Positions 1 to 64,000 of a stretch of 64,000 bases of DNA are shown piece after piece. How positions within the stretch are numbered: position 1 is the stretch's first letter; every line of letters starts with the position of its first letter. The notes below the pieces were generated by a model that did no database searches, was not told where the DNA came from, and saw only the letters and a list, made by a program, of their open reading frames with translations. The position numbers and the translations under genes are program-made. Source of the DNA: Stanieria sp. NIES-3757 (GTDB taxonomy: Bacteria > Cyanobacteriota > Cyanobacteriia > Cyanobacteriales > Xenococcaceae); NCBI GenBank assembly GCA_002355455.1, contig AP017375.1, positions 1,550,001-1,614,000 of the forward strand. Direction: 5' to 3'.

Positions 1-837
1 GATCGAGAACCAAATAAAGATAAAACCCCATCTTTACTAGAAGCGATCGCAGAAGTTAGAGAACAAAACTATCAAAACGAATGTAAAGCGATCGCATCAG
101 CTAAAACTTTGACCGCAAAACAATATCAAAATCTTAAAAAAAGATTAGTTAAAACTCTTGTCCAAAAACATCAACTCAAAAAATACGAACTACAACAACG
201 CTATCATCTTCCCGTTACTCCAAAGTTAATTGCTTTAGATGATGATGGTTGGTACGATAAAATTCGCCTACATTACTTTTTAACTGTAGGTCGTCCTTTT
301 TTAGCAGATCGAGATGCCAAAGTTGCCCTGAAATTAATTCAACAAGGAGAAGGTAGTTTATTTCTACCCGATTTTAATGGCTCTCAACTAGGGGCGAGTG
401 TTGGCACTATGGAAGTTTTAGGCATTTCCATTTTGATTAATACATCAGAACGAGAATTACGCAATAGCGATCGCGATCTTCAAGCTCTAGCCACCACTGC
501 ATTACAGCATCGCAGCGAAATTAAAACTACTTTAGGAATTGGTCTTGCTAAAAACTCTAGTCCGATTACGATTATCAGACGTTTACTAGAAAAAATTGAT
601 TACGGAATTCGCTGTATCCGTTATGAGCGTAAAAATCAGAAGCGGGTTAGGGTTTATCAACTAGTCAAACCAGAAGATTTACGAGAGCAAGTCTTTCACC
701 AGTGGTTAACTATCGATAGTCAACATCCAGGTCATTCTCTATTTTGGCATGAAAATTGCGCTCGTTATCTACAAGTCTCACCCCTGGCTACAGAAACATC
801 TCAATACGTTCAACTAAGTTTGAATTTGACCGATTGA
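1..837 (+). CDS. C-terminal part of a CyRepA1-type plasmid replication protein
   Basis: The frame is open from the first base, so the gene begins before the window and only its last 278 codons are seen. The segment has the basic, glutamine-rich start, the DDDGWYDKIRLHYFLTVG block and the LFLPDFN motif that I associate with the C-terminal region of the cyanobacterial CyRepA1 (DUF3854/helicase-like) plasmid replication family. The Toprim and helicase motifs expected upstream are outside the window, so the call rests on this tail alone. CyRepA1 proteins initiate plasmid replication, but copies also occur on chromosomes, often in integrated elements. It stands alone in front of core genes, which suggests an integrated plasmid or element remnant to the left. 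Base composition is like its neighbours. Confidence 0.6.
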   Translation, partial: DREPNKDKTPSLLEAIAEVREQNYQNECKAIASAKTLTAKQYQNLKKRLVKTLVQKHQLKKYELQQRYHLPVTPKLIALDDDGWYDKIRLHYFLTVGRPFLADRDAKVALKLIQQGEGSLFLPDFNGSQLGASVGTMEVLGISILINTSERELRNSDRDLQALATTALQHRSEIKTTLGIGLAKNSSPITIIRRLLEKIDYGIRCIRYERKNQKRVRVYQLVKPEDLREQVFHQWLTIDSQHPGHSLFWHENCARYLQVSPLATETSQYVQLSLNLTD

Positions 838-936
838 ATTCAATGTAAGAAAAATCTTTAACTCTATCTCTCTAAAACCTCTTCTGATCGAGAAGAGATA
901 TAATTTGTAACGAAAGCTATTAAGAAATTTTGCGCG

Positions 937-1260
937 ATGAGTAATCCCGTAATTCAAGCCTTTTTTTTTGGCAGAGCCTTGGCCGAAGTTCTCAATGAAA
1001 AATTAGAAGAATCTGTAACCAATGCTCTCAGCGATTTAGGTAAATTTGATGCTGAAGCCAGAGAACATCTGAGACAATTCATCGAAGAAGTTCAAGCTAG
1101 AGCCGAACGAGAAGCTAATTTTGCTTCAACAAATACACCATCCGATACCACCACCAATCATAAAAAAGCTGATCCTGAAGACTTGCAAGAAATGCTCGAT
1201 CAATTACGAGCAGAAATTGCCAGCTTAAAAGCTGAATTAAATAAGTATCGCAATCAATAA
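937..1260 (+). CDS. DUF6825-type small thylakoid-associated protein
   Basis: A 107-residue protein with a short hydrophobic opening ([14 protein letters not shown]), then an amphipathic helical stretch and a C-terminal coiled coil (about residues 78-105, heptad pattern of L and E/K) separated by a Thr/Ser/Asn-rich linker. It matches my memory of the cyanobacterial and plastid family DUF6825, which is linked to thylakoids, but no catalytic residues are visible and the molecular role is unknown. A TATAAT box at 899-904 and a small inverted repeat (CTCTTC/GAAGAG) lie just upstream. It is probably transcribed on its own; the next gene starts about 100 bases later. Confidence 0.6.
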
Positions 1261-1358
1261 ATTTAAATCAAGATTATGGCAAGCTAAATAATATTAGCTT
1301 ATACATAATCATTCTTGGATAAAAACCAGATTTAGTAAAAATTTTATTAAGAAAACGA

Positions 1359-3116
1359 GTGTCTGCTGTCTCTCAAACCTCCCAAAATTCTGTAAATGAT
1401 GAGTCTAATTCAGACTCAAGTTTGGCAATCAATCGATTAGAAACAGGAAAAAAAACCTATCGTTGGAATCGTGAACATTATTCTCGAACTCGTCGTCGTC
1501 TCGATATTTGGATTTTTGTTTTTACCCTGCTGTTTAAATTCTGGCGCAATGGGAAAAAGTGGTCTTATTCAGGTGGTTTTACTGAAGAAAAACTCGCTCA
1601 GCGAAGAAAAGCTCAAGCTATTTGGATTAGAGAAAGCTTATTAGAATTGGGTCCAACTTTTATTAAAGTAGGGCAGTTATTTTCTACTCGCGCAGACTTA
1701 TTTCCCTCAGAGTATGTTGAAGAATTAGCTAAATTACAAGACCGAGTTCCTGCTTTTGCCTACGAGCAAGTAGCAGCGATTATTGAGAAAGATTTAGGTA
1801 AACCAATTGGGCAATTATTTCATAAATTCGATCCTACTCCTTTAGCAGCAGCAAGCTTAGGACAAGTTCATAAGGCTCAACTTCATAGTGGGGAAGAAGT
1901 GGTTGTCAAAGTCCAACGACCAGGACTGAAACAATTATTTACAATTGACCTCGCCATTCTCAAACAAATTGCCCGTTATTTTCAAAATCATCCCCGTTGG
2001 GGGCAAGGCAAAGACTGGATTGGTATTTACGAAGAATGCTGCCGAATTCTCTGGGAAGAAACTGATTATATTAATGAAGGGCGGAATGCTGACACTTTTA
2101 GACGTAATTTCCGTCAAGAAAATTGGGTGCATGTCCCTAGAGTTTACTGGCGATATGCCTCTCCACGAGTTTTGACCTTAGAATATTTGCCAGGCATTAA
2201 AATTAGTCATTATGAAGCCATTGAAGCAGCAGGTTTAGACCGCAAATTATTAGCTAGGTTGGGAGCAAAAGCCTATTTGCAACAATTGTTAAACAGTGGG
2301 TTTTTTCATGCCGATCCTCATCCAGGAAATATTGCGGTTAGCCCTGAAGGGTCTTTAATTTTCTATGATTTTGGCATGATGGGGCAAATCAAAAACAATA
2401 TCCGTGAAAAACTAATGGATACTTTGTTTGGTATCGCTCAAAAAAATGCCGATTTAGTAGTTAATTCCTTAATTGAAGTAGGTGCTTTAACTCCTACAGG
2501 CGATCTTAGTCCAGTCAGACGTTCAGTTCAGTATATGCTGGATAACTTTATGGATAAGCCGTTTGAGGAACAATCAATTGAAGCTATTAGCGAAGATCTT
2601 TATGACATTGCTTACGGACAACCCTTTCGATTTCCAGCTACATTTACCTTTGTAATGCGCGCCTTTTCTACCCTGGAAGGAGTAGGCAAAGGATTAGACC
2701 CCGAATTTAATTTTATGGAAGTGGCACAACCATTTGCAATGCAGCTTATGACAAATAGTAACGGAAGAAACAATAGTACAATTTTCGATGAAATAGGAAG
2801 ACAAGCTGCTCAAGTCGGTAGTACAGCTTTAGGACTCCCTAGACGAATCGAGGATACAATAGATAAATTAGAGCGAGGAGATTTACGGGTAAGAGTTCGC
2901 TCGATCGAATCAGAACGAGCTTTACGTCGTCTCAGTGCAGTTCAAATGGGTACTAACCATACTATTTTGATCGGCGCACTAATTTTATCGGCAACTCTCT
3001 TACTAGTTAATGGTTCTATTCAAATTGCTGCGATCGCTGGTGGTTTGGCACTTGTCCCTACTTGGGCATTGCTAAGACTTTACAGAAAGATTGACCGCAG
3101 TGACCGAATGTTTTAA
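1359..3116 (+). CDS. ABC1/UbiB-family (AarF) atypical protein kinase
   Basis: A member of the ABC1K family, kinase-like proteins of thylakoid or plasma membranes connected with isoprenoid-quinone biosynthesis. Visible family signatures are the KxGQ motif (IKVGQ, residues 102-106), the invariant lysine in VVKVQRPG near residue 183, the HADPHPGN catalytic-loop equivalent near 320 and the YDFGMMG metal-binding motif near 340. Two hydrophobic segments at about 535-575 make a C-terminal membrane anchor, as in UbiB. The start chosen is GTG, with a weak GAAAACGAG upstream; the first 30 residues are Ser/Asn-rich and poorly conserved, so a later start is possible. The substrate cannot be told from sequence. 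Length of 585 is normal for cyanobacterial members. Confidence 0.9.
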   Translation: MSAVSQTSQNSVNDESNSDSSLAINRLETGKKTYRWNREHYSRTRRRLDIWIFVFTLLFKFWRNGKKWSYSGGFTEEKLAQRRKAQAIWIRESLLELGPTFIKVGQLFSTRADLFPSEYVEELAKLQDRVPAFAYEQVAAIIEKDLGKPIGQLFHKFDPTPLAAASLGQVHKAQLHSGEEVVVKVQRPGLKQLFTIDLAILKQIARYFQNHPRWGQGKDWIGIYEECCRILWEETDYINEGRNADTFRRNFRQENWVHVPRVYWRYASPRVLTLEYLPGIKISHYEAIEAAGLDRKLLARLGAKAYLQQLLNSGFFHADPHPGNIAVSPEGSLIFYDFGMMGQIKNNIREKLMDTLFGIAQKNADLVVNSLIEVGALTPTGDLSPVRRSVQYMLDNFMDKPFEEQSIEAISEDLYDIAYGQPFRFPATFTFVMRAFSTLEGVGKGLDPEFNFMEVAQPFAMQLMTNSNGRNNSTIFDEIGRQAAQVGSTALGLPRRIEDTIDKLERGDLRVRVRSIESERALRRLSAVQMGTNHTILIGALILSATLLLVNGSIQIAAIAGGLALVPTWALLRLYRKIDRSDRMF

Positions 3117-3146
3117 ACTCGCAAAAAATCATCAGGCAAATTACGT

Positions 3147-3872
3147 ATGAAACGTCGTTTTATAGGTCTTACAGATACAGGAATAGTACGTACAGTCAAT
3201 CAAGATAATTATTTTGTTGATGAGGGAGAAGGAAGATTTTTCATTGTTGCCGACGGTATGGGAGGACATGCTGGTGGACAAGAAGCTAGCAAAATTGCCA
3301 CAGAAGAAATTACCGCTTATTTGATGAATAATTGGGATTCTTCTCTTTCTTCCGAAGCATTGCTCCAAGAGGCAATTGATAAAGCTAATCAAAGTATTCT
3401 TGAAGACCAATCTCAGCATCCAGAACGAGGAGATATGGGAACGACGGTAGTAGTCGTGATCTTCCGCGAACAACAATCTTGGTGCGCTCATGTGGGAGAT
3501 TCTCGTCTTTATCGCTTGCGTAATTCTCAACTCGAACAAATTACTGATGACCATACCTGGGTAGGTTTGGCTCTTAAAGCAGGAGAAATTAGTAAAGAAC
3601 AAGCTCAATTTCATCCTTGGCGACATGTCTTATCTCAATGTCTAGGCAGAAAAGACTTATATAAAATTTCTCTACAACCACTGGATATTCAATCTGGCGA
3701 TCGCTTATTGTTATGTAGTGATGGTTTAACAGAAGAGGTGTCTGACGATCAGATTCAAACTTTTCTCACCCACTGCCAAACTTGTCAGGAAACCGCTCAA
3801 GAATTAATTGAAGCAGCCAAAAAAGCGGGAGGCTCAGATAATATTACGGTGGTAATTGTGGCTGAAGATTAA
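3147..3872 (+). CDS. PP2C-type serine/threonine phosphatase (Stp1/IreP family)
   Basis: A 241-residue metal-dependent phosphatase that removes phosphate from Ser/Thr residues. The metal-binding aspartates are in place: DNYF near residue 20, VADGMGGHAGG near 36-46, AHVGDSRLYRL near 113, CSDGLTEEV near 191 and GGSDNITVV near 230. The size is that of the compact bacterial Stp1/PphA class with only the catalytic domain. It follows the ABC1 kinase by 30 bases in the same direction, so the two may be co-transcribed; a kinase/phosphatase partnership with the Ser/Thr kinase elsewhere in the window is only a possibility. Confidence 0.93.
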   Translation: MKRRFIGLTDTGIVRTVNQDNYFVDEGEGRFFIVADGMGGHAGGQEASKIATEEITAYLMNNWDSSLSSEALLQEAIDKANQSILEDQSQHPERGDMGTTVVVVIFREQQSWCAHVGDSRLYRLRNSQLEQITDDHTWVGLALKAGEISKEQAQFHPWRHVLSQCLGRKDLYKISLQPLDIQSGDRLLLCSDGLTEEVSDDQIQTFLTHCQTCQETAQELIEAAKKAGGSDNITVVIVAED

Positions 3873-4010
3873 TTGATTATTAGTGATTTGATCGCTTAAG
3901 AAAAATGATCTAAAAACCAAAGACAACATTGAAAAGCAAGGGATATTAAGGTTAATTAAAGTTAATAGTAGTTAGTATTTGTTTAATTGTAGGTTCTTAA
4001 TTTTTTATAG

Positions 4011-5189
4011 ATGCTTGCTGAAATAAAAGACTTAGCCGAAACCCTTGCTCCGAGATTAATTGAAATTCGTCGTCATTTTCATGCTCATCCCGAATTAAGT
4101 GGGGAAGAGTATCAAACTGCTGCTTATGTAGCAGGTGTATTGTCCTCTTCTGGACTTCATGTCCGCGAAGCAGTCGGTAAAACGGGAGTCTTAGGAGAGT
4201 TACCAGGAACAGGCACAGACAAGCGGATTTTGGCAATTCGGACTGATATGGATGCTTTGCCCATCCAAGAGCGTACTCAGTTGGAATATGCTTCTCGTAA
4301 AGTTGGAGTGATGCACGCTTGTGGTCATGATGTTCATACTACCCTAGGGTTAGGAACGGCAATGGTTTTAGCTCAATTGTCGGAAAATCTTCCTGGAACG
4401 ACTCGCTTTTTGTTTCAATCAGCCGAAGAAATAGCTCAAGGAGCTAGATGGATGGTTCAAGATGGAGCCATGGAAGGGGTAGAAGCAATTTTTGGCGTTC
4501 ATGTTTTTCCTTCAATTCCTGCTCGTCAGGTTGGAATTCGTTACGGTGCTTTAACTGCTGCTGCCGATGATTTAGAAATTATTATTCAAGGAGAATCAGG
4601 ACATGGAGCGCGTCCTCATGAAGCGACCGATGCTATTTGGATCGCTGCTCAGGTAATTACTAGTTTACAACAGGCAATTAGCCGAACGCAAAACCCTCTC
4701 CATCCAATTGTTTTAACTATCGGGAAGATTGAAGGAGGAAGAGCTTCTAATGTGATTGCCGATCGCGTTAGAATGCTTGGCACTGTGCGTTCGCTTCATC
4801 CTGAAAGTCATGCCAACTTACCGCAATGGATTGAAAATATTACGGCTCAGGTTTGTCAAACTTATGGAGCTAAATATGAAGTTAATTATCGTCGAGGAGT
4901 TCCTTCGGTTCAAAACGATTTGACTTTAACTCAAATTTTGGAATCAGCTAGCAGGGAAGCTTGGGGCAGCGATCGCGTTAAGATTATTACTGAGCCTTCT
5001 TTGGGTTCTGAAGATTTTTCTGTCTATTTGAAACACGCTCCTGGTTCGATGTTTCGTCTTGGGGTAGGCTACTGCGATCGCCCTAATTATCCTCTTCATC
5101 ATCCTTTATTTGAAGTTGATGAGGCAGCTATTATTACTGGTGTTGTTACCCTTGCTTATGCGACTTATAAATATTGGCAAGTTTCTTAA
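4011..5189 (+). CDS. M20-family amidohydrolase (N-acyl-amino-acid/hippurate hydrolase type)
   Basis: A 392-residue zinc or manganese peptidase-fold amidohydrolase that releases amino acids from N-acyl or amide conjugates; cyanobacterial members are usually annotated as N-acyl-L-amino acid amidohydrolases. Metal ligands and the catalytic glutamate are visible in MHACGHDVHTT (about residues 101-111), QSAEEIAQGA (about 142-151) and GVHVFP (about 162), with HAHPELSGEE near the start. The dimerisation domain follows (GHGARPHEATDA), and the last histidine ligand lies near the C-terminus in LHHPLFEVDE. Full length for the family. It is monocistronic, and the region downstream is decayed. Confidence 0.92.
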   Translation: MLAEIKDLAETLAPRLIEIRRHFHAHPELSGEEYQTAAYVAGVLSSSGLHVREAVGKTGVLGELPGTGTDKRILAIRTDMDALPIQERTQLEYASRKVGVMHACGHDVHTTLGLGTAMVLAQLSENLPGTTRFLFQSAEEIAQGARWMVQDGAMEGVEAIFGVHVFPSIPARQVGIRYGALTAAADDLEIIIQGESGHGARPHEATDAIWIAAQVITSLQQAISRTQNPLHPIVLTIGKIEGGRASNVIADRVRMLGTVRSLHPESHANLPQWIENITAQVCQTYGAKYEVNYRRGVPSVQNDLTLTQILESASREAWGSDRVKIITEPSLGSEDFSVYLKHAPGSMFRLGVGYCDRPNYPLHHPLFEVDEAAIITGVVTLAYATYKYWQVS

Positions 5190-5498
5190 AGCTATTCTAT
5201 TTAATCTATAATGTCATTTCTTGGTAGGGCTACCTGCTATAATCATTTACAATTTTATACTTCAGTTAATTATCAAAGTCGTGCCAGGAATAAAAAATAG
5301 TGGTCGTTCGGGTGGCAATTCAGATATTAAGAAATATAGTTTTACCACTAAGAGAGAAGAATCTTTGAAAGAAAGGTTACAAATTAGAATTCCAGCCAAC
5401 AGCAAGATAATTGGCAAGAATTTGTCAGGAGCGCGATCGCAGAAAAGCTTGCCTCGATTTGATCTTTGAAGAATTCCCTAGTTTTGGGTAAATTGAAC
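5190..5498. other. Decayed intergenic region, possible transporter remnant
   Basis: No intact gene. A frame without a good start (5221-5469, TTG start only) begins with a hydrophobic stretch and then carries ERLQIRIPANSKIIGKNLS, which resembles the opening of a TrkA-C/RCK-C regulatory domain (a pattern of the type gS.iiGk.L..ar). This may be a fragment of a lost transporter gene. The similarity is judged by eye, and there is no ribosome binding site. Confidence 0.3.
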
Positions 5499-5570
5499 GT
5501 GATCGGTAGAGTTTTATTAAAACGATATAGAATTATCGAAGAAATTGGCAGTGGTGCGTTTGGGAATACC
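5499..5570 (+). pseudogene. N-terminal remnant of a Ser/Thr protein kinase
   Basis: A GTG-started frame gives 24 residues ending IIEEIGSGAFGNTY, the classic beginning of a cyanobacterial Hanks-type kinase: a short lead, then the glycine-rich nucleotide loop GSGAFG. It is cut immediately after by the left inverted repeat of the IS5-family element. The ATP-binding lysine, the HRD and DFG motifs and the rest of the catalytic domain are absent from the window. Reading past the junction gives a stop within 22 codons. See the TPR remnant on the other side of the element. Confidence 0.75.
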
Positions 5571-5638
5571 TATAGAACCCATTTGACATCTTCCAAGTAT
5601 GGACTTAAAGTTCTCGAAAGTATCAAAATTCATTGACC

Positions 5639-6540
5639 ATGAAGTATTCCAGTAGCCTTAGCGATGAAGAATGGGAAATTCTAGAACCCCTGTTAGTTAA
5701 GATATTGCCGACTAAGAAGCAAACCCGACCTGCCAATTGGACAAGGCGAGAAATCCTTGACGGAATACTCTATCAACTCAAAAATGGTTGTAATTGGGCA
5801 GACTTGCCCAAAGATTTACCTCCCTACTCAACTGTCTATTGGCACTACAAGCAGTGGCGAAAGGTAGGGGTGTTTGAAAAGCTCATGAATGCCTTACATG
5901 AACAAGTACGTCAGCAGGTTAAAAAAAACCTAAGTGGACAACATTAATAATCATTGACTCTCAAGCCGTGAAAAATACCTGTAATGCCAGTGTCGCTTCC
6001 AAAGGCTTTTGTTTTTACAAAGCCACGAATGGGATTAAAAGACATCTGGCAATTGATACACTGGGATTTCCTTTCTTTACCCACTGCACACCAGCAAATG
6101 TCTCGGATGATGCAGGATTGATTGAGATGCTGACGCTAAATATTGACTATTTCCAGTCAAAACCCGTTAACCTTCCGAAGCTCACTATTTTGCTAGACCA
6201 CGGATATCATCCCGAACATTTGACTGAGCAATTGGAGCAAGTTTATCCCGAGATCATGACGAAAATCAAGTTTGAACTGTCCACCAAACCCTCGAAACAA
6301 GAGAAGGCAGCGCAAGGGAAATCTGGATTTGTTCCTGCTGTTGCTCGCTGGGTGATTGAACGCTCAAACGCTTGGATGGAGCGTTGTAAAAGTTTGGTTA
6401 AAAACTTTGAGCGCGAGATACGCGGAGGTTTCCTCCGCTTGTAGAATCGCGCTGTTGAGCGAACTTTATCTCATGCGACTGCCAAGATCGATCTCTGCTT
6501 CGTCAGATTAATGCTTAAGCGGCTTTCAGTCTCTTCGTGA
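5639..6540 (+). pseudogene. IS5-family transposase, split by frameshift and interrupted by a 48-bp insert
   Basis: A DDE transposase. Part one (from ATG at 5639 to a stop at 5947) has the N-terminal domain with LSDEEWEILEPLL and the NGCNWADLPKDLPPYSTVYW region. Part two is in the -1 frame and carries the first catalytic aspartate (IIIDSQAVKNT), the second (ILLDHGYHP) and the glutamate (RWVIERSNAWMERC). The join lies at a run of eight A at 5921-5928; slipping back one base gives VKKKPKWTTLIIIDSQ. That is the usual layout for programmed -1 frameshifting in this group, so the split may be functional. In addition, a 48-bp insert at 6414-6461 brings an in-frame TAG at 6442; behind it the frame continues as TLSHATAKIDLCFVRLMLK to TGA at 6538. 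All catalytic residues precede the TAG, but the last 30 residues are lost. Confidence 0.85.
6409..6461. repeat. 48-bp palindromic small repeat inserted in the IS5 transposase, with GAGCG duplication
   Basis: GAGCG at 6409-6413 is repeated at 6457-6461, and removing 6414-6461 restores a normal transposase reading frame and protein, so this is an insertion with a 5-bp target duplication. The insert has a central hairpin GCGGAGG-TTT-CCTCCGC (6422-6438) inside an outer stem AGCGCGA/TCGCGCT (6410-6416 with 6447-6453). It encodes no protein, so it would need help from another enzyme to move. Confidence 0.85.
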
Positions 6541-6560
6541 GATCTCAAATGGGTTCTATA

Positions 6561-6990
6561 TGGCGACCAAAAACGATGGGATTTGGCAATTAATGAATAC
6601 ACTACAGCGATCGCTATTAATCCTGAATTAGCTGAAGCTTACAGCAATCGAGGTATTATTTACAAAGCTCAAGGAAAACTAGATTTAGCCTTAGCCGACT
6701 ATAATCGCGCCCTCCGACTCAATCCTAATTATACTGAAGGTTATAACAATCGAGGTTTTCTTTATGGTGAGCAAGGAAAAATAGATTTAGCTGAAGCTGA
6801 TTTTAATCGCGCTCTTGAACTTAATCCTAATTATGCTAATGCTTATGTTGGTTTAGGTTTAGTACAAATGGAGTTGAAAAATACAGAAGCAGCACGAACT
6901 CATTTACAAAAAGCTCAAGAGTTATCTATTGCTCAAGGTAATACCACCTTAGCTACAAAAGTGGCTAATATCTTGCAAGAATTACCGTAA
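6561..6990 (+). pseudogene. C-terminal TPR remnant of a Ser/Thr kinase-TPR gene
   Basis: An open frame that enters from the IS5 right end and codes for about 143 residues with three full tetratricopeptide repeats (cores AINEYTTAIAINPELAEAYS, ADYNRALRLNPNYTEGYNNR, ADFNRALELNPNYANAYVG) and a degenerate fourth. Cyanobacterial Hanks kinases often end in such TPR arrays. Joined to the 24 kinase residues left of the element it would read GAFGNTY-GDQKRWDLAINEY in frame, so the whole catalytic domain is missing. The simplest reading is a deletion between two insertion sites rather than a plain insertion. A TTG at 6583 could start a stand-alone TPR protein, but there is no ribosome binding site. Confidence 0.72.
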
Positions 6991-7187
6991 AGTAAAAGTT
7001 GGACGCAATTAATCAAGAACTTAAAAAATATAAGATCGCAAAATTTAAAGCAGTTATTAACATTAATTTTATTAAAATAATTCAAACAATTTATCAGTGT
7101 TTGGAGCAAAAGCTATTATGTTTCAACCAATATCATTCTTAGAGTATTACAAGAAGCAGTACATCGTGTGGCAAGTAGTACATACCA

Positions 7188-9461
7188 TTACTTTTGATTG
7201 TTCTGAGAGTGATTGAGATAATATTCTGCCCGAGGAAATAAATCGGTGTTAACTGCTTGAGGTTGACCATTTTGAGCATGACTATACATTTGTACTTGAG
7301 CAGCTTGAATATCTCGGCGTAAAGCTTCAAGATTTACTTCGGCTTGGTTGAGAAAACTAATTACCTCTGGATTTTTTAGTTTAGTCAACAAACTATTTTT
7401 ATCAAAAATAACAGGGCGATCGCCCCCAAACAAAACTGATAAATCTTTTGACAATTTTACTCTCGTAACATAGGGAAAAACATTACGAAAAGTTTGTTCT
7501 GCTGCTCGTCCTACATCCCATTCCACAAACATCCCACCATCGGCTAAATGCGATCGCACTTCTTGAAAAAATTCTTGAGAATACAACATGCCTGCACGAG
7601 ATCGCCAAGGTTGAATTGCATCTGCTTCAATGATGTCAAATTTGCGGTCTGCTAAAGTTAATTCTCTGCGTCCATCACCTACTACAAATTGGTAACGAGG
7701 GTCTTGAAATAAGGCTTTAAGGGGTTTACCGATAGGGGTTTGAGCATACTTTTGCAGAACTGGTAATTCTGCCCCCATTAATTCTACTACTTGTACTTGT
7801 TCTGTTAGAGGATTAGCACCTAGTGTATGAGGAGTTCCTCCCGAACCCAAACCAATAATCATAATTTGTCTAGGATGGGGATGCAGTAAAGCAGGAACAG
7901 TACCTAACAAGGCATGAAGATGGAGATAGGGAAAATTTGCCTGAACTTGTCCAGAAGCAAATAATTTACCTTTACCCTTTTCTTCGGCAATGGCAGCTAC
8001 TCCCGTGGAGTCTTCCGCCACAATAAAGTAAGTTCCTGGTTTAACTCCATGTAAGGCTGCCCAAAGACGATGGTTATTGGGAAGAAAAACAATAGTTGCG
8101 ACTAAAATCACTGCTAGGGTAGTGGTAAACCGAGCCTTTTTCCAATTAGGACGAATCGCAATGACAAATCCTAAACCAAGGATTACTAATAATCGCAAAG
8201 AATTGGCTGTGCCTAAATATTGAAGTAAAACTAAACCTGTTAAAAGACTACCTGCTGTATTGCCTAAAATATTGGCAATTAAGATTAATCCGACTCTTCT
8301 GCCAATGCGATCGTCATGAACCTGAACCGCTTTTTGTACTAAGGGAAAATAGAATCCCAAGAGTAAATTAGGTATTACCATCATGACGATGGGAACAACT
8401 AAATACTTAAAAAATACGGCAAAACTGAGATTAGAAGGATTAATATAGCCGATGTCAGCCCGTAAATCGGGATAATCTTGCCAATAAGAACCAATTGCCC
8501 AAATGGAAATGGCAGCATAAGCAGCAACCATTCCTTGAATTAATAGAAAAGCTTTTTTTGGTTGCTTAATAAATTTAATGGCTTTGGCACCGATCAAACT
8601 ACCAAAAGCATTGCTAATTAAAATAAAAGTTAATAAATGAGCGTAAGTGTAAGCATTAGATTGTAAAGCAATATCTAAAACCCTAAACCAAATGATTTCT
8701 AAAGAAATGGCACTAAAACCTGAAAGGAAAACTAACCAACACCACTGCTTGAAAAAACTCGATTGATGTTCCAACAAGTTGGTATCTTGAGTTTCTCTAG
8801 AGTAATTTTGATTAGTAAATCGTTCAGCACAAATTAAAGCGATCGCTCCTACCAAAGCACTAATCGCTGCACCAAAATAAACTGTTTTTTCATAGCCGAT
8901 TGTACCAATGATATACCAGCCAGAAAGAAATGTTCCTATTCCCGAACCTAAAGTATTGACACCATAAAGTAAACCAATTCGGGAGGCAGACTCTTTGGCA
9001 TGACGACTGACTGCTTTTGATAATAAGGGTAAAGATAAACCCATCAAACTGGTAGGAATCAGCAAACTAAAAAAAACTATGATCAGCATTAAGATGGATG
9101 ACTCTGCTAAATATCTCCATCTCAAAAACAACCAATCGTAAAATAAAAAACGACTCAAAACAGCAAAAGCAGCAATACCCAGATTACACGCACCGTAAAT
9201 TCTGACGCATTGACGATTACTAAAGCGATCGCTATACCAACCACCAATTAAATTACCTAATCCTAATCCTGCCAAATAGGAAGCAATAATAATCGTTACC
9301 GAACGAACATCGGAACCAGAAAACAATCCTAACATTCGCTGCCAAGCTACTTGATAAAGAAGGGCAGTAAAACCAGACAGAAAGAAGAGAACTGAAATAG
9401 TTGCTATTACTGAGGTAGTTTTAGCTTGAGAAGTAGTACGAGGAGGTGGAGAGGTTAGCAT
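7188..9461 (-). CDS. Fused MFS-type membrane domain and spermidine-synthase-like domain
   Basis: A 757-residue protein. Residues about 15-470 hold roughly a dozen hydrophobic segments in an MFS-like arrangement (FLSGFTALLYQVAWQRMLGL is the first). Residues about 500-757 form a soluble methyltransferase fold of the spermidine synthase family with the SAM-type glycine loop MIIGLGSGGTP, VVELMGAE after strand 2 and FDIIEADAIQPWRSRAG in the active-site region. The fusion is a known bacterial family of unproven function; polyamine synthesis or export is possible, but the aminopropyl-acceptor residues cannot be checked by eye. It stands alone on the minus strand with an ATG start. speD, for decarboxylated SAM, lies about 6 kb away, which may be coincidence. 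Confidence 0.88.
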   Translation of the reverse strand: MLTSPPPRTTSQAKTTSVIATISVLFFLSGFTALLYQVAWQRMLGLFSGSDVRSVTIIIASYLAGLGLGNLIGGWYSDRFSNRQCVRIYGACNLGIAAFAVLSRFLFYDWLFLRWRYLAESSILMLIIVFFSLLIPTSLMGLSLPLLSKAVSRHAKESASRIGLLYGVNTLGSGIGTFLSGWYIIGTIGYEKTVYFGAAISALVGAIALICAERFTNQNYSRETQDTNLLEHQSSFFKQWCWLVFLSGFSAISLEIIWFRVLDIALQSNAYTYAHLLTFILISNAFGSLIGAKAIKFIKQPKKAFLLIQGMVAAYAAISIWAIGSYWQDYPDLRADIGYINPSNLSFAVFFKYLVVPIVMMVIPNLLLGFYFPLVQKAVQVHDDRIGRRVGLILIANILGNTAGSLLTGLVLLQYLGTANSLRLLVILGLGFVIAIRPNWKKARFTTTLAVILVATIVFLPNNHRLWAALHGVKPGTYFIVAEDSTGVAAIAEEKGKGKLFASGQVQANFPYLHLHALLGTVPALLHPHPRQIMIIGLGSGGTPHTLGANPLTEQVQVVELMGAELPVLQKYAQTPIGKPLKALFQDPRYQFVVGDGRRELTLADRKFDIIEADAIQPWRSRAGMLYSQEFFQEVRSHLADGGMFVEWDVGRAAEQTFRNVFPYVTRVKLSKDLSVLFGGDRPVIFDKNSLLTKLKNPEVISFLNQAEVNLEALRRDIQAAQVQMYSHAQNGQPQAVNTDLFPRAEYYLNHSQNNQK

Positions 9462-9595
9462 AATTGTGAGAGCTTAACCAAACAAGATTTAATAAAATTA
9501 AGAAAATTAATAATAAAAGCTAATAATTTACTTGAATTTAATTATGCTACGAATTGAAGTTTTGTTAAAGTACATACTGTTTAAGAACACAAAAT

Positions 9596-10351
9596 TTAAG
9601 TAAGTCGAGCAAAAAGAGCTTCCCAATTAGTAGAAGATGGTCTATTGCCAGAGTTAACTATAGCAAAAGCTTTGTTTTCAGTGGTTGGATAAAAAAGACA
9701 TTCTACACAAGCGTTGGCAACATCAATACGGCTTGTTTGTCCATTAAGACTATCTCCTGTTGCTATTACTACAGCTTGTTTACCATTGGTTTTCGCCTTG
9801 AGTAAAGTATTAAGATCGTAAGAAGTATAAGGGCCATCAATTAAACGTCCAGGACGAATAATTGTATAAGGAAAACCAGAACTTGCGATCGCCTCTTCTC
9901 CTGCTAGTTTGGCATCGAGTACCCCGAAGGCATTAAGTAAATTAAAAGGAAATCGATCTTTTCGCAGCACACCACAGGAAGAGACAAACACAAATCGTTG
10001 CAAATCTGAAGCAGCAGCAACTAAATTTTTAACTCCTTTGGCATCTACTTCTTCAGGACTATTGTTAGCTTGAAAAATGTTTTTAAAATCCCATCTTGAG
10101 GAAGGAAAGGCAGTAGTACCAGTACAACAAATAATATGAGTTATATTTTGAGTAGCAGCAGATAAAATATCTCGGTCGCGGATATCACCAATTGCAATAG
10201 CTACGCGATCATCAAACATTTGTTTAGCTTTAGCTTCATTTCGAGTAAGCACTCGCACAGGAATATTTTTTTCTAATAATTTTGCTACTACTAACTGTCC
10301 CACTCCACCAGTCGCACCTGCCACTAAAACTAAATCTGAGTCAGCTATCAT
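9596..10351 (-). CDS. NAD(P)-binding atypical SDR-family protein
   Basis: A 251-residue Rossmann-fold protein of the atypical short-chain dehydrogenase group (NmrA/SDR_a5 style). The nucleotide loop GATGGVGQ is at residues 12-19, an NADP-type arginine follows strand 2 (VRVLTRN), and VFVSSCGV and YTIIRPGRLIDGP mark the later strands. The classic YxxxK pair is not evident, so it may bind cofactor without being a standard reductase. Relatives in cyanobacteria and plastids act in thylakoid assembly or as photosystem assembly factors, which is only a loose hint here. It is 14 bases downstream of the DUF1206 gene, so the two probably form an operon. Confidence 0.85.
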   Translation of the reverse strand: MIADSDLVLVAGATGGVGQLVVAKLLEKNIPVRVLTRNEAKAKQMFDDRVAIAIGDIRDRDILSAATQNITHIICCTGTTAFPSSRWDFKNIFQANNSPEEVDAKGVKNLVAAASDLQRFVFVSSCGVLRKDRFPFNLLNAFGVLDAKLAGEEAIASSGFPYTIIRPGRLIDGPYTSYDLNTLLKAKTNGKQAVVIATGDSLNGQTSRIDVANACVECLFYPTTENKAFAIVNSGNRPSSTNWEALFARLT

Positions 10352-10364
10352 AACTTTTTTCTAA

Positions 10365-11150
10365 TTAACCACTAAATTTAAGACGACGATAACGCGCTTG
10401 AACGAATAAATAAATACCATAAGCTACTAATCCTGCTGCAACTAAAGCAAGTAAAAACTTACCAAAAGGTTGTTGCGAAAGACTAAGTAACGCCCCATCT
10501 AATCCTCTAACTTGATTGGGATCGGATTTATAAGCTGCTTGTAAAACAAAAAAACCAATGATAATAAATACTACACCTCTAGCAGCGATGCCAAAACGGC
10601 TAATTTTTACCAACCAGTCTTTTTGCTGTCCATTAAGTTCACTCATGTTGAGTTTTCTGCGAAATTTTTCCTTATAAGCTTGATAAATCAAGGCAAAACC
10701 AAGACCAACTATAATCGCCCCAGCTAATCCTACTAACCATCTACCAAAAGGTTGTTGCATGACCATTGCAGTCCAATCTTGTTGAGAGTTACCGCTACCA
10801 CCACCCGAACTAGAACCAATTGCCAACAAAGCAGCGTTGAAAGCAATTCCACTATAAACTAGTCCACTAATTAAATAACCTACACGAATGGCTAATCCTT
10901 TAGCATCAGAACCATGATGATCTGGATCTTTAAAAGCTTCAATTAAACGCCAAATTACATATCCAACTAAACCAATAGCAATTAAAATTAAAACAATTTG
11001 CCCAAAAGGTTGAGCAGCGATTTCATGTAAAGCACCTGTCGCGTCTGTAGTCTTTCCACCTTGATTGAAGGCTGCCAGCAGTGCCAAAATACCAATTAAT
11101 CCATAAACAAAACCTTTGGAAACATAACCAAATCTAGCCAAACTTTCCAT
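10365..11150 (-). CDS. DUF1206 membrane protein
   Basis: A 261-residue integral membrane protein made of three repeats of a two-helix unit (about residues 1-75, 85-165, 180-258). Each repeat begins with a pattern such as ARFGYVSKGFVYGLIGILAL and ends in QQPFGxxLL. This triple repeat defines DUF1206, six membrane segments of unknown function. It is the first gene of a probable two-gene operon with the SDR protein. No charged catalytic residues stand out. Confidence 0.88.
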   Translation of the reverse strand: MESLARFGYVSKGFVYGLIGILALLAAFNQGGKTTDATGALHEIAAQPFGQIVLILIAIGLVGYVIWRLIEAFKDPDHHGSDAKGLAIRVGYLISGLVYSGIAFNAALLAIGSSSGGGSGNSQQDWTAMVMQQPFGRWLVGLAGAIIVGLGFALIYQAYKEKFRRKLNMSELNGQQKDWLVKISRFGIAARGVVFIIIGFFVLQAAYKSDPNQVRGLDGALLSLSQQPFGKFLLALVAAGLVAYGIYLFVQARYRRLKFSG

Positions 11151-11258
11151 TATTTTTTAAGGTTTATTTTTAATAATTTTATTAAACTTAACGCCTTATT
11201 TTATCGAAAGAGAATCAAAAATATATCTATCTTTGTATTTAAAAATTTTTAAGAAGAA

Positions 11259-11924
11259 CTACAATATTGATCGTAAAATTGCTCTCGCTAAACCTCCATC
11301 ACCATTTTTTATTTTAATAGGTAAACAAATTAATTCATATTCTCCCGGTTCAACCTGAGATAAATTAAGTCCTTCGATTACCCAAATTCCTGAACCTAGT
11401 AAAGCATGATGAACTTCTATCACATTGCCTTGATAACCACCAACCGAAAGATAATCTACTCCTACTGTACAAACTTGTTTTTGAGCTAAATATTGAGCAG
11501 CTTCCGTAGAAATGTAGACAAAATCTTCTACAAAGCGACTGCTTTGATAACAACGCTCGGAATTAACTGTTTTAAATAAAACTCTTTCCCCTGGTTGTAA
11601 ATTAAAAGGTTCTAGTTCCGCAACTTTGATCGATTCTGAATCTTGAATTCCAATCACTCTAGCTTTACCAATTGTGGCTTCTAAAGGCATTTGATCGATA
11701 CCTAAACCCCCTTTAATAAAATGATTGATTCCATCAACATGAGTACCTGTATGAGAACCAAGGGTAATTTTTGAGACATTGCAGACATCACCGTGCGCCA
11801 AACATTGACTAGGTTCAATTATTACAGGGGGATTATCTGGCCAATGAGCCATTCCTGAATGAATAGTCAAAGAAATATCGATCCACTTATTAATAGTATT
11901 GTTGTTCGATTGTTGATTGTTCAT
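11259..11924 (-). CDS. Cyclase-family metal hydrolase (kynurenine formamidase-like)
   Basis: A 221-residue protein from the ATG giving MNNQQSNN. The metal-binding signature of the cyclase/kynurenine formamidase family is clear: GSHTGTHVDGINHF (HxGTHxDxxxH) near residue 55, with VDYLSVGG and VHHALL further on. Family members hydrolyse N-formylkynurenine, isatin or other small amides; the substrate here is open. A longer frame exists upstream but has no conserved residues, and the chosen start already overlaps the end of the ion-channel gene by 35 bases in another frame. Translational coupling with that gene is likely. Confidence 0.85.
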   Translation of the reverse strand: MNNQQSNNNTINKWIDISLTIHSGMAHWPDNPPVIIEPSQCLAHGDVCNVSKITLGSHTGTHVDGINHFIKGGLGIDQMPLEATIGKARVIGIQDSESIKVAELEPFNLQPGERVLFKTVNSERCYQSSRFVEDFVYISTEAAQYLAQKQVCTVGVDYLSVGGYQGNVIEVHHALLGSGIWVIEGLNLSQVEPGEYELICLPIKIKNGDGGLARAILRSIL

Positions 11925-13032
11925 AATTATAGTAATTGTTAGGTGAAAAACTTTGATTAATCGGTGTTTGATCGTCCAAATGATTAGCTCTGTTAGTTGT
12001 TTGCTTAGAATCAACCGCATCCCAAGTCCAACCATCATTAGTCACCAAAGCCAATAATAATCGACGACGTTTTTGAAGATGATCCATCGCTTGCTCAAAG
12101 GGGCGATCGCAACGCGCCTCGCCATTGGCGAGATCGCTTTTGAGAGGAATCTGTTGACTTTTGATTAATTCCAAGCAAGGTAGTTTGGGTGTGTGTTTAG
12201 CAGGTTGAAGATATACAGATTTGAGAGTTTTAATAAAAGCAGTGCTAGCTCGTCGTAGTGGATTTAAACTAGCTGGATCTATTTGGGCAGGAGAAGCAAC
12301 CGCATATTCTAATAAAGTTAAAGCCTCATCTAAAGCAACTAGACTCAAAGAAAAAGAACGCGATCGCTCTTGACTATGAAAATAATGCAAAACGGGATAA
12401 GTCAGATGTTTTTCTCCTACATCAGCCAATATCGCAGCAAGAGCAATAAAATGTTGGTCTAACTGACCAAAATCTTTACCATTCCAAGCTCTAGCTAAAA
12501 TTTCTTCTGCTGTTCCTCCTAAGCTCGCAATATAAAGAGCCAGAGAACGTTTTTTAGTTACCGCAGACACTACAGGAAAAAGATAAGCTATCGAAAGAGT
12601 GACTAAAAAAAAGCCATTAGCAGCAGCAATCCCCTTTAAAAGATGCCATACTACACCTTCGGGTTGATAATCACCACGACCAAGAGTAGTAATCGTATAC
12701 GCCGTCAAATAAATTCTGCCTAAATTACTAGCTGGTTGTTGATTAGAAGCATTAACTATCGCATTATCAAAAGAACAGAAAATTAGCGACCAAGCTACCC
12801 AGGTTAAGAAAAACCACAAAAGTACCATGGCTACTAGTAACAATGAACCTAAGATTTCTAATAAGTGATGATTGGTTTTATATCGGTGAATCCGCAGTGC
12901 TAATTTCCATAGCCCAGAAGAAAATCGATTGGTTAGAAAACCTCCACCCATAAATGAAAGAGTAGTTATAAGTACATCTGAGGTTACTAAAATTAAAAGA
13001 GCTAATCCTGAAAGGAGCAGCAAAATAGACAT
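11890..13032 (-). CDS. Two-TM ion channel-type membrane protein with unusual filter
   Basis: A 380-residue protein: an N-terminal hydrophobic helix, a second near residues 60-85, a pore loop and helix at about 100-150 with the filter-like TITTLGRGDYQPEG, then a long cytoplasmic part (about 160-380) of unknown fold. The family is that of two-TM potassium-channel-like proteins, but the canonical TVGYGD is replaced by TLGRGD, so K+ selectivity is doubtful. Residues about 299-310 are encoded by a 35-bp HIP1-bearing repeat inserted in frame (see 12103-12137). The C-terminus is rich in Asn, Gln and Tyr. The gene ends inside the start of the cyclase gene. Confidence 0.75.
   Translation of the reverse strand: MSILLLLSGLALLILVTSDVLITTLSFMGGGFLTNRFSSGLWKLALRIHRYKTNHHLLEILGSLLLVAMVLLWFFLTWVAWSLIFCSFDNAIVNASNQQPASNLGRIYLTAYTITTLGRGDYQPEGVVWHLLKGIAAANGFFLVTLSIAYLFPVVSAVTKKRSLALYIASLGGTAEEILARAWNGKDFGQLDQHFIALAAILADVGEKHLTYPVLHYFHSQERSRSFSLSLVALDEALTLLEYAVASPAQIDPASLNPLRRASTAFIKTLKSVYLQPAKHTPKLPCLELIKSQQIPLKSDLANGEARCDRPFEQAMDHLQKRRRLLLALVTNDGWTWDAVDSKQTTNRANHLDDQTPINQSFSPNNYYNYEQSTIEQQYY
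12103..12137 (-). repeat. 35-bp HIP1-bearing palindromic repeat, in frame in the ion-channel gene
   Basis: On the minus strand it runs from GCGATCTCGCC through GGCGAGGCGCG to GCGATCGC, with an inner stem CTCGCC-AAT-GGCGAG. It matches 29 of 35 positions of the repeat at 61927-61961. It codes for SDLANGEARCDR inside an otherwise ordinary stretch, so it appears to be an in-frame insertion. Confidence 0.75.
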
Positions 13033-13358
13033 GAAGTTAAGTTAGTAATTAAACTCAAATAGTGAAGTAGATATCGTTATCAATGCTCGAACCTTAACAA
13101 GAAAATGATTAAATAATCAAAGTTAAAAAGTCAAAATAAACAAAAAATATAGTCTTTATTAAGTTCACTTTTTGTTGGATATTATCTTGTTATTATGGAA
13201 GCAATGCAATCAACTACTTATTGTCTTGTTCTTAGTAAAAAAAAATTATCCCTCTACAGTTAGATTTAAGATTTAGTTCAATAAGTTTTTAATCACTGAT
13301 TTCCCTAGAATAAAAAAGAACAATTTAATCGCGCCAGAAATAATACCTAAATTCAATA
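13033..13358. other. Divergent intergenic region, ion channel / trmFO
   Basis: An AT-rich spacer between two divergent genes. It must hold both promoters, but I see no -35/-10 pair good enough to call. No RNA gene or repeat was noticed. Confidence 0.5.
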
Positions 13359-14729
13359 ATGACAGAAACAAAAGTAACAGTAATTGGTGCAGGTTTAGCA
13401 GGAACAGAAGCAGCTTGGCAAATTGCTCAGGCAGGAGTTGCTGTAGACCTATACGAAATGCGTCCAGTCCGCACAAGTCCTGCTCATCATACAGCAGACT
13501 TTGCCGAGTTAGTTTGTAGTAATTCCTTTGGCGCAATGGCAAGCGATCGCGCTGCTGGTTTACTCCATGAAGAGTTACGTCGTTTGGGTTCAATTATTAT
13601 TGGAACTGCCGATCGACATTCCGTTCCTGCTGGTGGTGCTTTAGCTGTCGATAGAGGAGTCTTTAGCAGTCAATTAACTACTACTTTAGCGAATCATCCT
13701 TTAATTTCATTAAAACGCGCAGAAATTACCACAATTCCTACTGATGGAGTAGTTGTCTTAACTACGGGCCCTTTAACCAGTCCGCAGTTAGCGTCAGATT
13801 TGCAACGCTTTACAGGCATGGAATATTTTAGTTTCTTTGATGCTGCCAGTCCAATTGTGGCTGGGGAATCAATTAATCGAGATATTGCTTTTCTAGCCTC
13901 TCGCTACGATAAAGGAGAAGCTGCTTATCTCAACTGTCCCATGAACAAGGAACAATATCTTCATTTTTGGCAAGAATTGGCTCATGCCGAACAAGCCGAA
14001 TTGAAAGATTTTGAACGAGAAAATGCTAAATTCTTTGAAGGTTGTCTCCCCATAGAAGAATTGGCAAAACGTGGCGAAGATACCATGCGTTATGGTCCCC
14101 TTAAACCTGTTGGACTATTTGACTCTCGTTTAGGAGATTTTCGCGATCCAGCTAATCAAGATAAACGTCCTTATGCTGTAGTGCAGTTGCGCCAAGAAGA
14201 CAAAGCAGGAGAACTATGGAATCTGGTTGGTTTTCAAACCAATTTAAAATGGGGAGAACAAAAACGAGTGTTTAGCCTCATTCCTGGTTTAGAAAAAGCC
14301 GAATTTGTCCGAATGGGAGTGATGCACCGCAACACTTTTATTAATTCCCCTGGACTTCTCCATCCCACTTTACAATTTAAATCTAGAGAAACTCTACTGG
14401 CAGCAGGTCAATTAGTAGGTACAGAAGGTTACACTGCTGCTACGGCTGGTGGTTGGTTAGCAGGAACCAATGCAGCTAGATTAATGTTAGGCCAAGAAGC
14501 TATTACTATACCCAACACAACTATGATGGGTGCCTTATTTGATTTTATTAGTTCTGCTTCTCCCAAACATTTTCAACCCATGCCTCCCAACTTTGGAATT
14601 TTACCCCAATTACCTAGTAAAATTCGCAATAAAAGAGAAAGATATGGACAATATCGCGATCGCTCTTTGAAAGATTTGGATATTTGGCAGACTCAACTTT
14701 CAACTTCAGCTTTAACCGTTGTAACTTAA
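13359..14729 (+). CDS. trmFO: FADH2/folate-dependent tRNA (uracil-54-C5)-methyltransferase
   Basis: TrmFO methylates U54 in the T loop of tRNAs, taking the carbon from methylenetetrahydrofolate and using FAD. Seen here are the FAD-binding loop [16 protein letters not shown] (residues 8-23), the [10 protein letters not shown] block near 51-60, [13 protein letters not shown] near 193 with the active-site cysteine, [12 protein letters not shown] near 322, and the second dinucleotide region [18 protein letters not shown] near 351. The length of 456 and strong motif match make this secure. The ATG is the first good start. The VOC gene follows within 10 bases and is probably co-transcribed. Confidence 0.96.
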
Positions 14730-14737
14730 GCAAAATC

Positions 14738-15199
14738 ATGACTGTACAGCAAGAAAATCAATTAAGTTACCTTATACCAGGAAGTTTACGCAAAGTTCAC
14801 CATATTGCTTTAAATGTTAAAGATATGGCTGCATCTCGTCATTTTTATGGCAAAATTCTGGGCTTACATGAACTTACAGGCGAAGAAGTTCCGAAAACTC
14901 TGATTGAATTAGTAGCAGCAGGTAAAGTAGCTAATTTTGTTACTCCCGACGGTACAGTTATTGATTTATTCTGGGAACCAGATTTGTCTCCACCCCATTC
15001 TGATCCTCGTCAAGCTTTTACTCGCGCCAATCATTTAGCCTTTGATATCGATCCACAATTATTTGATTCGGCAGTACAAGTTTTAAAAACTAATCAAATT
15101 AAAATAGATAGCGGTCCTGTCACTCGTCCCACTGGGAGAGGAATTTATTTTTTTGATCCTGATGGTTTTATGATTGAAATTCGTTGCGATCCAAGTTAA
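14738..15199 (+). CDS. VOC-family (glyoxalase/dioxygenase fold) protein
   Basis: A 153-residue single-domain protein of the vicinal-oxygen-chelate superfamily. It has KVHHIALNVKDM (likely first metal His), FYGKILGL, the NHLAFDID segment and the ending YFFDPDGFMIEIRCDP, where the last Glu is the usual metal ligand. Members include glyoxalase I, fosfomycin- or bleomycin-resistance proteins and dioxygenases; the substrate cannot be assigned. The start chosen is the ATG after the trmFO stop; a longer frame overlapping trmFO has no conserved residues. Confidence 0.85.
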   Translation: MTVQQENQLSYLIPGSLRKVHHIALNVKDMAASRHFYGKILGLHELTGEEVPKTLIELVAAGKVANFVTPDGTVIDLFWEPDLSPPHSDPRQAFTRANHLAFDIDPQLFDSAVQVLKTNQIKIDSGPVTRPTGRGIYFFDPDGFMIEIRCDPS

Positions 15200-15252
15200 G
15201 ACTAATTTAATTTAATCGTGAGAGAGATTGAAGAAAAGAATTTAATAGGTTT

Positions 15253-15287
15253 TAAGTAATAGATTAAATTCTAAGTAATAGATTAAA
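15253..15287. repeat. Short direct repeat, two copies
   Basis: TAAGTAATAGATTAAA occurs at 15253-15268 and again at 15272-15287, three bases apart, in the spacer after the VOC gene. It looks like a local duplication; no function is apparent. Confidence 0.6.
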
Positions 15288-15333
15288 ATTTACATCTAAC
15301 TTCTTTAATCTATTTAAAAACTGCTAAAGATCG

Positions 15334-15645
15334 CTACTTAGCTTGATAATGAATGCAATCTTGGCAAGGACCGTCAGGATTAACTGCACAACGAATGTAG
15401 GGAGAATGAGCATTGTAACGGCAACTCAAATCGCCCAAACTATCTAGATTGTACTCGTAAAAATGCCCAAATAAATCGTCCCCAAAAGAACTATTTCTCG
15501 AAGTATAATCTGTCATCAAACGAACTCTAGTTAATCTTGACTGCCATCTTTGCTTCACTCGATGCAAAATAAAAATGGAAATCAGTGAAGGGAGTATACT
15601 TAGCAACAAGATTAAAGCTAGCTTGATGACAAGACTATTGGTCAT
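15334..15645 (-). CDS. DUF6464-type small membrane protein
   Basis: A 103-residue protein with one N-terminal membrane helix (about residues 5-27), a basic patch, and a C-terminal part with four cysteines in LSCRYNAHSPYIRCAVNPDG and CQDC. I recognise this as the cyanobacterial DUF6464 family, where the cysteine cluster is conserved. Function is unknown; the cysteines could bind metal or form disulphides on the far side of the membrane. Confidence 0.7.
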   Translation of the reverse strand: MTNSLVIKLALILLLSILPSLISIFILHRVKQRWQSRLTRVRLMTDYTSRNSSFGDDLFGHFYEYNLDSLGDLSCRYNAHSPYIRCAVNPDGPCQDCIHYQAK

Positions 15646-15702
15646 TTTGAGCTAGATAAATAAAAAAAATCGCCGTAATGATTGAAAATTTGAATTCAGT
15701 TT

Positions 15703-16098
15703 TTATGATACTGATGCTTCTAGTTGCAGCTCGGCAGCAACATGACTAGGAAAACCACGGTCAGTTTCTTGCATTGTCATCTCTTTAGCTTGAAGGGCTT
15801 TTTGCAGAACTTCCATGGCTACTACTGGTTTTCCTTTTCCGCAGAAAAACAAATCTGCTGCAAAATAACCATATTCTGGCCAGGTATGAATCGCAATATG
15901 AGATTCCGCTAAAGTAGCAGTCGCTGTCACACCGTGGGGACTAAACTGGTGTACGCACAAATCAATCAGCGTAGCTTCTCCAGCAGCGATCGCTTCAATC
16001 ATACCACGACGAATTTTTTCTGGATCATTAAGCAAATCGGCTGGCGCGCCCCAAGCGTCTACCACCAGGTGAGTTCCCATTTTTTTCATTCCGATCAA
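15703..16098 (-). CDS. speD: S-adenosylmethionine decarboxylase proenzyme
   Basis: It makes decarboxylated SAM, the aminopropyl donor for spermidine. The proenzyme cuts itself between Glu and Ser in LAESHIAIHTW (residues 63-73 from the first Met), and the serine becomes the pyruvoyl group. The catalytic histidine in IHTW and the cysteine in FFCGKG are both present. The 131-residue length fits the short bacterial class 1B enzyme. The start could be this ATG or the ones 9 or 18 bases later; MGTHLVVDAWG is the conserved beginning. It stands alone on the minus strand. Confidence 0.95.
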   Translation of the reverse strand: MIGMKKMGTHLVVDAWGAPADLLNDPEKIRRGMIEAIAAGEATLIDLCVHQFSPHGVTATATLAESHIAIHTWPEYGYFAADLFFCGKGKPVVAMEVLQKALQAKEMTMQETDRGFPSHVAAELQLEASVS

Positions 16099-16229
16099 TT
16101 TACCCCCTGAGATTTTCAGTCAAGCTATTAATCATAGCATAAGTAAAACTAATTATCAAGGCTGAAGCTTAAGACTTCTTTAATAATTTGGATTGACTCA
16201 TGCTATTCACCAACAACTATTCTAGAAGA

Positions 16230-17225
16230 TCATTCCGCTTTTGTACCATTAGGCATAATTGTTTGTTCCCAAGAGACTTCGAGCAAATTCGTTTGGGAAA
16301 GATTTGCACCAATTAAGTTAGCTGCTGTCAAATCTGCTCCCATTAAGTTAGCTCCTGTTAAATTAGTAAAAAGTAAGCCAGCTTGACATAAATTAGCTTC
16401 GGATAAGTTAGCTTGACCCAAATTAGCGTTAATTAAATTAGTTCCTGTTAAATTTGTGCCTTTAAGAATTACCTGTTGCAAGTTAGCGTTACTTAAAACT
16501 GCTCCTTCTAGGTTAGCTCCGCTTAGATTCGCTCCTGTTAAATCTGTATCTTGAAGATTAGCACCTTCTAAATTAGCTTCTTGAAGATTAGCTTTACTTA
16601 AGTTAGCTCCTCTTAAATCGGCAAAACGACAATCCGCTTTTTCCAAATTAGCTTTTCTAAAATTGGCGCGATGTAAATAAGCTCGAATTAAAATTGCATC
16701 TCTGCAATTAACATTTTCTAAATTAGCATTAGATAAAATTGCTCTGCTTAAAATAGCTCCTGTTAGATTAGTACCAGTCAGAATTGCTCCTGTTAAACTA
16801 GCTCCTGTTAAATTAGCCTCTTTGAGTTTACTTTTGAGCAATTGAGTTCCTACCAGACTACAACCTATTAAAATTGCTCCTGTTAAATTTGTTTTAGTAC
16901 CGATAGCACTACTTAAAATTGCCCCACTTAAATTAGCTTGTATCAAAGAAGCTTCTGTTAAGTTAGCACGAGAAAAATTCGTTTCAATTAATTGAGCTTT
17001 TTCTAAATTACTTTGAGATAAATCAGCCCCGCTTAAGTTAGCATTAATTAAATGAGCTTGTTGAAAATTAACTTTTTTAAGAACAGCCATTTTCAAATCT
17101 ATATTACTAAGACTGACTCTTTGTAAATTAGCCTTAATTAATTTAATTGCTTGGAAATTGCGTTGCCCATGTTTATAAGAATCTAACAGTTGATTTTCCT
17201 CAAATCTTTCTCTAGTAGTACTCAT
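16230..17225 (-). CDS. Pentapeptide-repeat protein
   Basis: About 331 residues, nearly all of it tandem A(N/D)Lxx pentapeptides from residue 35 to 320 (for example ANLSGADLSQSNLEKAQL). They predict a long right-handed four-sided beta helix of roughly 55 to 60 coils of five. There is no signal peptide, membrane segment or second domain. Such proteins are abundant in cyanobacteria and mostly have unknown roles. I chose the ATG that gives MSTTRERFEEN because the five residues before it are not family-like; the upstream ATG at 17240 is possible. A perfect inverted repeat lies directly upstream. Confidence 0.88.
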   Translation of the reverse strand: MSTTRERFEENQLLDSYKHGQRNFQAIKLIKANLQRVSLSNIDLKMAVLKKVNFQQAHLINANLSGADLSQSNLEKAQLIETNFSRANLTEASLIQANLSGAILSSAIGTKTNLTGAILIGCSLVGTQLLKSKLKEANLTGASLTGAILTGTNLTGAILSRAILSNANLENVNCRDAILIRAYLHRANFRKANLEKADCRFADLRGANLSKANLQEANLEGANLQDTDLTGANLSGANLEGAVLSNANLQQVILKGTNLTGTNLINANLGQANLSEANLCQAGLLFTNLTGANLMGADLTAANLIGANLSQTNLLEVSWEQTIMPNGTKAE

Positions 17226-17239
17226 AAAAACTGCTATCA

Positions 17240-17258
17240 TTCACTTAATTTAAGTGAA
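17240..17258. promoter_or_regulatory. Perfect inverted repeat upstream of the pentapeptide gene
   Basis: TTCACTTA-ATT-TAAGTGAA is an 8-bp perfect dyad with a 3-bp spacer, placed 15 bases before the chosen ATG. Its size and position fit an operator, but the regulator is unknown. It could also be a weak hairpin in the 5' leader. Confidence 0.35.
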
Positions 17259-17831
17259 GCTTAAGCCTCTCCTTTTAATTTTCAAAACTTGGTGTATAAG
17301 TGGTAACTAAATATCAAGATTGAGTAAAAAGATTATTGAGCGAGCTAGAAAAATTTAATCTTTAGCTTATAGTTTCTCAGTTAATTAATAAGCTAATTAA
17401 AAATATTCGTCTCAACTTAAGACTGACTTAATTACTCAATAAGTTATTTTTACGACGAACTTTTGTTATGTCAGCTCTAGCCGTTACTATATATCAACTA
17501 AAAATTTGCCTAGCATCTTCTGCCAGCCAGGTCTTGGCATCAAACTGGAAAAATCTTGTCTGTCAACTGTTTGGATCGAATCTAGCCCTTGGTCGATCGC
17601 TTTACTAGGAAACATACAGTTATTTAGCGCGTACTACTGAGTTAACTTAAATAACGTTAATCGTCAATAGTATTTTTGCGTCTTTGGTTTTTGTTAAATT
17701 ATCCTAATTGTAACCAATAATCAACACAACCAAGACAAAAGCGATAATTCTTGATGTTAACAAAACTTGAAAATTAAAAAAGTTGAGTAGCTTGAAAGAT
17801 GTTTTACAGCAAAATCGTCTAGGTAAATTCT
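17259..17831. other. Long intergenic region with one possible small ORF
   Basis: No recognised gene. An ATG frame at 17468-17608 would give a 46-residue protein with no family I know and no clear ribosome binding site. The rest is AT-rich. No tRNA or hairpin terminator was found. Confidence 0.4.
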
Positions 17832-18320
17832 ATGTTTTGCATCATCATGGGAGTAGCAGGATCGGGGAAATCAACTGTGGGAAAACTATTAAGTCAACGT
17901 CTCGGTTGGCAATTTTATGATGCGGATGACTTTCATCCTCCAGAAAATCTTGCTAAAATGAGCCTTGGTTTGCCTTTAAGCGATCGCGATCGAGAACCTT
18001 GGTTAGATAGATTAAAACAGCTAATTGAGCAAACTATTAATCAAGGAAACAGTGCAATCTTAGCTTGTTCGGCTCTCAAGTCATCTTATCGCCACTTTTT
18101 AACTCAAAATCAAAAGAATGACATTTGTTGGATTTATCTTCGTGGAGATTATGAATTAATTTTGACTCGAATTCAACAACGTCAAAAACATTTTTTCAAA
18201 GAAGAAATATTGCGCAGCCAATTTGCTAATCTAGAAGAACCAACAGAAGCATTAATTATAGATGTTTCTATGTCTCCAGACGCGATCGTTAATACGATCC
18301 TTACTTATCTTTCCGACTAA
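17832..18320 (+). CDS. gntK: Gluconokinase
   Basis: A 162-residue P-loop kinase that phosphorylates gluconate to 6-phosphogluconate. The Walker A loop MGVAGSGKSTVG is at residues 6-17, followed by the substrate region FYDADDFHPPENLAKMSLGLPLSDRDREPWL that is diagnostic for the GntK family. ACSALKSSYR and a lid with paired arginines near residue 119 follow. Length is typical. The tlyA-like gene starts 15 bases after it, so the two may be one transcript. Confidence 0.93.
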   Translation: MFCIIMGVAGSGKSTVGKLLSQRLGWQFYDADDFHPPENLAKMSLGLPLSDRDREPWLDRLKQLIEQTINQGNSAILACSALKSSYRHFLTQNQKNDICWIYLRGDYELILTRIQQRQKHFFKEEILRSQFANLEEPTEALIIDVSMSPDAIVNTILTYLSD

Positions 18321-18335
18321 TACATTAAGATCATT

Positions 18336-19145
18336 TTGAGCAAACAAAGATTAGATTCTCTCTTAGTTGAACTTAACCTATCTTCTTCTCGCCAAAAAGC
18401 TCAAAGATTAATTCGAGCAGGAGAAGTTAAAGTAGAAGGAAAAATTGTTGATAAACCAGGAACCGAAATTGATTCTACCGCTAAGATAGAATTGCTAGTT
18501 AAGCCTGCCTATGTCTCTCGGGGAGGAGAAAAGCTCGCTCAAGCTCTTACCGAGTTTAAAATTGATGTTAATGCGCGAATCTGTTTAGACGGTGGTATTT
18601 CTACAGGAGGATTTACTGACTGTCTTCTTCAAGCAGGAGCTCAAAAAGTTTATGGAATCGATGTAGGTTATGGACAAGTAGCCTGGAATCTGCGTCAAGA
18701 CCCAAGAGTTATTTTAAAAGAAAGAACTAATTTTCGTTATTTAAGCCCTCAAGATTTATACAATAATGACACCTATGCAAATTTAGGGGTAATGGATTTA
18801 TCTTTTATTTCTTTAACCAAAGTTCTAGAACCGCTTTGGAAGTTACTTATAACTCCTAAAGAAGTAATTTTATTAGTTAAGCCCCAATTTGAAGTGGGAA
18901 GAGAAAAAGTAGGGAAAAAAGGAGTAGTTCGTAATCCTGATGATCAAGCTGAAGCTATCCTGCAAGTATGGCAAACAGCAGCAAAATTAGGTTGGTATTA
19001 CCAAGGATTAACCTATTCTCCGCTCAAAGGTCCGGCGGGCAATATAGAATATCTTTTATGGTTGAAAATTGAACCTATAACTCAAGCTCCAGATTTAAAA
19101 GATATAAAACTGGTTACTCAAACAGCAGCGAGTGCGGTAAATTAA
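18336..19145 (+). CDS. tlyA: TlyA-family rRNA 2'-O-methyltransferase
   Basis: A 269-residue protein with an N-terminal S4 RNA-binding domain (about 1-60: QRLDSLLVELNLSSSRQKAQ and AGEVKVEGKIVDKPG) and an FtsJ-like methyltransferase domain. The SAM loop is GGISTGGFTDCLLQAGA near residue 85-101, followed by the family hallmark YGIDVGYGQ. The annotation hemolysin A in databases is historical; characterised members methylate ribosomal RNA cytidines. The start is TTG, forced by the family N-terminus. Confidence 0.92.
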   Translation: MSKQRLDSLLVELNLSSSRQKAQRLIRAGEVKVEGKIVDKPGTEIDSTAKIELLVKPAYVSRGGEKLAQALTEFKIDVNARICLDGGISTGGFTDCLLQAGAQKVYGIDVGYGQVAWNLRQDPRVILKERTNFRYLSPQDLYNNDTYANLGVMDLSFISLTKVLEPLWKLLITPKEVILLVKPQFEVGREKVGKKGVVRNPDDQAEAILQVWQTAAKLGWYYQGLTYSPLKGPAGNIEYLLWLKIEPITQAPDLKDIKLVTQTAASAVN

Positions 19146-19165
19146 GTCAATTTATACTTCATAAA

Positions 19166-19573
19166 TTAACTGATTAAAGTATCTTTAGCATCTCTACGGC
19201 TTTTAGCTTTTTGAGATTCTAATAAAGCAGAAATTCTTTCTAAATCAGTTTCTTTCTCTTCTACGGGTGTTTCTGATTCGATTTTAATCAAAATTTTTGG
19301 ACCAGAACTAGCCAGACGCATAATCATACCATCCACTGCCAGAGTTTTAGTTACTCTTTTCCCATCTATATAAGTGCCATTCGCTCCTAAATTAATTAGT
19401 TCCCATTCTTGTCCGGTCTTTCTAATTTCGACATGATGACGAGAAACTACCGCACTGTAGAGAACTACTTCGTTATTAGTTGAGCGTCCAATCCGAATTC
19501 TTGGTTCGGTCTTAAAAGTCCAGCTTTGAACTGGGACTGGTTGGAGAGGATGCAGTAGAGTTAATATAATCAC
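19166..19573 (-). CDS. FHA-domain protein
   Basis: A 135-residue protein that is mostly one forkhead-associated domain, which binds phosphothreonine peptides. Core residues are RIGRSTNNEVVL (about 27-38), the SRHHVEI motif (about 44-50) and the NGTYIDG loop (about 64-70). The rest is a charged C-terminal tail ending in Lys/Arg/Ser. It would be a reader of Ser/Thr kinase signals; several Hanks-type kinase pieces and a PP2C phosphatase occur in this window, but none is adjacent. Confidence 0.9.
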   Translation of the reverse strand: MIILTLLHPLQPVPVQSWTFKTEPRIRIGRSTNNEVVLYSAVVSRHHVEIRKTGQEWELINLGANGTYIDGKRVTKTLAVDGMIMRLASSGPKILIKIESETPVEEKETDLERISALLESQKAKSRRDAKDTLIS

Positions 19574-19810
19574 GAATATGCTATCGGTATAATAAAACGT
19601 TTTTAAACAGAACTTTGATTCTCAGTTCCGAAAAGCTTGGGTACTATCTTTGAGCTACTGAGTACTATGCCGAATTGATCAATTTAATCTCAGGACAATA
19701 GCTAACTCTTAGCAATTACAATCTCAATCTTAGCGGAAGATTGTTCAAGATGTCTCCTATTTCAACTAGACACTTAATCAAAAACCCAAGCTTATATTGA
19801 GTACTGAGTT

Positions 19811-20134
19811 TTACCGCCACAGCTTATTTTCTAATTCTCTAACCTGACGTTCAAGTCGATCAATACGACCTCTTAACTCGTCCATTTCAGTCTGACGAGG
19901 AACGCCTAAATCCTGTAACATATTTTTCATTTGTCTTTCGAGTTGTTTTTGAAAACTGCCTGGTTCTGAATTAAGCTGATTCATAAAATCATCAACGAAA
20001 GCTTTAGCTTGGTCGCCATTAATTTTGCCTTCTTTAACCCATTGATCGCTAACTTCTTTAATTTTTTCAGCTACAAAAGAAGTTGTTCCAACTCCAACCA
20101 TTAACAATTGCTTGATCCAATCATTACTATCCAT
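19811..20134 (-). CDS. Phasin-like small helical protein
   Basis: A 107-residue all-helical protein: an N-terminal amphipathic segment WIKQLLMVGVGTTSFVAEKI, a middle part with VKEGKINGDQAKAFVDDFMN, and a C-terminal coiled coil (about 80-107, ELRGRIDRLERQVRELENKL). This resembles the phasin family / PhaF-type regulators that coat polyhydroxyalkanoate granules, but the same architecture exists in non-granule proteins, so function is open. ATG start; monocistronic. Confidence 0.65.
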   Translation of the reverse strand: MDSNDWIKQLLMVGVGTTSFVAEKIKEVSDQWVKEGKINGDQAKAFVDDFMNQLNSEPGSFQKQLERQMKNMLQDLGVPRQTEMDELRGRIDRLERQVRELENKLWR

Positions 20135-20233
20135 AAGATTTACCTGCGATTAATTTTTTCTATCCATTCGATCATAGAATAGCCCAAGAATTATGTTACA
20201 AAGATTAATCAATTCAATTTTTCAGTGAGCAAC

Positions 20234-20557
20234 ATGGTTATCGAATGGCTTAAATTTAAAGTAGATTCTGAAGCACGAGAAAAATTTATTCAAAAAGACG
20301 AACAAATCTGGACTGCTTTTTTGGCAACCTGTTCGGGATTTTTAGGTAAAGAAATTTGGCTTAATCCTGATGCTAGCGATCAGATTGTGATTGTAGCGCA
20401 TTGGCAGACTAGGGAACAATGGAAAGCCATTCCTCAAGAGCTTTTAGAGCGAACTGAAGCAAAATTCGCTCAACAAATGGGAAGCGATCGCTATAAAATG
20501 ATTGAGATGGCTGAATATCAGATACGCAAATTTCCAGAGATGTCAAAATCTAAATAA
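20234..20557 (+). CDS. TIGR03792-family protein (ABM-like fold)
   Basis: About 107 residues from MVIEWLKFKVD, the conserved beginning of the cyanobacterial family TIGR03792. EKFIQKDEQIWTAFLATCSGFLGKEIW and VAHWQTREQWKAIP are typical of the dimeric alpha-beta-barrel (antibiotic biosynthesis monooxygenase-like) fold. No function is established. A GTG nine bases upstream could add three residues (MSN). The zinc-ribbon gene follows 16 bases later in the same direction. Confidence 0.8.
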   Translation: MVIEWLKFKVDSEAREKFIQKDEQIWTAFLATCSGFLGKEIWLNPDASDQIVIVAHWQTREQWKAIPQELLERTEAKFAQQMGSDRYKMIEMAEYQIRKFPEMSKSK

Positions 20558-20573
20558 AGAGCGATCTGATTAA

Positions 20574-20933
20574 ATGACTAATTGTCCTCGTTGTCAACAA
20601 CCTGTTAATCCTCAAGCTGTCAATTGTCCTCATTGTGGCAATCAACTTAAGGCTTTTGGGCATCCTGGTATTCCTCTTTATCAAGCAACCGAGGAATCTT
20701 TTTTATGCCCTCAATGTCTTTATGATGAAGATGATACTTGTAATTATCCTCAACGCCCTTATGCTAAAAACTGTACCCTTTTTCATGACAAATCTTTGCC
20801 TTTAGTCGAAGAGATTTCTTTGTCTGCTCATAAAAATGCTTTTAAAAAGATTCAAGCTTGGTTGAATCATCATCGAGGCTTAGTCATACTTTGTGTTTTG
20901 ATAATGATCAGTATGATTTTAGCCTTTAATTGA
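20574..20933 (+). CDS. Zinc-ribbon protein with C-terminal membrane anchor
   Basis: 119 residues. Two CxxC pairs at the start (CPRC and CPHC, residues 4-7 and 19-22) form a zinc ribbon. A second cysteine group follows (CPQC, then CNYP and CTLF near residues 45-67). A single hydrophobic helix at about 98-117 (LVILCVLIMISMILAF) ends the protein and would anchor it with the zinc domains in the cytoplasm. No specific function is recognised. A strong hairpin terminator follows. Confidence 0.75.
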   Translation: MTNCPRCQQPVNPQAVNCPHCGNQLKAFGHPGIPLYQATEESFLCPQCLYDEDDTCNYPQRPYAKNCTLFHDKSLPLVEEISLSAHKNAFKKIQAWLNHHRGLVILCVLIMISMILAFN

Positions 20934-20947
20934 AATTAGAAAAATCG

Positions 20948-21010
20948 AGCTGAGACAATTCAATTAGTTAAGTTAAGCTCTAACTCATGTCTCAGCTTGT
21001 TTGTTTCTTT
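20948..21010 (+). terminator. Hairpin terminator after the zinc-ribbon gene
   Basis: AGCTGAGACA at 20948-20957 pairs perfectly with TGTCTCAGCT at 20988-20997 around a 30-base loop that itself has a short AGTTA/TAACT pairing, followed by a T-rich tract (TGTTTGTTTCTTTTTT). It sits between convergent genes. Confidence 0.65.
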
Positions 21011-21048
21011 TTTGCTAGCACTGAATTATTTGCTGAGAAGAATTAGTT

Positions 21049-22029
21049 TTATCCTGCTTCTTCTTCGTATTCTGGTGCTTTTTCTTTTTGTCTTTCTGGA
21101 ATATTAAGAGGAGGCGGATTATAAGGTTTGGGATTTTCGTCATCATCCCACATATCTTCTGGTTGTTCTTGATACTCGTATTCTTCTACAGTTCGAGCTT
21201 CATATACAGGTGTATCATAGACTCGCTCTGGTTCTGGTTCAATTCCTCCCCAATTATCCTCTTCTAAATCTTCTTCATATTCAACATAAGGAACTGCCTG
21301 AGCTTTTTGAACAGGAGGCACTACCCTAGCTTCTTGCCATTCATCTTCATCCCAGCTTTCCTCCATCACAGGAGTTCTAGTTTCTATAGGGGTGGCAATA
21401 GGAGGACCTACAGGAACACCTGTTGGTAACTGATTTTCTGCTTTAACAGTTGGAGGATAATAGCTCTCTTCCTCTCTTTCCCAAGGAGGGCGACCAATAC
21501 CCAAACGTTCTAATAAACCTACTGTAATTTGAGTTATTTTTTCTTCTGCGCCTTCAAAAACAATCAATCGGTTTGGGCCACTACTTACTACTTCTTCAAT
21601 TGATAATTCGTAAGTACTAATTATTTGTTCGGGAATTTGAGGAATACCAAGAGAAGCAATGATAATTGAGTATATTTTACCGTCTTCAATACTAAACTGA
21701 AAATCTCTAACCTTTCCTAATGGTTCTCCTGCTTCTGTGATCACTTCACAGCTGATTAATTTAGTGTAAGCTTCTATTTCAATATCTTCGATCACGTTTT
21801 CGTCTTCTACTAGGATGACATCTCCAGTCTGGCGAATACTATCTAAATACATATATTTAGGTATACCAGAAACAGAAAGAAAATTATCTCGCAAACCCAA
21901 CGCTACTATTTCTCGTCGGTCTATATCCACCAAGATTTCTTTGACTACACCCAATCTCTTGCCACTATTACGGGCAATTACTTGAGTATTGAGAAATTCA
22001 CTACGTAGACGTATGTTTTCAGTTGTCAT
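21049..22029 (-). CDS. PRC-barrel domain protein with acidic, proline-rich tail
   Basis: 326 residues. Two PRC-barrel domains are visible, at about 5-80 (LNTQVIARNSGKRLGVVKEI) and 88-165 (LISCEVITEAGEPLGKVRDF). The tail from about 180 on is disordered, very rich in Glu, Pro and Tyr (EDEWQEA, EEDLEEDNWGG), and has no domain I know. PRC barrels occur in photosynthetic reaction centre H subunits and in RimM; cyanobacterial two-barrel proteins of this type are conserved but not well understood. ATG start, own promoter presumed. Confidence 0.85.
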   Translation of the reverse strand: MTTENIRLRSEFLNTQVIARNSGKRLGVVKEILVDIDRREIVALGLRDNFLSVSGIPKYMYLDSIRQTGDVILVEDENVIEDIEIEAYTKLISCEVITEAGEPLGKVRDFQFSIEDGKIYSIIIASLGIPQIPEQIISTYELSIEEVVSSGPNRLIVFEGAEEKITQITVGLLERLGIGRPPWEREEESYYPPTVKAENQLPTGVPVGPPIATPIETRTPVMEESWDEDEWQEARVVPPVQKAQAVPYVEYEEDLEEDNWGGIEPEPERVYDTPVYEARTVEEYEYQEQPEDMWDDDENPKPYNPPPLNIPERQKEKAPEYEEEAG

Positions 22030-22475
22030 TTTGTTGTTCAGTCGATTTAAGCTAACGCTTGCTCAAATATTCTAATTAAGTTGTTTTCTTATAGAGATTG
22101 TTTAATTGTAATTTACAAACAACAATATAAAATTGCTACTATTTTGAAATCATTCTAGCTAATCTGCAACTGTTTGCTTTATTTGAGCATGAATACCTAA
22201 TTTTAGCAATATGGGAAAATCCAAGTCATTGGTTGAAGAACTTGCTACTCAATCAAAAAATTCCATTTTGATCGGCTTGATTTTTTTCTTAAACAAATGA
22301 AATATTGGTATTGCTTTAATAGTTTGAGTTTTTATAATTTTAGCTCAAACCCTGGGTAAGTGCCGTAGTTGACACAACCGATTTTATTAGTCAAATAGTT
22401 AAATAATTAAGTCTATTAAGTATAATTTTTAAGCATTTTTAATCAGAAAAACTATTAAAATTGGATTTTTGTTAT
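22030..22475. other. Intergenic region, nothing recognised
   Basis: A divergent spacer between the PRC-barrel and S4 genes. AT-rich; the only frame with an ATG of note (about 22211) is 29 codons and not family-like. No terminator or RNA gene seen. Confidence 0.5.
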
Positions 22476-22694
22476 ATGAGTCAAAATTTAGATTCTATTG
22501 CTAGTCGCTCTTTTATTAAGCTCGATCAGTTTCTTAAATGGCAAGGACTAGTTCAAACTGGAGGTGAAGCAAAATTGAGAATTAAAGCAGGAGAAATTTT
22601 AGTCAATGGAGAAGTCGAAACAAGACGAGGACGTAAATTAGTATCAGGTGATCTTGTTACAGTTAAAAATTTAGTTTATAAAGTTGAATTATAG
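22476..22694 (+). CDS. Small S4-domain RNA-binding protein
   Basis: A 72-residue protein made of a single S4 RNA-binding fold: FIKLDQFLKWQGLVQTGGEA, then KAGEILVNGEVETRRGRKL and a final beta strand VKNLVYKVEL. This is the YbcJ/RlbA-like family, thought to act on ribosomal RNA or stalled ribosomes. I took the ATG that gives MSQNLD; an upstream TTG would add five residues. Monocistronic. Confidence 0.88.
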   Translation: MSQNLDSIASRSFIKLDQFLKWQGLVQTGGEAKLRIKAGEILVNGEVETRRGRKLVSGDLVTVKNLVYKVEL

Positions 22695-23174
22695 TAAGTG
22701 CTTGTTTTTACCGCGATCGCACTTGAAGTCAACCTCATATTAAGCAAATCAATCAAAAAAATTAGTAAGCTGTTACGCATTTAGTTTACTTGTTAAGAAA
22801 AGACATAAGGCAGGAGGCAGAAGGAAAAGACAAATGTGCAATTTAAATGAATAACAGCTTATTTGTGGGGGCTTAAAAATAAAATTATTGAGTTTTTATT
22901 GTTATGATTGTTTTAAAAATTGATAACTATTTTCATTTTTATTAGTAAATATTAACATTTATTATTTTAAGTTTATTTTTGGGCGAGTTTCTCTTAAAAG
23001 AAATTGCAAAATTAGTAAATATGACCCCACAAAGAGTTAACCTCACAATCAGAAACTATTAATTTCTGCTTAATTTGTAAAAATAACCAGACAGAAGCTA
23101 ATAAAGTAGCAATAGATAGATAATAGCGAGAGCTGCAAACCAACAGAATAATTTTTACTTGGGGGTCAAAATTT
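22695..23174. other. Intergenic region before the EF-G-like gene
   Basis: A 480-base spacer with no gene. It contains a MITE-like inverted-repeat element (22767-22861) and long AT-rich tracts. A GGGGG run 9 bases before the next ATG may act as its ribosome binding site. Confidence 0.5.
22767..22861. repeat. MITE-like element, about 95 bp with 18-bp inverted ends
   Basis: The left end TAAGCTGTTACGCATTTA and the reverse complement of the right end, TAAGCTGTTATTCATTTA, match at 16 of 18 positions. Between them lies a purine-rich stretch with repeats of GGCAGAAGG type. There is no ORF. Size and structure fit a non-autonomous miniature element; similar sequences are, as I recall, scattered in other cyanobacteria. 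Confidence 0.65.
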
Positions 23175-25214
23175 ATGAGTAAAAATAGCTTAGAAAACAT
23201 CCGTAATGTGGCAATTGTTGGTCCTTATTCTAGTGGTAAAACTACACTGCTAGAAAGCATTTTATTTGTAACTGGAGCAATTACTCGTAAAGGTAGTGTT
23301 AAAGAAAAAAATACAGTAGGAGATAGTTCTCCTGAAGCGCGCGATCGCTCTATGAGCGTAGAAGTGTCGGTTGCTAGTACTGATTATCAAGATGTTCGAT
23401 TAACTTTTTTAGATTGTCCTGGCTCGGTAGAATTTGCCCAGGAAACTTATAATACTTTAGTTGGTGCAGGAGCAGCAGTTGTAGTTTGTGAGCCTGTAGT
23501 AGAGCGAGTACTTACTCTTGCTCCTCTCTTCAAATTTCTTGACGATTGGGAAATTCCCCATTTAGTTTTTATCAATAAAATGGATCGTAGTTCTTCAGAG
23601 TACATGGATATTCTTCATGCACTTAAAGAAGTTTCCAGCCGTCCTTTAGTTCCGCAACAATATCCTATTCGTAAAGACGATGCTTGCATCGGTTATATAG
23701 ATTTGATTAGCGAACAAGCTTATCATTATCATCAAGCTCATCATGCTGATCCAGTACCTCTACCCGAGCATTTAGCAGCCGAAGAAAAAGCAGCCAGAAC
23801 AGAAATGCTAGAAACGCTGGCGGATTTCGACGATCATTTACTAGAAGAACTCATCGAAGAAATTGACCCCCCCCAAGAAGAAATCCTTCAAGACCTCAAA
23901 CAAGATTTAAGTGCAGACTTGATTGTCCCTGTATTTTTGGGTATTGCAGAACAAAACTACGGTGTTCGTCCTTTACTTGATGCTTTAGTCAAAGAAGCTC
24001 CAGACCCCCATATTACTGCCGAACGTCGCGGATTTAAATCAGAAGCTAATGGTGATACTGTTGCTCAAGTATTAAAAACTTTTTATACCCCTCAAGGAGG
24101 AAGACTGTCCCTAGTAAGGATTTGGCAAGGTCAACTGAATGATGGCATGACTCTTAATGGTGTTCGTGTTGGTGGTGTCTATTATTTGATGGGACAACAG
24201 CAAGAATCAACTCAAACTGCTAATGTCGGAGAAATTGTGGCCGTTGGTCGTTTGGAAGGAATTCAAACAGGGGTAACTTTAACCAATTCCAATAACAAAA
24301 TTCAAGAATTGCCTAAAGCAGATCAAATGCTTCCAGTGTACGCTATGGCGATCGCGCCTGAAAACCGTCAAGATGAAGTTAAACTAAGCAATGCTTTAAC
24401 TAAATTACTCGAAGAAGACCCTTCTTTATACTGGGAACAACATGGAGATACTCATGAAGTAATCTTGTGGGGACAAGGAGAAATCCATCTACAGGTAAGT
24501 CTAGACCGTCTGCGTCGTAAATATAACTTACCAATGAATACTCATTTACCCCAAATTCCCTACAAAGAAACTATTCGGCAGTCAGTTGTTTCTCATGGTC
24601 GTTACAAACATCAAAGCGGTGGACATGGAGCATTCGGGGATGTTTATTTAGAAATTAAACCTCTTTCCCGTGGGGAAGGTTTTTATTTTCGTGAAACTAT
24701 TGTTGGTGGTGTTGTCCCTAAACAATATATTCCTGGCGTAGAAATGGGAGTTAAAGAATATCTCGAACATGGACCACTAGGTTTTCCTGTAGTTGATGTA
24801 GATATTACCCTCAAAGATGGCTCTCACCACTCAGTTGATAGTTCGGAACAAGCTTTTAAACAAGCTGCTCGAATTGCTATGACTGAGGGAATGCCTAAAT
24901 GTAATCCAGTTTTGCTAGAACCTATTCTTTCAATTAATGTTTCTGCGCCTTCGGAATTTACTTCCAAAGTATTGCAATTAATTACAGGAAGACGAGGACA
25001 AATTCTTGGTTATGAGGGTATTTCTGGTTGGAAAGGCTGGGATCGAGTTTCAGCCTATCTACCTCAAGCCGAAATGCATAATTTTATTATCGAATTGCGT
25101 TCTCTTACTTTAGGAGTTGGTTCTTTTCAATGGGAATACGCTCATCTTCAAGAAGTACCAGAAAAGTTACTTCAAAATTTACTAACAACCACAGCCGAAA
25201 ACAATAATAAATAG
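23175..25214 (+). CDS. EF-G-like translational GTPase (second, divergent copy)
   Basis: 679 residues with the EF-G domain order: G domain 1-270, domain II about 290-380, then III, IV and V. G1 is GPYSSGKTTLLES (residues 15-27), G4 is FINKMDRS (about 132-139). G3 reads DCPGS instead of DTPGH, so the histidine that normally activates water is a serine. Domain IV has QSGGHGAFGDVYLEI, as in EF-G. Cyanobacteria carry such a shorter, divergent homologue beside one or two real EF-Gs; its role is not settled. It could be a ribosome-linked GTPase with slow hydrolysis or another function. Confidence 0.88.
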   Translation: MSKNSLENIRNVAIVGPYSSGKTTLLESILFVTGAITRKGSVKEKNTVGDSSPEARDRSMSVEVSVASTDYQDVRLTFLDCPGSVEFAQETYNTLVGAGAAVVVCEPVVERVLTLAPLFKFLDDWEIPHLVFINKMDRSSSEYMDILHALKEVSSRPLVPQQYPIRKDDACIGYIDLISEQAYHYHQAHHADPVPLPEHLAAEEKAARTEMLETLADFDDHLLEELIEEIDPPQEEILQDLKQDLSADLIVPVFLGIAEQNYGVRPLLDALVKEAPDPHITAERRGFKSEANGDTVAQVLKTFYTPQGGRLSLVRIWQGQLNDGMTLNGVRVGGVYYLMGQQQESTQTANVGEIVAVGRLEGIQTGVTLTNSNNKIQELPKADQMLPVYAMAIAPENRQDEVKLSNALTKLLEEDPSLYWEQHGDTHEVILWGQGEIHLQVSLDRLRRKYNLPMNTHLPQIPYKETIRQSVVSHGRYKHQSGGHGAFGDVYLEIKPLSRGEGFYFRETIVGGVVPKQYIPGVEMGVKEYLEHGPLGFPVVDVDITLKDGSHHSVDSSEQAFKQAARIAMTEGMPKCNPVLLEPILSINVSAPSEFTSKVLQLITGRRGQILGYEGISGWKGWDRVSAYLPQAEMHNFIIELRSLTLGVGSFQWEYAHLQEVPEKLLQNLLTTTAENNNK

Positions 25215-25223
25215 GTATTGGGT

Positions 25224-25255
25224 AAAAAAAAACAAGGGATTTAAAATCCCTTGTT
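25224..25255 (-). terminator. Intrinsic terminator of the pilus operon
   Basis: Read on the minus strand: AACAAGGGATT-TTA-AATCCCTTGTT, an 11-bp perfect stem, followed directly by a run of T (the A run at 25224-25232 on the plus strand). It closes the pilB-pilT-pilC-unknown operon and may also stop plus-strand transcripts of the EF-G-like gene. Confidence 0.85.
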
Positions 25256-25279
25256 AGATAAAAATTTAAATTTATTTCA

Positions 25280-25858
25280 TTAATCTTGAGTAGAAAAAAT
25301 TTCTGTTAGTTCATTACCAATTAAAGTTGGACTTATTCCTGTAATAAAGGGTAATCCAGCACCAGCTAATCCTTGTTTAATGCGGTCTAAAGTTTGTTCA
25401 AAAACAACAAATAAAGGATAAATTTGTTCTGCTGCTTCGCTAAATAAATGTTGTTCAGTAGGAGGCATTAGCCATTCATAGTCTCGGTCAAGATAAACTT
25501 GAATTTGTCGCCATCGATTCAACAATTGCGAAAAATCTTCTTCAGGACGATGAATTAGAACTAAAATTTCTGCCCCTAGTTTAATTTTCCATTCAGGATC
25601 GCACATTAAAATTGCTAAATCACAAGGTAGATGAGTGGCAATTTTAGGGGCAGGAAAACCCGATAAAGCTCCTGAATTACTGGAAGGTTGAGCAATTCTA
25701 GCGACAGGGAGAGGGATTGTAATTAAACTTTGTTCTGGTCGACGAAGACTAGGAATAATTTCCAGATAAGGTCGATATTGCCTCAAAAGAGCGATCGCTC
25801 CTGCACAGGAACTATACTCTGCCAATAAATTTTCATAATCAGATTGTTTAACAGACAT
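25280..25858 (-). CDS. Unknown protein, last gene of the pilus operon
   Basis: A 192-residue soluble protein without signal peptide or membrane helix. I do not recognise its family. Visible are a start with CAGAIALLRQYRPYLE, a proline-rich middle (ITIPLPVARIAQP, SGFPAPKIATHLPCD), ILMCDPEWKIKLGAEILVLIHRP, and a helical C-terminus with FEQTLDRIKQGL. It follows pilC by 12 bases and shares the terminator of the operon, so a role in type IV pilus assembly or its control is likely by context only. It is probably not the pilus protein EbsA, judging from memory of that protein. Confidence 0.6.
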   Translation of the reverse strand: MSVKQSDYENLLAEYSSCAGAIALLRQYRPYLEIIPSLRRPEQSLITIPLPVARIAQPSSNSGALSGFPAPKIATHLPCDLAILMCDPEWKIKLGAEILVLIHRPEEDFSQLLNRWRQIQVYLDRDYEWLMPPTEQHLFSEAAEQIYPLFVVFEQTLDRIKQGLAGAGLPFITGISPTLIGNELTEIFSTQD

Positions 25859-25870
25859 AAAAAAGTCACA

Positions 25871-27085
25871 CTAACCTAATTGATCGAAGATTGAGAACAT
25901 TGGCAAATACATCGACAACAAAATAGTACCTACCATTCCTGCAATACCAACCATCATTAAGGGTTCGATAATACTAGTTAAAGCTTTGACGGCTTGCTCT
26001 ACTTCATCTTCATAGAAATCGGCTACTTTTGACATCATTTCATCTAATTCCCCAGTTTCTTCGCCAATACTAATCATTTGAATTGCCAGAGGCGGAAAAA
26101 TCTTTTCTTTTTGAATTGCTAAAGAGATCATGCCTCCTTGTTGAATTTCTTTTTTAGCGGAACTAACTGCATTGACAATGACTTGATTGCCGATAGTATT
26201 ACAAACAATATCAAAACAATTTAGTACTGGTACACCAGAACGGGTTAAAGTACCAAATACCCGACAAAAACGAGCTACCGCAGATTTTTCATTCAGATCG
26301 CCAAATAAAGGCATTTTTAGAAAAAAACCGTCAATTTGTAACCTTCCAGCAGGAGTTTTATAGTACATTCTAAACAAAAAACTTGCTCCCATAAAAAACC
26401 CAACAGGAATAATAGCTTTCCAACTTCGGAGAGTATCACTTAAAAACAACATAAATTTTGTCAAAGCTGGTAAATCTGCTCCCAATTGCTCGAAAATTCC
26501 TGCAAATACTGGAATAAGAAAAATGGTCATCCCTAAAAAGGCAATCACGGCAAAAATACCAACCACAACGGGATAAGCCATTGCCGATTTGATTTGATTT
26601 CTCAATTTAGCAACATCTTCTAGTAGTTTGGCAAGACGTTCCATTACTTCGTCTAACACACCACCTGTTTCTCCTGCTTCCACCATACTGACGTAAAGAT
26701 CATCAAAACATTCAGGATGTTTACTCATGGCTTCAGATAAATTATTACCCTGTTGCACTTCTGCACTAATTGCGAGTAAAGCCTTTTTTAATTTTGGATT
26801 GGGAGCTTGATCGGCTAAGATAGCTAAAGCACGGACGATCGCAACCCCTGCATTAACCATGACCGAAAATTGACGCGAAAATACCGCTTTATCTTTAATT
26901 GAAACTTTACTTAGAGCTAATTCTAGTTGAGATAAATCTAAATCTAAAGCAGCTTTATTAATTTTTCCTACTGCTAAATATCTATTTTTCAAAATACTGT
27001 AGGCTTGTTCGGGAGAACTAGCTTCAATTTTTTCTTTAAAAATTTTGCCTGAATGATCTTTAACTTTAGCTACGTATATAGACAT
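25871..27085 (-). CDS. pilC: Type IV pilus inner-membrane platform protein
   Basis: 404 residues. Two T2SSF domains are visible (about 60-190 and 265-390): FSRQFSVMVNAGVAIVRAL and FCRVFGTLTRSGVPVLNC mark each start. Three hydrophobic segments at about 165-190, 215-245 and 370-400 make the membrane part. PilC links the motors PilB and PilT to the pilin-polymerising platform. The first 45 residues (MSIYVAKVKDHSGKIFKEKI) match cyanobacterial PilC starts, so I use the ATG 45 bases inside the longest frame, whose own start would be TTG next to the pilT stop. Confidence 0.94.
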   Translation of the reverse strand: MSIYVAKVKDHSGKIFKEKIEASSPEQAYSILKNRYLAVGKINKAALDLDLSQLELALSKVSIKDKAVFSRQFSVMVNAGVAIVRALAILADQAPNPKLKKALLAISAEVQQGNNLSEAMSKHPECFDDLYVSMVEAGETGGVLDEVMERLAKLLEDVAKLRNQIKSAMAYPVVVGIFAVIAFLGMTIFLIPVFAGIFEQLGADLPALTKFMLFLSDTLRSWKAIIPVGFFMGASFLFRMYYKTPAGRLQIDGFFLKMPLFGDLNEKSAVARFCRVFGTLTRSGVPVLNCFDIVCNTIGNQVIVNAVSSAKKEIQQGGMISLAIQKEKIFPPLAIQMISIGEETGELDEMMSKVADFYEDEVEQAVKALTSIIEPLMMVGIAGMVGTILLSMYLPMFSIFDQLG

Positions 27086-27131
27086 ATATTGAACTTTGAT
27101 TGTAAGAGAAAGTAGAAAGTAAGAATTCAAA

Positions 27132-28226
27132 TTAACGAGTTTTAGCTGTTGCTGCTAAACCAGTCACCAAACGCTGTAATTCATCAGGTTTACTGCTTTT
27201 AGCCAAAGCTTCTTCGATATCAATCGTGCTACTGTTGACCAGACTAGCAAGAGCCTGTTCCATAGTTTGCATCCCCAATTTGCCACCTGTCTGAATAGCT
27301 GAATAAACTTGAGACGCTTTTCCTTCTCGAATTAAATTTGCGATCGCTGGAGTAACAATCATAATTTCTTGTACCATTGCTCGTCCAAACTCTCCTGGTT
27401 TAGGATTTTTCTTTTTCACCAAAGTTTGACTAAACACTGCCACTAAGGAATTAGAAAGCATGGCTCTAATTTGTGCTTGTTGTCCTGAAGGAAAAACGTC
27501 AATCATCCTGTCTACGGTACTAGCAGCAGAACTAGTATGAAGTGTGCCAAAAACTAAGTGACCTGTTTCCGCTGCCGAGATAGCTAGAGAAATTGTTTCT
27601 AAATCCCGCATTTCTCCGACTAAAATAATATCTGGGTCTTCCCGTAAAGCAGCTTTAAGAGCGTTGGCAAAACTCTTGGTATCTTCCCCCTTTTGACGTT
27701 GATGAAATAAACTTTTAGCATTAGGAAAAACGTATTCGATTGGGTCTTCTACCGTTAAAATGTGTTCTGCTCTGGTGCGATTGATCAGATCCAACATGGC
27801 TGCTAAAGTAGTAGTTTTGCCTGAACCAGTTGGACCAGTTACTAAAATTAAACCTCTTGGTCGATGGGTCATATCTCTGACTATATTTGGTAAACCCAAC
27901 TGATCGAAATTAGGAATCTTAGAAGATAAGGCTCGCAAACAAGCAGCATAACAACCACGCTCTTTATAGACATTGACCCGAAAACGAGCTAATCCTTTTA
28001 CTCCATAAGAACAATCTAATTCCCAATTCTGCTCTAAATCCTTACGTTGATTGTTGTTGAGCATACTAAAGATTAGTTTTTGGCATTCTTGAGGACTTAA
28101 TTCGTCACCAATGGGAGTGAGTTTGCCACTAATCCGAAAATATACTGGTGCGCTAGCTTGAATGTGCATATCTGAGCCACCCATTTCCACTAGCCGTTCC
28201 ATCAAATCTTCAATCATTAAATCCAT
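27132..28226 (-). CDS. pilT: Type IV pilus retraction ATPase
   Basis: A 364-residue hexameric ATPase that drives pilus retraction. Walker A GPTGSGKTTTLAAM is near residue 130, the Asp box with EDPIEYVF near 160, Walker B IILVGEMRDLETI near 199, and the PilT-type AIRAEG-like C-terminus is replaced by the region NLIREGKASQ. An N-terminal PAS-like domain (about 1-100) with MHIQASAP is as expected. Size is typical. It sits between pilB and pilC in one operon. Confidence 0.95.
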   Translation of the reverse strand: MDLMIEDLMERLVEMGGSDMHIQASAPVYFRISGKLTPIGDELSPQECQKLIFSMLNNNQRKDLEQNWELDCSYGVKGLARFRVNVYKERGCYAACLRALSSKIPNFDQLGLPNIVRDMTHRPRGLILVTGPTGSGKTTTLAAMLDLINRTRAEHILTVEDPIEYVFPNAKSLFHQRQKGEDTKSFANALKAALREDPDIILVGEMRDLETISLAISAAETGHLVFGTLHTSSAASTVDRMIDVFPSGQQAQIRAMLSNSLVAVFSQTLVKKKNPKPGEFGRAMVQEIMIVTPAIANLIREGKASQVYSAIQTGGKLGMQTMEQALASLVNSSTIDIEEALAKSSKPDELQRLVTGLAATAKTR

Positions 28227-28272
28227 AATGGTTGCTCCTAAAAATCAGTAAAAGTTGCTAAAAAATTAAGTT

Positions 28273-30276
28273 TTAATCGCTAAATCTAGATGTTGTACAG
28301 TAGGGACAATCTAGCCACTCTGGTTTTAACTCTGCATTACAAGTACGACAAATCAAACCGCTCTTACGTTTGGCTTTTAATTCTGCTTCCAACCCCGAAT
28401 CCGTGAAGGTTACCCGTTCGACTTCTTCTAAAGTTGTATGACCTTGACGAACCAAATTCAAACTGTAAGCCAGTAGGGTAACCATGCCATCTTCAACAGC
28501 AACTTCCTTGATGCGGTCGGTTGTTGCTCCCGTGTTAATTAAATTCTCTAATTTCTCAGAATTGCGCATTACTTCGTAAACACCAACCCTCCCTTTGTAG
28601 CCAATGCCACTACACTTAGGACAAAGAGTGCCATTAGCTCTTGCTTCGTTGATTTGTTCTGGGTTTAAAGTTTTAGCTTTATAAAATGTTATTTCTTCTT
28701 CATTGCTAGCAGACAAACCGAACCTAGCTAATTCTTCACGAATAGGATTGTAAGCAATTTTACATTCCCCACAAACTCGACGCATTAACCTTTGAGCTAC
28801 CACTCCCAACAAACCACCAGAAATCATAAAAGGTTCAATACCCATTTCATCCAAACGAGCGATCGCACCTGCTGCGTCATTAGTGTGAAGAGTTGTAATA
28901 ACTAAGTGACCAGTTAAGGCTGCTTCAATTGCTGTTTTGGCTGTTTCTGGGTCTCTAGTCTCGCCCACCAGAATGACATCAGGGTCTTGCCGAAGGAAAG
29001 CTCGTAAGATCGAAGCAAAATCCATCCCTTTCTCACGGATTACCTGTACCTGAGTAATCCCATCCAGAGAATATTCAATCGGGTCTTCTGCTGTACTAAT
29101 ATTAACGCCAGGATTATTTCGTTCTGCCAGAATTGAATAAAGTGTAGTAGATTTACCCGAGCCAGTAGGACCAGTTACTAATATTAAACCAAAAGGACGA
29201 GAAGCTAATTCCCTAACTATTGCTAAAGTAGACTCATCACTAATTAATTTATCTAGACCTAACTGGGTGGCAGAGTTATCGAGAATTCGTAAACAGATTT
29301 TTTCTCCATAGCGACTAGGTAAGCTACTAACCCGAAAATCTACTTTCCGTCCCTGAAACATTCGCCGAATCTTACCATCTTGAGGCAAACGCTTTTCCGC
29401 AATATCCAAATCTGCCATGATTTTGAAACGGGCAACTACTGCGGGCGTAATTTTTTTGGGAAGCGGATCGAATGGCTGCTGTAATACTCCATCTTTGCGA
29501 TAGCGAACCCGTAAAAATTCTTCTTGAGGTTCGACATGAATATCAGAAATCCCATCCTGTAAAGCTCTAGCAAGAATTTTATTAACCAAACTAATGATTG
29601 GCGCGCCTTGAGCATCATTAGCAGCCCCTAAATCATCTTCTACTTCATCGGCTGTTTCTTCTAAATTAAAATCTAAATTTTCTAAATTGATTGAAACATC
29701 AACTTTAGCTTCAGATTTTTTAGTTTCTTCTTTTTTAACTTGCTCATCTAAATATTGATCGATCAGTCTTTGATAATCTGCCGAGGTAATGACCATCCGT
29801 TGCAGCTCAATTCCTTTAGGCCGTAAAATCCGATTAAGATCATCTTGAGCTTCTAGGTTTTCAGGATCGACCATTGCAACCAACAAAACAGGAGGTTGTT
29901 TGTCCTCCTTTTGTAAAGGGATTAATTGGTAGCGACGACAAATATCAATCGGAATCAGAGTATCAATTAAATGACCCATCTGATTATTATTGATTTGGTT
30001 GATTTCCGGGTCTAGAGATTCAACCCCATATAAAATTTTTAGTTCAAATAAATGGTGTTTTTTATATTGACGTACTAGATCAGGAGGTAATTGTTGACCA
30101 GTAAGCGATTCCAGCACATCAATTAGCGATTGTCCAGACGTGCGACTTTGTGATAAAGCCTGCTGCATCTGATCTCCATTCACAAAGCCGACTTGAATTA
30201 ACTTATTACCAAAAGGAGAAAAATAATTGCGTAATGCGATCGCTCTAGTTCGTTTTGAAGATGAAGAATAAGTCAT
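28273..30276 (-). CDS. pilB: Type IV pilus extension ATPase
   Basis: A 667-residue GspE/PilB ATPase that powers pilin polymerisation. An N-terminal MshEN-like domain (about 20-180) is followed by the nucleotide-binding domain: Walker A GPTGSGKSTTLY near 363, Walker B VILVGETRD near 426 and the His box TTLHTNDAAGAIARL near 451. The four-cysteine metal site CGEC...CPKC lies at about 497-548. A second zinc ribbon, CRTC...CPYC, sits at the extreme C-terminus (about 642-660) and is an extra compared with classical PilB, though common in cyanobacterial ones as far as I recall. First gene of the pil operon. Confidence 0.95.
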   Translation of the reverse strand: MTYSSSSKRTRAIALRNYFSPFGNKLIQVGFVNGDQMQQALSQSRTSGQSLIDVLESLTGQQLPPDLVRQYKKHHLFELKILYGVESLDPEINQINNNQMGHLIDTLIPIDICRRYQLIPLQKEDKQPPVLLVAMVDPENLEAQDDLNRILRPKGIELQRMVITSADYQRLIDQYLDEQVKKEETKKSEAKVDVSINLENLDFNLEETADEVEDDLGAANDAQGAPIISLVNKILARALQDGISDIHVEPQEEFLRVRYRKDGVLQQPFDPLPKKITPAVVARFKIMADLDIAEKRLPQDGKIRRMFQGRKVDFRVSSLPSRYGEKICLRILDNSATQLGLDKLISDESTLAIVRELASRPFGLILVTGPTGSGKSTTLYSILAERNNPGVNISTAEDPIEYSLDGITQVQVIREKGMDFASILRAFLRQDPDVILVGETRDPETAKTAIEAALTGHLVITTLHTNDAAGAIARLDEMGIEPFMISGGLLGVVAQRLMRRVCGECKIAYNPIREELARFGLSASNEEEITFYKAKTLNPEQINEARANGTLCPKCSGIGYKGRVGVYEVMRNSEKLENLINTGATTDRIKEVAVEDGMVTLLAYSLNLVRQGHTTLEEVERVTFTDSGLEAELKAKRKSGLICRTCNAELKPEWLDCPYCTTSRFSD

Positions 30277-30628
30277 AAAATAAATAGGGTCATATAAAAT
30301 ATCTCCTGACTGTGATTAGTGTTCCCGAAAAGATTGTTAAAATTTAATTCTCTTGAACAAAAAAAATCTCTACTACACTGAATTAACCGCCAAAATATAG
30401 TTGCTGATCGGGATTTATTCCTTGCGCTATTATCAATTTAGTGACGGCAAATGTTACAGTTAGAAAGCAGTATCTTAATCTGCATTTCTAAAATTCCTAA
30501 TCTTTTGCTATTGCTCTGCTCGTTGAGTATGAGTGATAAGCCTAATTAAAAACCACCTAGTCTTCCTTAATAAGCAACGCAAATAATAGCTGAGTTGTAT
30601 TTGACAAGCAAAACCTTGATTAATTACT
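30277..30628. other. Divergent promoter region between pilB and grpE
   Basis: A 352-base spacer shared by the pilus operon (minus) and the chaperone operon (plus). I looked for a CIRCE heat-shock operator (TTAGCACTC-N9-GAGTGCTAA) and did not find one. No confident -35/-10 pair. Confidence 0.5.
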
Positions 30629-31408
30629 ATGATTGACGAGCAAAATCCTCTAGAGAATACATTAGATAATCAAGAATCTATTTCTACCCCATCTGAGACA
30701 TCAGACCAGAATGACTCGATTTCCCCTAATGATCTTTCCTCGCCAAACTCTTCAGTGTCAACAGCTACCTCCGCAGAATCTAGCGTAATTGAGGAAGTTC
30801 AACCTGAAACATCAACTGTAGAAAATTCTCTAGAAACAGAAAATAGCTATCTTACCGAAGCCGAAGAAATTATTAGTGTGCTACAACAAGAAAATGCTAA
30901 TCTCAAAAAATTATTAGATGAGCAAACTGAGCAAAACAACAACACGAAAGCTCAATATGCTCGACTAGCAGCAGATTTTGATAATTTTCGTCGACGAACA
31001 AGCAAAGAAAAAGAAAATCTCGAACTACAAACTAAAAAAAGTATAATTACTGAGCTATTGCCTGTTATCGATAACTTTGAACGCGCTCGAACTCAAATCA
31101 AGCCAAATGATGAGGGAGAACAAACCATTCACAACAGTTATCAAGGAGTTTATAAAACCTTGGTAGATTGTTTGAAACGTATGGGAGTTGCTGCTATGCG
31201 TCCCGAAGGAGAACAGTTCGATCCTAATTTTCATGAAGCAATGTTACGAGAGGCTACTAATGAGCATCCAGAGGGAACAGTAATAGAACAATTGATGCGA
31301 GGATATCTGCTTGAGGATCAAGTATTGCGTCATGCGATGGTTAAGGTTGCTGTTCCTAAAGAACCCATGATAACCTCGGAAGAGGAAACAGCAAAACTAG
31401 AAGATTAA
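30629..31408 (+). CDS. grpE: Nucleotide exchange factor for DnaK
   Basis: A 259-residue GrpE that speeds ADP release from DnaK. After a disordered, acidic Ser/Thr-rich head (1-85) comes the long coiled coil (about 85-135, with [20 protein letters not shown]) and the four-helix/beta-wing part with [31 protein letters not shown] and [10 protein letters not shown]. The head is longer than in E. coli GrpE, usual in cyanobacteria. It heads the operon grpE-dnaK-dnaJ. Confidence 0.96.
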
Positions 31409-31565
31409 CCAAAACAAGTATGAATACATACTTGTTTATATAACAAATTTAGCTCTCTAATTAGTCATTAATTACAAGGGCATTAGCCAATGAAAAATTA
31501 AATTTAAGGCTATAGTTAAAATCATCTAATTGAACTGCTATGGACAATTTTACTGCCCAAACACT

Positions 31566-33578
31566 ATGGCAAAAGTTATCGGTATTGACCTAGGAACTAC
31601 CAACAGTTGCGTTGCTGTTCTTGAGGGAGGCAAACCAATAGTAGTAACTAATTCAGAAGGTGGTCGTACTACTCCCAGTATGGTTGCCTTTGCCAAAGGA
31701 AATACTCGTTTAGTTGGTCAATTAGCTAAACGACAATCGGTTACAAATGCTACTAATACTGTTAATAGTATTAAGAGATTTATTGGTAGACGCTGGGATG
31801 ACACAGAAGCAGAGCGTTCTCGAGTTGCCTATAAATGTGTTAAAGGTCGTGATAATACAGTTGACGTAGAACTGCAAGGTCGTCAATACACACCCCAAGA
31901 GTTATCAGCAATGATTTTACAAAAGCTTAAAGCTGATGCAGAAAGCTTTTTGGGCGAAAAAGTCACTCAAGTAGTGATTACTGTACCTGCCTATTTTACA
32001 GATGCTCAACGACAAGCAACTAAAGACGCAGGCACTATTGCTGGCTTAGAAGTATTGAGAATCATTAACGAGCCTACTGCTGCTGCTTTAGCTTATGGAT
32101 TGGAAAAACAAAGCCAAGAACACAATATTTTGGTATTTGACCTTGGTGGTGGAACCTTTGATGTTTCTATTTTGCAATTAGGCAATGGTGTTTTTGAAGT
32201 AAAAGCAACTCATGGCAATAACCATTTAGGCGGTGATGATTTTGATAATGTCATTGTGCGTTGGATGATCAAAGCTTTTTATTCTCAAGAAAAAATTGAC
32301 CTAAGAACAGATAAAATGGCTTTGCAGCGTCTACGCGAAGCAGCAGAAAAAGCTAAAATTGAACTTTCTTCAACTCTAACCACTTCGATTAATCTTCCTT
32401 TTATTACAGCTAACGAAAGTGGGCCGAAACACTTAGAAATGGAGTTAAGTCGCGCTCAATTTGAAGAACTAGCTCGTTCATTAATTGATAAAACGATCGA
32501 ACCAGTTCAACAAGCACTCAAAGATTCAGAGTTATCTCCAGATGAAGTTGACCGAGTTATTTTAGTAGGCGGTTCAACTAGAATTCCCGCGGTTCAAAAA
32601 GCAATTCAAACTATTTTTAAACAAGTTCAAATAGATCGTTCAATCAATCCTGATGAAGCCGTTGCTTTAGGAGCAGCCATTCAAGGTGGAGTTTTAGGAG
32701 GAGAAATTGAAGACGTTTTGCTATTAGATGTTACTCCTTTATCATTAGGAATTGAAACTTTAGGAGAAGTTTTTACTAAAATTATCGATAGAAATACAAC
32801 TGTACCAACCAGTAAATCACAAATTTTTTCCACTGCTACAGACGGACAAACTTCAGTAGAAATCCATGTTTTACAGGGAGAAAGAGCTTTAGCAAAAGAC
32901 AATATCAGTTTGGGAAAATTTTTATTAACAGGTATTCCTGTAGCTCCCCGAGGCTTACCCCAAATCGAAGTCAGTTTTGAAATTGATGTCAATGGAATTT
33001 TGAATGTTTCTGCTGAAGATAAAGGTACCAAACGACAACAAAGTATTACAATTACCAATACAGGTGGATTGGGTCCAGATGAAGTAGAACGCATGCGTCG
33101 GGACGCAGAAAAGTACGCCGAGCAAGATCTGCGTCGCATAGAGTTGATTGAGTTAAAAAATCAAGCGGACAACTTATTTTATAACTACGAATTAACTCTT
33201 AAAGAAAGAGGCAATGTAATTCGTTCCGAATTAAAAGCCAAAATTCAGCAACAGAAAGGGCAATTAGCAATAGCATTTAAAAGTTCAACCTCTAGTATTG
33301 ACGAGGTGAAGAATTTGTTGGAATTGTTCCAACAAACTCTTCTAGAAGTTGGTACCGATGTTTATCAACAAAGCAATGTTAATCAAGGTCAACAATATCA
33401 TGAAGAATTACCTAGAGAACCTCAAATAGCTAGTGCAGAAACTCAAATTGATGTCTTAGAAGAAGAACACAATAAAGCTTTAGTAGTAAGTGCCGATCAA
33501 AATGCCAAACTTGCTAATCTTGAGGAAATAGAATATGGAATCGAATCTAGTATAGAAGATTTTGAATCAGTCGATTAA
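31566..33578 (+). CDS. dnaK: Hsp70 chaperone, DnaK1-like
   Basis: 670 residues. Hsp70 signatures: [18 protein letters not shown] (5-22), [14 protein letters not shown] near 190 and [17 protein letters not shown] near 330, then the substrate-binding domain with [16 protein letters not shown]. The C-terminus lacks the usual EEVID-like end and is a longer acidic tail ([15 protein letters not shown]). Together with the linked grpE this fits the DnaK1 type of cyanobacteria rather than the main DnaK2. I start at ATG giving MAKVIGID; the longer frame adds 12 unlike residues. Confidence 0.95.
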
Positions 33579-33681
33579 ACTATTATGCTTTAGGATTAAA
33601 TAGTGTTTTCTTGTCCTGATTTTGCTAAAGTACGATTAATTAACTTCAAAACTCAAATAAAGAATTAAAATCTAGAAATTT

Positions 33682-34815
33682 ATGGCAGGCGACTATTATC
33701 AAATTCTTGGCATATCCCGCGATGCAAGCAAAGAAGAAATAAAGCGTGCTTATCGTCGCCTCGCTCGGAAATACCATCCAGATGTTAATAAAGAACCAGG
33801 AGCAGAGGAACGATTTAAAGAAATTAATCGCGCTTATGAAATTTTATCAGAACCAGAAACTCGTTCTAGATACGATCGCTTTGGCGAAGCGGGAGTTGCT
33901 TCTGGTGCTGGAGGAGTGGGGTTTGACTATGGTGATATAGGTGGTTTTGCAGATATCTTTGAGACGATTTTTAGTGGTTTTGGTGGCATGGGTGGTGGTG
34001 CAACTACTTCCCGTCGTCGCAGTGGACCTGTACGAGGAGACGATCTCAGACTAGATTTAAAACTTGAATTTCGAGAAGCTGTCTTTGGTGGAGAAAAACA
34101 AATTCGCATTCCTCATCTAGAAAGTTGCCAAATTTGTCAAGGAACTGGTGCTAAACCTGGGACTGGAGCGCATACTTGTAATACTTGTAATGGTAGTGGT
34201 CAGGTGCGTCGTGCAACTAGAACTCCATTTGGTTCGTTTGCCCAAGTTTCTGTCTGTCCTACTTGCAACGGGAATGGTGAAGTAATTGAGGAAAAATGCG
34301 AATCTTGTGGTGGTGCTGGTCGTAAGCAAGAAACTAAAAAGCTGAAAATTACTATTCCTCCAGGTGTAGATAATGGAACAAGACTTCGAGTATCTTCAGA
34401 AGGAGATGCTGGAGTCAGAGGTGGAACTCCTGGAGATTTATATGTTTATCTTTTTGTAGAATCGGATCGAGAGTTTACCAGAGAAGGGATTAATATAAAA
34501 TCTACGATTACGATTAGTTATCTACAAGCAATTTTAGGATGTCGTCTGGAAGTGAATACAGTCGATGGCAAAGAAGAATTAACTATTCCTTCAGGGACAC
34601 AACCAGATACAGTTTTAACTCTGGAAAATAAAGGAGTACCTAAATTAGGTAATTCTGTAAGTCGAGGCGATCATTTAATTACGATTAAAGTAGGCATTCC
34701 TACTAAAATTAATGTAGAAGAAAGAGAATTACTCGAAAAACTCGCTAAAATCAAAGGAGAAAATATCGGCAAAGGTGGTATAGAAGGGTTTTTAGGAGGA
34801 TTGTTTCACAAATGA
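33682..34815 (+). CDS. dnaJ: Co-chaperone DnaJ (Hsp40, type I)
   Basis: A 377-residue type I J protein: J domain 1-70 with the HPD tripeptide ([11 protein letters not shown], near residue 33), a Gly/Phe-rich linker about 75-115, and four CxxCxGxG zinc repeats at about 150-215 ([32 protein letters not shown]). The C-terminal substrate domains follow. All functional residues are present. Its stop overlaps the tusA-like start by four bases (ATGA), so translation is coupled. Confidence 0.96.
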
Positions 34816-35111
34816 GTGACTCTCCACTTAGTGAACACAATTACAATAATAATCAACCCTTTATAGCTGATGCTCATTTGGATTTACGGGGTACACCCTG
34901 TCCAATTAATTTTGTTCGTACTAAATTGAAATTAGAACAAATGCCTCCTAATTCTTTACTAGAGGTATGGCTGGATCCAGGAGAGCCAGTGGAACAAGTA
35001 CCAGATAGTCTGGTTATGGAAGGTTATCAACTAGAGTCGATTGAAGAGCGTCAAGAGTTTTTCTCTTTGTTAATTCGTCGTCCAACATCACTTTCAATCA
35101 TGGAGAGATAA
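34812..35111 (+). CDS. TusA/SirA-family sulfur-carrier protein
   Basis: 99 residues with the family core [20 protein letters not shown] (about 17-36); the cysteine in the CPxP-like motif (here CPIN) is the persulfide site. The ending after [11 protein letters not shown] is a normal TusA fold. TusA proteins pass sulfur for tRNA thiolation and cofactor synthesis. The second proline of CPxP is changed to Asn, which is worth noting. It overlaps dnaJ by four bases and precedes rsgA, an operon order seen in many cyanobacteria. Confidence 0.9.
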
Positions 35112-35133
35112 GTATCAGCAAGGAAAGAAGAAT

Positions 35134-36234
35134 ATGATAAATTCAGAACTACTGGGAACAGTAGTCGCCGTACAAGCTAATTTCTATCAAGTACGGTTAC
35201 AACAACCAGTAGAGATGAGCGGTCTTAATTTCTTACCAACTGATGGTTTAGATCTCCTCTGTACTCGCAGAACTCGTCTTAAAAAAATTGGTCAAAAGGT
35301 GATGGTAGGCGATCGCGTTTTAGTTGAAGAACCTGATTGGTTAGACCGTCGAGGAGCGATCTCTGAAGTTTTACCTCGCAGAACTGAATTACAACGTCCG
35401 CCAGTTGCTAATGTAGACCAAATTTTACTAGTTTTTGCCCTACAAGAACCTGGTTTAGACTCTTGGCAATTAAGTCGTTTTTTAGTCAAAGCCGAGTCAA
35501 CAGGCTTAGACTTATGTTTATGTTTAAATAAAAGCGATTTAATTTCTCTAGAAGAACAACAACAATGGCAAACCCGTTTACAAAAATGGGGTTATTATCC
35601 TTTATTTATTAGTGTAGTTAAGAAACAAGGAATAGAGCTTCTGACCAATCATTTACAGAACAAAATTACGGTAGTAGCAGGTCCTAGTGGAGTAGGCAAA
35701 TCTAGTTTAATTAACTATTTAATTCCATCGATTGATTTGAGAGTAGGAGAAGTATCAGGTAAACTGCAACGAGGTCGTCATACTACTCGTCATGTCGAAT
35801 TATTTGAACTTCCTGGAGGTGGTTTATTGGCCGATAGTCCAGGATTTAATCAACCCTCTTTAAATTGTCAATTAAGCGATTTAATTAACTATTTTCCTGA
35901 AGCTAAAATTAGATTAGCTCAAAAAAGTTGTCAGTTTAGTAATTGCTTGCATCGAAATGAACCCAACTGTGCAGTAAGAGGAGATTGGGAACGTTATGAA
36001 TATTATCTCAAGTTTTTAGAAGAAGCGATCGCTTATCAAGCCGAACTACAAAAAATACCTGATGAAGAATCAAGTTTAAAGTTAAAAGTTAAACGAGATG
36101 GTAAACATCAATACGAACCTAAATTAGAAACCAAGAAGTACCGCCGTTCTTCCCGCAAACAAAAACATCAAAACCTTCAGGAATTATACCAAAATCAATC
36201 TTTAGAAGATATTTATAAAGAAATAGAAGATTAA
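35134..36234 (+). CDS. rsgA: Ribosome small-subunit-dependent GTPase
   Basis: A 366-residue circularly permuted GTPase that helps mature the 30S subunit. The G motifs come in the order G4-G1-G3: LCLNKSDLI (near 128), GPSGVGKSSLINYL (near 184) and ADSPGFN (near 232). An N-terminal OB domain (1-75) and the C-terminal zinc site CQFSNCLHRNEPNC (about 268-281, Cys-Cys-His-Cys) are present. The last 50 residues are a basic Lys/Gln-rich tail. Last gene of the chaperone operon. Confidence 0.95.
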   Translation: MINSELLGTVVAVQANFYQVRLQQPVEMSGLNFLPTDGLDLLCTRRTRLKKIGQKVMVGDRVLVEEPDWLDRRGAISEVLPRRTELQRPPVANVDQILLVFALQEPGLDSWQLSRFLVKAESTGLDLCLCLNKSDLISLEEQQQWQTRLQKWGYYPLFISVVKKQGIELLTNHLQNKITVVAGPSGVGKSSLINYLIPSIDLRVGEVSGKLQRGRHTTRHVELFELPGGGLLADSPGFNQPSLNCQLSDLINYFPEAKIRLAQKSCQFSNCLHRNEPNCAVRGDWERYEYYLKFLEEAIAYQAELQKIPDEESSLKLKVKRDGKHQYEPKLETKKYRRSSRKQKHQNLQELYQNQSLEDIYKEIED

Positions 36235-36270
36235 TAGACTCGATAGTTAATAAATTTTGAATGTTAATTG

Positions 36271-36789
36271 TTACTGTTTGGGAGATTGCTCTAAAAATTC
36301 GATAGTTACTAAATCGTCTACTTTCAAGCCTAATTCTTTAGCTCGACCACCTCGTAATTCAACAACTTGATCGATGATAGTCTTTGGACCATAAACAGGA
36401 CAAGGATTAGTTTTACAAGGAGGAACATTCCCAGCGATCGCTTTAACTTTGCTCTGATATAAAAAAATTATATCCAAAGAAATGTTGACATTTTTCATCC
36501 AAAAGCTTGTAATTTGTGGCGTATCAAAGGAAAAAAGCATTCCCCGATTATCTGGTAAAGAATCACGAAACATCAATCCTGTAGCTTGTTGTTGGGGAGT
36601 TTGAGCTACTTCTAATTCAATAATTTGTCCTTTGATGTTAGTTTTAGCTGTAATAGGTAGAGTTTGTTCTTGTGGTCGAGCTTCAGAAGCATCGGTTGTT
36701 TTGGGTAAGCTGCTCAAGAGAATAACAGCACAACAATTTAATAAAACGCCAACTATTAAAAGAGCTACCCAATTATTTTTCTGGTTCAT
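36271..36789 (-). CDS. DUF192 protein with N-terminal membrane anchor
   Basis: 172 residues: a membrane segment or signal anchor (about 8-30, with two cysteines in LLNCCAVIL), a linker, and a DUF192 domain (about 50-165) with GLMFRDSLPDNRGMLFSFD, FWMKNVNISLDIIFL and VVELRGGRAKELGL. DUF192 is a widespread beta-barrel family without a known activity. The domain would lie in the periplasm or lumen. Convergent with rsgA. Confidence 0.88.
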   Translation of the reverse strand: MNQKNNWVALLIVGVLLNCCAVILLSSLPKTTDASEARPQEQTLPITAKTNIKGQIIELEVAQTPQQQATGLMFRDSLPDNRGMLFSFDTPQITSFWMKNVNISLDIIFLYQSKVKAIAGNVPPCKTNPCPVYGPKTIIDQVVELRGGRAKELGLKVDDLVTIEFLEQSPKQ

Positions 36790-36836
36790 TTGATTTTGAT
36801 GATAATTGCACTTAGATTTAAAGATTTAATCATTTT

Positions 36837-37532
36837 TTATGGCTCTCTCAAGACATAACCTACACCTCTAACAGTTTGAATCAAACGTTTTTGTCCTTCG
36901 GTTTCAATTTTGAGTCGTAAATAACGAATGTAAACCTCAATGACATTTGATTCACCTCGATAATCGTAACCCCAAACATTTTCAATAATTTCCTCTCTAG
37001 TAAGCACTTTACGAGGATTAGACATCAAATACTTAAGTAACTCAAACTCTTTCATCGTCAGATCGATAGTGCGGTCTCCTTTGAGAAGTCGGCGTGTGGT
37101 TAAGTCTAAAACTAAGTCTGCAAAACGTAGCTGTTCTTGTACATTAACCTCTGTTTTTAAATACAGAGAAATTAAATCTAGTAAACTCTCTCGATTATAT
37201 GGTTTTAAAATATAGTCGTCTGCACCAGCTTCTAAACAAGCAACTCTTTCTTCAACAATTTCTTCTTCAATCAAGACCAAGATTGGAATTCGACTACCCA
37301 AATTTCTGATTTGACGGCAACTAAGTAAGCCAGAATTATCTGCCCAAGTTTGGTCAATCACAACCATAGCAGGAGCTAATTCTTCAAATTTAGACAACAA
37401 TTGGGTGGGATTTAAGTCTATTTCGCAATAGTAACCTGCTGCCTGCAAATCGGCATTAATTTGTTGAGCAAGAGCATCATCAGCAAGAATTAAAATGCAG
37501 GAGTTAGAAGCTGTGATGTTGCTGGTAACCAT
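36837..37532 (-). CDS. nblR: NblR-like OmpR-family response regulator
   Basis: 231 residues: a receiver domain (about 1-115) with the phosphoacceptor candidate in MVVIDQTWAD and the segment CLEAGADDYILKPYNRESLL, and a winged-helix DNA-binding domain (about 130-228) with LTMKEFELLKYLMSNPRKVL and VIEVYIRYLRLKIE. The receiver resembles NblR, the regulator of phycobilisome degradation and stress survival, and it is next to nadK. One of the usual acidic residues near the N-terminus reads ADDAL, so phosphorylation should not be assumed. I use the inner ATG (MVTSNI). Confidence 0.75.
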   Translation of the reverse strand: MVTSNITASNSCILILADDALAQQINADLQAAGYYCEIDLNPTQLLSKFEELAPAMVVIDQTWADNSGLLSCRQIRNLGSRIPILVLIEEEIVEERVACLEAGADDYILKPYNRESLLDLISLYLKTEVNVQEQLRFADLVLDLTTRRLLKGDRTIDLTMKEFELLKYLMSNPRKVLTREEIIENVWGYDYRGESNVIEVYIRYLRLKIETEGQKRLIQTVRGVGYVLREP

Positions 37533-37574
37533 AAAGTGTCGATCTAGAAAGTTATTTTGATGACCATTAATCAA

Positions 37575-38498
37575 TTAAGGAAGTTCCACAGAAGTAGGTT
37601 TAGCAATGTGAGGTAATCCCCAACCTAATTTTTCTCTAAGGATGCGGAAAAATTCTGGTGATTGTAAACGAATAAATCGAGCCGAATATACTGATTTTTC
37701 AATACAAATGCGATCATCTGGCAAAATATAACAACCACCATTGCCATCAACTACCATTACCATTCGATTAGGAGTAGCAGGAAAAACATTCACTACTTCT
37801 CTATCTGAAAAAACTAACGCTCTTGATGCTAAAGAATGAGGACAAATAGGAGCTAATTGCAACACAGGAACTTCTGGGGTTACTACAGGACCACCAGCAC
37901 TGAGAGAATAAGCAGTAGAACCTGTAGGAGTAGAAATAATAATCCCATCTGCTGCAATATCTACAGGTGCGTGCCGACCTATTTGAATCTCAAAATGACA
38001 CATACTGGTCAAAGGTTCACGATGAAGCACCATTTCATTTAAACAGAGAGCTTCCCATAATAAAGCTTCATGGCGAAATACTCTTACAGCTAGCATGGAA
38101 CGTTCTTCAACTCGGTAATCTTGTGTCAAGAGTTTTTCCAAGGCTTGAGGTAGGTGATTGAGATAAGTCTCAGTCAAAAAACCCATGTGACCTGTATTGA
38201 CAGAAAGTATAGGAATTCCCGATGGAGCAAGTTGCCGAAAAGCTGAGAGAACCGTGCCATCTCCTCCTAAAACTATAGCAAAAGCAACATCTTGGTCAAA
38301 ATTCGTTGGTATTAACTGTTCAATCCTCGTATGACACACAGGACTGCCTGGAGTAGAATATTCAAGAATTCCACCGATACCTGAAGCTATACAAACCTCC
38401 CAACCTTTGGCAATCAGCGTTTTTTCCAAATCTGAAGCAACTTTACAAGCTATGGGTTTGATATCGTTGTAGACGATGCCTGCTTTTGGCTTTCCCAC
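37575..38498 (-). CDS. nadK: NAD kinase
   Basis: A 307-residue enzyme that makes NADP from NAD and ATP or polyphosphate. The GGDGT motif is at 78-82, followed by [10 protein letters not shown], the NE/D pair in LNEMVLHRE, and the glycine-rich [15 protein letters not shown] near 188-202. The length is that of cyanobacterial NadK of the group 2 type. The nblR-like gene follows in the same direction with no gap, so they form one operon. Confidence 0.94.
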
Positions 38499-38558
38499 AA
38501 TTAACTATCTATCCTGATTAATGGTTTAATTATTTTAAATTTTTTGTTTAATCATACA

Positions 38559-38592
38559 AAGCAATTTGCCCCTATGGAAGGGGCAATTGTAA
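38559..38592 (-). terminator. Hairpin terminator after psbD
   Basis: CAATTTGCCCC and GGGGCAATTG pair around TATGGAA-type loop sequence, with one bulge. It lies just beyond the psbD stop on the minus strand and explains why no psbC follows. The U tract is short, so strength is uncertain. Confidence 0.6.
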
Positions 38593-38635
38593 ATCTTAGC
38601 TTAAAAGGCTATGAAATTAAATCCTGAAAACTCTT

Positions 38636-39694
38636 TTAGAGAGCGTTACCACGTGGTAGAACCTCCTCTGGGAATTCAAAGTTTTCGTGGGGTTGATCTT
38701 GAGTAGCCATCCAGGCTCTGAGACCTTCGTTGAGCAGAATATTCTTGGTGTAGAATGTCTCAAATTCTGGGTCTTCTGCTGCTCTCAATTCTTGAGAAAC
38801 AAAGTCATATGCCCTTAAGTTGAGGGCAATGCCAATAATGCCGATGCTTGCCATCCATAATCCTGTCACAGGCACAAACAGCATGAAGAAGTGTAACCAA
38901 CGTTTGTTGGAGAAGGCAATCCCAAAGATTTGTGACCAGAAACGATTGGCTGTTACCATACTGTAGGTTTCTTCTGCTTGGGTTGGTTCAAACGCCTTGA
39001 AGGTGTTGGCTCCATCTCCATCTTCAAACAGGGTGTTTTCTACTGTTGCTCCGTGAATGGCACACAATAATGCTCCACCTAATACTCCTGCTACTCCCAT
39101 CATGTGGAAGGGGTTGAGGGTAAAGTTGTGGAATCCTTGGACAAAGAGAATGAATCGGAAGATTCCTGCTACCCCAAAACTGGGTGCAAAAAACCACGAG
39201 GATTGTCCCAAGGGATACATCAAAAAGACGCTGACAAAGACGGCAATTGGCGCGGAGAAAGCGATCGCATTGTAAGGACGAATCCCAACTAAGCGAGCGA
39301 TTTCAAACTGACGTAGCATGAAGCCGATCAAGCCAAAGGCACCGTGGAGGGCAACAAATGTCCACAAGCCACCAATTTGACACCAACGGGTGAAGTCCCA
39401 GTTAGCTTCTGGTCCCCAGAGGAACAGTAGAGAGTGTCCCATGCTGTCTGCGGGGGTTGATACTGCTACAGTAAGAAAGTTACATCCTTCGAGGTATGAA
39501 CTTGCTAAACCGTGTGTGTACCAAGATGTCACGAAGGTTGTACCTGTTAACCAGCCTCCTAGGGCTAGGTAAGCGCAGGGGAATAGTAATATTCCTGACC
39601 AACCTACGAAGACAAAGCGATCGCGCTTGAGCCAGTCATCGAGGACATCAAACCATCCTCTACTTGCTGGAGCGCGTCCTACTGCTATAGTCAT
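38636..39694 (-). CDS. psbD: Photosystem II reaction-centre protein D2 (solitary copy)
   Basis: A 352-residue D2 protein, the full family length and near-invariant sequence: [13 protein letters not shown] at the start, [20 protein letters not shown] with the chlorophyll His, [20 protein letters not shown] with the iron and quinone histidines, and the conserved ending [10 protein letters not shown]. With D1 it binds the P680 pigments and QA in the thylakoid. In cyanobacteria psbD normally overlaps psbC; here a terminator follows and no psbC exists downstream, so this is the psbD2-type second copy. CGGAG lies about 10 bases before the ATG. Codon use is visibly less AT-biased than its neighbours, as for highly expressed genes. 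Confidence 0.97.
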
Positions 39695-40008
39695 GCAATA
39701 AATCTCCGAATAATTATGAGTACATTAATTTAATTGACTCAGACTGTTTACTTGCTTCTACTTGTGTTGAGAAGGTTAAACTAAATCTGAGAAAAATTTA
39801 CTTTTCTTTACTTAAAATATATTAAAAGAAATTTGTCGAATTTGCCAGGTTAATCTGTGACAAAAGTTAAAATTATATTTTTACTTAAGAATTAAATTGA
39901 CCGCGAGATGGATCGAGTTTCCTTAGCAGAAGCTTACACAATCGCGATGTTGACAAAATCTAGCAAAAGCTAAACACTAAACTATTGCCCTGTTTCAAGG
40001 ATTGCACC
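39695..40008. other. psbD upstream regulatory region
   Basis: Divergent spacer between psbD and the UPF0367 gene. It holds a ribosome binding site for psbD (GGAG) and an HLR1-like element (separate entry). No gene. Confidence 0.5.
39797..39814 (+). promoter_or_regulatory. HLR1-like RpaB site upstream of psbD
   Basis: TTTACTTTTCTTTACTTA contains two TTTAC half sites 10 bases apart, the spacing of the HLR1 element (TTTACA-N4-TTTACA type) bound by RpaB in high-light-responsive cyanobacterial genes. The A after TTTAC is T in both copies, so it is a partial match. It lies about 105 bases before the psbD start codon. Confidence 0.35.
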
Positions 40009-40281
40009 ATGTACACAATTGACTTAACTTTAAAAACTACACCTTTACCTCTTTCTATTCAACGCAAAGAAGCCGAAGACGCAGAAGCAATATATCAAAA
40101 AGTTCTAACCGCAATGCGTTCTGCTACTGCGGAAATTATCGAACTTACTTGTGAAAAAGAAGAAGGTAAAAAACTAGCGGTCTTAAGCGATCAAATTAGT
40201 GCTGTGATCATTTCGCAAAAATCTGGTGCAGCAGCAGCAGGAAGAGTACCTGGATTTTTTGCTGCTACTTTAGCAGAATGA
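40009..40281 (+). CDS. UPF0367-family small protein
   Basis: A 90-residue protein from MYTIDLTLKTTPLPLSIQRK, the conserved beginning of the cyanobacterial UPF0367 family, continuing with AEDAEAIYQKVLTAMRS, IIELTCEKEEGKKLAVLSD and a Gly/Ala-rich end. No function is known; no signal or membrane segment. The longer frame starting 24 bases upstream is not family-like. Its stop overlaps the ABC ATPase start by four bases (ATGA), so the two are translationally coupled. Confidence 0.88.
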   Translation: MYTIDLTLKTTPLPLSIQRKEAEDAEAIYQKVLTAMRSATAEIIELTCEKEEGKKLAVLSDQISAVIISQKSGAAAAGRVPGFFAATLAE

Positions 40282-40979
40282 AATCATTGAGTAAAAATAC
40301 TTTCAGTTACATACCAGCTATTGAAGTAGAAAACTTAAACTTTAGCTGGTCACCGACTGCTCCTGTGATTGAATCCTGCTCCTTGCAAGTTCCTCAAGGA
40401 GAATTTTGGATGTTGTTGGGGACTAATGGTAGTGGCAAATCGACTTTGTTACGTTTATTAGTAGGATTGCTCAATCCTGATTCGGGAACGATTAAAGTAC
40501 GTCAACCTGTAGGTTTTGTATTTCAAAATCCAGATCATCAGCTAGTCATGCCTACAGTGGCAGCGGATATAGCTTTTGGTTTGGTGTCAGAAAAACTTTC
40601 TACCATAGAGGTCAGAGAAAGAGTCAGAGAAGCTTTGGCAGCAGTCAATTTACTTGAGTTAGAAAGAAGACCGATTTATGCCCTCAGTGGTGGACAAAAA
40701 CAACGGATTGCCATTGCTGGCGCGATCGCTCGTCATTGTGAAGTCTTGCTGTTTGACGAACCAACTGCACTTTTAGACCCAGATACTCAATTAGAGTTAG
40801 TCGTACAAGTACAACGTTTAGTTAAAAGTCGTGGTTTAACTGCTCTGTGGGTAACTCATCGTTTAGATGAATTAGATTATTGTGATGGGGCATTTTTACT
40901 GGAAAATGGTCAAGTAATCGACCGCGGAAATCCTCAAATCCTCAAACAAAAAATTATGCATAGCGAAAGCAATTGTTAA
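40278..40979 (+). CDS. ECF/CbiO-type ABC transporter ATPase
   Basis: A 233-residue ATPase: Walker A GTNGSGKSTLLRLL (about 52-65), Q loop VFQNPDHQLVMPTV (about 84-97), signature LSGGQKQRIAIA near 137, Walker B VLLFDEPTALLDP near 159 and the switch His in WVTHRLDEL. The Q-loop sequence NPDHQLVMP is typical for energy-coupling factor ATPases for vitamins or metals. No permease is adjacent, so its partner lies elsewhere. It is coupled to UPF0367. Plastid relatives of this solitary ATPase exist. Confidence 0.88.
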   Translation: MKSLSKNTFSYIPAIEVENLNFSWSPTAPVIESCSLQVPQGEFWMLLGTNGSGKSTLLRLLVGLLNPDSGTIKVRQPVGFVFQNPDHQLVMPTVAADIAFGLVSEKLSTIEVRERVREALAAVNLLELERRPIYALSGGQKQRIAIAGAIARHCEVLLFDEPTALLDPDTQLELVVQVQRLVKSRGLTALWVTHRLDELDYCDGAFLLENGQVIDRGNPQILKQKIMHSESNC

Positions 40980-41043
40980 ATTTAAGTAAAATTTTGCTTA
41001 GAATAGTAAATTAAAGTAATGAGCTATAACTTAATTAATTAAT

Positions 41044-41592
41044 ATGTCCCCCCCTCCCTACCAGGCAAAATTACTGGTTGATGGCTACAATATCATCGGT
41101 GCGTGGTCTCAATTGAAAGAAAGTCGTGATCTCTATGGGTTAGAAGCAGCCCGTAGAGATCTCATTGAATCTCTAATTAATTATGCTGCGGTTCGGACAT
41201 ATCAAACTCAGATCGTGTTTGATGCTCATTATCAAAAAACACCAAGTTATAGCGAAGAATATACTTCTTTTTTATCTGTGTACTACACTGCTTTTGCAGA
41301 AACAGCAGATACTTACATAGAAAGACTTTGCGCTGCGTTTCGCAGTAATAAATATCAAGATAAATACGCTCGAATTATTGTCGCCACCAGCGATCGCGCC
41401 CAACAACTAACAGTAACAGGATACGGTGCTGAATGGCTCTCTGCCCAAAAGTTAGCAGGAGAAGTAGAAATAGCTGCTACTAAAATTAAACGCAAAAAAA
41501 AATCTAATAAAAAATCATCAGGAAGACTTTTGTTTAATTCTCTCGATCCAGTTTCTCAACAAATTTTCCAGCAATGGCGACAAGGAAACTAA
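41044..41592 (+). CDS. NYN-domain endoribonuclease (YacP/Rae1-like)
   Basis: 182 residues with LLVDGYNIIGAW (first acidic residue, about 11-22), the middle TQIVFDAHY and TADTYIERL, and VATSDRAQQLTVTGYGAEWLS (about 118-138). These are the conserved acidic positions of the PIN-like NYN fold. Bacillus Rae1 (YacP) of this family cuts mRNA on the ribosome, so a role in RNA decay is likely. The C-terminal basic region KIKRKKKSNKK may bind RNA. Confidence 0.9.
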   Translation: MSPPPYQAKLLVDGYNIIGAWSQLKESRDLYGLEAARRDLIESLINYAAVRTYQTQIVFDAHYQKTPSYSEEYTSFLSVYYTAFAETADTYIERLCAAFRSNKYQDKYARIIVATSDRAQQLTVTGYGAEWLSAQKLAGEVEIAATKIKRKKKSNKKSSGRLLFNSLDPVSQQIFQQWRQGN

Positions 41593-41871
41593 CCAAGTCA
41601 AAGTTAAAAGCTTGTCCTGAGTGAAACGAATGGATCAAAAGCTAAAAGTCAAAAAAATTACAATAAGTTTTGGTTAAAATTCTAACTTTGTGAAAATTAT
41701 GCCAATTAAAATTGAGACAAGGCAGCAAATTTTTTTTAATTTAACAGTATAGTCCATCACAAAAATTGCCAGCAAAAAAGCTACTTTTTTAGTTGTGAGT
41801 TTTGAAACCAATTGAGTTGATTTACTGCCACTTTTAGGTTTAAAATTGATTCTTTCTAGACCAGCCTAAAA

Positions 41872-42792
41872 ATGGAACAATTACAAGGAAGAGATTTATT
41901 AGGGATAGCAGACTTAAGTTCAGAAGAAATTAAAAACTTATTAGAACTAGCCCAACAACTAAAAAGTGGCAAGCTTGCACCAAAATGTCAGAAAATCCTA
42001 GGATTGTTATTTTATAAAGCTTCAACACGGACGCGAGTTTCTTTTACCGTGGCGATGTATCAATTAGGTGGTCAAGTTATAGACCTCAATCCTAGCGTAA
42101 CTCAGGTAGGAAGAGGAGAACCAATTGAAGATACAGCTAGAGTTTTAGACCGTTATTTAGATATTTTAGCAATTCGGACTTTTGCTCAACAAGATTTAAA
42201 AATTTTTGCTCAATACGCACAAATCCCAATTATTAATGCTCTGAGCGATTTAGAACATCCTTGTCAAATTTTGGCAGATTTATTAACAATTCAAGAGCGG
42301 TTTGGTGTGATAGAAGGTCTTACTCTAAGCTATGTTGGTGATGGTAATAATGTAGCTCATTCTCTTTTGATTGGAGGAGCATTGATGGGAATGAATGTAC
42401 ATATTGCAACTCCAGCTAATCATCAACCAGATTCACAAATTCTGCAACAAGCTCAACAACTAGCTCAAAATGGAGCAAAAATTTTTGTAACTCAAGATCC
42501 AATAGCAGCAGTAACAGGAACGCAAGTTATTTATACTGATGTCTGGGCAAGTATGGGACAAGAAGATTTAGCAGATCAAAGAATTCCTCTATTTCGACCT
42601 TATCAAGTCAATCAAGAGCTTTTAAATCATGCTGATTCGGAAGCAATTGTTTTACATTGTTTACCTGCACATCGAGGAGAAGAAATAACTGAAGAAGTGA
42701 TTGAAGGAAAACAATCAAAAGTTTGGGATCAAGCAGAAAATAGAATGCACGCTCAAAAGGCTTTACTCGTCAGTTTGCTTGGTTTGAGCTAG
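41872..42792 (+). CDS. argF: Ornithine carbamoyltransferase
   Basis: A 306-residue enzyme making citrulline from ornithine and carbamoyl phosphate in arginine synthesis. The carbamoyl-phosphate loop KASTRTR is at 49-55; HPCQILADLLTI (about 128-139), SYVGDGNNVAHSLLIG (ornithine region), YTDVWASMG and the HCLPAHRGEEI motif with the active Cys-Leu-Pro near 263 are all present. Length is exact for the family. Its spacer upstream contains AGCTTGTCCTGAGTGAAACG, a phrase I recall as a dispersed cyanobacterial repeat. Confidence 0.96.
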   Translation: MEQLQGRDLLGIADLSSEEIKNLLELAQQLKSGKLAPKCQKILGLLFYKASTRTRVSFTVAMYQLGGQVIDLNPSVTQVGRGEPIEDTARVLDRYLDILAIRTFAQQDLKIFAQYAQIPIINALSDLEHPCQILADLLTIQERFGVIEGLTLSYVGDGNNVAHSLLIGGALMGMNVHIATPANHQPDSQILQQAQQLAQNGAKIFVTQDPIAAVTGTQVIYTDVWASMGQEDLADQRIPLFRPYQVNQELLNHADSEAIVLHCLPAHRGEEITEEVIEGKQSKVWDQAENRMHAQKALLVSLLGLS

Positions 42793-42922
42793 ATTTTAAA
42801 TTTGAATCTAAATCAAAAAAAATAATTTGGTTATTACTTTGGAATAAAATCGTACATAAGTATTGTCTTGTCAAAGTTTGGCTCAAAACTTGACTATAAA
42901 ATTATAGTCATTTCAATTAATT

Positions 42923-43802
42923 TCAGTATGATTTAACAAGGTCATAGAGTGTAGTATCTGGAGTTGAATAAATGCGCCTCTTCTTAATGACAGCAAAGTC
43001 TTGTTCAATACGGTTAAAATCGGGAGAATAAGGAGGCAAAAATCAAACTGAATGACCCGCCTCTTGAGCGATTTTGTACACATCATTCTTACGATGGAAT
43101 GGAGCATGATCAAGAATCAAGGTGGAATTGGGGTTCAATTCAGGAATCAAATGATCTTGAAGCCACTGATTGAACCATCGAGCATTAGTACTACCTGAAA
43201 ACAACACTGGAGCCAATAATTTTTTTCCTCTGCTTGCTCGGTCTTTACGCTGAGGTTTCCTCAGCGCAGGCGGTGCGCTTTTTGCTGCAATCAGACTAGT
43301 TCGAGTTCCTCTTCTACCATTTCGTTCACCATCAGAGTTTTGTCCTCTTGTCGACCAAGCATAGGGACGATATGTATCAGCTTCAAAACCAGACTCATCT
43401 ATATATACTATGTCTTGTGAACTTTGTTCGATAACAATTTGACGTAAACTTCTCAAAAAGATAATCCGTAGTTTGTGTTGACGTTCACTGTCTTTAAAAG
43501 TTTTTTTTTCGAGTCAATTTCATTTGGTGATTCGCATACCAAATCGCACTTTCTCTTACTCCAAAATATTGAGCGCGCTCTCTAAGTAAAGCATCCGGAA
43601 ATTCTTGTATATGGCGTGCAAGAGCTTCCCAGTCTAGTTTTCGTTTTCTTCTTTTGACTATTTTTGGAGTCAAATCCCCTCTTTTACACCAATCATTTAC
43701 ACACCATAGACTTACTTCGTATCGTCTTGACGCTTCTGCTTTGGAACCACCTTTTCTAACAAATGCTACTACCCGTTTCCGTAAATCAATACTGTAGGTC
43801 AT
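42923..43802 (-). pseudogene. IS630-family transposase with three lesions
   Basis: It starts with MTYSIDLRKRVVAFVRKGG and a helix-turn-helix. At a run of nine A (near 43504) the frame stops (KKNF); reading back one base continues as KTFKDSERQHKLRI, so it is either programmed -1 frameshifting or a lost base. The DDE domain has the first Asp (VYIDESGFEADT) and the second (LILDHAPFHR). Inside it is a 48-bp in-frame insert coding for SAPPALRKPQRKDRA. A TGA at 43043-43045 then replaces a Leu codon in HSV-FLPPYSPDFN; the catalytic Glu (NRIEQDF) lies beyond that stop. The copy is therefore dead even if the frameshift is natural. Confidence 0.88.
43232..43287. repeat. 48-bp palindromic small repeat inserted in the IS630 transposase
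   Basis: Insert unit 43236-43283, flanked by TGCT copies (43236-43239 and 43284-43287; a further TGCT at 43232-43235). It holds GCTGAGG-TTT-CCTCAGC (43250-43266) and a second stem AGCGCA/TGCGCT. The core GAGGTTTCCTC and the flank TACGC are shared with the insert at 6414-6461, where the third stem pair is G-C instead of T-A. Confidence 0.78.
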
Positions 43803-43955
43803 TTAACTAGTATTTTTCTGAATCTCACTTTCATTATTTCATACGTTTCTTATTTGAAATGACTATAAAAGATGTTTAGGCGAGTTGTCGCCAAAAAAAA
43901 CTACCATAAAAACACGTTTTTAAAAATCAAAGCAATACTTATTTGCTTGAGCGAA

Positions 43956-44978
43956 TCAGGAATGTTTTTGAATTAATTGACTTGTTTCCCACGTTAAATC
44001 GGCTGCAATCTTTTTTTCCCAAGCCAAAGCTGTACTAACAATTGTATCTAAAGAATTATATTGAGGTTGCCAACCTAAAACTTCACGAATTTTATCCGCA
44101 GCAGCAACTACACAGGCAGGATCTCCAGGTCTTCTTTCTGTCTCAATTACGGTAAAATCTACACCAGAAATCTTTTTGATTTTAGTTAAAACTTCTTTAA
44201 CGCTGTATCCTTGACCATAACCGCAATTAAGAATTTGACTTTCATCATTGGTTTCTAAATAAGCTAAAGCCTTGACATGAGCGATCGCCAAATCTTCTAC
44301 ATGAATATAATCGCGAATTCCTGTTCCATCAGGAGTAGGATAATCAGTACCAAAAATACTTACTGAATTACAACGACCTAAAGCTGCATCGCAACCAACT
44401 TTAATTAAATGAGCAGCTTTTTTACTTGATTGACCAATTTTACCAGAATGATCTGCTCCTGCTACATTGAAATAACGTAAGATTACATATTTAAAATTTG
44501 AAGCTTTACTGTAATCTTGAATAATTCTTTCGCTCATTAATTTGGAACATCCATAAGGATTGACTGGCACAGTGGGCGATGATTCTTTGACTAAATATTC
44601 TTTAGTTTCACCGTAGACAGCAGCAGTACTAGAAAATACAAATTGATTGACACCAAACTCTTGACAGCACTGTAATAAATTTAAAGTATTACGAGTATTA
44701 TTAGCATAATAATTTAGTGGATTTACAATCGATTCTGGTACGGAAATACTTGCTGCAAAATGCAAAACTGCATCAAAATTCTTGGTTCTAAATATTTGAG
44801 ATAAAAGTTGTCTATCGTCAAGATCACCAACAATTAATTCTCCAAAAAGTATTGCTGAGGGAGAACCAGTAGATAGATTATCATAAATGACAATATCATA
44901 ACCAGATTCACCCAATTGTTTAACTGTATGAGAACCAATATATCCTGCACCACCAGTTACTAAAATTTTTTTATTCAT
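43956..44978 (-). CDS. galE: UDP-glucose 4-epimerase
   Basis: 340 residues from MNKKILVTGGAGYIG. The NAD loop GGAGYIG is at 9-15, and the catalytic Tyr-Lys pair sits in PYGCSKLMSE (Tyr142, Lys146) with Ser/Thr in FSSTAAVYG (about 116-123). The C-terminal region RRPGDPACVVA contains the conserved nucleotide-sugar contact. It interconverts UDP-glucose and UDP-galactose for polysaccharide synthesis. The longer frame adds 17 residues with no similarity, so I use the inner ATG. Confidence 0.95.
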   Translation of the reverse strand: MNKKILVTGGAGYIGSHTVKQLGESGYDIVIYDNLSTGSPSAILFGELIVGDLDDRQLLSQIFRTKNFDAVLHFAASISVPESIVNPLNYYANNTRNTLNLLQCCQEFGVNQFVFSSTAAVYGETKEYLVKESSPTVPVNPYGCSKLMSERIIQDYSKASNFKYVILRYFNVAGADHSGKIGQSSKKAAHLIKVGCDAALGRCNSVSIFGTDYPTPDGTGIRDYIHVEDLAIAHVKALAYLETNDESQILNCGYGQGYSVKEVLTKIKKISGVDFTVIETERRPGDPACVVAAADKIREVLGWQPQYNSLDTIVSTALAWEKKIAADLTWETSQLIQKHS

Positions 44979-45234
44979 TGTTTTTAATCCAATTAAATCT
45001 ATTAAAAAATATTTATATTTTACTAACAATATCTTGTGGCAAAGCTCGAAATGTTGAACATTTAGTTAATTATAGTATTACTATTTCAAGCGATCGCTTT
45101 AATTTAGCAAGAGAGATTAGCAGCATAATAAAGTTAGTTTCCTATTAAAAGGATAACTAAAATAAGTACTGGCTAAGACAAGCTACTACAGTTAAACTAA
45201 AGCAGACAACTTTCTCCCGATTGGAGCAACAAAT

Positions 45235-46335
45235 ATGCAATGGCTGGGTAGAAATCATTTGAGTTTTAAAACACAGTCTTTAGTTGCTATAACTGCTATT
45301 TTATTAAGTTTAAGCAATTTTTTAGTACAAGCTCAAGAAGTGCCTTCTGTTGAAAAAAAAACACCTGAAACTAAAGTAAAAACTATTCCTGACCCCACTA
45401 TAATAACTAGTTCTCAATCTTGGCGCCAAGTCGAGTTAGTGCATACTTTACCACAGCATCAAACAGCAGTTGATTCTTTACTTTTTACTCCTGATAGTCA
45501 AATGCTGATTAGTGGTGGAGGTACAAACGATCCAGAGATGAGATTTTGGTCAGTCTCGACAGGAGAAAAATTAACTCAAGTCCGCGCCCAACGTACCGCC
45601 ATCCTTGCAATGGCAATAAGTCGAGATGGTAAAATTTTGATTAGTGGCGGAGAAGATGCGGGCATTAATTTCTGGGATTGGGAAACAGGTAAATATCAAA
45701 CAACTTTGCTATCTCATCAAAATAGCGTCACTGCTTTGGCGATCACACCTGATAATCAAGTTTTAGTTAGTGGTGGCTTAGATGGGATTAAAGTATGGAA
45801 TTTAGCTTATTCTCCTCAACGTCCAATTTATACTTTAGCTGAAATTGGTAATCCTACTAATGCGATCGCTCTCAGTCCTAATGGTTATCTTTTGGCTAGT
45901 GGCAATGGGGATGGCATAGTTAAATTTTGGAATTTGCGGACAGGAACTTTAGTTTCTGAGTTTTCTCCCCATCAAGAAACTATTAGTGGATTAGCCTTTA
46001 CTGAGGATGGTAACAGTTTAATTACGGCTAGTCACGACCGTACTATTAAAATATGGGATTTAGCTTCAGGACAACTGTTAAAAACATTACAAGGACATAC
46101 AGGTATGATTAGAGCGATCGCACTTCATCCCGATGGACAAATGTTAGCTAGTGGTGGCAATGATGGTATTTTTCTGTGGAATTTGCAAAACGGAGAAGTC
46201 ATTACAAAGCTGAAAGATCATCGTAATTGGATCCAGTCTCTAGCTTTTAGTCCGAATGGGAAGTATCTTGCTAGTGGTGGTTTTGACGCAATGGTTAAAA
46301 TTTGGACTGGAGTTGCAAGTATTAATAATCAGTAA
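45235..46335 (+). CDS. Exported WD40-repeat protein
   Basis: 366 residues: a signal peptide (about 1-34, hydrophobic core LVAITAILLSLSNFLVQA, cleavage probably after AQA), a short linker, then seven WD40 repeats from about residue 70 to 360 (units such as DGKILISGGEDAGINFWDW, HDRTIKIWDL and GNDGIFLWNL), enough for one propeller. No enzymatic domain is attached. Its place is periplasm or thylakoid lumen, and it is probably a scaffold. Monocistronic, ATG start with GGAG 10 bases ahead. Confidence 0.9.
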   Translation: MQWLGRNHLSFKTQSLVAITAILLSLSNFLVQAQEVPSVEKKTPETKVKTIPDPTIITSSQSWRQVELVHTLPQHQTAVDSLLFTPDSQMLISGGGTNDPEMRFWSVSTGEKLTQVRAQRTAILAMAISRDGKILISGGEDAGINFWDWETGKYQTTLLSHQNSVTALAITPDNQVLVSGGLDGIKVWNLAYSPQRPIYTLAEIGNPTNAIALSPNGYLLASGNGDGIVKFWNLRTGTLVSEFSPHQETISGLAFTEDGNSLITASHDRTIKIWDLASGQLLKTLQGHTGMIRAIALHPDGQMLASGGNDGIFLWNLQNGEVITKLKDHRNWIQSLAFSPNGKYLASGGFDAMVKIWTGVASINNQ

Positions 46336-46373
46336 TTGGTGCTAAAAACTATTTGCGATAAATAATTATAGTA

Positions 46374-46394
46374 GGGGCGGATTTGCATCGCCCT
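46374..46394. repeat. Short GC-rich palindrome after the WD40 gene
   Basis: GGGGCG-GATTTGCAT-CGCCC, with a GTA lead, in an AT-rich spacer. Similar GTAGGGGCG...CGCCC hairpins are dispersed in cyanobacterial genomes as far as I recall. It could also weakly terminate the WD40 transcript. Confidence 0.5.
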
Positions 46395-46419
46395 TAAATA
46401 GTTGTCTGAAAAGTATAAG

Positions 46420-46707
46420 ATGAGTAATCAAGACCAAATTCATCCCAGAGAAAAAAGCGATCGCGCTGTAATCGATAATTTATTAACCGCAGAACCAGAT
46501 GATTATCATTTAGTAGAATTAGCACGCTTACGAATTCGCTATCATAACTTTCCTGGTGCGCGTGAGATTCAGACGGATTTAGATCGAGTTCTGCAACAAT
46601 GGCAGTTAACTGAAGCCGAATTATATGACAAAACTCGCCAAATTCATGCTTTAGGGCAAGTCTATCGTCGTCGTGTCAAAGATAAAGACCAACAAGATTG
46701 GACTTAA
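46420..46707 (+). CDS. DUF3288-family protein
   Basis: 95 residues from MSNQDQIHPREK. It has the conserved HPREKSDRAVIDNLL start, VELARLRIRYHNFPGAREIQ and the WQLTEAELYDKTRQIHA part that I recognise as DUF3288, a family restricted to cyanobacteria and plastids. All-helical, no known function. A TTG 18 bases upstream would lengthen it, but the ATG fits the family start. Confidence 0.82.
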   Translation: MSNQDQIHPREKSDRAVIDNLLTAEPDDYHLVELARLRIRYHNFPGAREIQTDLDRVLQQWQLTEAELYDKTRQIHALGQVYRRRVKDKDQQDWT

Positions 46708-46802
46708 ATTCTGAAAATAGTTACTAAGACTAGCACATAAAACAGCATTGATCGATACAATAAGAAATTGCTTTAACTACTTCAAAATTCGTAACTACTT
46801 AA

Positions 46803-46827
46803 GGACATTCACTTATCTAAAATGTCC
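46803..46827 (+). promoter_or_regulatory. Hairpin in the valS leader
   Basis: GGACATT (46803-46809) and AATGTCC (46821-46827) form a 7-bp perfect dyad with an 11-base loop, ending 24 bases before the valS ATG. It could be an operator or a leader hairpin. No T-box features (specifier loop, T-box sequence) are visible. Confidence 0.3.
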
Positions 46828-46851
46828 ATGCTGTTAACCCCAGGCTAGTTT

Positions 46852-49584
46852 ATGACCGCAACTACACCAATTCTATCTGCTCAATACGATCCTACTGATA
46901 CCGAAGCCAAATGGCAAAAATACTGGGAAGAACAAGAAGTCTTTAAAGCCGATCCCAATCATTCAGGCGAACCCTATTGTATTGTCATTCCACCACCGAA
47001 TGTTACAGGTAGTCTGCACATGGGACACGCTTTTGAACATTCTTTGATTGATACGCTGATTCGCTATCACAGAATGATCGGACGTAATACCCTCTGGTTA
47101 CCTGGTACGGATCACGCTAGTATTGCGGTGAGTGCTATTTTGGATAATCAGCTAAAAGCGGAAGGGACAACTCGTTACGAAATTGGCAGAGAAACTTATT
47201 TAGCTAAAGCTTGGCAGTGGAAAGAAGAGTCAGGCAGTACTATTCTTAACCAATTAAGAAGAATTGGGGTTTCGGTTGATTGGTCGCGATCGCGATTTAC
47301 GATGGATGAGGGTTTATCTGATGCTGTCAAAAAAGCTTTTATTCAACTCCACGAAGAAGGTTTAATTTATCGGGGTAATTATTTAGTTAATTGGTGTCCT
47401 GCTACTCAGTCGGCAGTTTCGGATCTAGAAGTAGAAAATCAAGAAGTAGATGGACATCTTTGGCATTTCCGCTATCCCCTCAGTGATGGTAGTGGCTATG
47501 TCGAGGTAGCAACAACTCGTCCAGAAACGATGTTGGGTGATACGGGGGTAGCAGTTAATCCTAACGACGATCGCTATAAAAATTTAATTGGTAAGACTTT
47601 AACTCTACCAATTATAGGAAGAGAGATTCCGATTTTTGCGGATAAATTAGTCGATCCTGAATTTGGTACTGGTTGTGTTAAAGTAACTCCCGCCCACGAT
47701 CCGAACGATTTTGAGATGGGACAAAGGCATAACTTGCCCTTCATCAATATCATGAATAAGGACGGTACTCTTAATGAAAATGCAGGAGAGTTTGAGGGAC
47801 AGGATCGCTTTGTTGCCCGTAAAAACGTTGTTAAGAAGTTAGAAGAATTAGGTGTATTAGTTAAGGTAGAAGATTATAAACACAGCGTTCCCTACAGCGA
47901 TCGCGGTAAAGTTCCAGTTGAACCGCTTCTTTCTACTCAATGGTTTGTCAAAATCGAACCTTTAGCAACTAAAGCTTTAGCTTTCTTAGATGAACGAGAT
48001 TCTCCCCATTACGTACCCGATCGCTGGAAAAAAGTCTATCGTGATTGGTTGGTAAAATTAAAGGACTGGTGTATCTCACGTCAGTTGTGGTGGGGTCATC
48101 AAATTCCTGCTTGGTATGTCGTCTCGGAAACAGGGGGCGAGATTACCGATGCTACTCCTTATCTTGTTGCTTACGAGGAATCAGAAGCGCAACAGAAAGC
48201 TATTGCCGAATACGGGGAAAATATTCAATTAGAACAAGATCCTGATGTTCTTGATACCTGGTTTTCTTCTGGTTTATGGCCCTTCTCTACAATGGGTTGG
48301 CCTCAAGAAACCGTCGATCTCAAAACCTATTATCCTACTACTACTCTAGTTACTGGTTTTGATATTATCTTTTTCTGGGTAGCTAGAATGACTATGATGG
48401 CGGGACATTTTACCAATCAAATGCCTTTTCAGGATGTCTATATTCACGGGTTGGTATTGGATGAAAAAGGACAAAAAATGTCCAAATCCAAAAATAATGG
48501 CATCGATCCCTTATTAATGATTGATAAATATGGTGCGGATGCGCTGCGCTACACCTTAATTAAAAAAGTAGCAGGTGCAGGACAAAATATTAGCTTTGAT
48601 TATGACCGCCAAACCGATGAATCATCTTCTGTCGAAGCCTCTCGTAACTTCGCCAACAAGCTTTGGAATGCTGCTAGATTTGTGATGATGAATCTAGACG
48701 GCAAAACACCGCAACAGTTGGGCGAACCAAATTCAGAAAATTTGGAATTATGCGATCGCTGGAGCTTATCTCGTTATCATCAAGTAGTTAAACAAACCAG
48801 AAACTACATCGAAGCTTATGGTTTAGGTGAAGCTGCTAACGAACTCTATGATTTTATTTGGGGTGAATTTTGTGACTGGTATATCGAACTAGTTAAAACT
48901 CGACTTTGGCAAGACAAAACTTCTGAATCTCGTTACATTGCCCAGCAAACCTTAGCTTATGTTTTAGAAGGTATTCTCAAACTCCTTCATCCCTTCATGC
49001 CTCATATTACCGAAGAAATTTGGCAGACTCTCACCCAAGTAGAGGGGAAAAAAGTACTTGCTTTACAAACCTACCCTGAAATTCAAACAATTCTAATTAA
49101 TCCCGAACTAGAGCAAGATTTTGAACTAATTTTTGGTTTGATTCGCACTATTCGTAATTTAAGGGCAGAAGCGGGCATTAAACCAGGAACTAAAATCACT
49201 GTAATCTTACAAACGGAAAATTCTCAAGAAATTCAGACAATTGAATCAGGGAAAACTTACATCCAAGATTTAGCCAAAGTTGAACAACTGAAACTTACTC
49301 CAAGCTTAACAGAAGATCATGGTCAAGCTATTGCTGGTGTAATTGGAACCATTCAAACCTTAATTCCTTTGACAGGTATTGTTGATATTGCTGCACTTCG
49401 TAGTAAATTAGAGAAAAATTTAGCTAAAGTAGAAGCAGAAGTGAAATCTTTATCTGGTCGTTTGAGCAACCCAGGCTTTGTTAATAAAGCACCAGCCGAA
49501 GTAGTCCAAAGAGCAAAAGAAGCCCTGGCAGAAGCAGAAAAACAAGCAGAGATTTTACGAGAACGATTAAACCGTCTGAAGTAA
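46852..49584 (+). CDS. valS: Valyl-tRNA synthetase
   Basis: A 910-residue class I synthetase. HIGH-type motif HMGH is at 56-59 within [21 protein letters not shown] at about 543-547, and the editing domain lies at about 190-350 with [11 protein letters not shown] and [12 protein letters not shown]. The anticodon-binding helical domain is followed by the valine-specific C-terminal coiled coil (about 845-910, [15 protein letters not shown]). It charges tRNA-Val and edits threonine. All expected parts are present. Confidence 0.97.
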
Positions 49585-49669
49585 TTAGGTAGATGGTCAT
49601 TTCTTCCAATCTGTCAATCTTAATTCTAGTATTTCCCCATAACTCTAATGACCAGTGCTTAAAACAGCT

Positions 49670-50107
49670 ATGTTACATTTAGCGCAAATTAGAACCAATC
49701 CTACTTCAGGCGAGATAGAATTACAGTTTCTTGCCCATCAATATTCAGAGCAAACTTGGGAAGTCAATGAACCTTATGTTGTGCCATTAACAGAGAAGTT
49801 ATCTCTAGGCGAAGGAGCATTAGTCTTGGTGGAGTATGGGGAAGAAAAACAAATAATCAATATTTCCAGCGCAACAGATTGGGTTTTAAATCTAGTCAAA
49901 CAATATCTCCATAAAAACTCAATTAATTCTCAGTTTTTGGCAGCAGAACAAGAAAAAATTGAGCAATGGCGACAAGAAATTACGGCTCAAAGTTTAGAGT
50001 TAAACCGCCGTTTTTTGGAAATCGAAACTCGTCGCGAACAACTACAAGAATTAGAGCAAACTCTTAAAGAAAATCGAGAAAATCAATCTAGTAATTCTGG
50101 CTCTTAA
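49670..50107 (+). CDS. Conserved protein of unknown function with C-terminal coiled coil
   Basis: 145 residues from MLHLAQIRTNP; a TTG 15 bases upstream is less likely. The first half is beta-rich (EIELQFLAHQYSEQTW, PYVVPLTEKL, ALVLVEYGEEKQIINI), the second half is one long helix, probably a coiled coil (about 85-140). No family that I can name; no cysteines, signal or membrane segment. It follows valS in the same direction, 86 bases away. The real function is open. Confidence 0.7.
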   Translation: MLHLAQIRTNPTSGEIELQFLAHQYSEQTWEVNEPYVVPLTEKLSLGEGALVLVEYGEEKQIINISSATDWVLNLVKQYLHKNSINSQFLAAEQEKIEQWRQEITAQSLELNRRFLEIETRREQLQELEQTLKENRENQSSNSGS

Positions 50108-50279
50108 TTTCTGCTTTTACTTGGGCTGATTTCAAAAAACTTGAAATAATTTAATATTTTTTGACAAAAATTTATATATAAATAAACTTTAATATTTTTT
50201 TAATGACGAGTCCTTAAGCTTTAGTTAGATTTGAGGAGTAATTGTAATATAAAACACAAAATATAAAATTATTAATTAA

Positions 50280-50522
50280 ATGAACGATTGTCCTTGTTGC
50301 TCCAATCGTTTATTGCGCCATTGGAAAACTAACACTATATTTTGGTATTGTCTTAATTGTCGGCAAGAAATGCCTAATTTTAACTATATTACTAAGAAAA
50401 AACAAATTAAATTATTCTATAGTAGAGTTCCTTTAAAGTTAATTGGTTATTATCAAAAAATACCTCAGGACATTTTACAACAACTATCTTTTTATCAACA
50501 ATATTTTTATAACATTGACTAA
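50280..50522 (+). CDS. Small zinc-ribbon protein
   Basis: 80 residues: a four-cysteine ribbon (CPCC at 4-7 and CLNC at 24-27, spaced by LRHWKTNTIFWY) then a basic stretch and a C-terminal region rich in Tyr, Gln and Leu. It matches no named family I know, but small proteins of this make are found in many cyanobacteria. ATG start just after an AT-rich spacer. pyrD follows 25 bases later. Confidence 0.6.
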   Translation: MNDCPCCSNRLLRHWKTNTIFWYCLNCRQEMPNFNYITKKKQIKLFYSRVPLKLIGYYQKIPQDILQQLSFYQQYFYNID

Positions 50523-50547
50523 GATAACAATGTAATTAATTGCAAGA

Positions 50548-51681
50548 ATGCTAAATTTCGCTAAATCTTTTTATCCTTTACTACTTTTTGCTGCTAAAAA
50601 CGATCCAGAAACTGCTCACCGTCAACTTCTCGATCTACTCAATCAATTGCAAAAATCCGAGCATAGTACTTGGGGAAAGTTAACTTTACAACAATTAGAA
50701 AAATCGTTTTCTTGTCAAAGCGATCGCTTAAAACAACAGCTTTGGGGACTAAATTTTAACAATCCCCTAGGTTTAGCTCCAGGATTCGACAAAGATGGTG
50801 TAGCAGCAGGGGTTTGGTCTAGTTTTGGCTTTGGTTTTGCTGAATTAGGAGCAGTTACTTTTCATGCTCAATCAGGTAATCCTCGTCCTCGTTTGTTTCG
50901 TTTACCATTAGATCACGCTGCCTTAAATCGCATGGGAGCCAATAATTTGGGTGCAGCCGTGATGGCAGATACTTTAGAACAAACTTGGCAAGCAAAACCA
51001 CGTCAAATTCCAATTGGCATCAACTTATGTAAATCCAAAATTACTTCTTTAGAAGCAGCAGCAGGAGATTATTTAGAAAGTTTTTTACTGCTCAATGAGT
51101 TGGCAGATTATTTTGTGGTTAATGTCAGTTCTCCCAATACCCCTGGTTTGCGACAGTTACAAGCAGGGGAGCAACTAGAGCCGATCCTAGCGACTTTACA
51201 AACAGCTAATGAAGCACAAAAACCGATTTTAATTAAAATTGCACCCGATTTAGATTGGGATGCGATCGCGCAAGTAATAGATTTGGTCAAAACCTATCGT
51301 TTGGCCGGAATTGTGGCTACTAATACGACTATCCGCCGTGATGGTTTGAAGACAAGCATTCTTCCTGCAACAGGCAATCATATTAAAGACGAAGCAGGCG
51401 GAATTAGCGGTGTACCAATTAAACAAAGATCGACAGAGGTAATTCGGTTTATTTGGCAGCAAACTGACGGATCGATTCCAATTATTGGTGTAGGTGGTAT
51501 TTTTAATGCTGAAGATGCTTGGGAAAAGATTATTGCTGGTGCTAGTCTGCTACAAGTTTACACGGGTTGGGTTTATGAAGGTCCTTGGTTAGTACCAAAT
51601 GTGTTAAATGGTTTGTTAGCTAAATTAGACCAATATAATTTACCTAATCTTTCAGCAGCAGTGGGATTAGAACATCGGTAA
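50548..51681 (+). CDS. pyrD: Quinone-dependent dihydroorotate dehydrogenase (class 2)
   Basis: 377 residues. The FMN barrel shows [14 protein letters not shown] (about 72-85), [19 protein letters not shown] and the class 2 catalytic Ser in [13 protein letters not shown] (about 191-203). [21 protein letters not shown] and [17 protein letters not shown] close the FMN site. The N-terminal helix (1-35) is the membrane-binding part that takes electrons to quinone. It carries out the fourth step of pyrimidine synthesis. Confidence 0.96.
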
Positions 51682-51811
51682 AAATTAAGTAGAGACATAA
51701 ATATATTTTGATTTTCGAGTTATTGTTTCGTTCTGTTTTAAAACTAGGTTTTGACATGACAGATGAAGAATCTGAGTCTAAGCTGGAGCGAAATTCTATT
51801 TATCTTAGTTT

Positions 51812-52996
51812 ATGAAAGTTATTGGTTTAATAAGCGGTACCTCTGTAGATGGTATTGATGCTGCTTTAGTAGACATTGAGGGAAAAGAAGAAGATTTACA
51901 GGTAAAACTTTTAGCAGGTCATACTTATCCTTATCCCGAAGAACTAAGGAAGGAAATTTTAGCAGTTTGTGGCGGAAAATCTTTATCTGTAGAGCAATTA
52001 GCTCAATTAGATGATGCGATCGCAACTCAATTTGCCCTTGCTGCCCAATCAATTCAAAGCGAACATCCCCAAGCGGAATTAATTGGTTCTCACGGTCAAA
52101 CTGTATTTCATCGACCCCCGATTGCTCAAACCGCTCACGAACCATTTCAACTTGGTTATAGTTTACAACTCGGAAGAGGTGCAGTAATTGCTAATTTAAC
52201 TGGTCTGCCTACTGTTAATAATTTTCGTCAAGCAGATTTGGCGGTAGGAGGACAAGGCGCACCTTTAGTTTCTAAAATCGACGCTTGTTTACTATCCCAC
52301 CCCACTAAATCTAGAGCAATTCAGAATCTTGGTGGAATTGGTAACGTCACTTATCTACCAGCTAATCATGAGTTAAACTGGATTCAACAAGTCTGCGGTT
52401 GGGATACAGGTCCTGGTAATGCACTCTTGGATTTGGCAGTACAACGATTAACAAATGGTCGTCAAACCTATGATCACGATGGTAGTTGGGCTGCTCAAGG
52501 TACTCCGTGTACTAAGTTAGTTTCTCAGTGGTTAAAACAAGATTTTTTTGCTCAACCACCACCGAAATCTACGGGAAGAGAACTATTTGGAGAAGTTTAT
52601 CTAGACCAATGTTGGCAAGACGCTCAAACCGAAAAACTTGAGCTAGCCGACTGGTTAGCGACTTTGACTGAATTAACTGTTGCTTCAATTGCTCACAGTT
52701 ATCGTCATTTCTTACCGCAAATACCTGATGAAGTAATCCTTTGTGGAGGTGGTAGTCGTAATTTTTATCTGAGACAAAGACTGCAAGCTGAGTTAACATC
52801 GACACAGATATTAACTACAGATGAGTTAGACATAAATGGAGATTTTAAAGAAGCGATCGCTTTTGCTGTCTTGGCTTATTGGCGATTCTACTGTTCAATT
52901 CCTGGTAATTTACCTCAAGTCACTGGTGCAACTCAGGCAGCATTATTAGGTGAGGTTAATTATCCAATTACCAATCAGAATAGTTGTTCTGATTAA
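51812..52996 (+). CDS. anmK: Anhydro-N-acetylmuramic acid kinase
   Basis: A 394-residue sugar kinase that converts anhydroMurNAc from cell-wall turnover to MurNAc-6-phosphate. [16 protein letters not shown] (5-20) is the ATP loop, [10 protein letters not shown] (about 93-102) holds a substrate contact, and [26 protein letters not shown] and ILCGGGSRN are the remaining phosphate and substrate motifs. The aspartate in DTGPGN is the catalytic base. Length is normal. A hairpin overlaps the stop codon. Confidence 0.95.
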
Positions 52997-53004
52997 TATT
53001 TTTA
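52973..53004 (+). terminator. Weak hairpin at the end of anmK
   Basis: AATCAGAA (52973-52980) and TTCTGATT (52987-52994) pair perfectly around TAGTTG, followed by AATATTTTTA. It overlaps the last codons of anmK; AT-rich, so only a weak terminator. Confidence 0.4.
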
Positions 53005-53062
53005 ATTCATATTACCACTCAATGAAAAATTTTTAGTTTTTATCTCGTCAAAAAAAATAATT

Positions 53063-53506
53063 GTGACTCATCGTTTTTTATTAGAACCGGGAAGTTGGAG
53101 TTTTGAAGGCTATTGGTTGGAAAAAAATAAAATACCTTCCCAAGTACGAGGAATAACCGTGATCGCCTGGAAACAGGAAAACTGGTTCACTCTGCTTAGT
53201 AAATTTATATTAGGAGATAACTATCAAGACGAAATTGTCCTTCAATATAAAGGGCATCTTGATTCCGAGGGTAAATATTATACTTATGTTCTTCAGCATA
53301 GTCTTTGGGGCAGAGTAGAAGGAGAAGGATCGATTGGGCCAGAATCAATAGTTCAATGTTACTGGTTGATAGGAGCGATACAACGACATACTGGTTTTGA
53401 TACTTTTTATCGTTTGGATGAGCATACTTATCATTTTTCTAGTGGAATTGTAGCTGGTCACCATCTTAAAAATACGATGGAAGGTACTCTCAAACGCCAA
53501 ATTTAA
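53063..53506 (+). CDS. Conserved protein of unknown function before a Ser/Thr kinase
   Basis: A 147-residue protein, beta-strand rich, starting FLLEPGSWSFEGYWLEK and ending FSSGIVAGHHLKNTMEGTLKR, which reads like a lipocalin-type or DUF1579-like small barrel. I cannot name the family with confidence. The start is GTG; an ATG start is not available in frame. It ends 17 bases before the kinase gene, so the two are very likely one operon, possibly ligand or regulator of the kinase, but that is only context. Confidence 0.65.
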   Translation: MTHRFLLEPGSWSFEGYWLEKNKIPSQVRGITVIAWKQENWFTLLSKFILGDNYQDEIVLQYKGHLDSEGKYYTYVLQHSLWGRVEGEGSIGPESIVQCYWLIGAIQRHTGFDTFYRLDEHTYHFSSGIVAGHHLKNTMEGTLKRQI

Positions 53507-53523
53507 ATTTAAATTTTATTTGT

Positions 53524-55104
53524 ATGAATATGAATAAAGATTCTAACCATGGTCGTATATTAGCCAACCGTTACCAACTCGCCGAATTAGTCGGGGAAGG
53601 TGCAATGGGCAGGGTATACCGTGCTAAGGATACTGTACTTGGGGGAGTAACTGTTGCAGTAAAGTTTTTATCTCAGGCTTTATTAAATAATAATATGCGC
53701 GATCGCTTTGAACGAGAAGCGACTATTTCGGCATTGTTAGGAGAAAAAAGTATTCATGTAGTTAGAGTTAAAGATTATGGCGTAGACGAACATAATATTC
53801 CTTTTTACGTAATGGAATTTTTATCAGGAGAAGATTTAGATAGTCTTCTTCGTTATCAACCTCTTTCTTTATCTCGATTTTTAACTGTTACTCGTCATAT
53901 TTGTTTAGCTTTAGAATCTGCTCATCAAGGCATTCTGTTTAATGGAGAATTATGTACCATTATTCATCGAGATATCAAACCTAGTAATATTATTATTATT
54001 CAAGACCCTACTTTAGGGGAAATAGCGAAAATTTTAGATTTTGGTATTGCTAAATTAATTTTAGCTGATGCTTCTCAGACTCAATCTTTTATGGGAACTT
54101 TAGCTTATTGTTCTCCAGAACAGATGGAAGGCAAAGAGTTAGATCATCGTTCGGATATTTATAGTCTGGGCATCATGATGTATGAAATGTTAACTACAGA
54201 TATGCCTATCTTGCCTCAAAACTCTTCTTTTGGAGGTTGGTATCAAGCTCATCATGATTTTCATCCAGAACCTTTCGATCCGAGTTTAAATATACCTCAA
54301 GAATTGCAAGATTTAGTCATTCGTTGTATGGCTAAAGTTAGAGAAAATCGACCTCAAAATGTTCGAGAAATTTTAAATATCCTTGATTCCCTTCAGCAAA
54401 AGAATAACAGTAATAAAATTCACTTTAATTCTTTCCCTGCGCCTAAACTTAATGCTGCTGATTTTCAGGCAGATGAAACAATTAGTAATGTTCCCTTTGT
54501 AACTCTAAATTCTGAACAAGACCGCACTGTTGAAGGGTTACCTTCTTTAACAGAAATTTGTTTACAAATTCGTTGGCCAAATAATAAACCCTTACAAAAA
54601 ATTGTTTTTTCTGATTTAATTAATACTCCTTTGGGAGATATTCCAAGTATTTTTGTGATGCTAGATTCTCGAGATATTAATAAACGAATTTCTAGTATTC
54701 GCTACAATCAATTTTTATATTTAAATAATCCTCATCCAATGTTGTTATGGATAACTCTTTTATTTCACAGAGATTTAGGTCCTCGTTGGCTACCTTGTTA
54801 CATAGATCTTAAATCTTCTAAAGGACAAAAATTAGTCCGCACTTTATCAAATGTGAGTTCTTATCGAATTTTATTTTTTGCAATTGATCGAGGCAGTCAA
54901 TGTCAAAATGCTTTAGCTTTAAAAGTTAATGCTCATAACTGTAATATGCTTAAACAATGGGCGAATAATTCTCAAATTACTCCTAGTATTAGTAATCCGC
55001 GAAATTCAAAAGAAATTTTACGAAGAGAGTTAGAAAAAATTAAACCCAAAATATTATTAAAAATGGAAACAAACTATACAAATATAGCTAAAGATATGTC
55101 ATAA
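53524..55104 (+). CDS. Hanks-type Ser/Thr protein kinase with novel C-terminal region
   Basis: 526 residues. Kinase domain 12-290: Gly loop GEGAMGRVYRA (24-34), Lys in VTVAVKFL, HRDIKPSN (about 149-156), DFGIAKL (about 172-178) and the SPEQ segment of the activation loop with a conserved Thr in FMGTLAYCSPEQ. From about 300 to 526 lies a non-kinase region without membrane segment, rich in short beta strands (EICLQIRWPNNKPL, MLLWITLLFHRDLG, YRILFFAIDRG), which I do not recognise. A protein of this plan is active by all visible residues. The small upstream gene is probably its partner. Confidence 0.88.
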   Translation: MNMNKDSNHGRILANRYQLAELVGEGAMGRVYRAKDTVLGGVTVAVKFLSQALLNNNMRDRFEREATISALLGEKSIHVVRVKDYGVDEHNIPFYVMEFLSGEDLDSLLRYQPLSLSRFLTVTRHICLALESAHQGILFNGELCTIIHRDIKPSNIIIIQDPTLGEIAKILDFGIAKLILADASQTQSFMGTLAYCSPEQMEGKELDHRSDIYSLGIMMYEMLTTDMPILPQNSSFGGWYQAHHDFHPEPFDPSLNIPQELQDLVIRCMAKVRENRPQNVREILNILDSLQQKNNSNKIHFNSFPAPKLNAADFQADETISNVPFVTLNSEQDRTVEGLPSLTEICLQIRWPNNKPLQKIVFSDLINTPLGDIPSIFVMLDSRDINKRISSIRYNQFLYLNNPHPMLLWITLLFHRDLGPRWLPCYIDLKSSKGQKLVRTLSNVSSYRILFFAIDRGSQCQNALALKVNAHNCNMLKQWANNSQITPSISNPRNSKEILRRELEKIKPKILLKMETNYTNIAKDMS

Positions 55105-55154
55105 ACAAATTTATAGTTAAGCCACAATTGATATTGATTATATTATTATTATTT

Positions 55155-55877
55155 TTAACAATTAACAGTAATCCGACCATCTTCTAATTCAATAATTCGA
55201 TCAGCAACATCCAAAATTCGATTATCATGGGTAACTATTAAAATAGTACAACCTTGTTCTTTGGCTAATTTTTGCATCAAATCCACTACATCCCGACCTG
55301 ATTTACTATCTAAAGCTGCCGTTGGTTCATCGGCTAAAACTAATTTAGGTTGAGAAACTAAGGCACGAGCGATCGCTACTCGCTGTTTTTGTCCACCAGA
55401 TAAATCATGGGGATAATAATCAACTCGATCACCTAATCCTACTGCTTCTAACATAGCAATAGATTTTTCTTTGATTTCTGATGCTGATAAATGATCGTGT
55501 AACTCCACAGACATCTGTACATTTTGTCTAGCATTTAGAGATTTTAAAAGATTATGTGCTTGGAAAATATAACCAATGTTTCTTCTAATTTCGACTAATT
55601 GTTTTTGTTTAGCACCAACTAATTCTTGTCCCAAAACTTGTAGACTGCCTGATTGAGGCGATCGCAATCCTCCCATTAAAGTTAATAAAGTAGTTTTTCC
55701 TGAACCCGATGGCCCTTTTAAAATTACTACTTCCCCTGAATAAAGAGTTAAATTAATTTCAAATAAAATTTGTTTTTTTAATGCACCTTTGCCAAAAAAG
55801 TGGTCAAGTTTTTTGATATCAATTACTGGATTGAGCGTTGATATTTGATGCTTGATAGTTAAGGTTTGATTGTTCAT
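55155..55877 (-). CDS. devA: DevA-family ABC exporter ATPase
   Basis: 240 residues: Walker A GPSGSGKTTLLTLM near 55, Q loop YIFQAHNLLKSL near 101, signature LSGGQKQRVAIARAL near 159, Walker B LVLADEPTAALDS near 179 and switch His in IVTHDNRI. The MacB/LolD class fits with the DevC permease and DevB fusion protein directly upstream. In heterocystous strains DevBCA exports envelope glycolipid; in others, homologues export unknown lipids or drugs. Last gene of the operon. Confidence 0.9.
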   Translation of the reverse strand: MNNQTLTIKHQISTLNPVIDIKKLDHFFGKGALKKQILFEINLTLYSGEVVILKGPSGSGKTTLLTLMGGLRSPQSGSLQVLGQELVGAKQKQLVEIRRNIGYIFQAHNLLKSLNARQNVQMSVELHDHLSASEIKEKSIAMLEAVGLGDRVDYYPHDLSGGQKQRVAIARALVSQPKLVLADEPTAALDSKSGRDVVDLMQKLAKEQGCTILIVTHDNRILDVADRIIELEDGRITVNC

Positions 55878-55925
55878 TATTTAATATTTGCTAAAAGATT
55901 TTTAAAATAAACTATTAACTTCTAA

Positions 55926-57077
55926 TTAAAAAATATCGGCTGGATCTGCTGCACTTAATTTTCTAACTGCGATTGTTCCTGATGCACAACACATCATGAT
56001 AGTCAAAATTAAAACAGCAATAGTTCTTCCTGTAGTCATATATAAAGGTAAAGCAGTGGCATTAGCTGCTAAAAAATATAAACTTTTAGCAATAGCAAAA
56101 CCAGGAATAAATCCTAATAAAGCGAGAATAACTGCTTCTTGAAATATTAAAATAACGAAATAAGAATCTTTATAGCCCATAGCTTTGAGCGTGGCATATT
56201 CTGATAAATGATCGGCAACATCGGTATAAAGAATTTGATAAACAATTACCGTGCCAACAATAAAACCGATCGCTGTACCTAAAGTAAACACAAAACCAAT
56301 TGCGGTGCTATTTTGCCAATATTCAATTTCGTGTTGAATAAATTCTTCTTTGGAATATACACTCACATCTTGAGGTAATTTTTGACGTAATTGTGCTAAG
56401 GCTACATCTAAATTTGCTCCTGGTTTTAAGTTGATTACCCCAATATCAATTAAGCCTTCTTTTCGTTCAGGAAATAATCTTAAGAAATTAATATCACTAG
56501 TAATAATATTTCCATCCGCAGCAAAAGATGCTCCGAGAGAAAATAAACCATCGACTGTAATTTTATGAGCAGAAACTTCGGTTGTTACCGTTGGTTTTTG
56601 GCTTAATAATTGAGCTATATTGCCGAATTCGGGACGAGATTTATCATCAAATAAAACATAGTCTTCTAATTTAGTTTTATCGAGATTGGCTTGAGTTACT
56701 CCAGGTAAATCTAAAATATTGTTGGCTGGATTAAAACCAATCACTAAAATATTACGAGTATTGCGATCAATAGGATTTTTCCAAGAACCAAAACTGAGAT
56801 AGACGGGAACTACTGAGTCAACTCCATCTATTGCTAAAGATTCGTATAAACGTCGGTCGGAAAAAGTTTCTGTAAAACCCAAAGCATCCGATTTAGGACT
56901 CATTAAAAAAACATCGCCATCAATTGCTTTATGAAGAGTAACGCTGCTGTCGAATAAAGCATTTTGAAATCCTAGCTGCATAAACATTAACATATCAGCA
57001 AAACCGATGCCAGCTAGAGCGACAAGTAAACGAATTTTTTCATGACTTAATTGTAACCAAGCCAAAGGTGTTTTCAT
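55926..57077 (-). CDS. devC: DevC-family ABC exporter permease
   Basis: 383 residues: an N-terminal membrane helix (about 15-40, IRLLVALAGIGFADMLMFMQLGF), a large periplasmic domain (about 45-255) and three more helices near 270-290, 315-340 and 350-372, the FtsX/MacB topology of DevC. TLKAMGYKDSYF is the coupling region that contacts DevA. Co-transcribed with devB and devA. Confidence 0.92.
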   Translation of the reverse strand: MKTPLAWLQLSHEKIRLLVALAGIGFADMLMFMQLGFQNALFDSSVTLHKAIDGDVFLMSPKSDALGFTETFSDRRLYESLAIDGVDSVVPVYLSFGSWKNPIDRNTRNILVIGFNPANNILDLPGVTQANLDKTKLEDYVLFDDKSRPEFGNIAQLLSQKPTVTTEVSAHKITVDGLFSLGASFAADGNIITSDINFLRLFPERKEGLIDIGVINLKPGANLDVALAQLRQKLPQDVSVYSKEEFIQHEIEYWQNSTAIGFVFTLGTAIGFIVGTVIVYQILYTDVADHLSEYATLKAMGYKDSYFVILIFQEAVILALLGFIPGFAIAKSLYFLAANATALPLYMTTGRTIAVLILTIMMCCASGTIAVRKLSAADPADIF

Positions 57078-57104
57078 TTTTAGTTGATTGTTAATAGTTG
57101 ATGG

Positions 57105-58481
57105 TTAATTGTTAACTGAAATTTTGACGATCGCTTTAGAATTGGTTAAACCCGCAACGCGATCGCTAAAATTAGGATCGAGCAGAATTTTTACTTCTAC
57201 TACTCGACTATCAACATCGGCAGCAGGATCGGTGTCAAAAACTTCCTGTTTCCCAATTCTTAAACCGATTTGCTCAACTTTTCCCGTAATTTCGCCTGGA
57301 AATGCTCCTGTTTCACTACGAACTGTTGCGGTTTGTCCTACTTTGACTTTACTAATATCGCTTTCATAAACTTCTGCAACCACCATCATGCGGTTGGTTT
57401 GCCCAAATTCTACTACCCCGTTTTCTTGATCGACTAATTCTCCAGGGTAAGCATTAATTTTTAAAATTTGACCATCCATAGGGGCTTTAACATAAGTTTG
57501 AGCAAAGTCTGCTTTGGCTTGTTGCAGTTGAGCGCTCGCTTTATCTAATTGTGCTTGAGCTTGAATTACATCCACATCTCTTACTTCAGCCACAGAAGCT
57601 AAAGTAGCTTCAGCTTCGCTTATTTGTTGTTGCAGAGTTTGACGATCTTGTTGAGCAATGGCTTGAGCTTGTTTGATTTGTTCTTGGAGAGTGGTGAAAG
57701 TTCTGTTATAGGTAGCTTGAGCTTCGGTTAGGCTTTTTTGAGCCGTATCTACTTTTAAACGACGAGAATCTAATTCAGAATCAGAAATTACTCCATCTTG
57801 TGCTAATTTTTGATATCTTTGAAAGTCGCTTTGGGCGTTGTTTAATTCGGCTTGTAAACGGTCAATTGTAGCTTGTTTTTCGGCGGTTTCGTTTCGTAGT
57901 TGTGCCTGAAGACGAGCAACCTCAGCATCGTTAGTAACTAGTTTACCTTGTAGTTCGGCTTTGACTCGATTCACCTGTGCTGCTTGGGCTTTAATTTCTC
58001 CTTGTTTGGCTCCCGCTTTAACTACCGCTAAATTTGCCTCTGCAACCTTTACTTCTTGTTCGGCTACAGCTACCGTTGCCTGAGAACGGTCATAATTATC
58101 CAAAATGGCAATTGTTTGTCCCTGTTTGACGCGATCGCCTTCCTTAGCGAGCAATTGGGCTATTTTTGTTCCTCCTAAATCGGGAGAGGGTGCTAGTTTA
58201 ATCATTTCTCCCTGGGGTTCAATTCTCCCAATTGCTGTAACCGCCTGAATTTCAGGAGCTTCTGTTTGGATCGAAGCAGATTGAGCAGACTCTCGCTGTG
58301 CTGTTTGATTCATAGTATAGATGGCTGTAGCTGAGACTAGAATCAATCCAGCCAAGGATAAAGGTAAAATCAATTGTTTACTTGGCTTCAACGAGAGCAT
58401 TTTTGCAAGATATTTTGGTTCGCCCATTAGTTGTTCTTTAAAAAGTAGATTTGATTTAAAGTTTGGTTTGAAGTTGTACAT
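57105..58481 (-). CDS. devB: DevB-family membrane fusion protein
   Basis: 458 residues: membrane helix (about 35-57, LILPLSLAGLILVSATAIYTM), biotinyl-lipoyl half motif with AIGRIEPQGEMIKL, a long coiled coil (about 140-310, many Gln/Ala heptads) and the second half domain with VKAPMDGQILKINAYPGELVD, then the beta barrel with GQTATVRSETGAFPGEITG. It is a HlyD-type adaptor joining DevC to an outer-membrane TolC. An inner ATG at 58427 is an equally possible start; the longer start overlaps the tetR stop by 26 bases, which suggests coupling. Confidence 0.9.
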   Translation of the reverse strand: MYNFKPNFKSNLLFKEQLMGEPKYLAKMLSLKPSKQLILPLSLAGLILVSATAIYTMNQTAQRESAQSASIQTEAPEIQAVTAIGRIEPQGEMIKLAPSPDLGGTKIAQLLAKEGDRVKQGQTIAILDNYDRSQATVAVAEQEVKVAEANLAVVKAGAKQGEIKAQAAQVNRVKAELQGKLVTNDAEVARLQAQLRNETAEKQATIDRLQAELNNAQSDFQRYQKLAQDGVISDSELDSRRLKVDTAQKSLTEAQATYNRTFTTLQEQIKQAQAIAQQDRQTLQQQISEAEATLASVAEVRDVDVIQAQAQLDKASAQLQQAKADFAQTYVKAPMDGQILKINAYPGELVDQENGVVEFGQTNRMMVVAEVYESDISKVKVGQTATVRSETGAFPGEITGKVEQIGLRIGKQEVFDTDPAADVDSRVVEVKILLDPNFSDRVAGLTNSKAIVKISVNN

Positions 58482-59028
58482 CAGCTAGAGGAGACAATAA
58501 TAAAAAAAGTAAAAATTGGCTAAACTCGCCTAAATTTCCTTCAAAATTACTATCTCTTTCTTGGCGGTCGGCAAAACCCATTAAAGCAAGATAAGCAACT
58601 TCTGCTCTTTGCCTGGCTTCTGTTGTTTCAAAACCGTAATCAGTCAACAACTCGGCTAAATAGTTAACCCGTTTATTTTCTAGAGCGTGAACTCGTTTCT
58701 GTACTGCTGGAACTTTTTTTGCCCATAGAAAAATCGCTGGTTCAGGATCTGGTTGTTGACAAATTTCTTCGGCTAAAGCGAATAGTTTGAATAAACGTTC
58801 TTTAGGAGTTGCTGCTAATTGAGACTGTTCTATTAACCACTCTGTTTGCTCTTCCCATCTTTGCAAAATAGCTTCGAGTAGTTCGTCGCGGTTTTTAAAA
58901 TGCCAATAAAAACTACCTTTACTAACCTCTAGTTGGCGAGCTAGTACCTCTACTTTGACTGCTTCAACTCCTTTAGCTGCCATAAGTACCCAACCTGCTT
59001 TAATCCAGTTTTCTTTTTGTAGAGCCAA
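58456..59028 (-). CDS. TetR/AcrR-family regulator of the dev operon
   Basis: 190 residues. The N-terminal HTH (about 5-50) has MAAKGVEAVKVEVLARQLEV and SKGSFYWHFKNRDELLEAIL, the TetR hallmark. The rest is the ligand-binding helical domain with no recognisable ligand. It is the first gene of the TetR-DevB-DevC-DevA operon and has two ATACG-N4-CGTAT dyads upstream, so it probably represses its own operon and is relieved by a small molecule. Confidence 0.9.
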   Translation of the reverse strand: MALQKENWIKAGWVLMAAKGVEAVKVEVLARQLEVSKGSFYWHFKNRDELLEAILQRWEEQTEWLIEQSQLAATPKERLFKLFALAEEICQQPDPEPAIFLWAKKVPAVQKRVHALENKRVNYLAELLTDYGFETTEARQRAEVAYLALMGFADRQERDSNFEGNLGEFSQFLLFLLLSPLADVQLQTKL

Positions 59029-59038
59029 GTTCAGTTTC

Positions 59039-59054
59039 CATACGGTAACGTATG
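59039..59054. promoter_or_regulatory. Operator-like dyad 1 for the minus-strand TetR
   Basis: CATACGGTAACGTATG is a dyad (ATACG-N4-CGTAT) 11 bases before the TetR start codon. A second copy lies 49 bases further away. Size and symmetry fit a TetR operator. Confidence 0.65.
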
Positions 59055-59088
59055 TTTTCAGTTTACATTTCTTAAACTAAATTTGTCA

Positions 59089-59103
59089 ATACGGTAGCGT
59101 ATG
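59089..59103. promoter_or_regulatory. Operator-like dyad 2 for the minus-strand TetR
   Basis: ATACGGTAGCGTATG repeats dyad 1 with one changed spacer base. The 49-bp distance is about five helical turns. Bound protein here would block the dev promoter. Confidence 0.62.
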
Positions 59104-59155
59104 TTTTGGTTGACATCGGGTTGCCTTCCAAAACAGCCTGACTCTGACATTTTTT

Positions 59156-59209
59156 TATACTAGACTGTACAGTTTGATTATACTCTATACTAGACTGTAC
59201 AGTTTGATT
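59156..59209. promoter_or_regulatory. Two direct repeats with ACTGTACAGT dyads, likely operator of the plus-strand TetR
   Basis: A 24-base unit occurs at 59156-59179 and 59186-59209, identical, 30 bases apart. Each has the 10-bp perfect palindrome ACTGTACAGT (59164-59173, 59194-59203) and a TATACT box at its start. The 30-bp period keeps both sites on one helix face. The array ends 50 bases before the second TetR gene. Confidence 0.65.
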
Positions 59210-59259
59210 TTGTCAATTAATCAAATAGAGAGTTAGAACAAGCACTAAAATTATGAAAT

Positions 59260-59874
59260 ATGAAAAAACTTCATCGCTCAGAACATTCTTACCATCAACG
59301 CTTTGCTGATAAAGCCAAACAAATCCTCCATGGTGCTTTACCAGAATTCCTCAGACATGGTTACACTCGTACCAGCATGGATAAAGTAGCGCGCTCGGCA
59401 GGCGTTTCCAAGCAAACACTGTATAGTTATTACAGTGATAAAGATGGGCTATTTACAGCTTTAGTTCAACAGATAGCTACTGACAAATTCCAGTTAGTTT
59501 GGTCTCAATCACCCCAAGGAGAACCGCAACAAGTATTAAAACAGTTAGCCCAAAGAATACTTACGGAAATAGAAGACGAAGAATATCTCAATTTTGTCAG
59601 ATTAATTGTGGCAGAATCAGGTAATCGACCAGATTTATCTCAATTGTTTTTGAGTAATCTGTGTAAACCAGCCACAGAGATTCTCACTCAATATTTTCAA
59701 ACCCATCCAACCTTGAACTTTAGCGATCCAGAAGCCACCGCTAGAATATTTATCGGTTCCTTAATTTATTTGATGTTGACTCAAGAAGTTCTTCACGGCA
59801 AAGCAATTATGCCGATGGAGAGCGATCGCTATATTGATAATTTAATTGAGTTAATTCTCAAATCATCACAGTAA
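59260..59874 (+). CDS. TetR/AcrR-family regulator
   Basis: 204 residues. HTH about 12-60 with LRHGYTRTSMDKVARSAGVS and KQTLYSYYSDKDGLFTAL, then the ligand domain with the TetR_C_33-like region FVRLIVAESGNRPDLSQLFL. It belongs to a different subgroup from the minus-strand TetR. It starts an operon with the SRPBCC gene and has its own operator-like repeats upstream; autorepression is likely. Confidence 0.9.
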   Translation: MKKLHRSEHSYHQRFADKAKQILHGALPEFLRHGYTRTSMDKVARSAGVSKQTLYSYYSDKDGLFTALVQQIATDKFQLVWSQSPQGEPQQVLKQLAQRILTEIEDEEYLNFVRLIVAESGNRPDLSQLFLSNLCKPATEILTQYFQTHPTLNFSDPEATARIFIGSLIYLMLTQEVLHGKAIMPMESDRYIDNLIELILKSSQ

Positions 59875-59888
59875 TCAAAGAGAAATTC

Positions 59889-60344
59889 ATGCTGCGTTTT
59901 CAATACTCTAGTCTAATTGATGCAGAACGAGAACTAGTCTGGCAATTTTACGAAAGACAAGATATTTTCGAGCTTCTAACTCCACCTTGGCAACCAGTTA
60001 AAGTAATTCGTCGCGAAGGAGGATTAAATATAGGTGCAATTACTGAGTTTCGTTTGCTACTAAGTGTTTTCCCTATCCGTTGGATAGCCGAACATATTGA
60101 ATGTCAACCCAATCAATTATTTGTTGATATTCAGGTACTTGGCCCAATGAAATCTTGGTTACATCGTCATCAATTTACTATAGAAAATGGTCAAACTAGA
60201 CTAACCGATACAATTGAATACGAGTTACCAGGAGGATGGTTAGCAGAATTTTTGTTGGGTTGGTGGGTCAATTCTCGACTTCAAGAAATGTTTCGTTATC
60301 GCCATCAAGTCACTCAACGCGAATGCCAAGGGAAAGATGATTAA
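59889..60344 (+). CDS. SRPBCC-family protein
   Basis: 151 residues forming one START/Bet v1-like barrel: YSSLIDAERELVWQFYERQ, LTPPWQPVKVI, GAITEFRLLLSVFPIRW and the C-terminal helix LLGWWVNSRLQEMFRYRHQ. Cyanobacterial relatives are annotated as SRPBCC or cell-division-inhibitor-like, but only ligand binding is implied by the fold. It lies 14 bases behind the TetR gene and is surely under its control. Confidence 0.85.
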   Translation: MLRFQYSSLIDAERELVWQFYERQDIFELLTPPWQPVKVIRREGGLNIGAITEFRLLLSVFPIRWIAEHIECQPNQLFVDIQVLGPMKSWLHRHQFTIENGQTRLTDTIEYELPGGWLAEFLLGWWVNSRLQEMFRYRHQVTQRECQGKDD

Positions 60345-60614
60345 AAATTAAATTTGTGGAAATATACACATTTTGGTAGCTTAAATTAGTATTATCGATC
60401 ACAACCAAACTGGATAAATATGAAATCTTGATTAAGATATGCGGAGATTAAGTTAAAATTTTCGTATATAATACTAAGTGAATTTACTGATTCGTTTTTT
60501 TTTAGCCAACCAAGTTACCTTCCCTTGCCAAAGATTGTAACTGCCAAAGTACATAATAACTAATTTTGCTGATTTAGGGCTGCTTTCTAATAAAATTTTT
60601 TGAGAGTTCAATAA
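60345..60614. other. Upstream region of the HetC-like exporter gene
   Basis: A 270-base spacer. It has a TATAAT at 60467-60472 as a possible -10 box, without a convincing -35 partner. No terminator for the SRPBCC gene is evident. Confidence 0.35.
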
Positions 60615-63600
60615 ATGGACACACAAGGTTTTTTGGAGCAGTTTCCTGCCGATAAGTTAACGGATAATAATTTAGCTAAACAATGGTTAGTTAAACAAAT
60701 TAAAGATATTTACACTCACTCCACACTACTAAAACCAGACCGTAATCTAGTTGCAAGTTTTATTCAGGATTGGGAACTAGGAGAGTTTGAGTTAGGAGAC
60801 GACTTACTTAATTCTAATTCTTCTTCAACAGAAAATCCTCAAGGAACTCAATATTTTTATTGGATTATCCAAGGTCAAGTCAGATTGCTGGTGTTTGATC
60901 GCGATCGCCAGAGACAAGTTTCCACTGCCAAACTTTCTGAAGGAGAATGTTTTGGTGGGGATTTGCTTTTTGGTAAAAAGTATCTGGCTTCAGAAGAGTA
61001 TATTTCCTATCAAGCTAAAGCTGCTACAAAAGTTAAGGTAGCCAAAATTAAATTGGAAAAACTTCGACGTTGGCTAGAGAAATTACCAGATTTACGCAAA
61101 CAGTGGGGTTTAGCAACCCAAAAACATCACCGTTTATTTTTTTTTAAAACCAGAACCAATCTTAGTTTTCTCCCCAGTTATCGACTAGAACCGTTAATAC
61201 CTTTTATTAAAGAATTAATTATTCCTTCAGAAACATCCATAGCAGACATAACCAAAAGTCAACCAGGTAGATTTTGGTTACGTTGGGGAGTACTTAAAGA
61301 ACAATCGGGTCAAATTGGTTTTTCTTGGGGTTATCCTGAAGAAATTCCTACTCATCTTCAAAGCAAAACAGAATTATTAGTATACTACTTACCTCAAGAA
61401 CATTGGCAAACAGCACTAACTAATCTTCCAGAATTAGGCAATATATTTGGCATTCCTTCTTTACTCGCTAAAAGCCCAACTAAAAATATTCAATCATCAG
61501 AAACAGTATTACAACTTGATACTGAAATTCAAACCAATGTACCTGCTCCTATTGCTCAAAAACCAGCTTTAATTAATCAACCAAACAATACTCCTGTCGT
61601 TGATTTTCCTGCTGCCAAGAAATTACGGCGTGGTTGGCAATTAGGCTACCCCTTCATGCAACAACAAAGTGCTGCCGATTGTGGACCTACTTGTTTAGCA
61701 ATGATTAGTCAATATTGGGGGAAAAATTTTAGTCTAAATTGGCTAAGAGAATTAACTCAAGTTGGACGCAGTGGTACTTCTCTTAAACATTTAGCTCAAG
61801 CAGCAGAAAGCTTGGGTTATGATGCTCGTCCTGTGCGAGCTAGTTTAAGTAGTTTAGTAGACTGTCAAAATCCTTGGATTGCTCATTGGGAGGGAGATCA
61901 TTATGTAGTAGTCTATCGAATCAAAAGCGATCGCTCCGCGCCTCGTCAAGGGCGAGACCGCATTTTAGTAGCCAATCCTGCTATAGGATTAAAATGGTTG
62001 TCCCGACAAGAATTTCTCAACAGTTGGACGGGATATGCTTTATTAATCGATCCGACTGAGTCTTTATTTGCCATTCCCAATCAAAAAAGATCGCTAGGGC
62101 AGTTTTTTCGGCTACTGATACCTTATCGCTCTCTAGCAATACAAGTTATTTTTGCTTCTTTATTAATTCAAGTATTTGGCTTAGTTACTCCTTTATTTAC
62201 TCAAATTATTCTTGACCAAGTAGTAGTTAACAAAAGTTTAACCACACTTAATGTCTTTGCTGTAGGATTATTACTCTTTGGAATTTGGGCAATTGGTTTG
62301 ACGGCAATTCGGCAATATCTTCTCAGTTATTTATCCAATCGCCTCGATTTGACGATGATTGGGGGTTTTATCAGGCATACTTTGATGCTACCGCTCCCGT
62401 TTTTTGAGTTGCGCCACGTAGGAGATATTATTACCAGAGTTCAAGAAAACCAAAAAATTCAGAGATTTTTATTAAGTCAAGTAATTTTGGCTTGGTTGGA
62501 TTTTTTGATGGGGTTTGTTTATCTGGCGTTAATGTTTTATTACAATTGGCGATTAACTCTGTTGATTATCGGTTTAATTCCTCCAATTGTAATTTTGACT
62601 TTGGCAGCTACTCCTTTACTCCGTCAGGTTTCTCGCGAAATTTTTAATCAGGCAGCAGAACAAAATTCGGCTTTAGTTGAAACAATTACAGGGATTGATA
62701 CAGTTAAAGCTACGGCTGCGGAAAAAGAGTTACGTTGGCGTTGGGAAGAACGATTAACTAATTTTCTTAACGCTCGCTTTCGTGGTCAAAAACTGGGGAT
62801 CAATCTACAAGCTGCTAACGGTTTGATTCAATCGATTGGTAGTACGGCATTGTTGTGGTATGGTGCCAGTCTAGTCATTCAGGATCAGTTAACGATTGGT
62901 CAGTTTGTAGCGTTTAATATGTTGTTAGGTAGAGTACTAGAACCAATCATGTCTCTAGCTAATCTATGGGACGAACTGCAAGAAGTGTTAATTTCTGTAG
63001 AACGACTCAATGATGTTTTTGAAGAAGAACCCGAAGAAAGTCCGAATAATCCTTTGATAACTCTGCCGAGAATTAAGGGTGAAGTGAGATTAGAAAACGT
63101 TACTTTCCGCTATAACCAAGACGAAGAGAGAAATACACTGCAAAATCTCAACTTGACTGTTAGTCCTGGTCAAACCATTGCTATCGTTGGTAGGAGTGGT
63201 TCTGGTAAAACTACTTTGGTTAAATTATTAGAGGGTCTTTATAAACCTAATAGCGGTGCTATTTGGCTTGATGGACATGAACTTAAACATATTTCTCCTA
63301 CTTCATTGCGATCGCAAATAGGTGTAGTTCCCCAAGAATGTTTCTTATTTTCTGGCACGATTTTAGAGAATATCACCCTTTATCGTTCTGGATACTCTTT
63401 AGAACAGGTTATTGAAGCAGCTAAACTTGCAGAAGCTCATGGTTTTATCCAAGCAATGCCTTTAGGCTACAAAACTAAAGTTGGAGAACGAGGTGCAAAT
63501 TTATCTGGTGGACAAAGACAGCGAATTGCGATCGCTAGAGCTTTATTAGGCGATCCTCGGATACTAATTTTAGATGAAGCTACCAGTTCTCTAGATACCG

Positions 63601-63812
63601 AGTCAGAACGTCGCTTTCAACAAAACTTAGCTAGAATGTCTCGCGATCGCACTACTTTTATTATTGCCCATCGTCTTTCGACTGTGCGTAATGCAGATTG
63701 TATCTTAGTTTTAGACCGAGGTGTCTTGGTTCAGCAAGGTACTCACGAAGCTTTAATGCAAGATAAAACAGGAATTTATTATTATCTAGCTCAACAGCAA
63801 TTATCTCTTTAA
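60615..63812 (+). CDS. HetC-like peptidase-containing ABC exporter with cyclic-nucleotide-binding-like domain
   Basis: 1065 residues. About 40-160 is a cyclic-nucleotide-binding-type barrel (QGQVRLLVFDRDRQRQ, LSEGECFGGDLLFG). About 343-480 is a C39 peptidase, with Cys356 in SAADCGPTC, His429 in GDHYVVVYRI and an Asp/Asn site later. About 495-780 is the six-helix ABC membrane domain and 820-1060 the ATPase: Walker A GRSGSGKTT near 859, signature LSGGQRQRIAIARALL, Walker B ILILDEATSSLD. It would cleave a double-glycine leader and export the peptide. Residues 438-449 come from a 35-bp repeat inserted just after the catalytic His. HetC of heterocystous strains has this plan. Confidence 0.9.
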   Translation: MDTQGFLEQFPADKLTDNNLAKQWLVKQIKDIYTHSTLLKPDRNLVASFIQDWELGEFELGDDLLNSNSSSTENPQGTQYFYWIIQGQVRLLVFDRDRQRQVSTAKLSEGECFGGDLLFGKKYLASEEYISYQAKAATKVKVAKIKLEKLRRWLEKLPDLRKQWGLATQKHHRLFFFKTRTNLSFLPSYRLEPLIPFIKELIIPSETSIADITKSQPGRFWLRWGVLKEQSGQIGFSWGYPEEIPTHLQSKTELLVYYLPQEHWQTALTNLPELGNIFGIPSLLAKSPTKNIQSSETVLQLDTEIQTNVPAPIAQKPALINQPNNTPVVDFPAAKKLRRGWQLGYPFMQQQSAADCGPTCLAMISQYWGKNFSLNWLRELTQVGRSGTSLKHLAQAAESLGYDARPVRASLSSLVDCQNPWIAHWEGDHYVVVYRIKSDRSAPRQGRDRILVANPAIGLKWLSRQEFLNSWTGYALLIDPTESLFAIPNQKRSLGQFFRLLIPYRSLAIQVIFASLLIQVFGLVTPLFTQIILDQVVVNKSLTTLNVFAVGLLLFGIWAIGLTAIRQYLLSYLSNRLDLTMIGGFIRHTLMLPLPFFELRHVGDIITRVQENQKIQRFLLSQVILAWLDFLMGFVYLALMFYYNWRLTLLIIGLIPPIVILTLAATPLLRQVSREIFNQAAEQNSALVETITGIDTVKATAAEKELRWRWEERLTNFLNARFRGQKLGINLQAANGLIQSIGSTALLWYGASLVIQDQLTIGQFVAFNMLLGRVLEPIMSLANLWDELQEVLISVERLNDVFEEEPEESPNNPLITLPRIKGEVRLENVTFRYNQDEERNTLQNLNLTVSPGQTIAIVGRSGSGKTTLVKLLEGLYKPNSGAIWLDGHELKHISPTSLRSQIGVVPQECFLFSGTILENITLYRSGYSLEQVIEAAKLAEAHGFIQAMPLGYKTKVGERGANLSGGQRQRIAIARALLGDPRILILDEATSSLDTESERRFQQNLARMSRDRTTFIIAHRLSTVRNADCILVLDRGVLVQQGTHEALMQDKTGIYYYLAQQQLSL
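61927..61961 (+). repeat. 35-bp HIP1-bearing palindromic repeat, in frame in the C39 domain
   Basis: It begins GCGATCGCTCCGCGCCTCG and ends GGCGAGACCGC. It is the reverse-strand copy of the repeat at 12103-12137 with 29 of 35 matches. It codes for SDRSAPRQGRDR between VVYRIK and ILVANP, where C39 domains normally have only a short link. Confidence 0.78.
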
Positions 63813-64000
63813 AAATAGATAGATCTAATTGAGGATTTTTTGAAATTTTTGAGCTGATAGAATGGTTTGATATTGTTGAGTTAAAGTTAAATGTTACTTA
63901 ATCTTTCATCAATGTATTAAAAATAACATTTACAAAACTAATTGGATATCACTCGACGATTCAAAAAAAACAATTTTGTCAAAAAACTGCCAATTTGGCA
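63813..64000. other. Spacer after the HetC-like gene
   Basis: AT-rich, no gene, no terminator hairpin with GC stem. The next gene lies outside the window; a HlyD-type adaptor would be expected. Confidence 0.4.

Follow-up and report, generated by a model that had tools for sequence, protein, structure and literature searches.

A 48-nucleotide hairpin family of cyanobacteria that lies mostly in or beside genes of insertion sequences

The transposase gene of an IS630-type element in the genome of Stanieria sp. NIES-3757 (5.46 Mb, two contigs) is interrupted by a 48-bp insert that belongs to a family of short hairpins of cyanobacteria. Members of this family have fixed ends, follow a five-base A-run that can already be present in empty relatives, covary in both arms of their stems and, in their canonical form, lie mostly in or beside genes of insertion sequences (IS), where the identity of one stem pair is associated with the reading frame. 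In our reading it is a mobile hairpin of insertion sequences, similar to RPE and REP. That it is a mobile hairpin family is very probable; the fuller description, a very small non-autonomous mobile hairpin of cyanobacteria with an RAAAA target, situated mostly in or beside IS genes and moving as folded single-stranded DNA, has in our estimate an even chance of being correct.

In such an element the imperfect hairpin alone (48 nt in subfamily A, 51 nt in subfamily B) would be the entire content. Its insertions would have constant ends, lie 3′ of five-base A-runs (RAAAA on one strand) and show no visible target duplication. We infer that it moves as folded single-stranded DNA and that an IS200/IS605-like (HUH) enzyme acts in trans; movement as single-stranded DNA with an HUH-type enzyme, taken by itself, is somewhat doubtful. 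Host insertion sequences would then multiply and take the copy between genomes, and copies that are readable in the local frame would survive because their transposase remains functional despite the 16 or 17 added residues. A more specialised version, in which these undescribed 48-nt hairpins are parasites of insertion sequences, falls a little short of an even chance: they would insert at A5 sites in the transposase, TnpB and IscB loci of numerous IS families and ride between cyanobacteria and phages, with stems adjusted or chosen in both arms so that the transposase remains readable.

An in-frame hairpin in an IS630-type transposase gene

Coordinates in Table 1 refer to the window, i.e. the whole 64-kb stretch of DNA that was analysed. 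A preliminary description of this DNA had reported two 48-bp inserts, one in an IS5 and one in an IS630 transposase. Both exist, and each amounts to a net 48 bp when compared with empty relatives (IS630) or an empty paralogue (IS5). The IS630 insert had been placed at 43232–43287; the insert is real, and its exact limits differ (Table 1). It keeps the frame and lengthens the protein by 16 residues (SAPPALRKPQRKDRAS), as had been stated. A comparison with empty sites in related IS630 copies, proposed in the same description, confirms the insert: the relatives L126, L127 and L128 from other genomes lack exactly these nucleotides in one 48-bp gap. The IS630 copies L129 and L133 likewise lack the insert, in less clean alignments.

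Table 1. Features of the two insert-bearing elements in the window
Feature	Position	Strand	Basis or remark
Family C hairpin insert, 48 bp, in IS5 transposase	6412..6459	+	TTGAG at both ends; in-frame TAG
IS630-type host element	42902..43868	-	HTH_Tnp_IS630 and DDE_3 matches; bounded by inverted repeats
Inverted repeats of the IS630-type element	42902-42936 and 43834-43868		Repeat search
IS630 N-terminal ORF (HTH)	43494..43802	-	HMM
IS630 DDE ORF with in-frame insert	43043..43456	-	TGA end precedes NRIEQ motif
Family A hairpin insert, 48 bp, TGC...GCGC	43231..43278	+	Single gap against relatives; model R1, 66 bits
Inner stem, 8 bp, 3-nt loop	43248..43266	+	Pairs tested; contains core 43252-43262
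Outer stem of the insert	43236-43237/43275-43276 and 43239-43244/43268-43273	+	Within 43236..43276
Target flank TTTTT (AAAAA on the other strand)	43279..43283	+	Consensus RAAAA^ of flank groups

One C–G pair of the family's outer stem is broken in the window copy. The TGA that ends the DDE ORF lies downstream of the insert and ahead of the NRIEQ motif, which suggests that this IS630 copy is probably dead now. The window contains HIP1 octamers and gives no Rfam match at the gathering score. The IS630 element of the window has no match in the plasmids searched.

Two subfamilies spread among cyanobacteria and a phage

A covariance model, R1, was built from six copies of the IS630 insert's family and includes the T-tract. 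It finds nine full copies in the Stanieria genome, at 64–73 bits, with the next match at 24.5 bits. The copies fall into two sister subfamilies, A (48 nt) and B (51 nt). Matches with E ≤0.001 occur in 39 of the 100 genomes searched (own genome included): every one of the 27 from the same taxonomic family, and 12 among the 73 others. The 107 R1 matches were reduced to 92 tabulated ones and to 89 after removal of flank duplicates; of the 15 that were not tabulated, 12 are contig places seen twice and three are near repeats (L124, L177:468-520 and L198:6177-6229).

A sequence pattern that excludes the T-tract matches 56 stretches in named genomes, all cyanobacterial by title, with Xenococcaceae, Prochloraceae, Okeania, Hyella and others among the carriers. 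The 48-nt length is found in 63 of 69 copies, but the pattern itself prescribes the length along with many bases of the stem and of the loop side, so that neither this share nor some of the invariant columns in the alignment of subfamily A are free results. Two family A copies (L279 and L103:1769-1820) carry additional sequence in or beside the outer stem and may be nested or rearranged hairpins.

The family also reaches a phage. In the Microcystis phage Ma-LMM01, the only one with a match in the phage collection searched (two records), a copy lies in frame in the TnpB gene gp031 (L282:2501-2553), and by eye it occupies the same K^K position as the copy L111 in the same-genus genome G001. The tip of the phage copy reads GAAT-TCG-ATTC instead of GAGG-NNN-CCTC; this adds two paired changes at pairs that alignment A3 shows as invariant. 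The element gave no match in a pattern scan of IMG/VR or among PLSDB plasmids. A literature search, mostly of papers available without subscription, turned up no description of this hairpin family.

Insertion 3′ of RAAAA with fixed ends

When the flank is read on the strand on which the insert begins GCGCACC, A occupies positions −5 to −1 in 73, 93, 82, 86 and 93% of 83 flank groups and position −6 in 39%. AAAAA directly precedes the insert in 45 of these 83 groups against a background of 0.55% per position. These figures come from R1 matches and are biased because the model contains the T-tract; in the set found without the T-tract, AAAAA precedes the insert in 20 of 30 flank groups. Insertion takes place 3′ of RAAAA, with fixed ends.

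The A-run is present in the empty relatives L128 and L284. No target duplication is visible in the empty-site alignments, where one of 1–3 bases could hide in shared bases. A further IS630, present in four copies (L067), gives another empty site: against plasmids of Stanieria PCC 7437 and Gloeothece PCC 7822 its match lengths differ by 48, and the local alignment splits the 48-base gap into 44+4. The foot of the hairpin shows no evident guide sequence that could pair with AAAAA.

Paired changes in both arms

In subfamily A (29 distinct sequences) 99.1% of pair cells are standard, the changed cells comprise 34 both-sided and two one-sided changes, and 0 of 500 shuffles reach the covariation score. 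Two of the five measures for A lie within the range of the shuffles, namely both-sided changed pairs (18/500) and further pair types (354/500). In subfamily B (28 distinct sequences) 96.7% of pairs are standard, 60 changes are both-sided and three one-sided, and 0 of 500 shuffles reach any of the five measures. Slid controls score far lower in both subfamilies. The preliminary description had suggested that the folded form matters and that unpaired drift in the stem would speak against it. In the aligned copies one-sided changes are few, and within the true family the suggestion is well supported by covariation, a pattern that copying of one arm from the other could also produce.

The T–T mismatch at columns 5/41 is invariant in A, partly since the T-tract-free pattern fixed those bases, and a T–G pair occupies columns 9/37 in 27 of 29 A sequences. 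When treated as DNA, the window copy folds more stably than shuffled sequences on either strand (z of −2.15 and −2.68), and the fold is limited to the inner stem plus a small hairpin beside it. Two IS1 copies, L072 and L073 (assigned to IS1 by similarity seen by eye and by the HMM match of L117, a similar copy), share a B insert and its site, while the loop is flipped (AAA versus TTT).

Among the changed pairs of both subfamilies, G–T wobble intermediates are nearly absent, which argues for pairing that acts at the DNA level, or for an arm copied from the other arm, rather than for a selected RNA. This bears on two other explanations. Most forward copies consist of a GC-rich hairpin followed by a T-tract, as in a terminator, and the target is the complementary A-run; an RNA intermediate might pair its 3′ U-tract with the target A-run, whose 3′ end would prime reverse transcription. 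A route of this kind is said to have been proposed by Elhai in 2008 for cyanobacterial SDR elements. The scarcity of wobble pairs runs against the expectation for a structure selected as RNA, the flank preference is confined to five bases, and neither a transcript nor a master copy was seen; we regard the RNA route as unlikely. The alternative of template switching during replication, between short A/T tracts, with the arms matched by quasipalindrome correction, would make the pairing a result of copying and not of selection. It accords with both-sided changes that have almost no intermediates, with loop flips such as that from TTT to AAA between L072 and L073, and with the lack of a visible target duplication. 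Microhomology alone, however, would hardly produce the same ends and the same length in unrelated genes, in different genera and in a phage, and template switching is rather improbable as a full explanation. The mobile hairpin that moves as folded single-stranded DNA remains our preferred reading.

Host genes

Most copies of the canonical A form lie in or beside genes of other mobile elements. In the set found without the T-tract, the ORF or an adjoining fragment has a transposase or TnpB HMM match in 22 of 30 flank groups, collected in three rounds (13, six and three) from representatives of the crossing ORFs. Several of these matches are fragments below the curated whole-protein cut-off, the match of L174 is weak (E 0.009), and in L155, L164, L185 and L209 the match falls at one end of the copy-bearing stretch or next to it. 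Flank groups may split one site (L158 with L185; L159 with L188 and L156), and the independent events would therefore be fewer than 30. A further group, L182, has its copy at the beginning of an IscB-type RRXRR/HNH gene. L156 and L188 resemble TnpB tails by eye, without HMM confirmation. The contexts of five of the 30 groups are different or unclear: an AAA ATPase gene (L190), a position beside a glutamyl-tRNA reductase gene (L183), L161, L168/L170 and L196.

In the Stanieria genome, transposase genes hold eight of the nine copies (four of five sites) and the remaining copy is in a DUF29 gene. For comparison, 21 of the 695 A5 sites of the window fall in its two IS, against which four of five sites in transposase genes gives P 4e-6.

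Subfamily B and the 49-nt variants of A show a weaker bias. In the 54-row set used for their bias, 18 rows lie in transposase or TnpB genes (16 by an HMM match, either of the row itself or of another copy that shares its flanks, two by similarity) and six in other genes (D5-type, N6 methylase, Uma2, Mom, HepT-like and DUF29), whereas the other 30 have no gene assignment and many are apparently intergenic. In four relatives these variants often lie outside recognisable genes. Thus, the IS bias is limited to canonical A.

In Okeania, seven copies (L159, L165, L169, L188, L199, L203 and L205) are near the 3′ end of tnpB, L159 according to an HMM match and the others according to similar flanks. 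A guide RNA scaffold is expected at this end of the gene. In L159 and L165 the frame is broken near the TnpB C-terminus.

The IS bias might reflect survival and not targeting, if the inserts damp the transposase through an mRNA hairpin or the extra peptide and their carriers are tolerated longer. The bias is strong even in single-copy flank groups, and 17 near-identical IS5 copies have spread with an insert of their own, of family C (below); both facts agree with damping, which nevertheless leaves the mechanism of insertion unexplained. We consider damping quite improbable; it is compatible with the mobile hairpin.

Reading frame and a stem pair

Forty-seven copies are crossed by an ORF, which stays open in 32 and is broken in 15. 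Read antisense in one phase, family A encodes AHRPR-X, and a T at stem column 18 creates a TGA stop. In this stop-prone phase, column 18 is C or G in 15 of 17 copies, and the opposite arm carries the matching base; the figure for the other frames is two of 16. The association has p 1.6e-5 by copy and, with 9:1 versus 2:7, p 0.005 by site; the latter, counted by hand and leaving out the mixed site L097/L207, is the safer value, as related copies within one IS are not independent. The test used 33 of 65 copies, the other 32 having no crossing ORF by the analyst's limits. Among these unused copies, some at the DDE_5 site (L176, L180, L192 and L200) have C at column 18 where T would be harmless. 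At the mixed site, L097 has T and a stop, whereas L207 has C and an open frame.

The association and the L097/L207 pair suggest that the host ORF matters, and pairing seems to be kept when the codon is altered or chosen. The link between stem pair and frame points to simultaneous selection on fold and coding. Because some copies that have spread carry stops, translational bypassing of the inserts was also considered as a possibility. The predicted inserted peptides of 16 residues include the types SAPPALRKPQRKDGA and AHRPRRGFLGVRTEQ.

Y1 transposases near the element

The preliminary description proposed that a transposase of the TnpA-REP kind recognises the hairpin, and suggested a genome search for a REP-associated tyrosine transposase. 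The search yields three Y1 transposase genes in the Stanieria genome (L210–L212), two of which (L211 and L212) are RAYT-like. R1 finds no family copy at the three loci, and the repeat next to both RAYT-like genes is another one, of GTAG type, GTAGGTTGG...CCCAAC. The host RAYTs were rejected as movers on these grounds. The repeats beside L211 and L212 have the form GTAGGTTGG(G/A)T...AACCCAAC and represent a GTAG-type REP of the genome itself.

With four Y1 proteins as queries, a Y1 match was found in 13 of 190 loci, and none could be tied to the element. In L123 and L124 the copy is within the Y1 gene itself, and in L099, L248, L273 and L282 a Y1 gene adjoins the copy-bearing TnpB gene. The remaining matches are in L159, L171, L177, L193 (the same contig as L099), L205 and L251. 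A RAYT-like match of 42 residues in L202 ends ~110 bases from a copy; it is a short remnant upstream of the DDE transposase ORF in which the copy lies. In L251, an IS200-type Y1 gene (2248-2700) that is 75% identical to L210 lies ~700 bases from a family A copy, which interrupts an N6-methylase gene.

Of the TnpA-REP proposal, a general resemblance to IS200/IS605 thus survives, in the five-base 5′ flank and the lack of a visible duplication; a classical REP moved by a RAYT is very improbable despite the three Y1 genes and the L202 match, as the hairpin has no GTAG foot, the genome's RAYT-like genes adjoin another repeat, its Y1 loci hold no family copy and the L202 match is a remnant.

Relation to known elements

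In-frame mobile hairpins are already known; the present family is distinguished by its very small size, its link to RAAAA and its concentration in insertion sequences. The Rickettsia palindromic elements (RPE) have counterparts in Wolbachia. According to the cited parts of the literature, RPE are palindromic, have spread, and lie in frame in protein genes, with which they are translated (PMC2229807, PMC10969869). By description, the present hairpin is likewise a palindrome in frame in genes that have empty relatives. RPE are about 105–150 bp long and occupy many cellular genes; the cyanobacterial element has 48 or 51 nt, an RAAAA flank and mostly transposase genes as hosts.

The GTAG super-family of REP/RAYT elements, which includes the cyanobacterial GTAG-15/16, is described in the cited passages of PMC3733652 as short imperfect hairpins with alternative complementary stem residues, and the element resembles REPs in both respects. 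Unlike REP/RAYT systems, it has no GTAG foot (its conserved foot reads KCTTGC / GGTGCGC in A, TTGG / CC..GC in B), is not found beside RAYTs and often lies within genes. It also has few G–T pairs, while GT pairing is often observed in REPs according to those passages (PMC3733652). CGTC-tagged REPs are hairpins without a dedicated transposase, and element A also contains CGTC; there it is paired in the outer stem (columns 7–10 with 36–39), whereas in CGTC REPs it is an unpaired tag. For the CGTC repeats, the results of the source, as far as cited here, list five phyla that do not include cyanobacteria, and the looser abstract places both super-families in cyanobacteria (PMC3733652).

With IS200/IS605 the element shares a five-base 5′ flank, with a drop at −6, and the lack of a visible duplication; ISDra2 of this family inserts 3′ of a fixed pentanucleotide (PMC2806898, cited part). 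Unlike IS200/IS605, it has no tnpA and consists of a single hairpin. In the section cited, ORFs of the 107-bp Correia element form fusions with transposase genes of three classes (PMC2229807). Correia is there a MITE with terminal inverted repeats, TA ends and target duplication (PMC2229807), whereas the present element has no visible duplication; the same difference separates it from a MITE of a DDE element.

The short length recalls other repeats of cyanobacteria. SDR elements, reportedly described by Elhai in 2008, are said to be tiny cyanobacterial repeats of 21–27 nt with paired changes; the present hairpins are also tiny, cyanobacterial and changed in pairs, and differ in their length of 48 or 51 nt. 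We know of no RAAAA flank for SDRs. To our knowledge, no earlier element lives chiefly inside the transposase genes of other mobile elements, and this would be the first. It would also rank with the smallest known mobile elements. Its fixed ends, five-base target, empty sites and sequenced phage carrier make it a clean system for the study of gene-free mobility.

The IS5 insert belongs to another family

The preliminary description regarded the inserts in the IS5 and IS630 transposases as two copies of one element. The likeness itself was described correctly: both contain the core GAGGTTTCCTC preceded by TACGC, and their stems are one paired change apart. A common family is refuted, however, by R1, which aligns to the IS5 inserts at positions 16–33 only, with an E-value of 0.33, compared with 64–73 bits for full copies, and by the IS5 insert having relatives of its own. 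The two inserts are different elements, and the compensating change seen between them therefore compares unlike things; paired changes are abundant within each subfamily of the IS630 insert. Kinship on the basis of the core motif alone was rejected, too. In the window the 11-base core has two matches at ≤1 mismatch, a number that 15 of 100 shuffles reach, and genome-wide it has 30 exact matches against three for the reversed pattern, 17 of the 30 being copies of one IS5. Since R1 meets the IS5 inserts in the tip only, GAGGTTTCCTC is a tip common to different hairpins.

The IS5 insert, assigned here to family C, is a net 48 bp against the insert-free paralogue L063. Each of the 17 near-identical IS5 copies that were found in the genome contains it, and they have multiplied with it despite the in-frame TAG. 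A pattern made from it has 25 matches at ≤3 mismatches and none for the reversed control: the 17 IS5 copies, five stretches judged to be relatives (L218, L227, L232, L234 and L237) and three judged unrelated (L233, L235 and L236). The closest relatives have GCGAGATATGC...GCATATAGAATCGC in common, and TTGAN flanks the relatives on both sides, except for L227 with ATGAC on the left. The general form of family C is about TTGAN + NGCGAGATATGC-stem-GCATATAGAATCGCNGTGTTGAN, which resembles a split HIP1 (GCG...ATCGC). SDR5 inserts inside HIP1, and family C resembles this arrangement as it is described in the cited part of PMC4390886.

A third type of hairpin, GGGGCnTATAAACTCTkGAGGTTTCCTCmAGAGACAGCCCC, is found at L012 and L022 (C1:1745598 and C1:3466298) and has the same tip, GAGGTTTCCTC.
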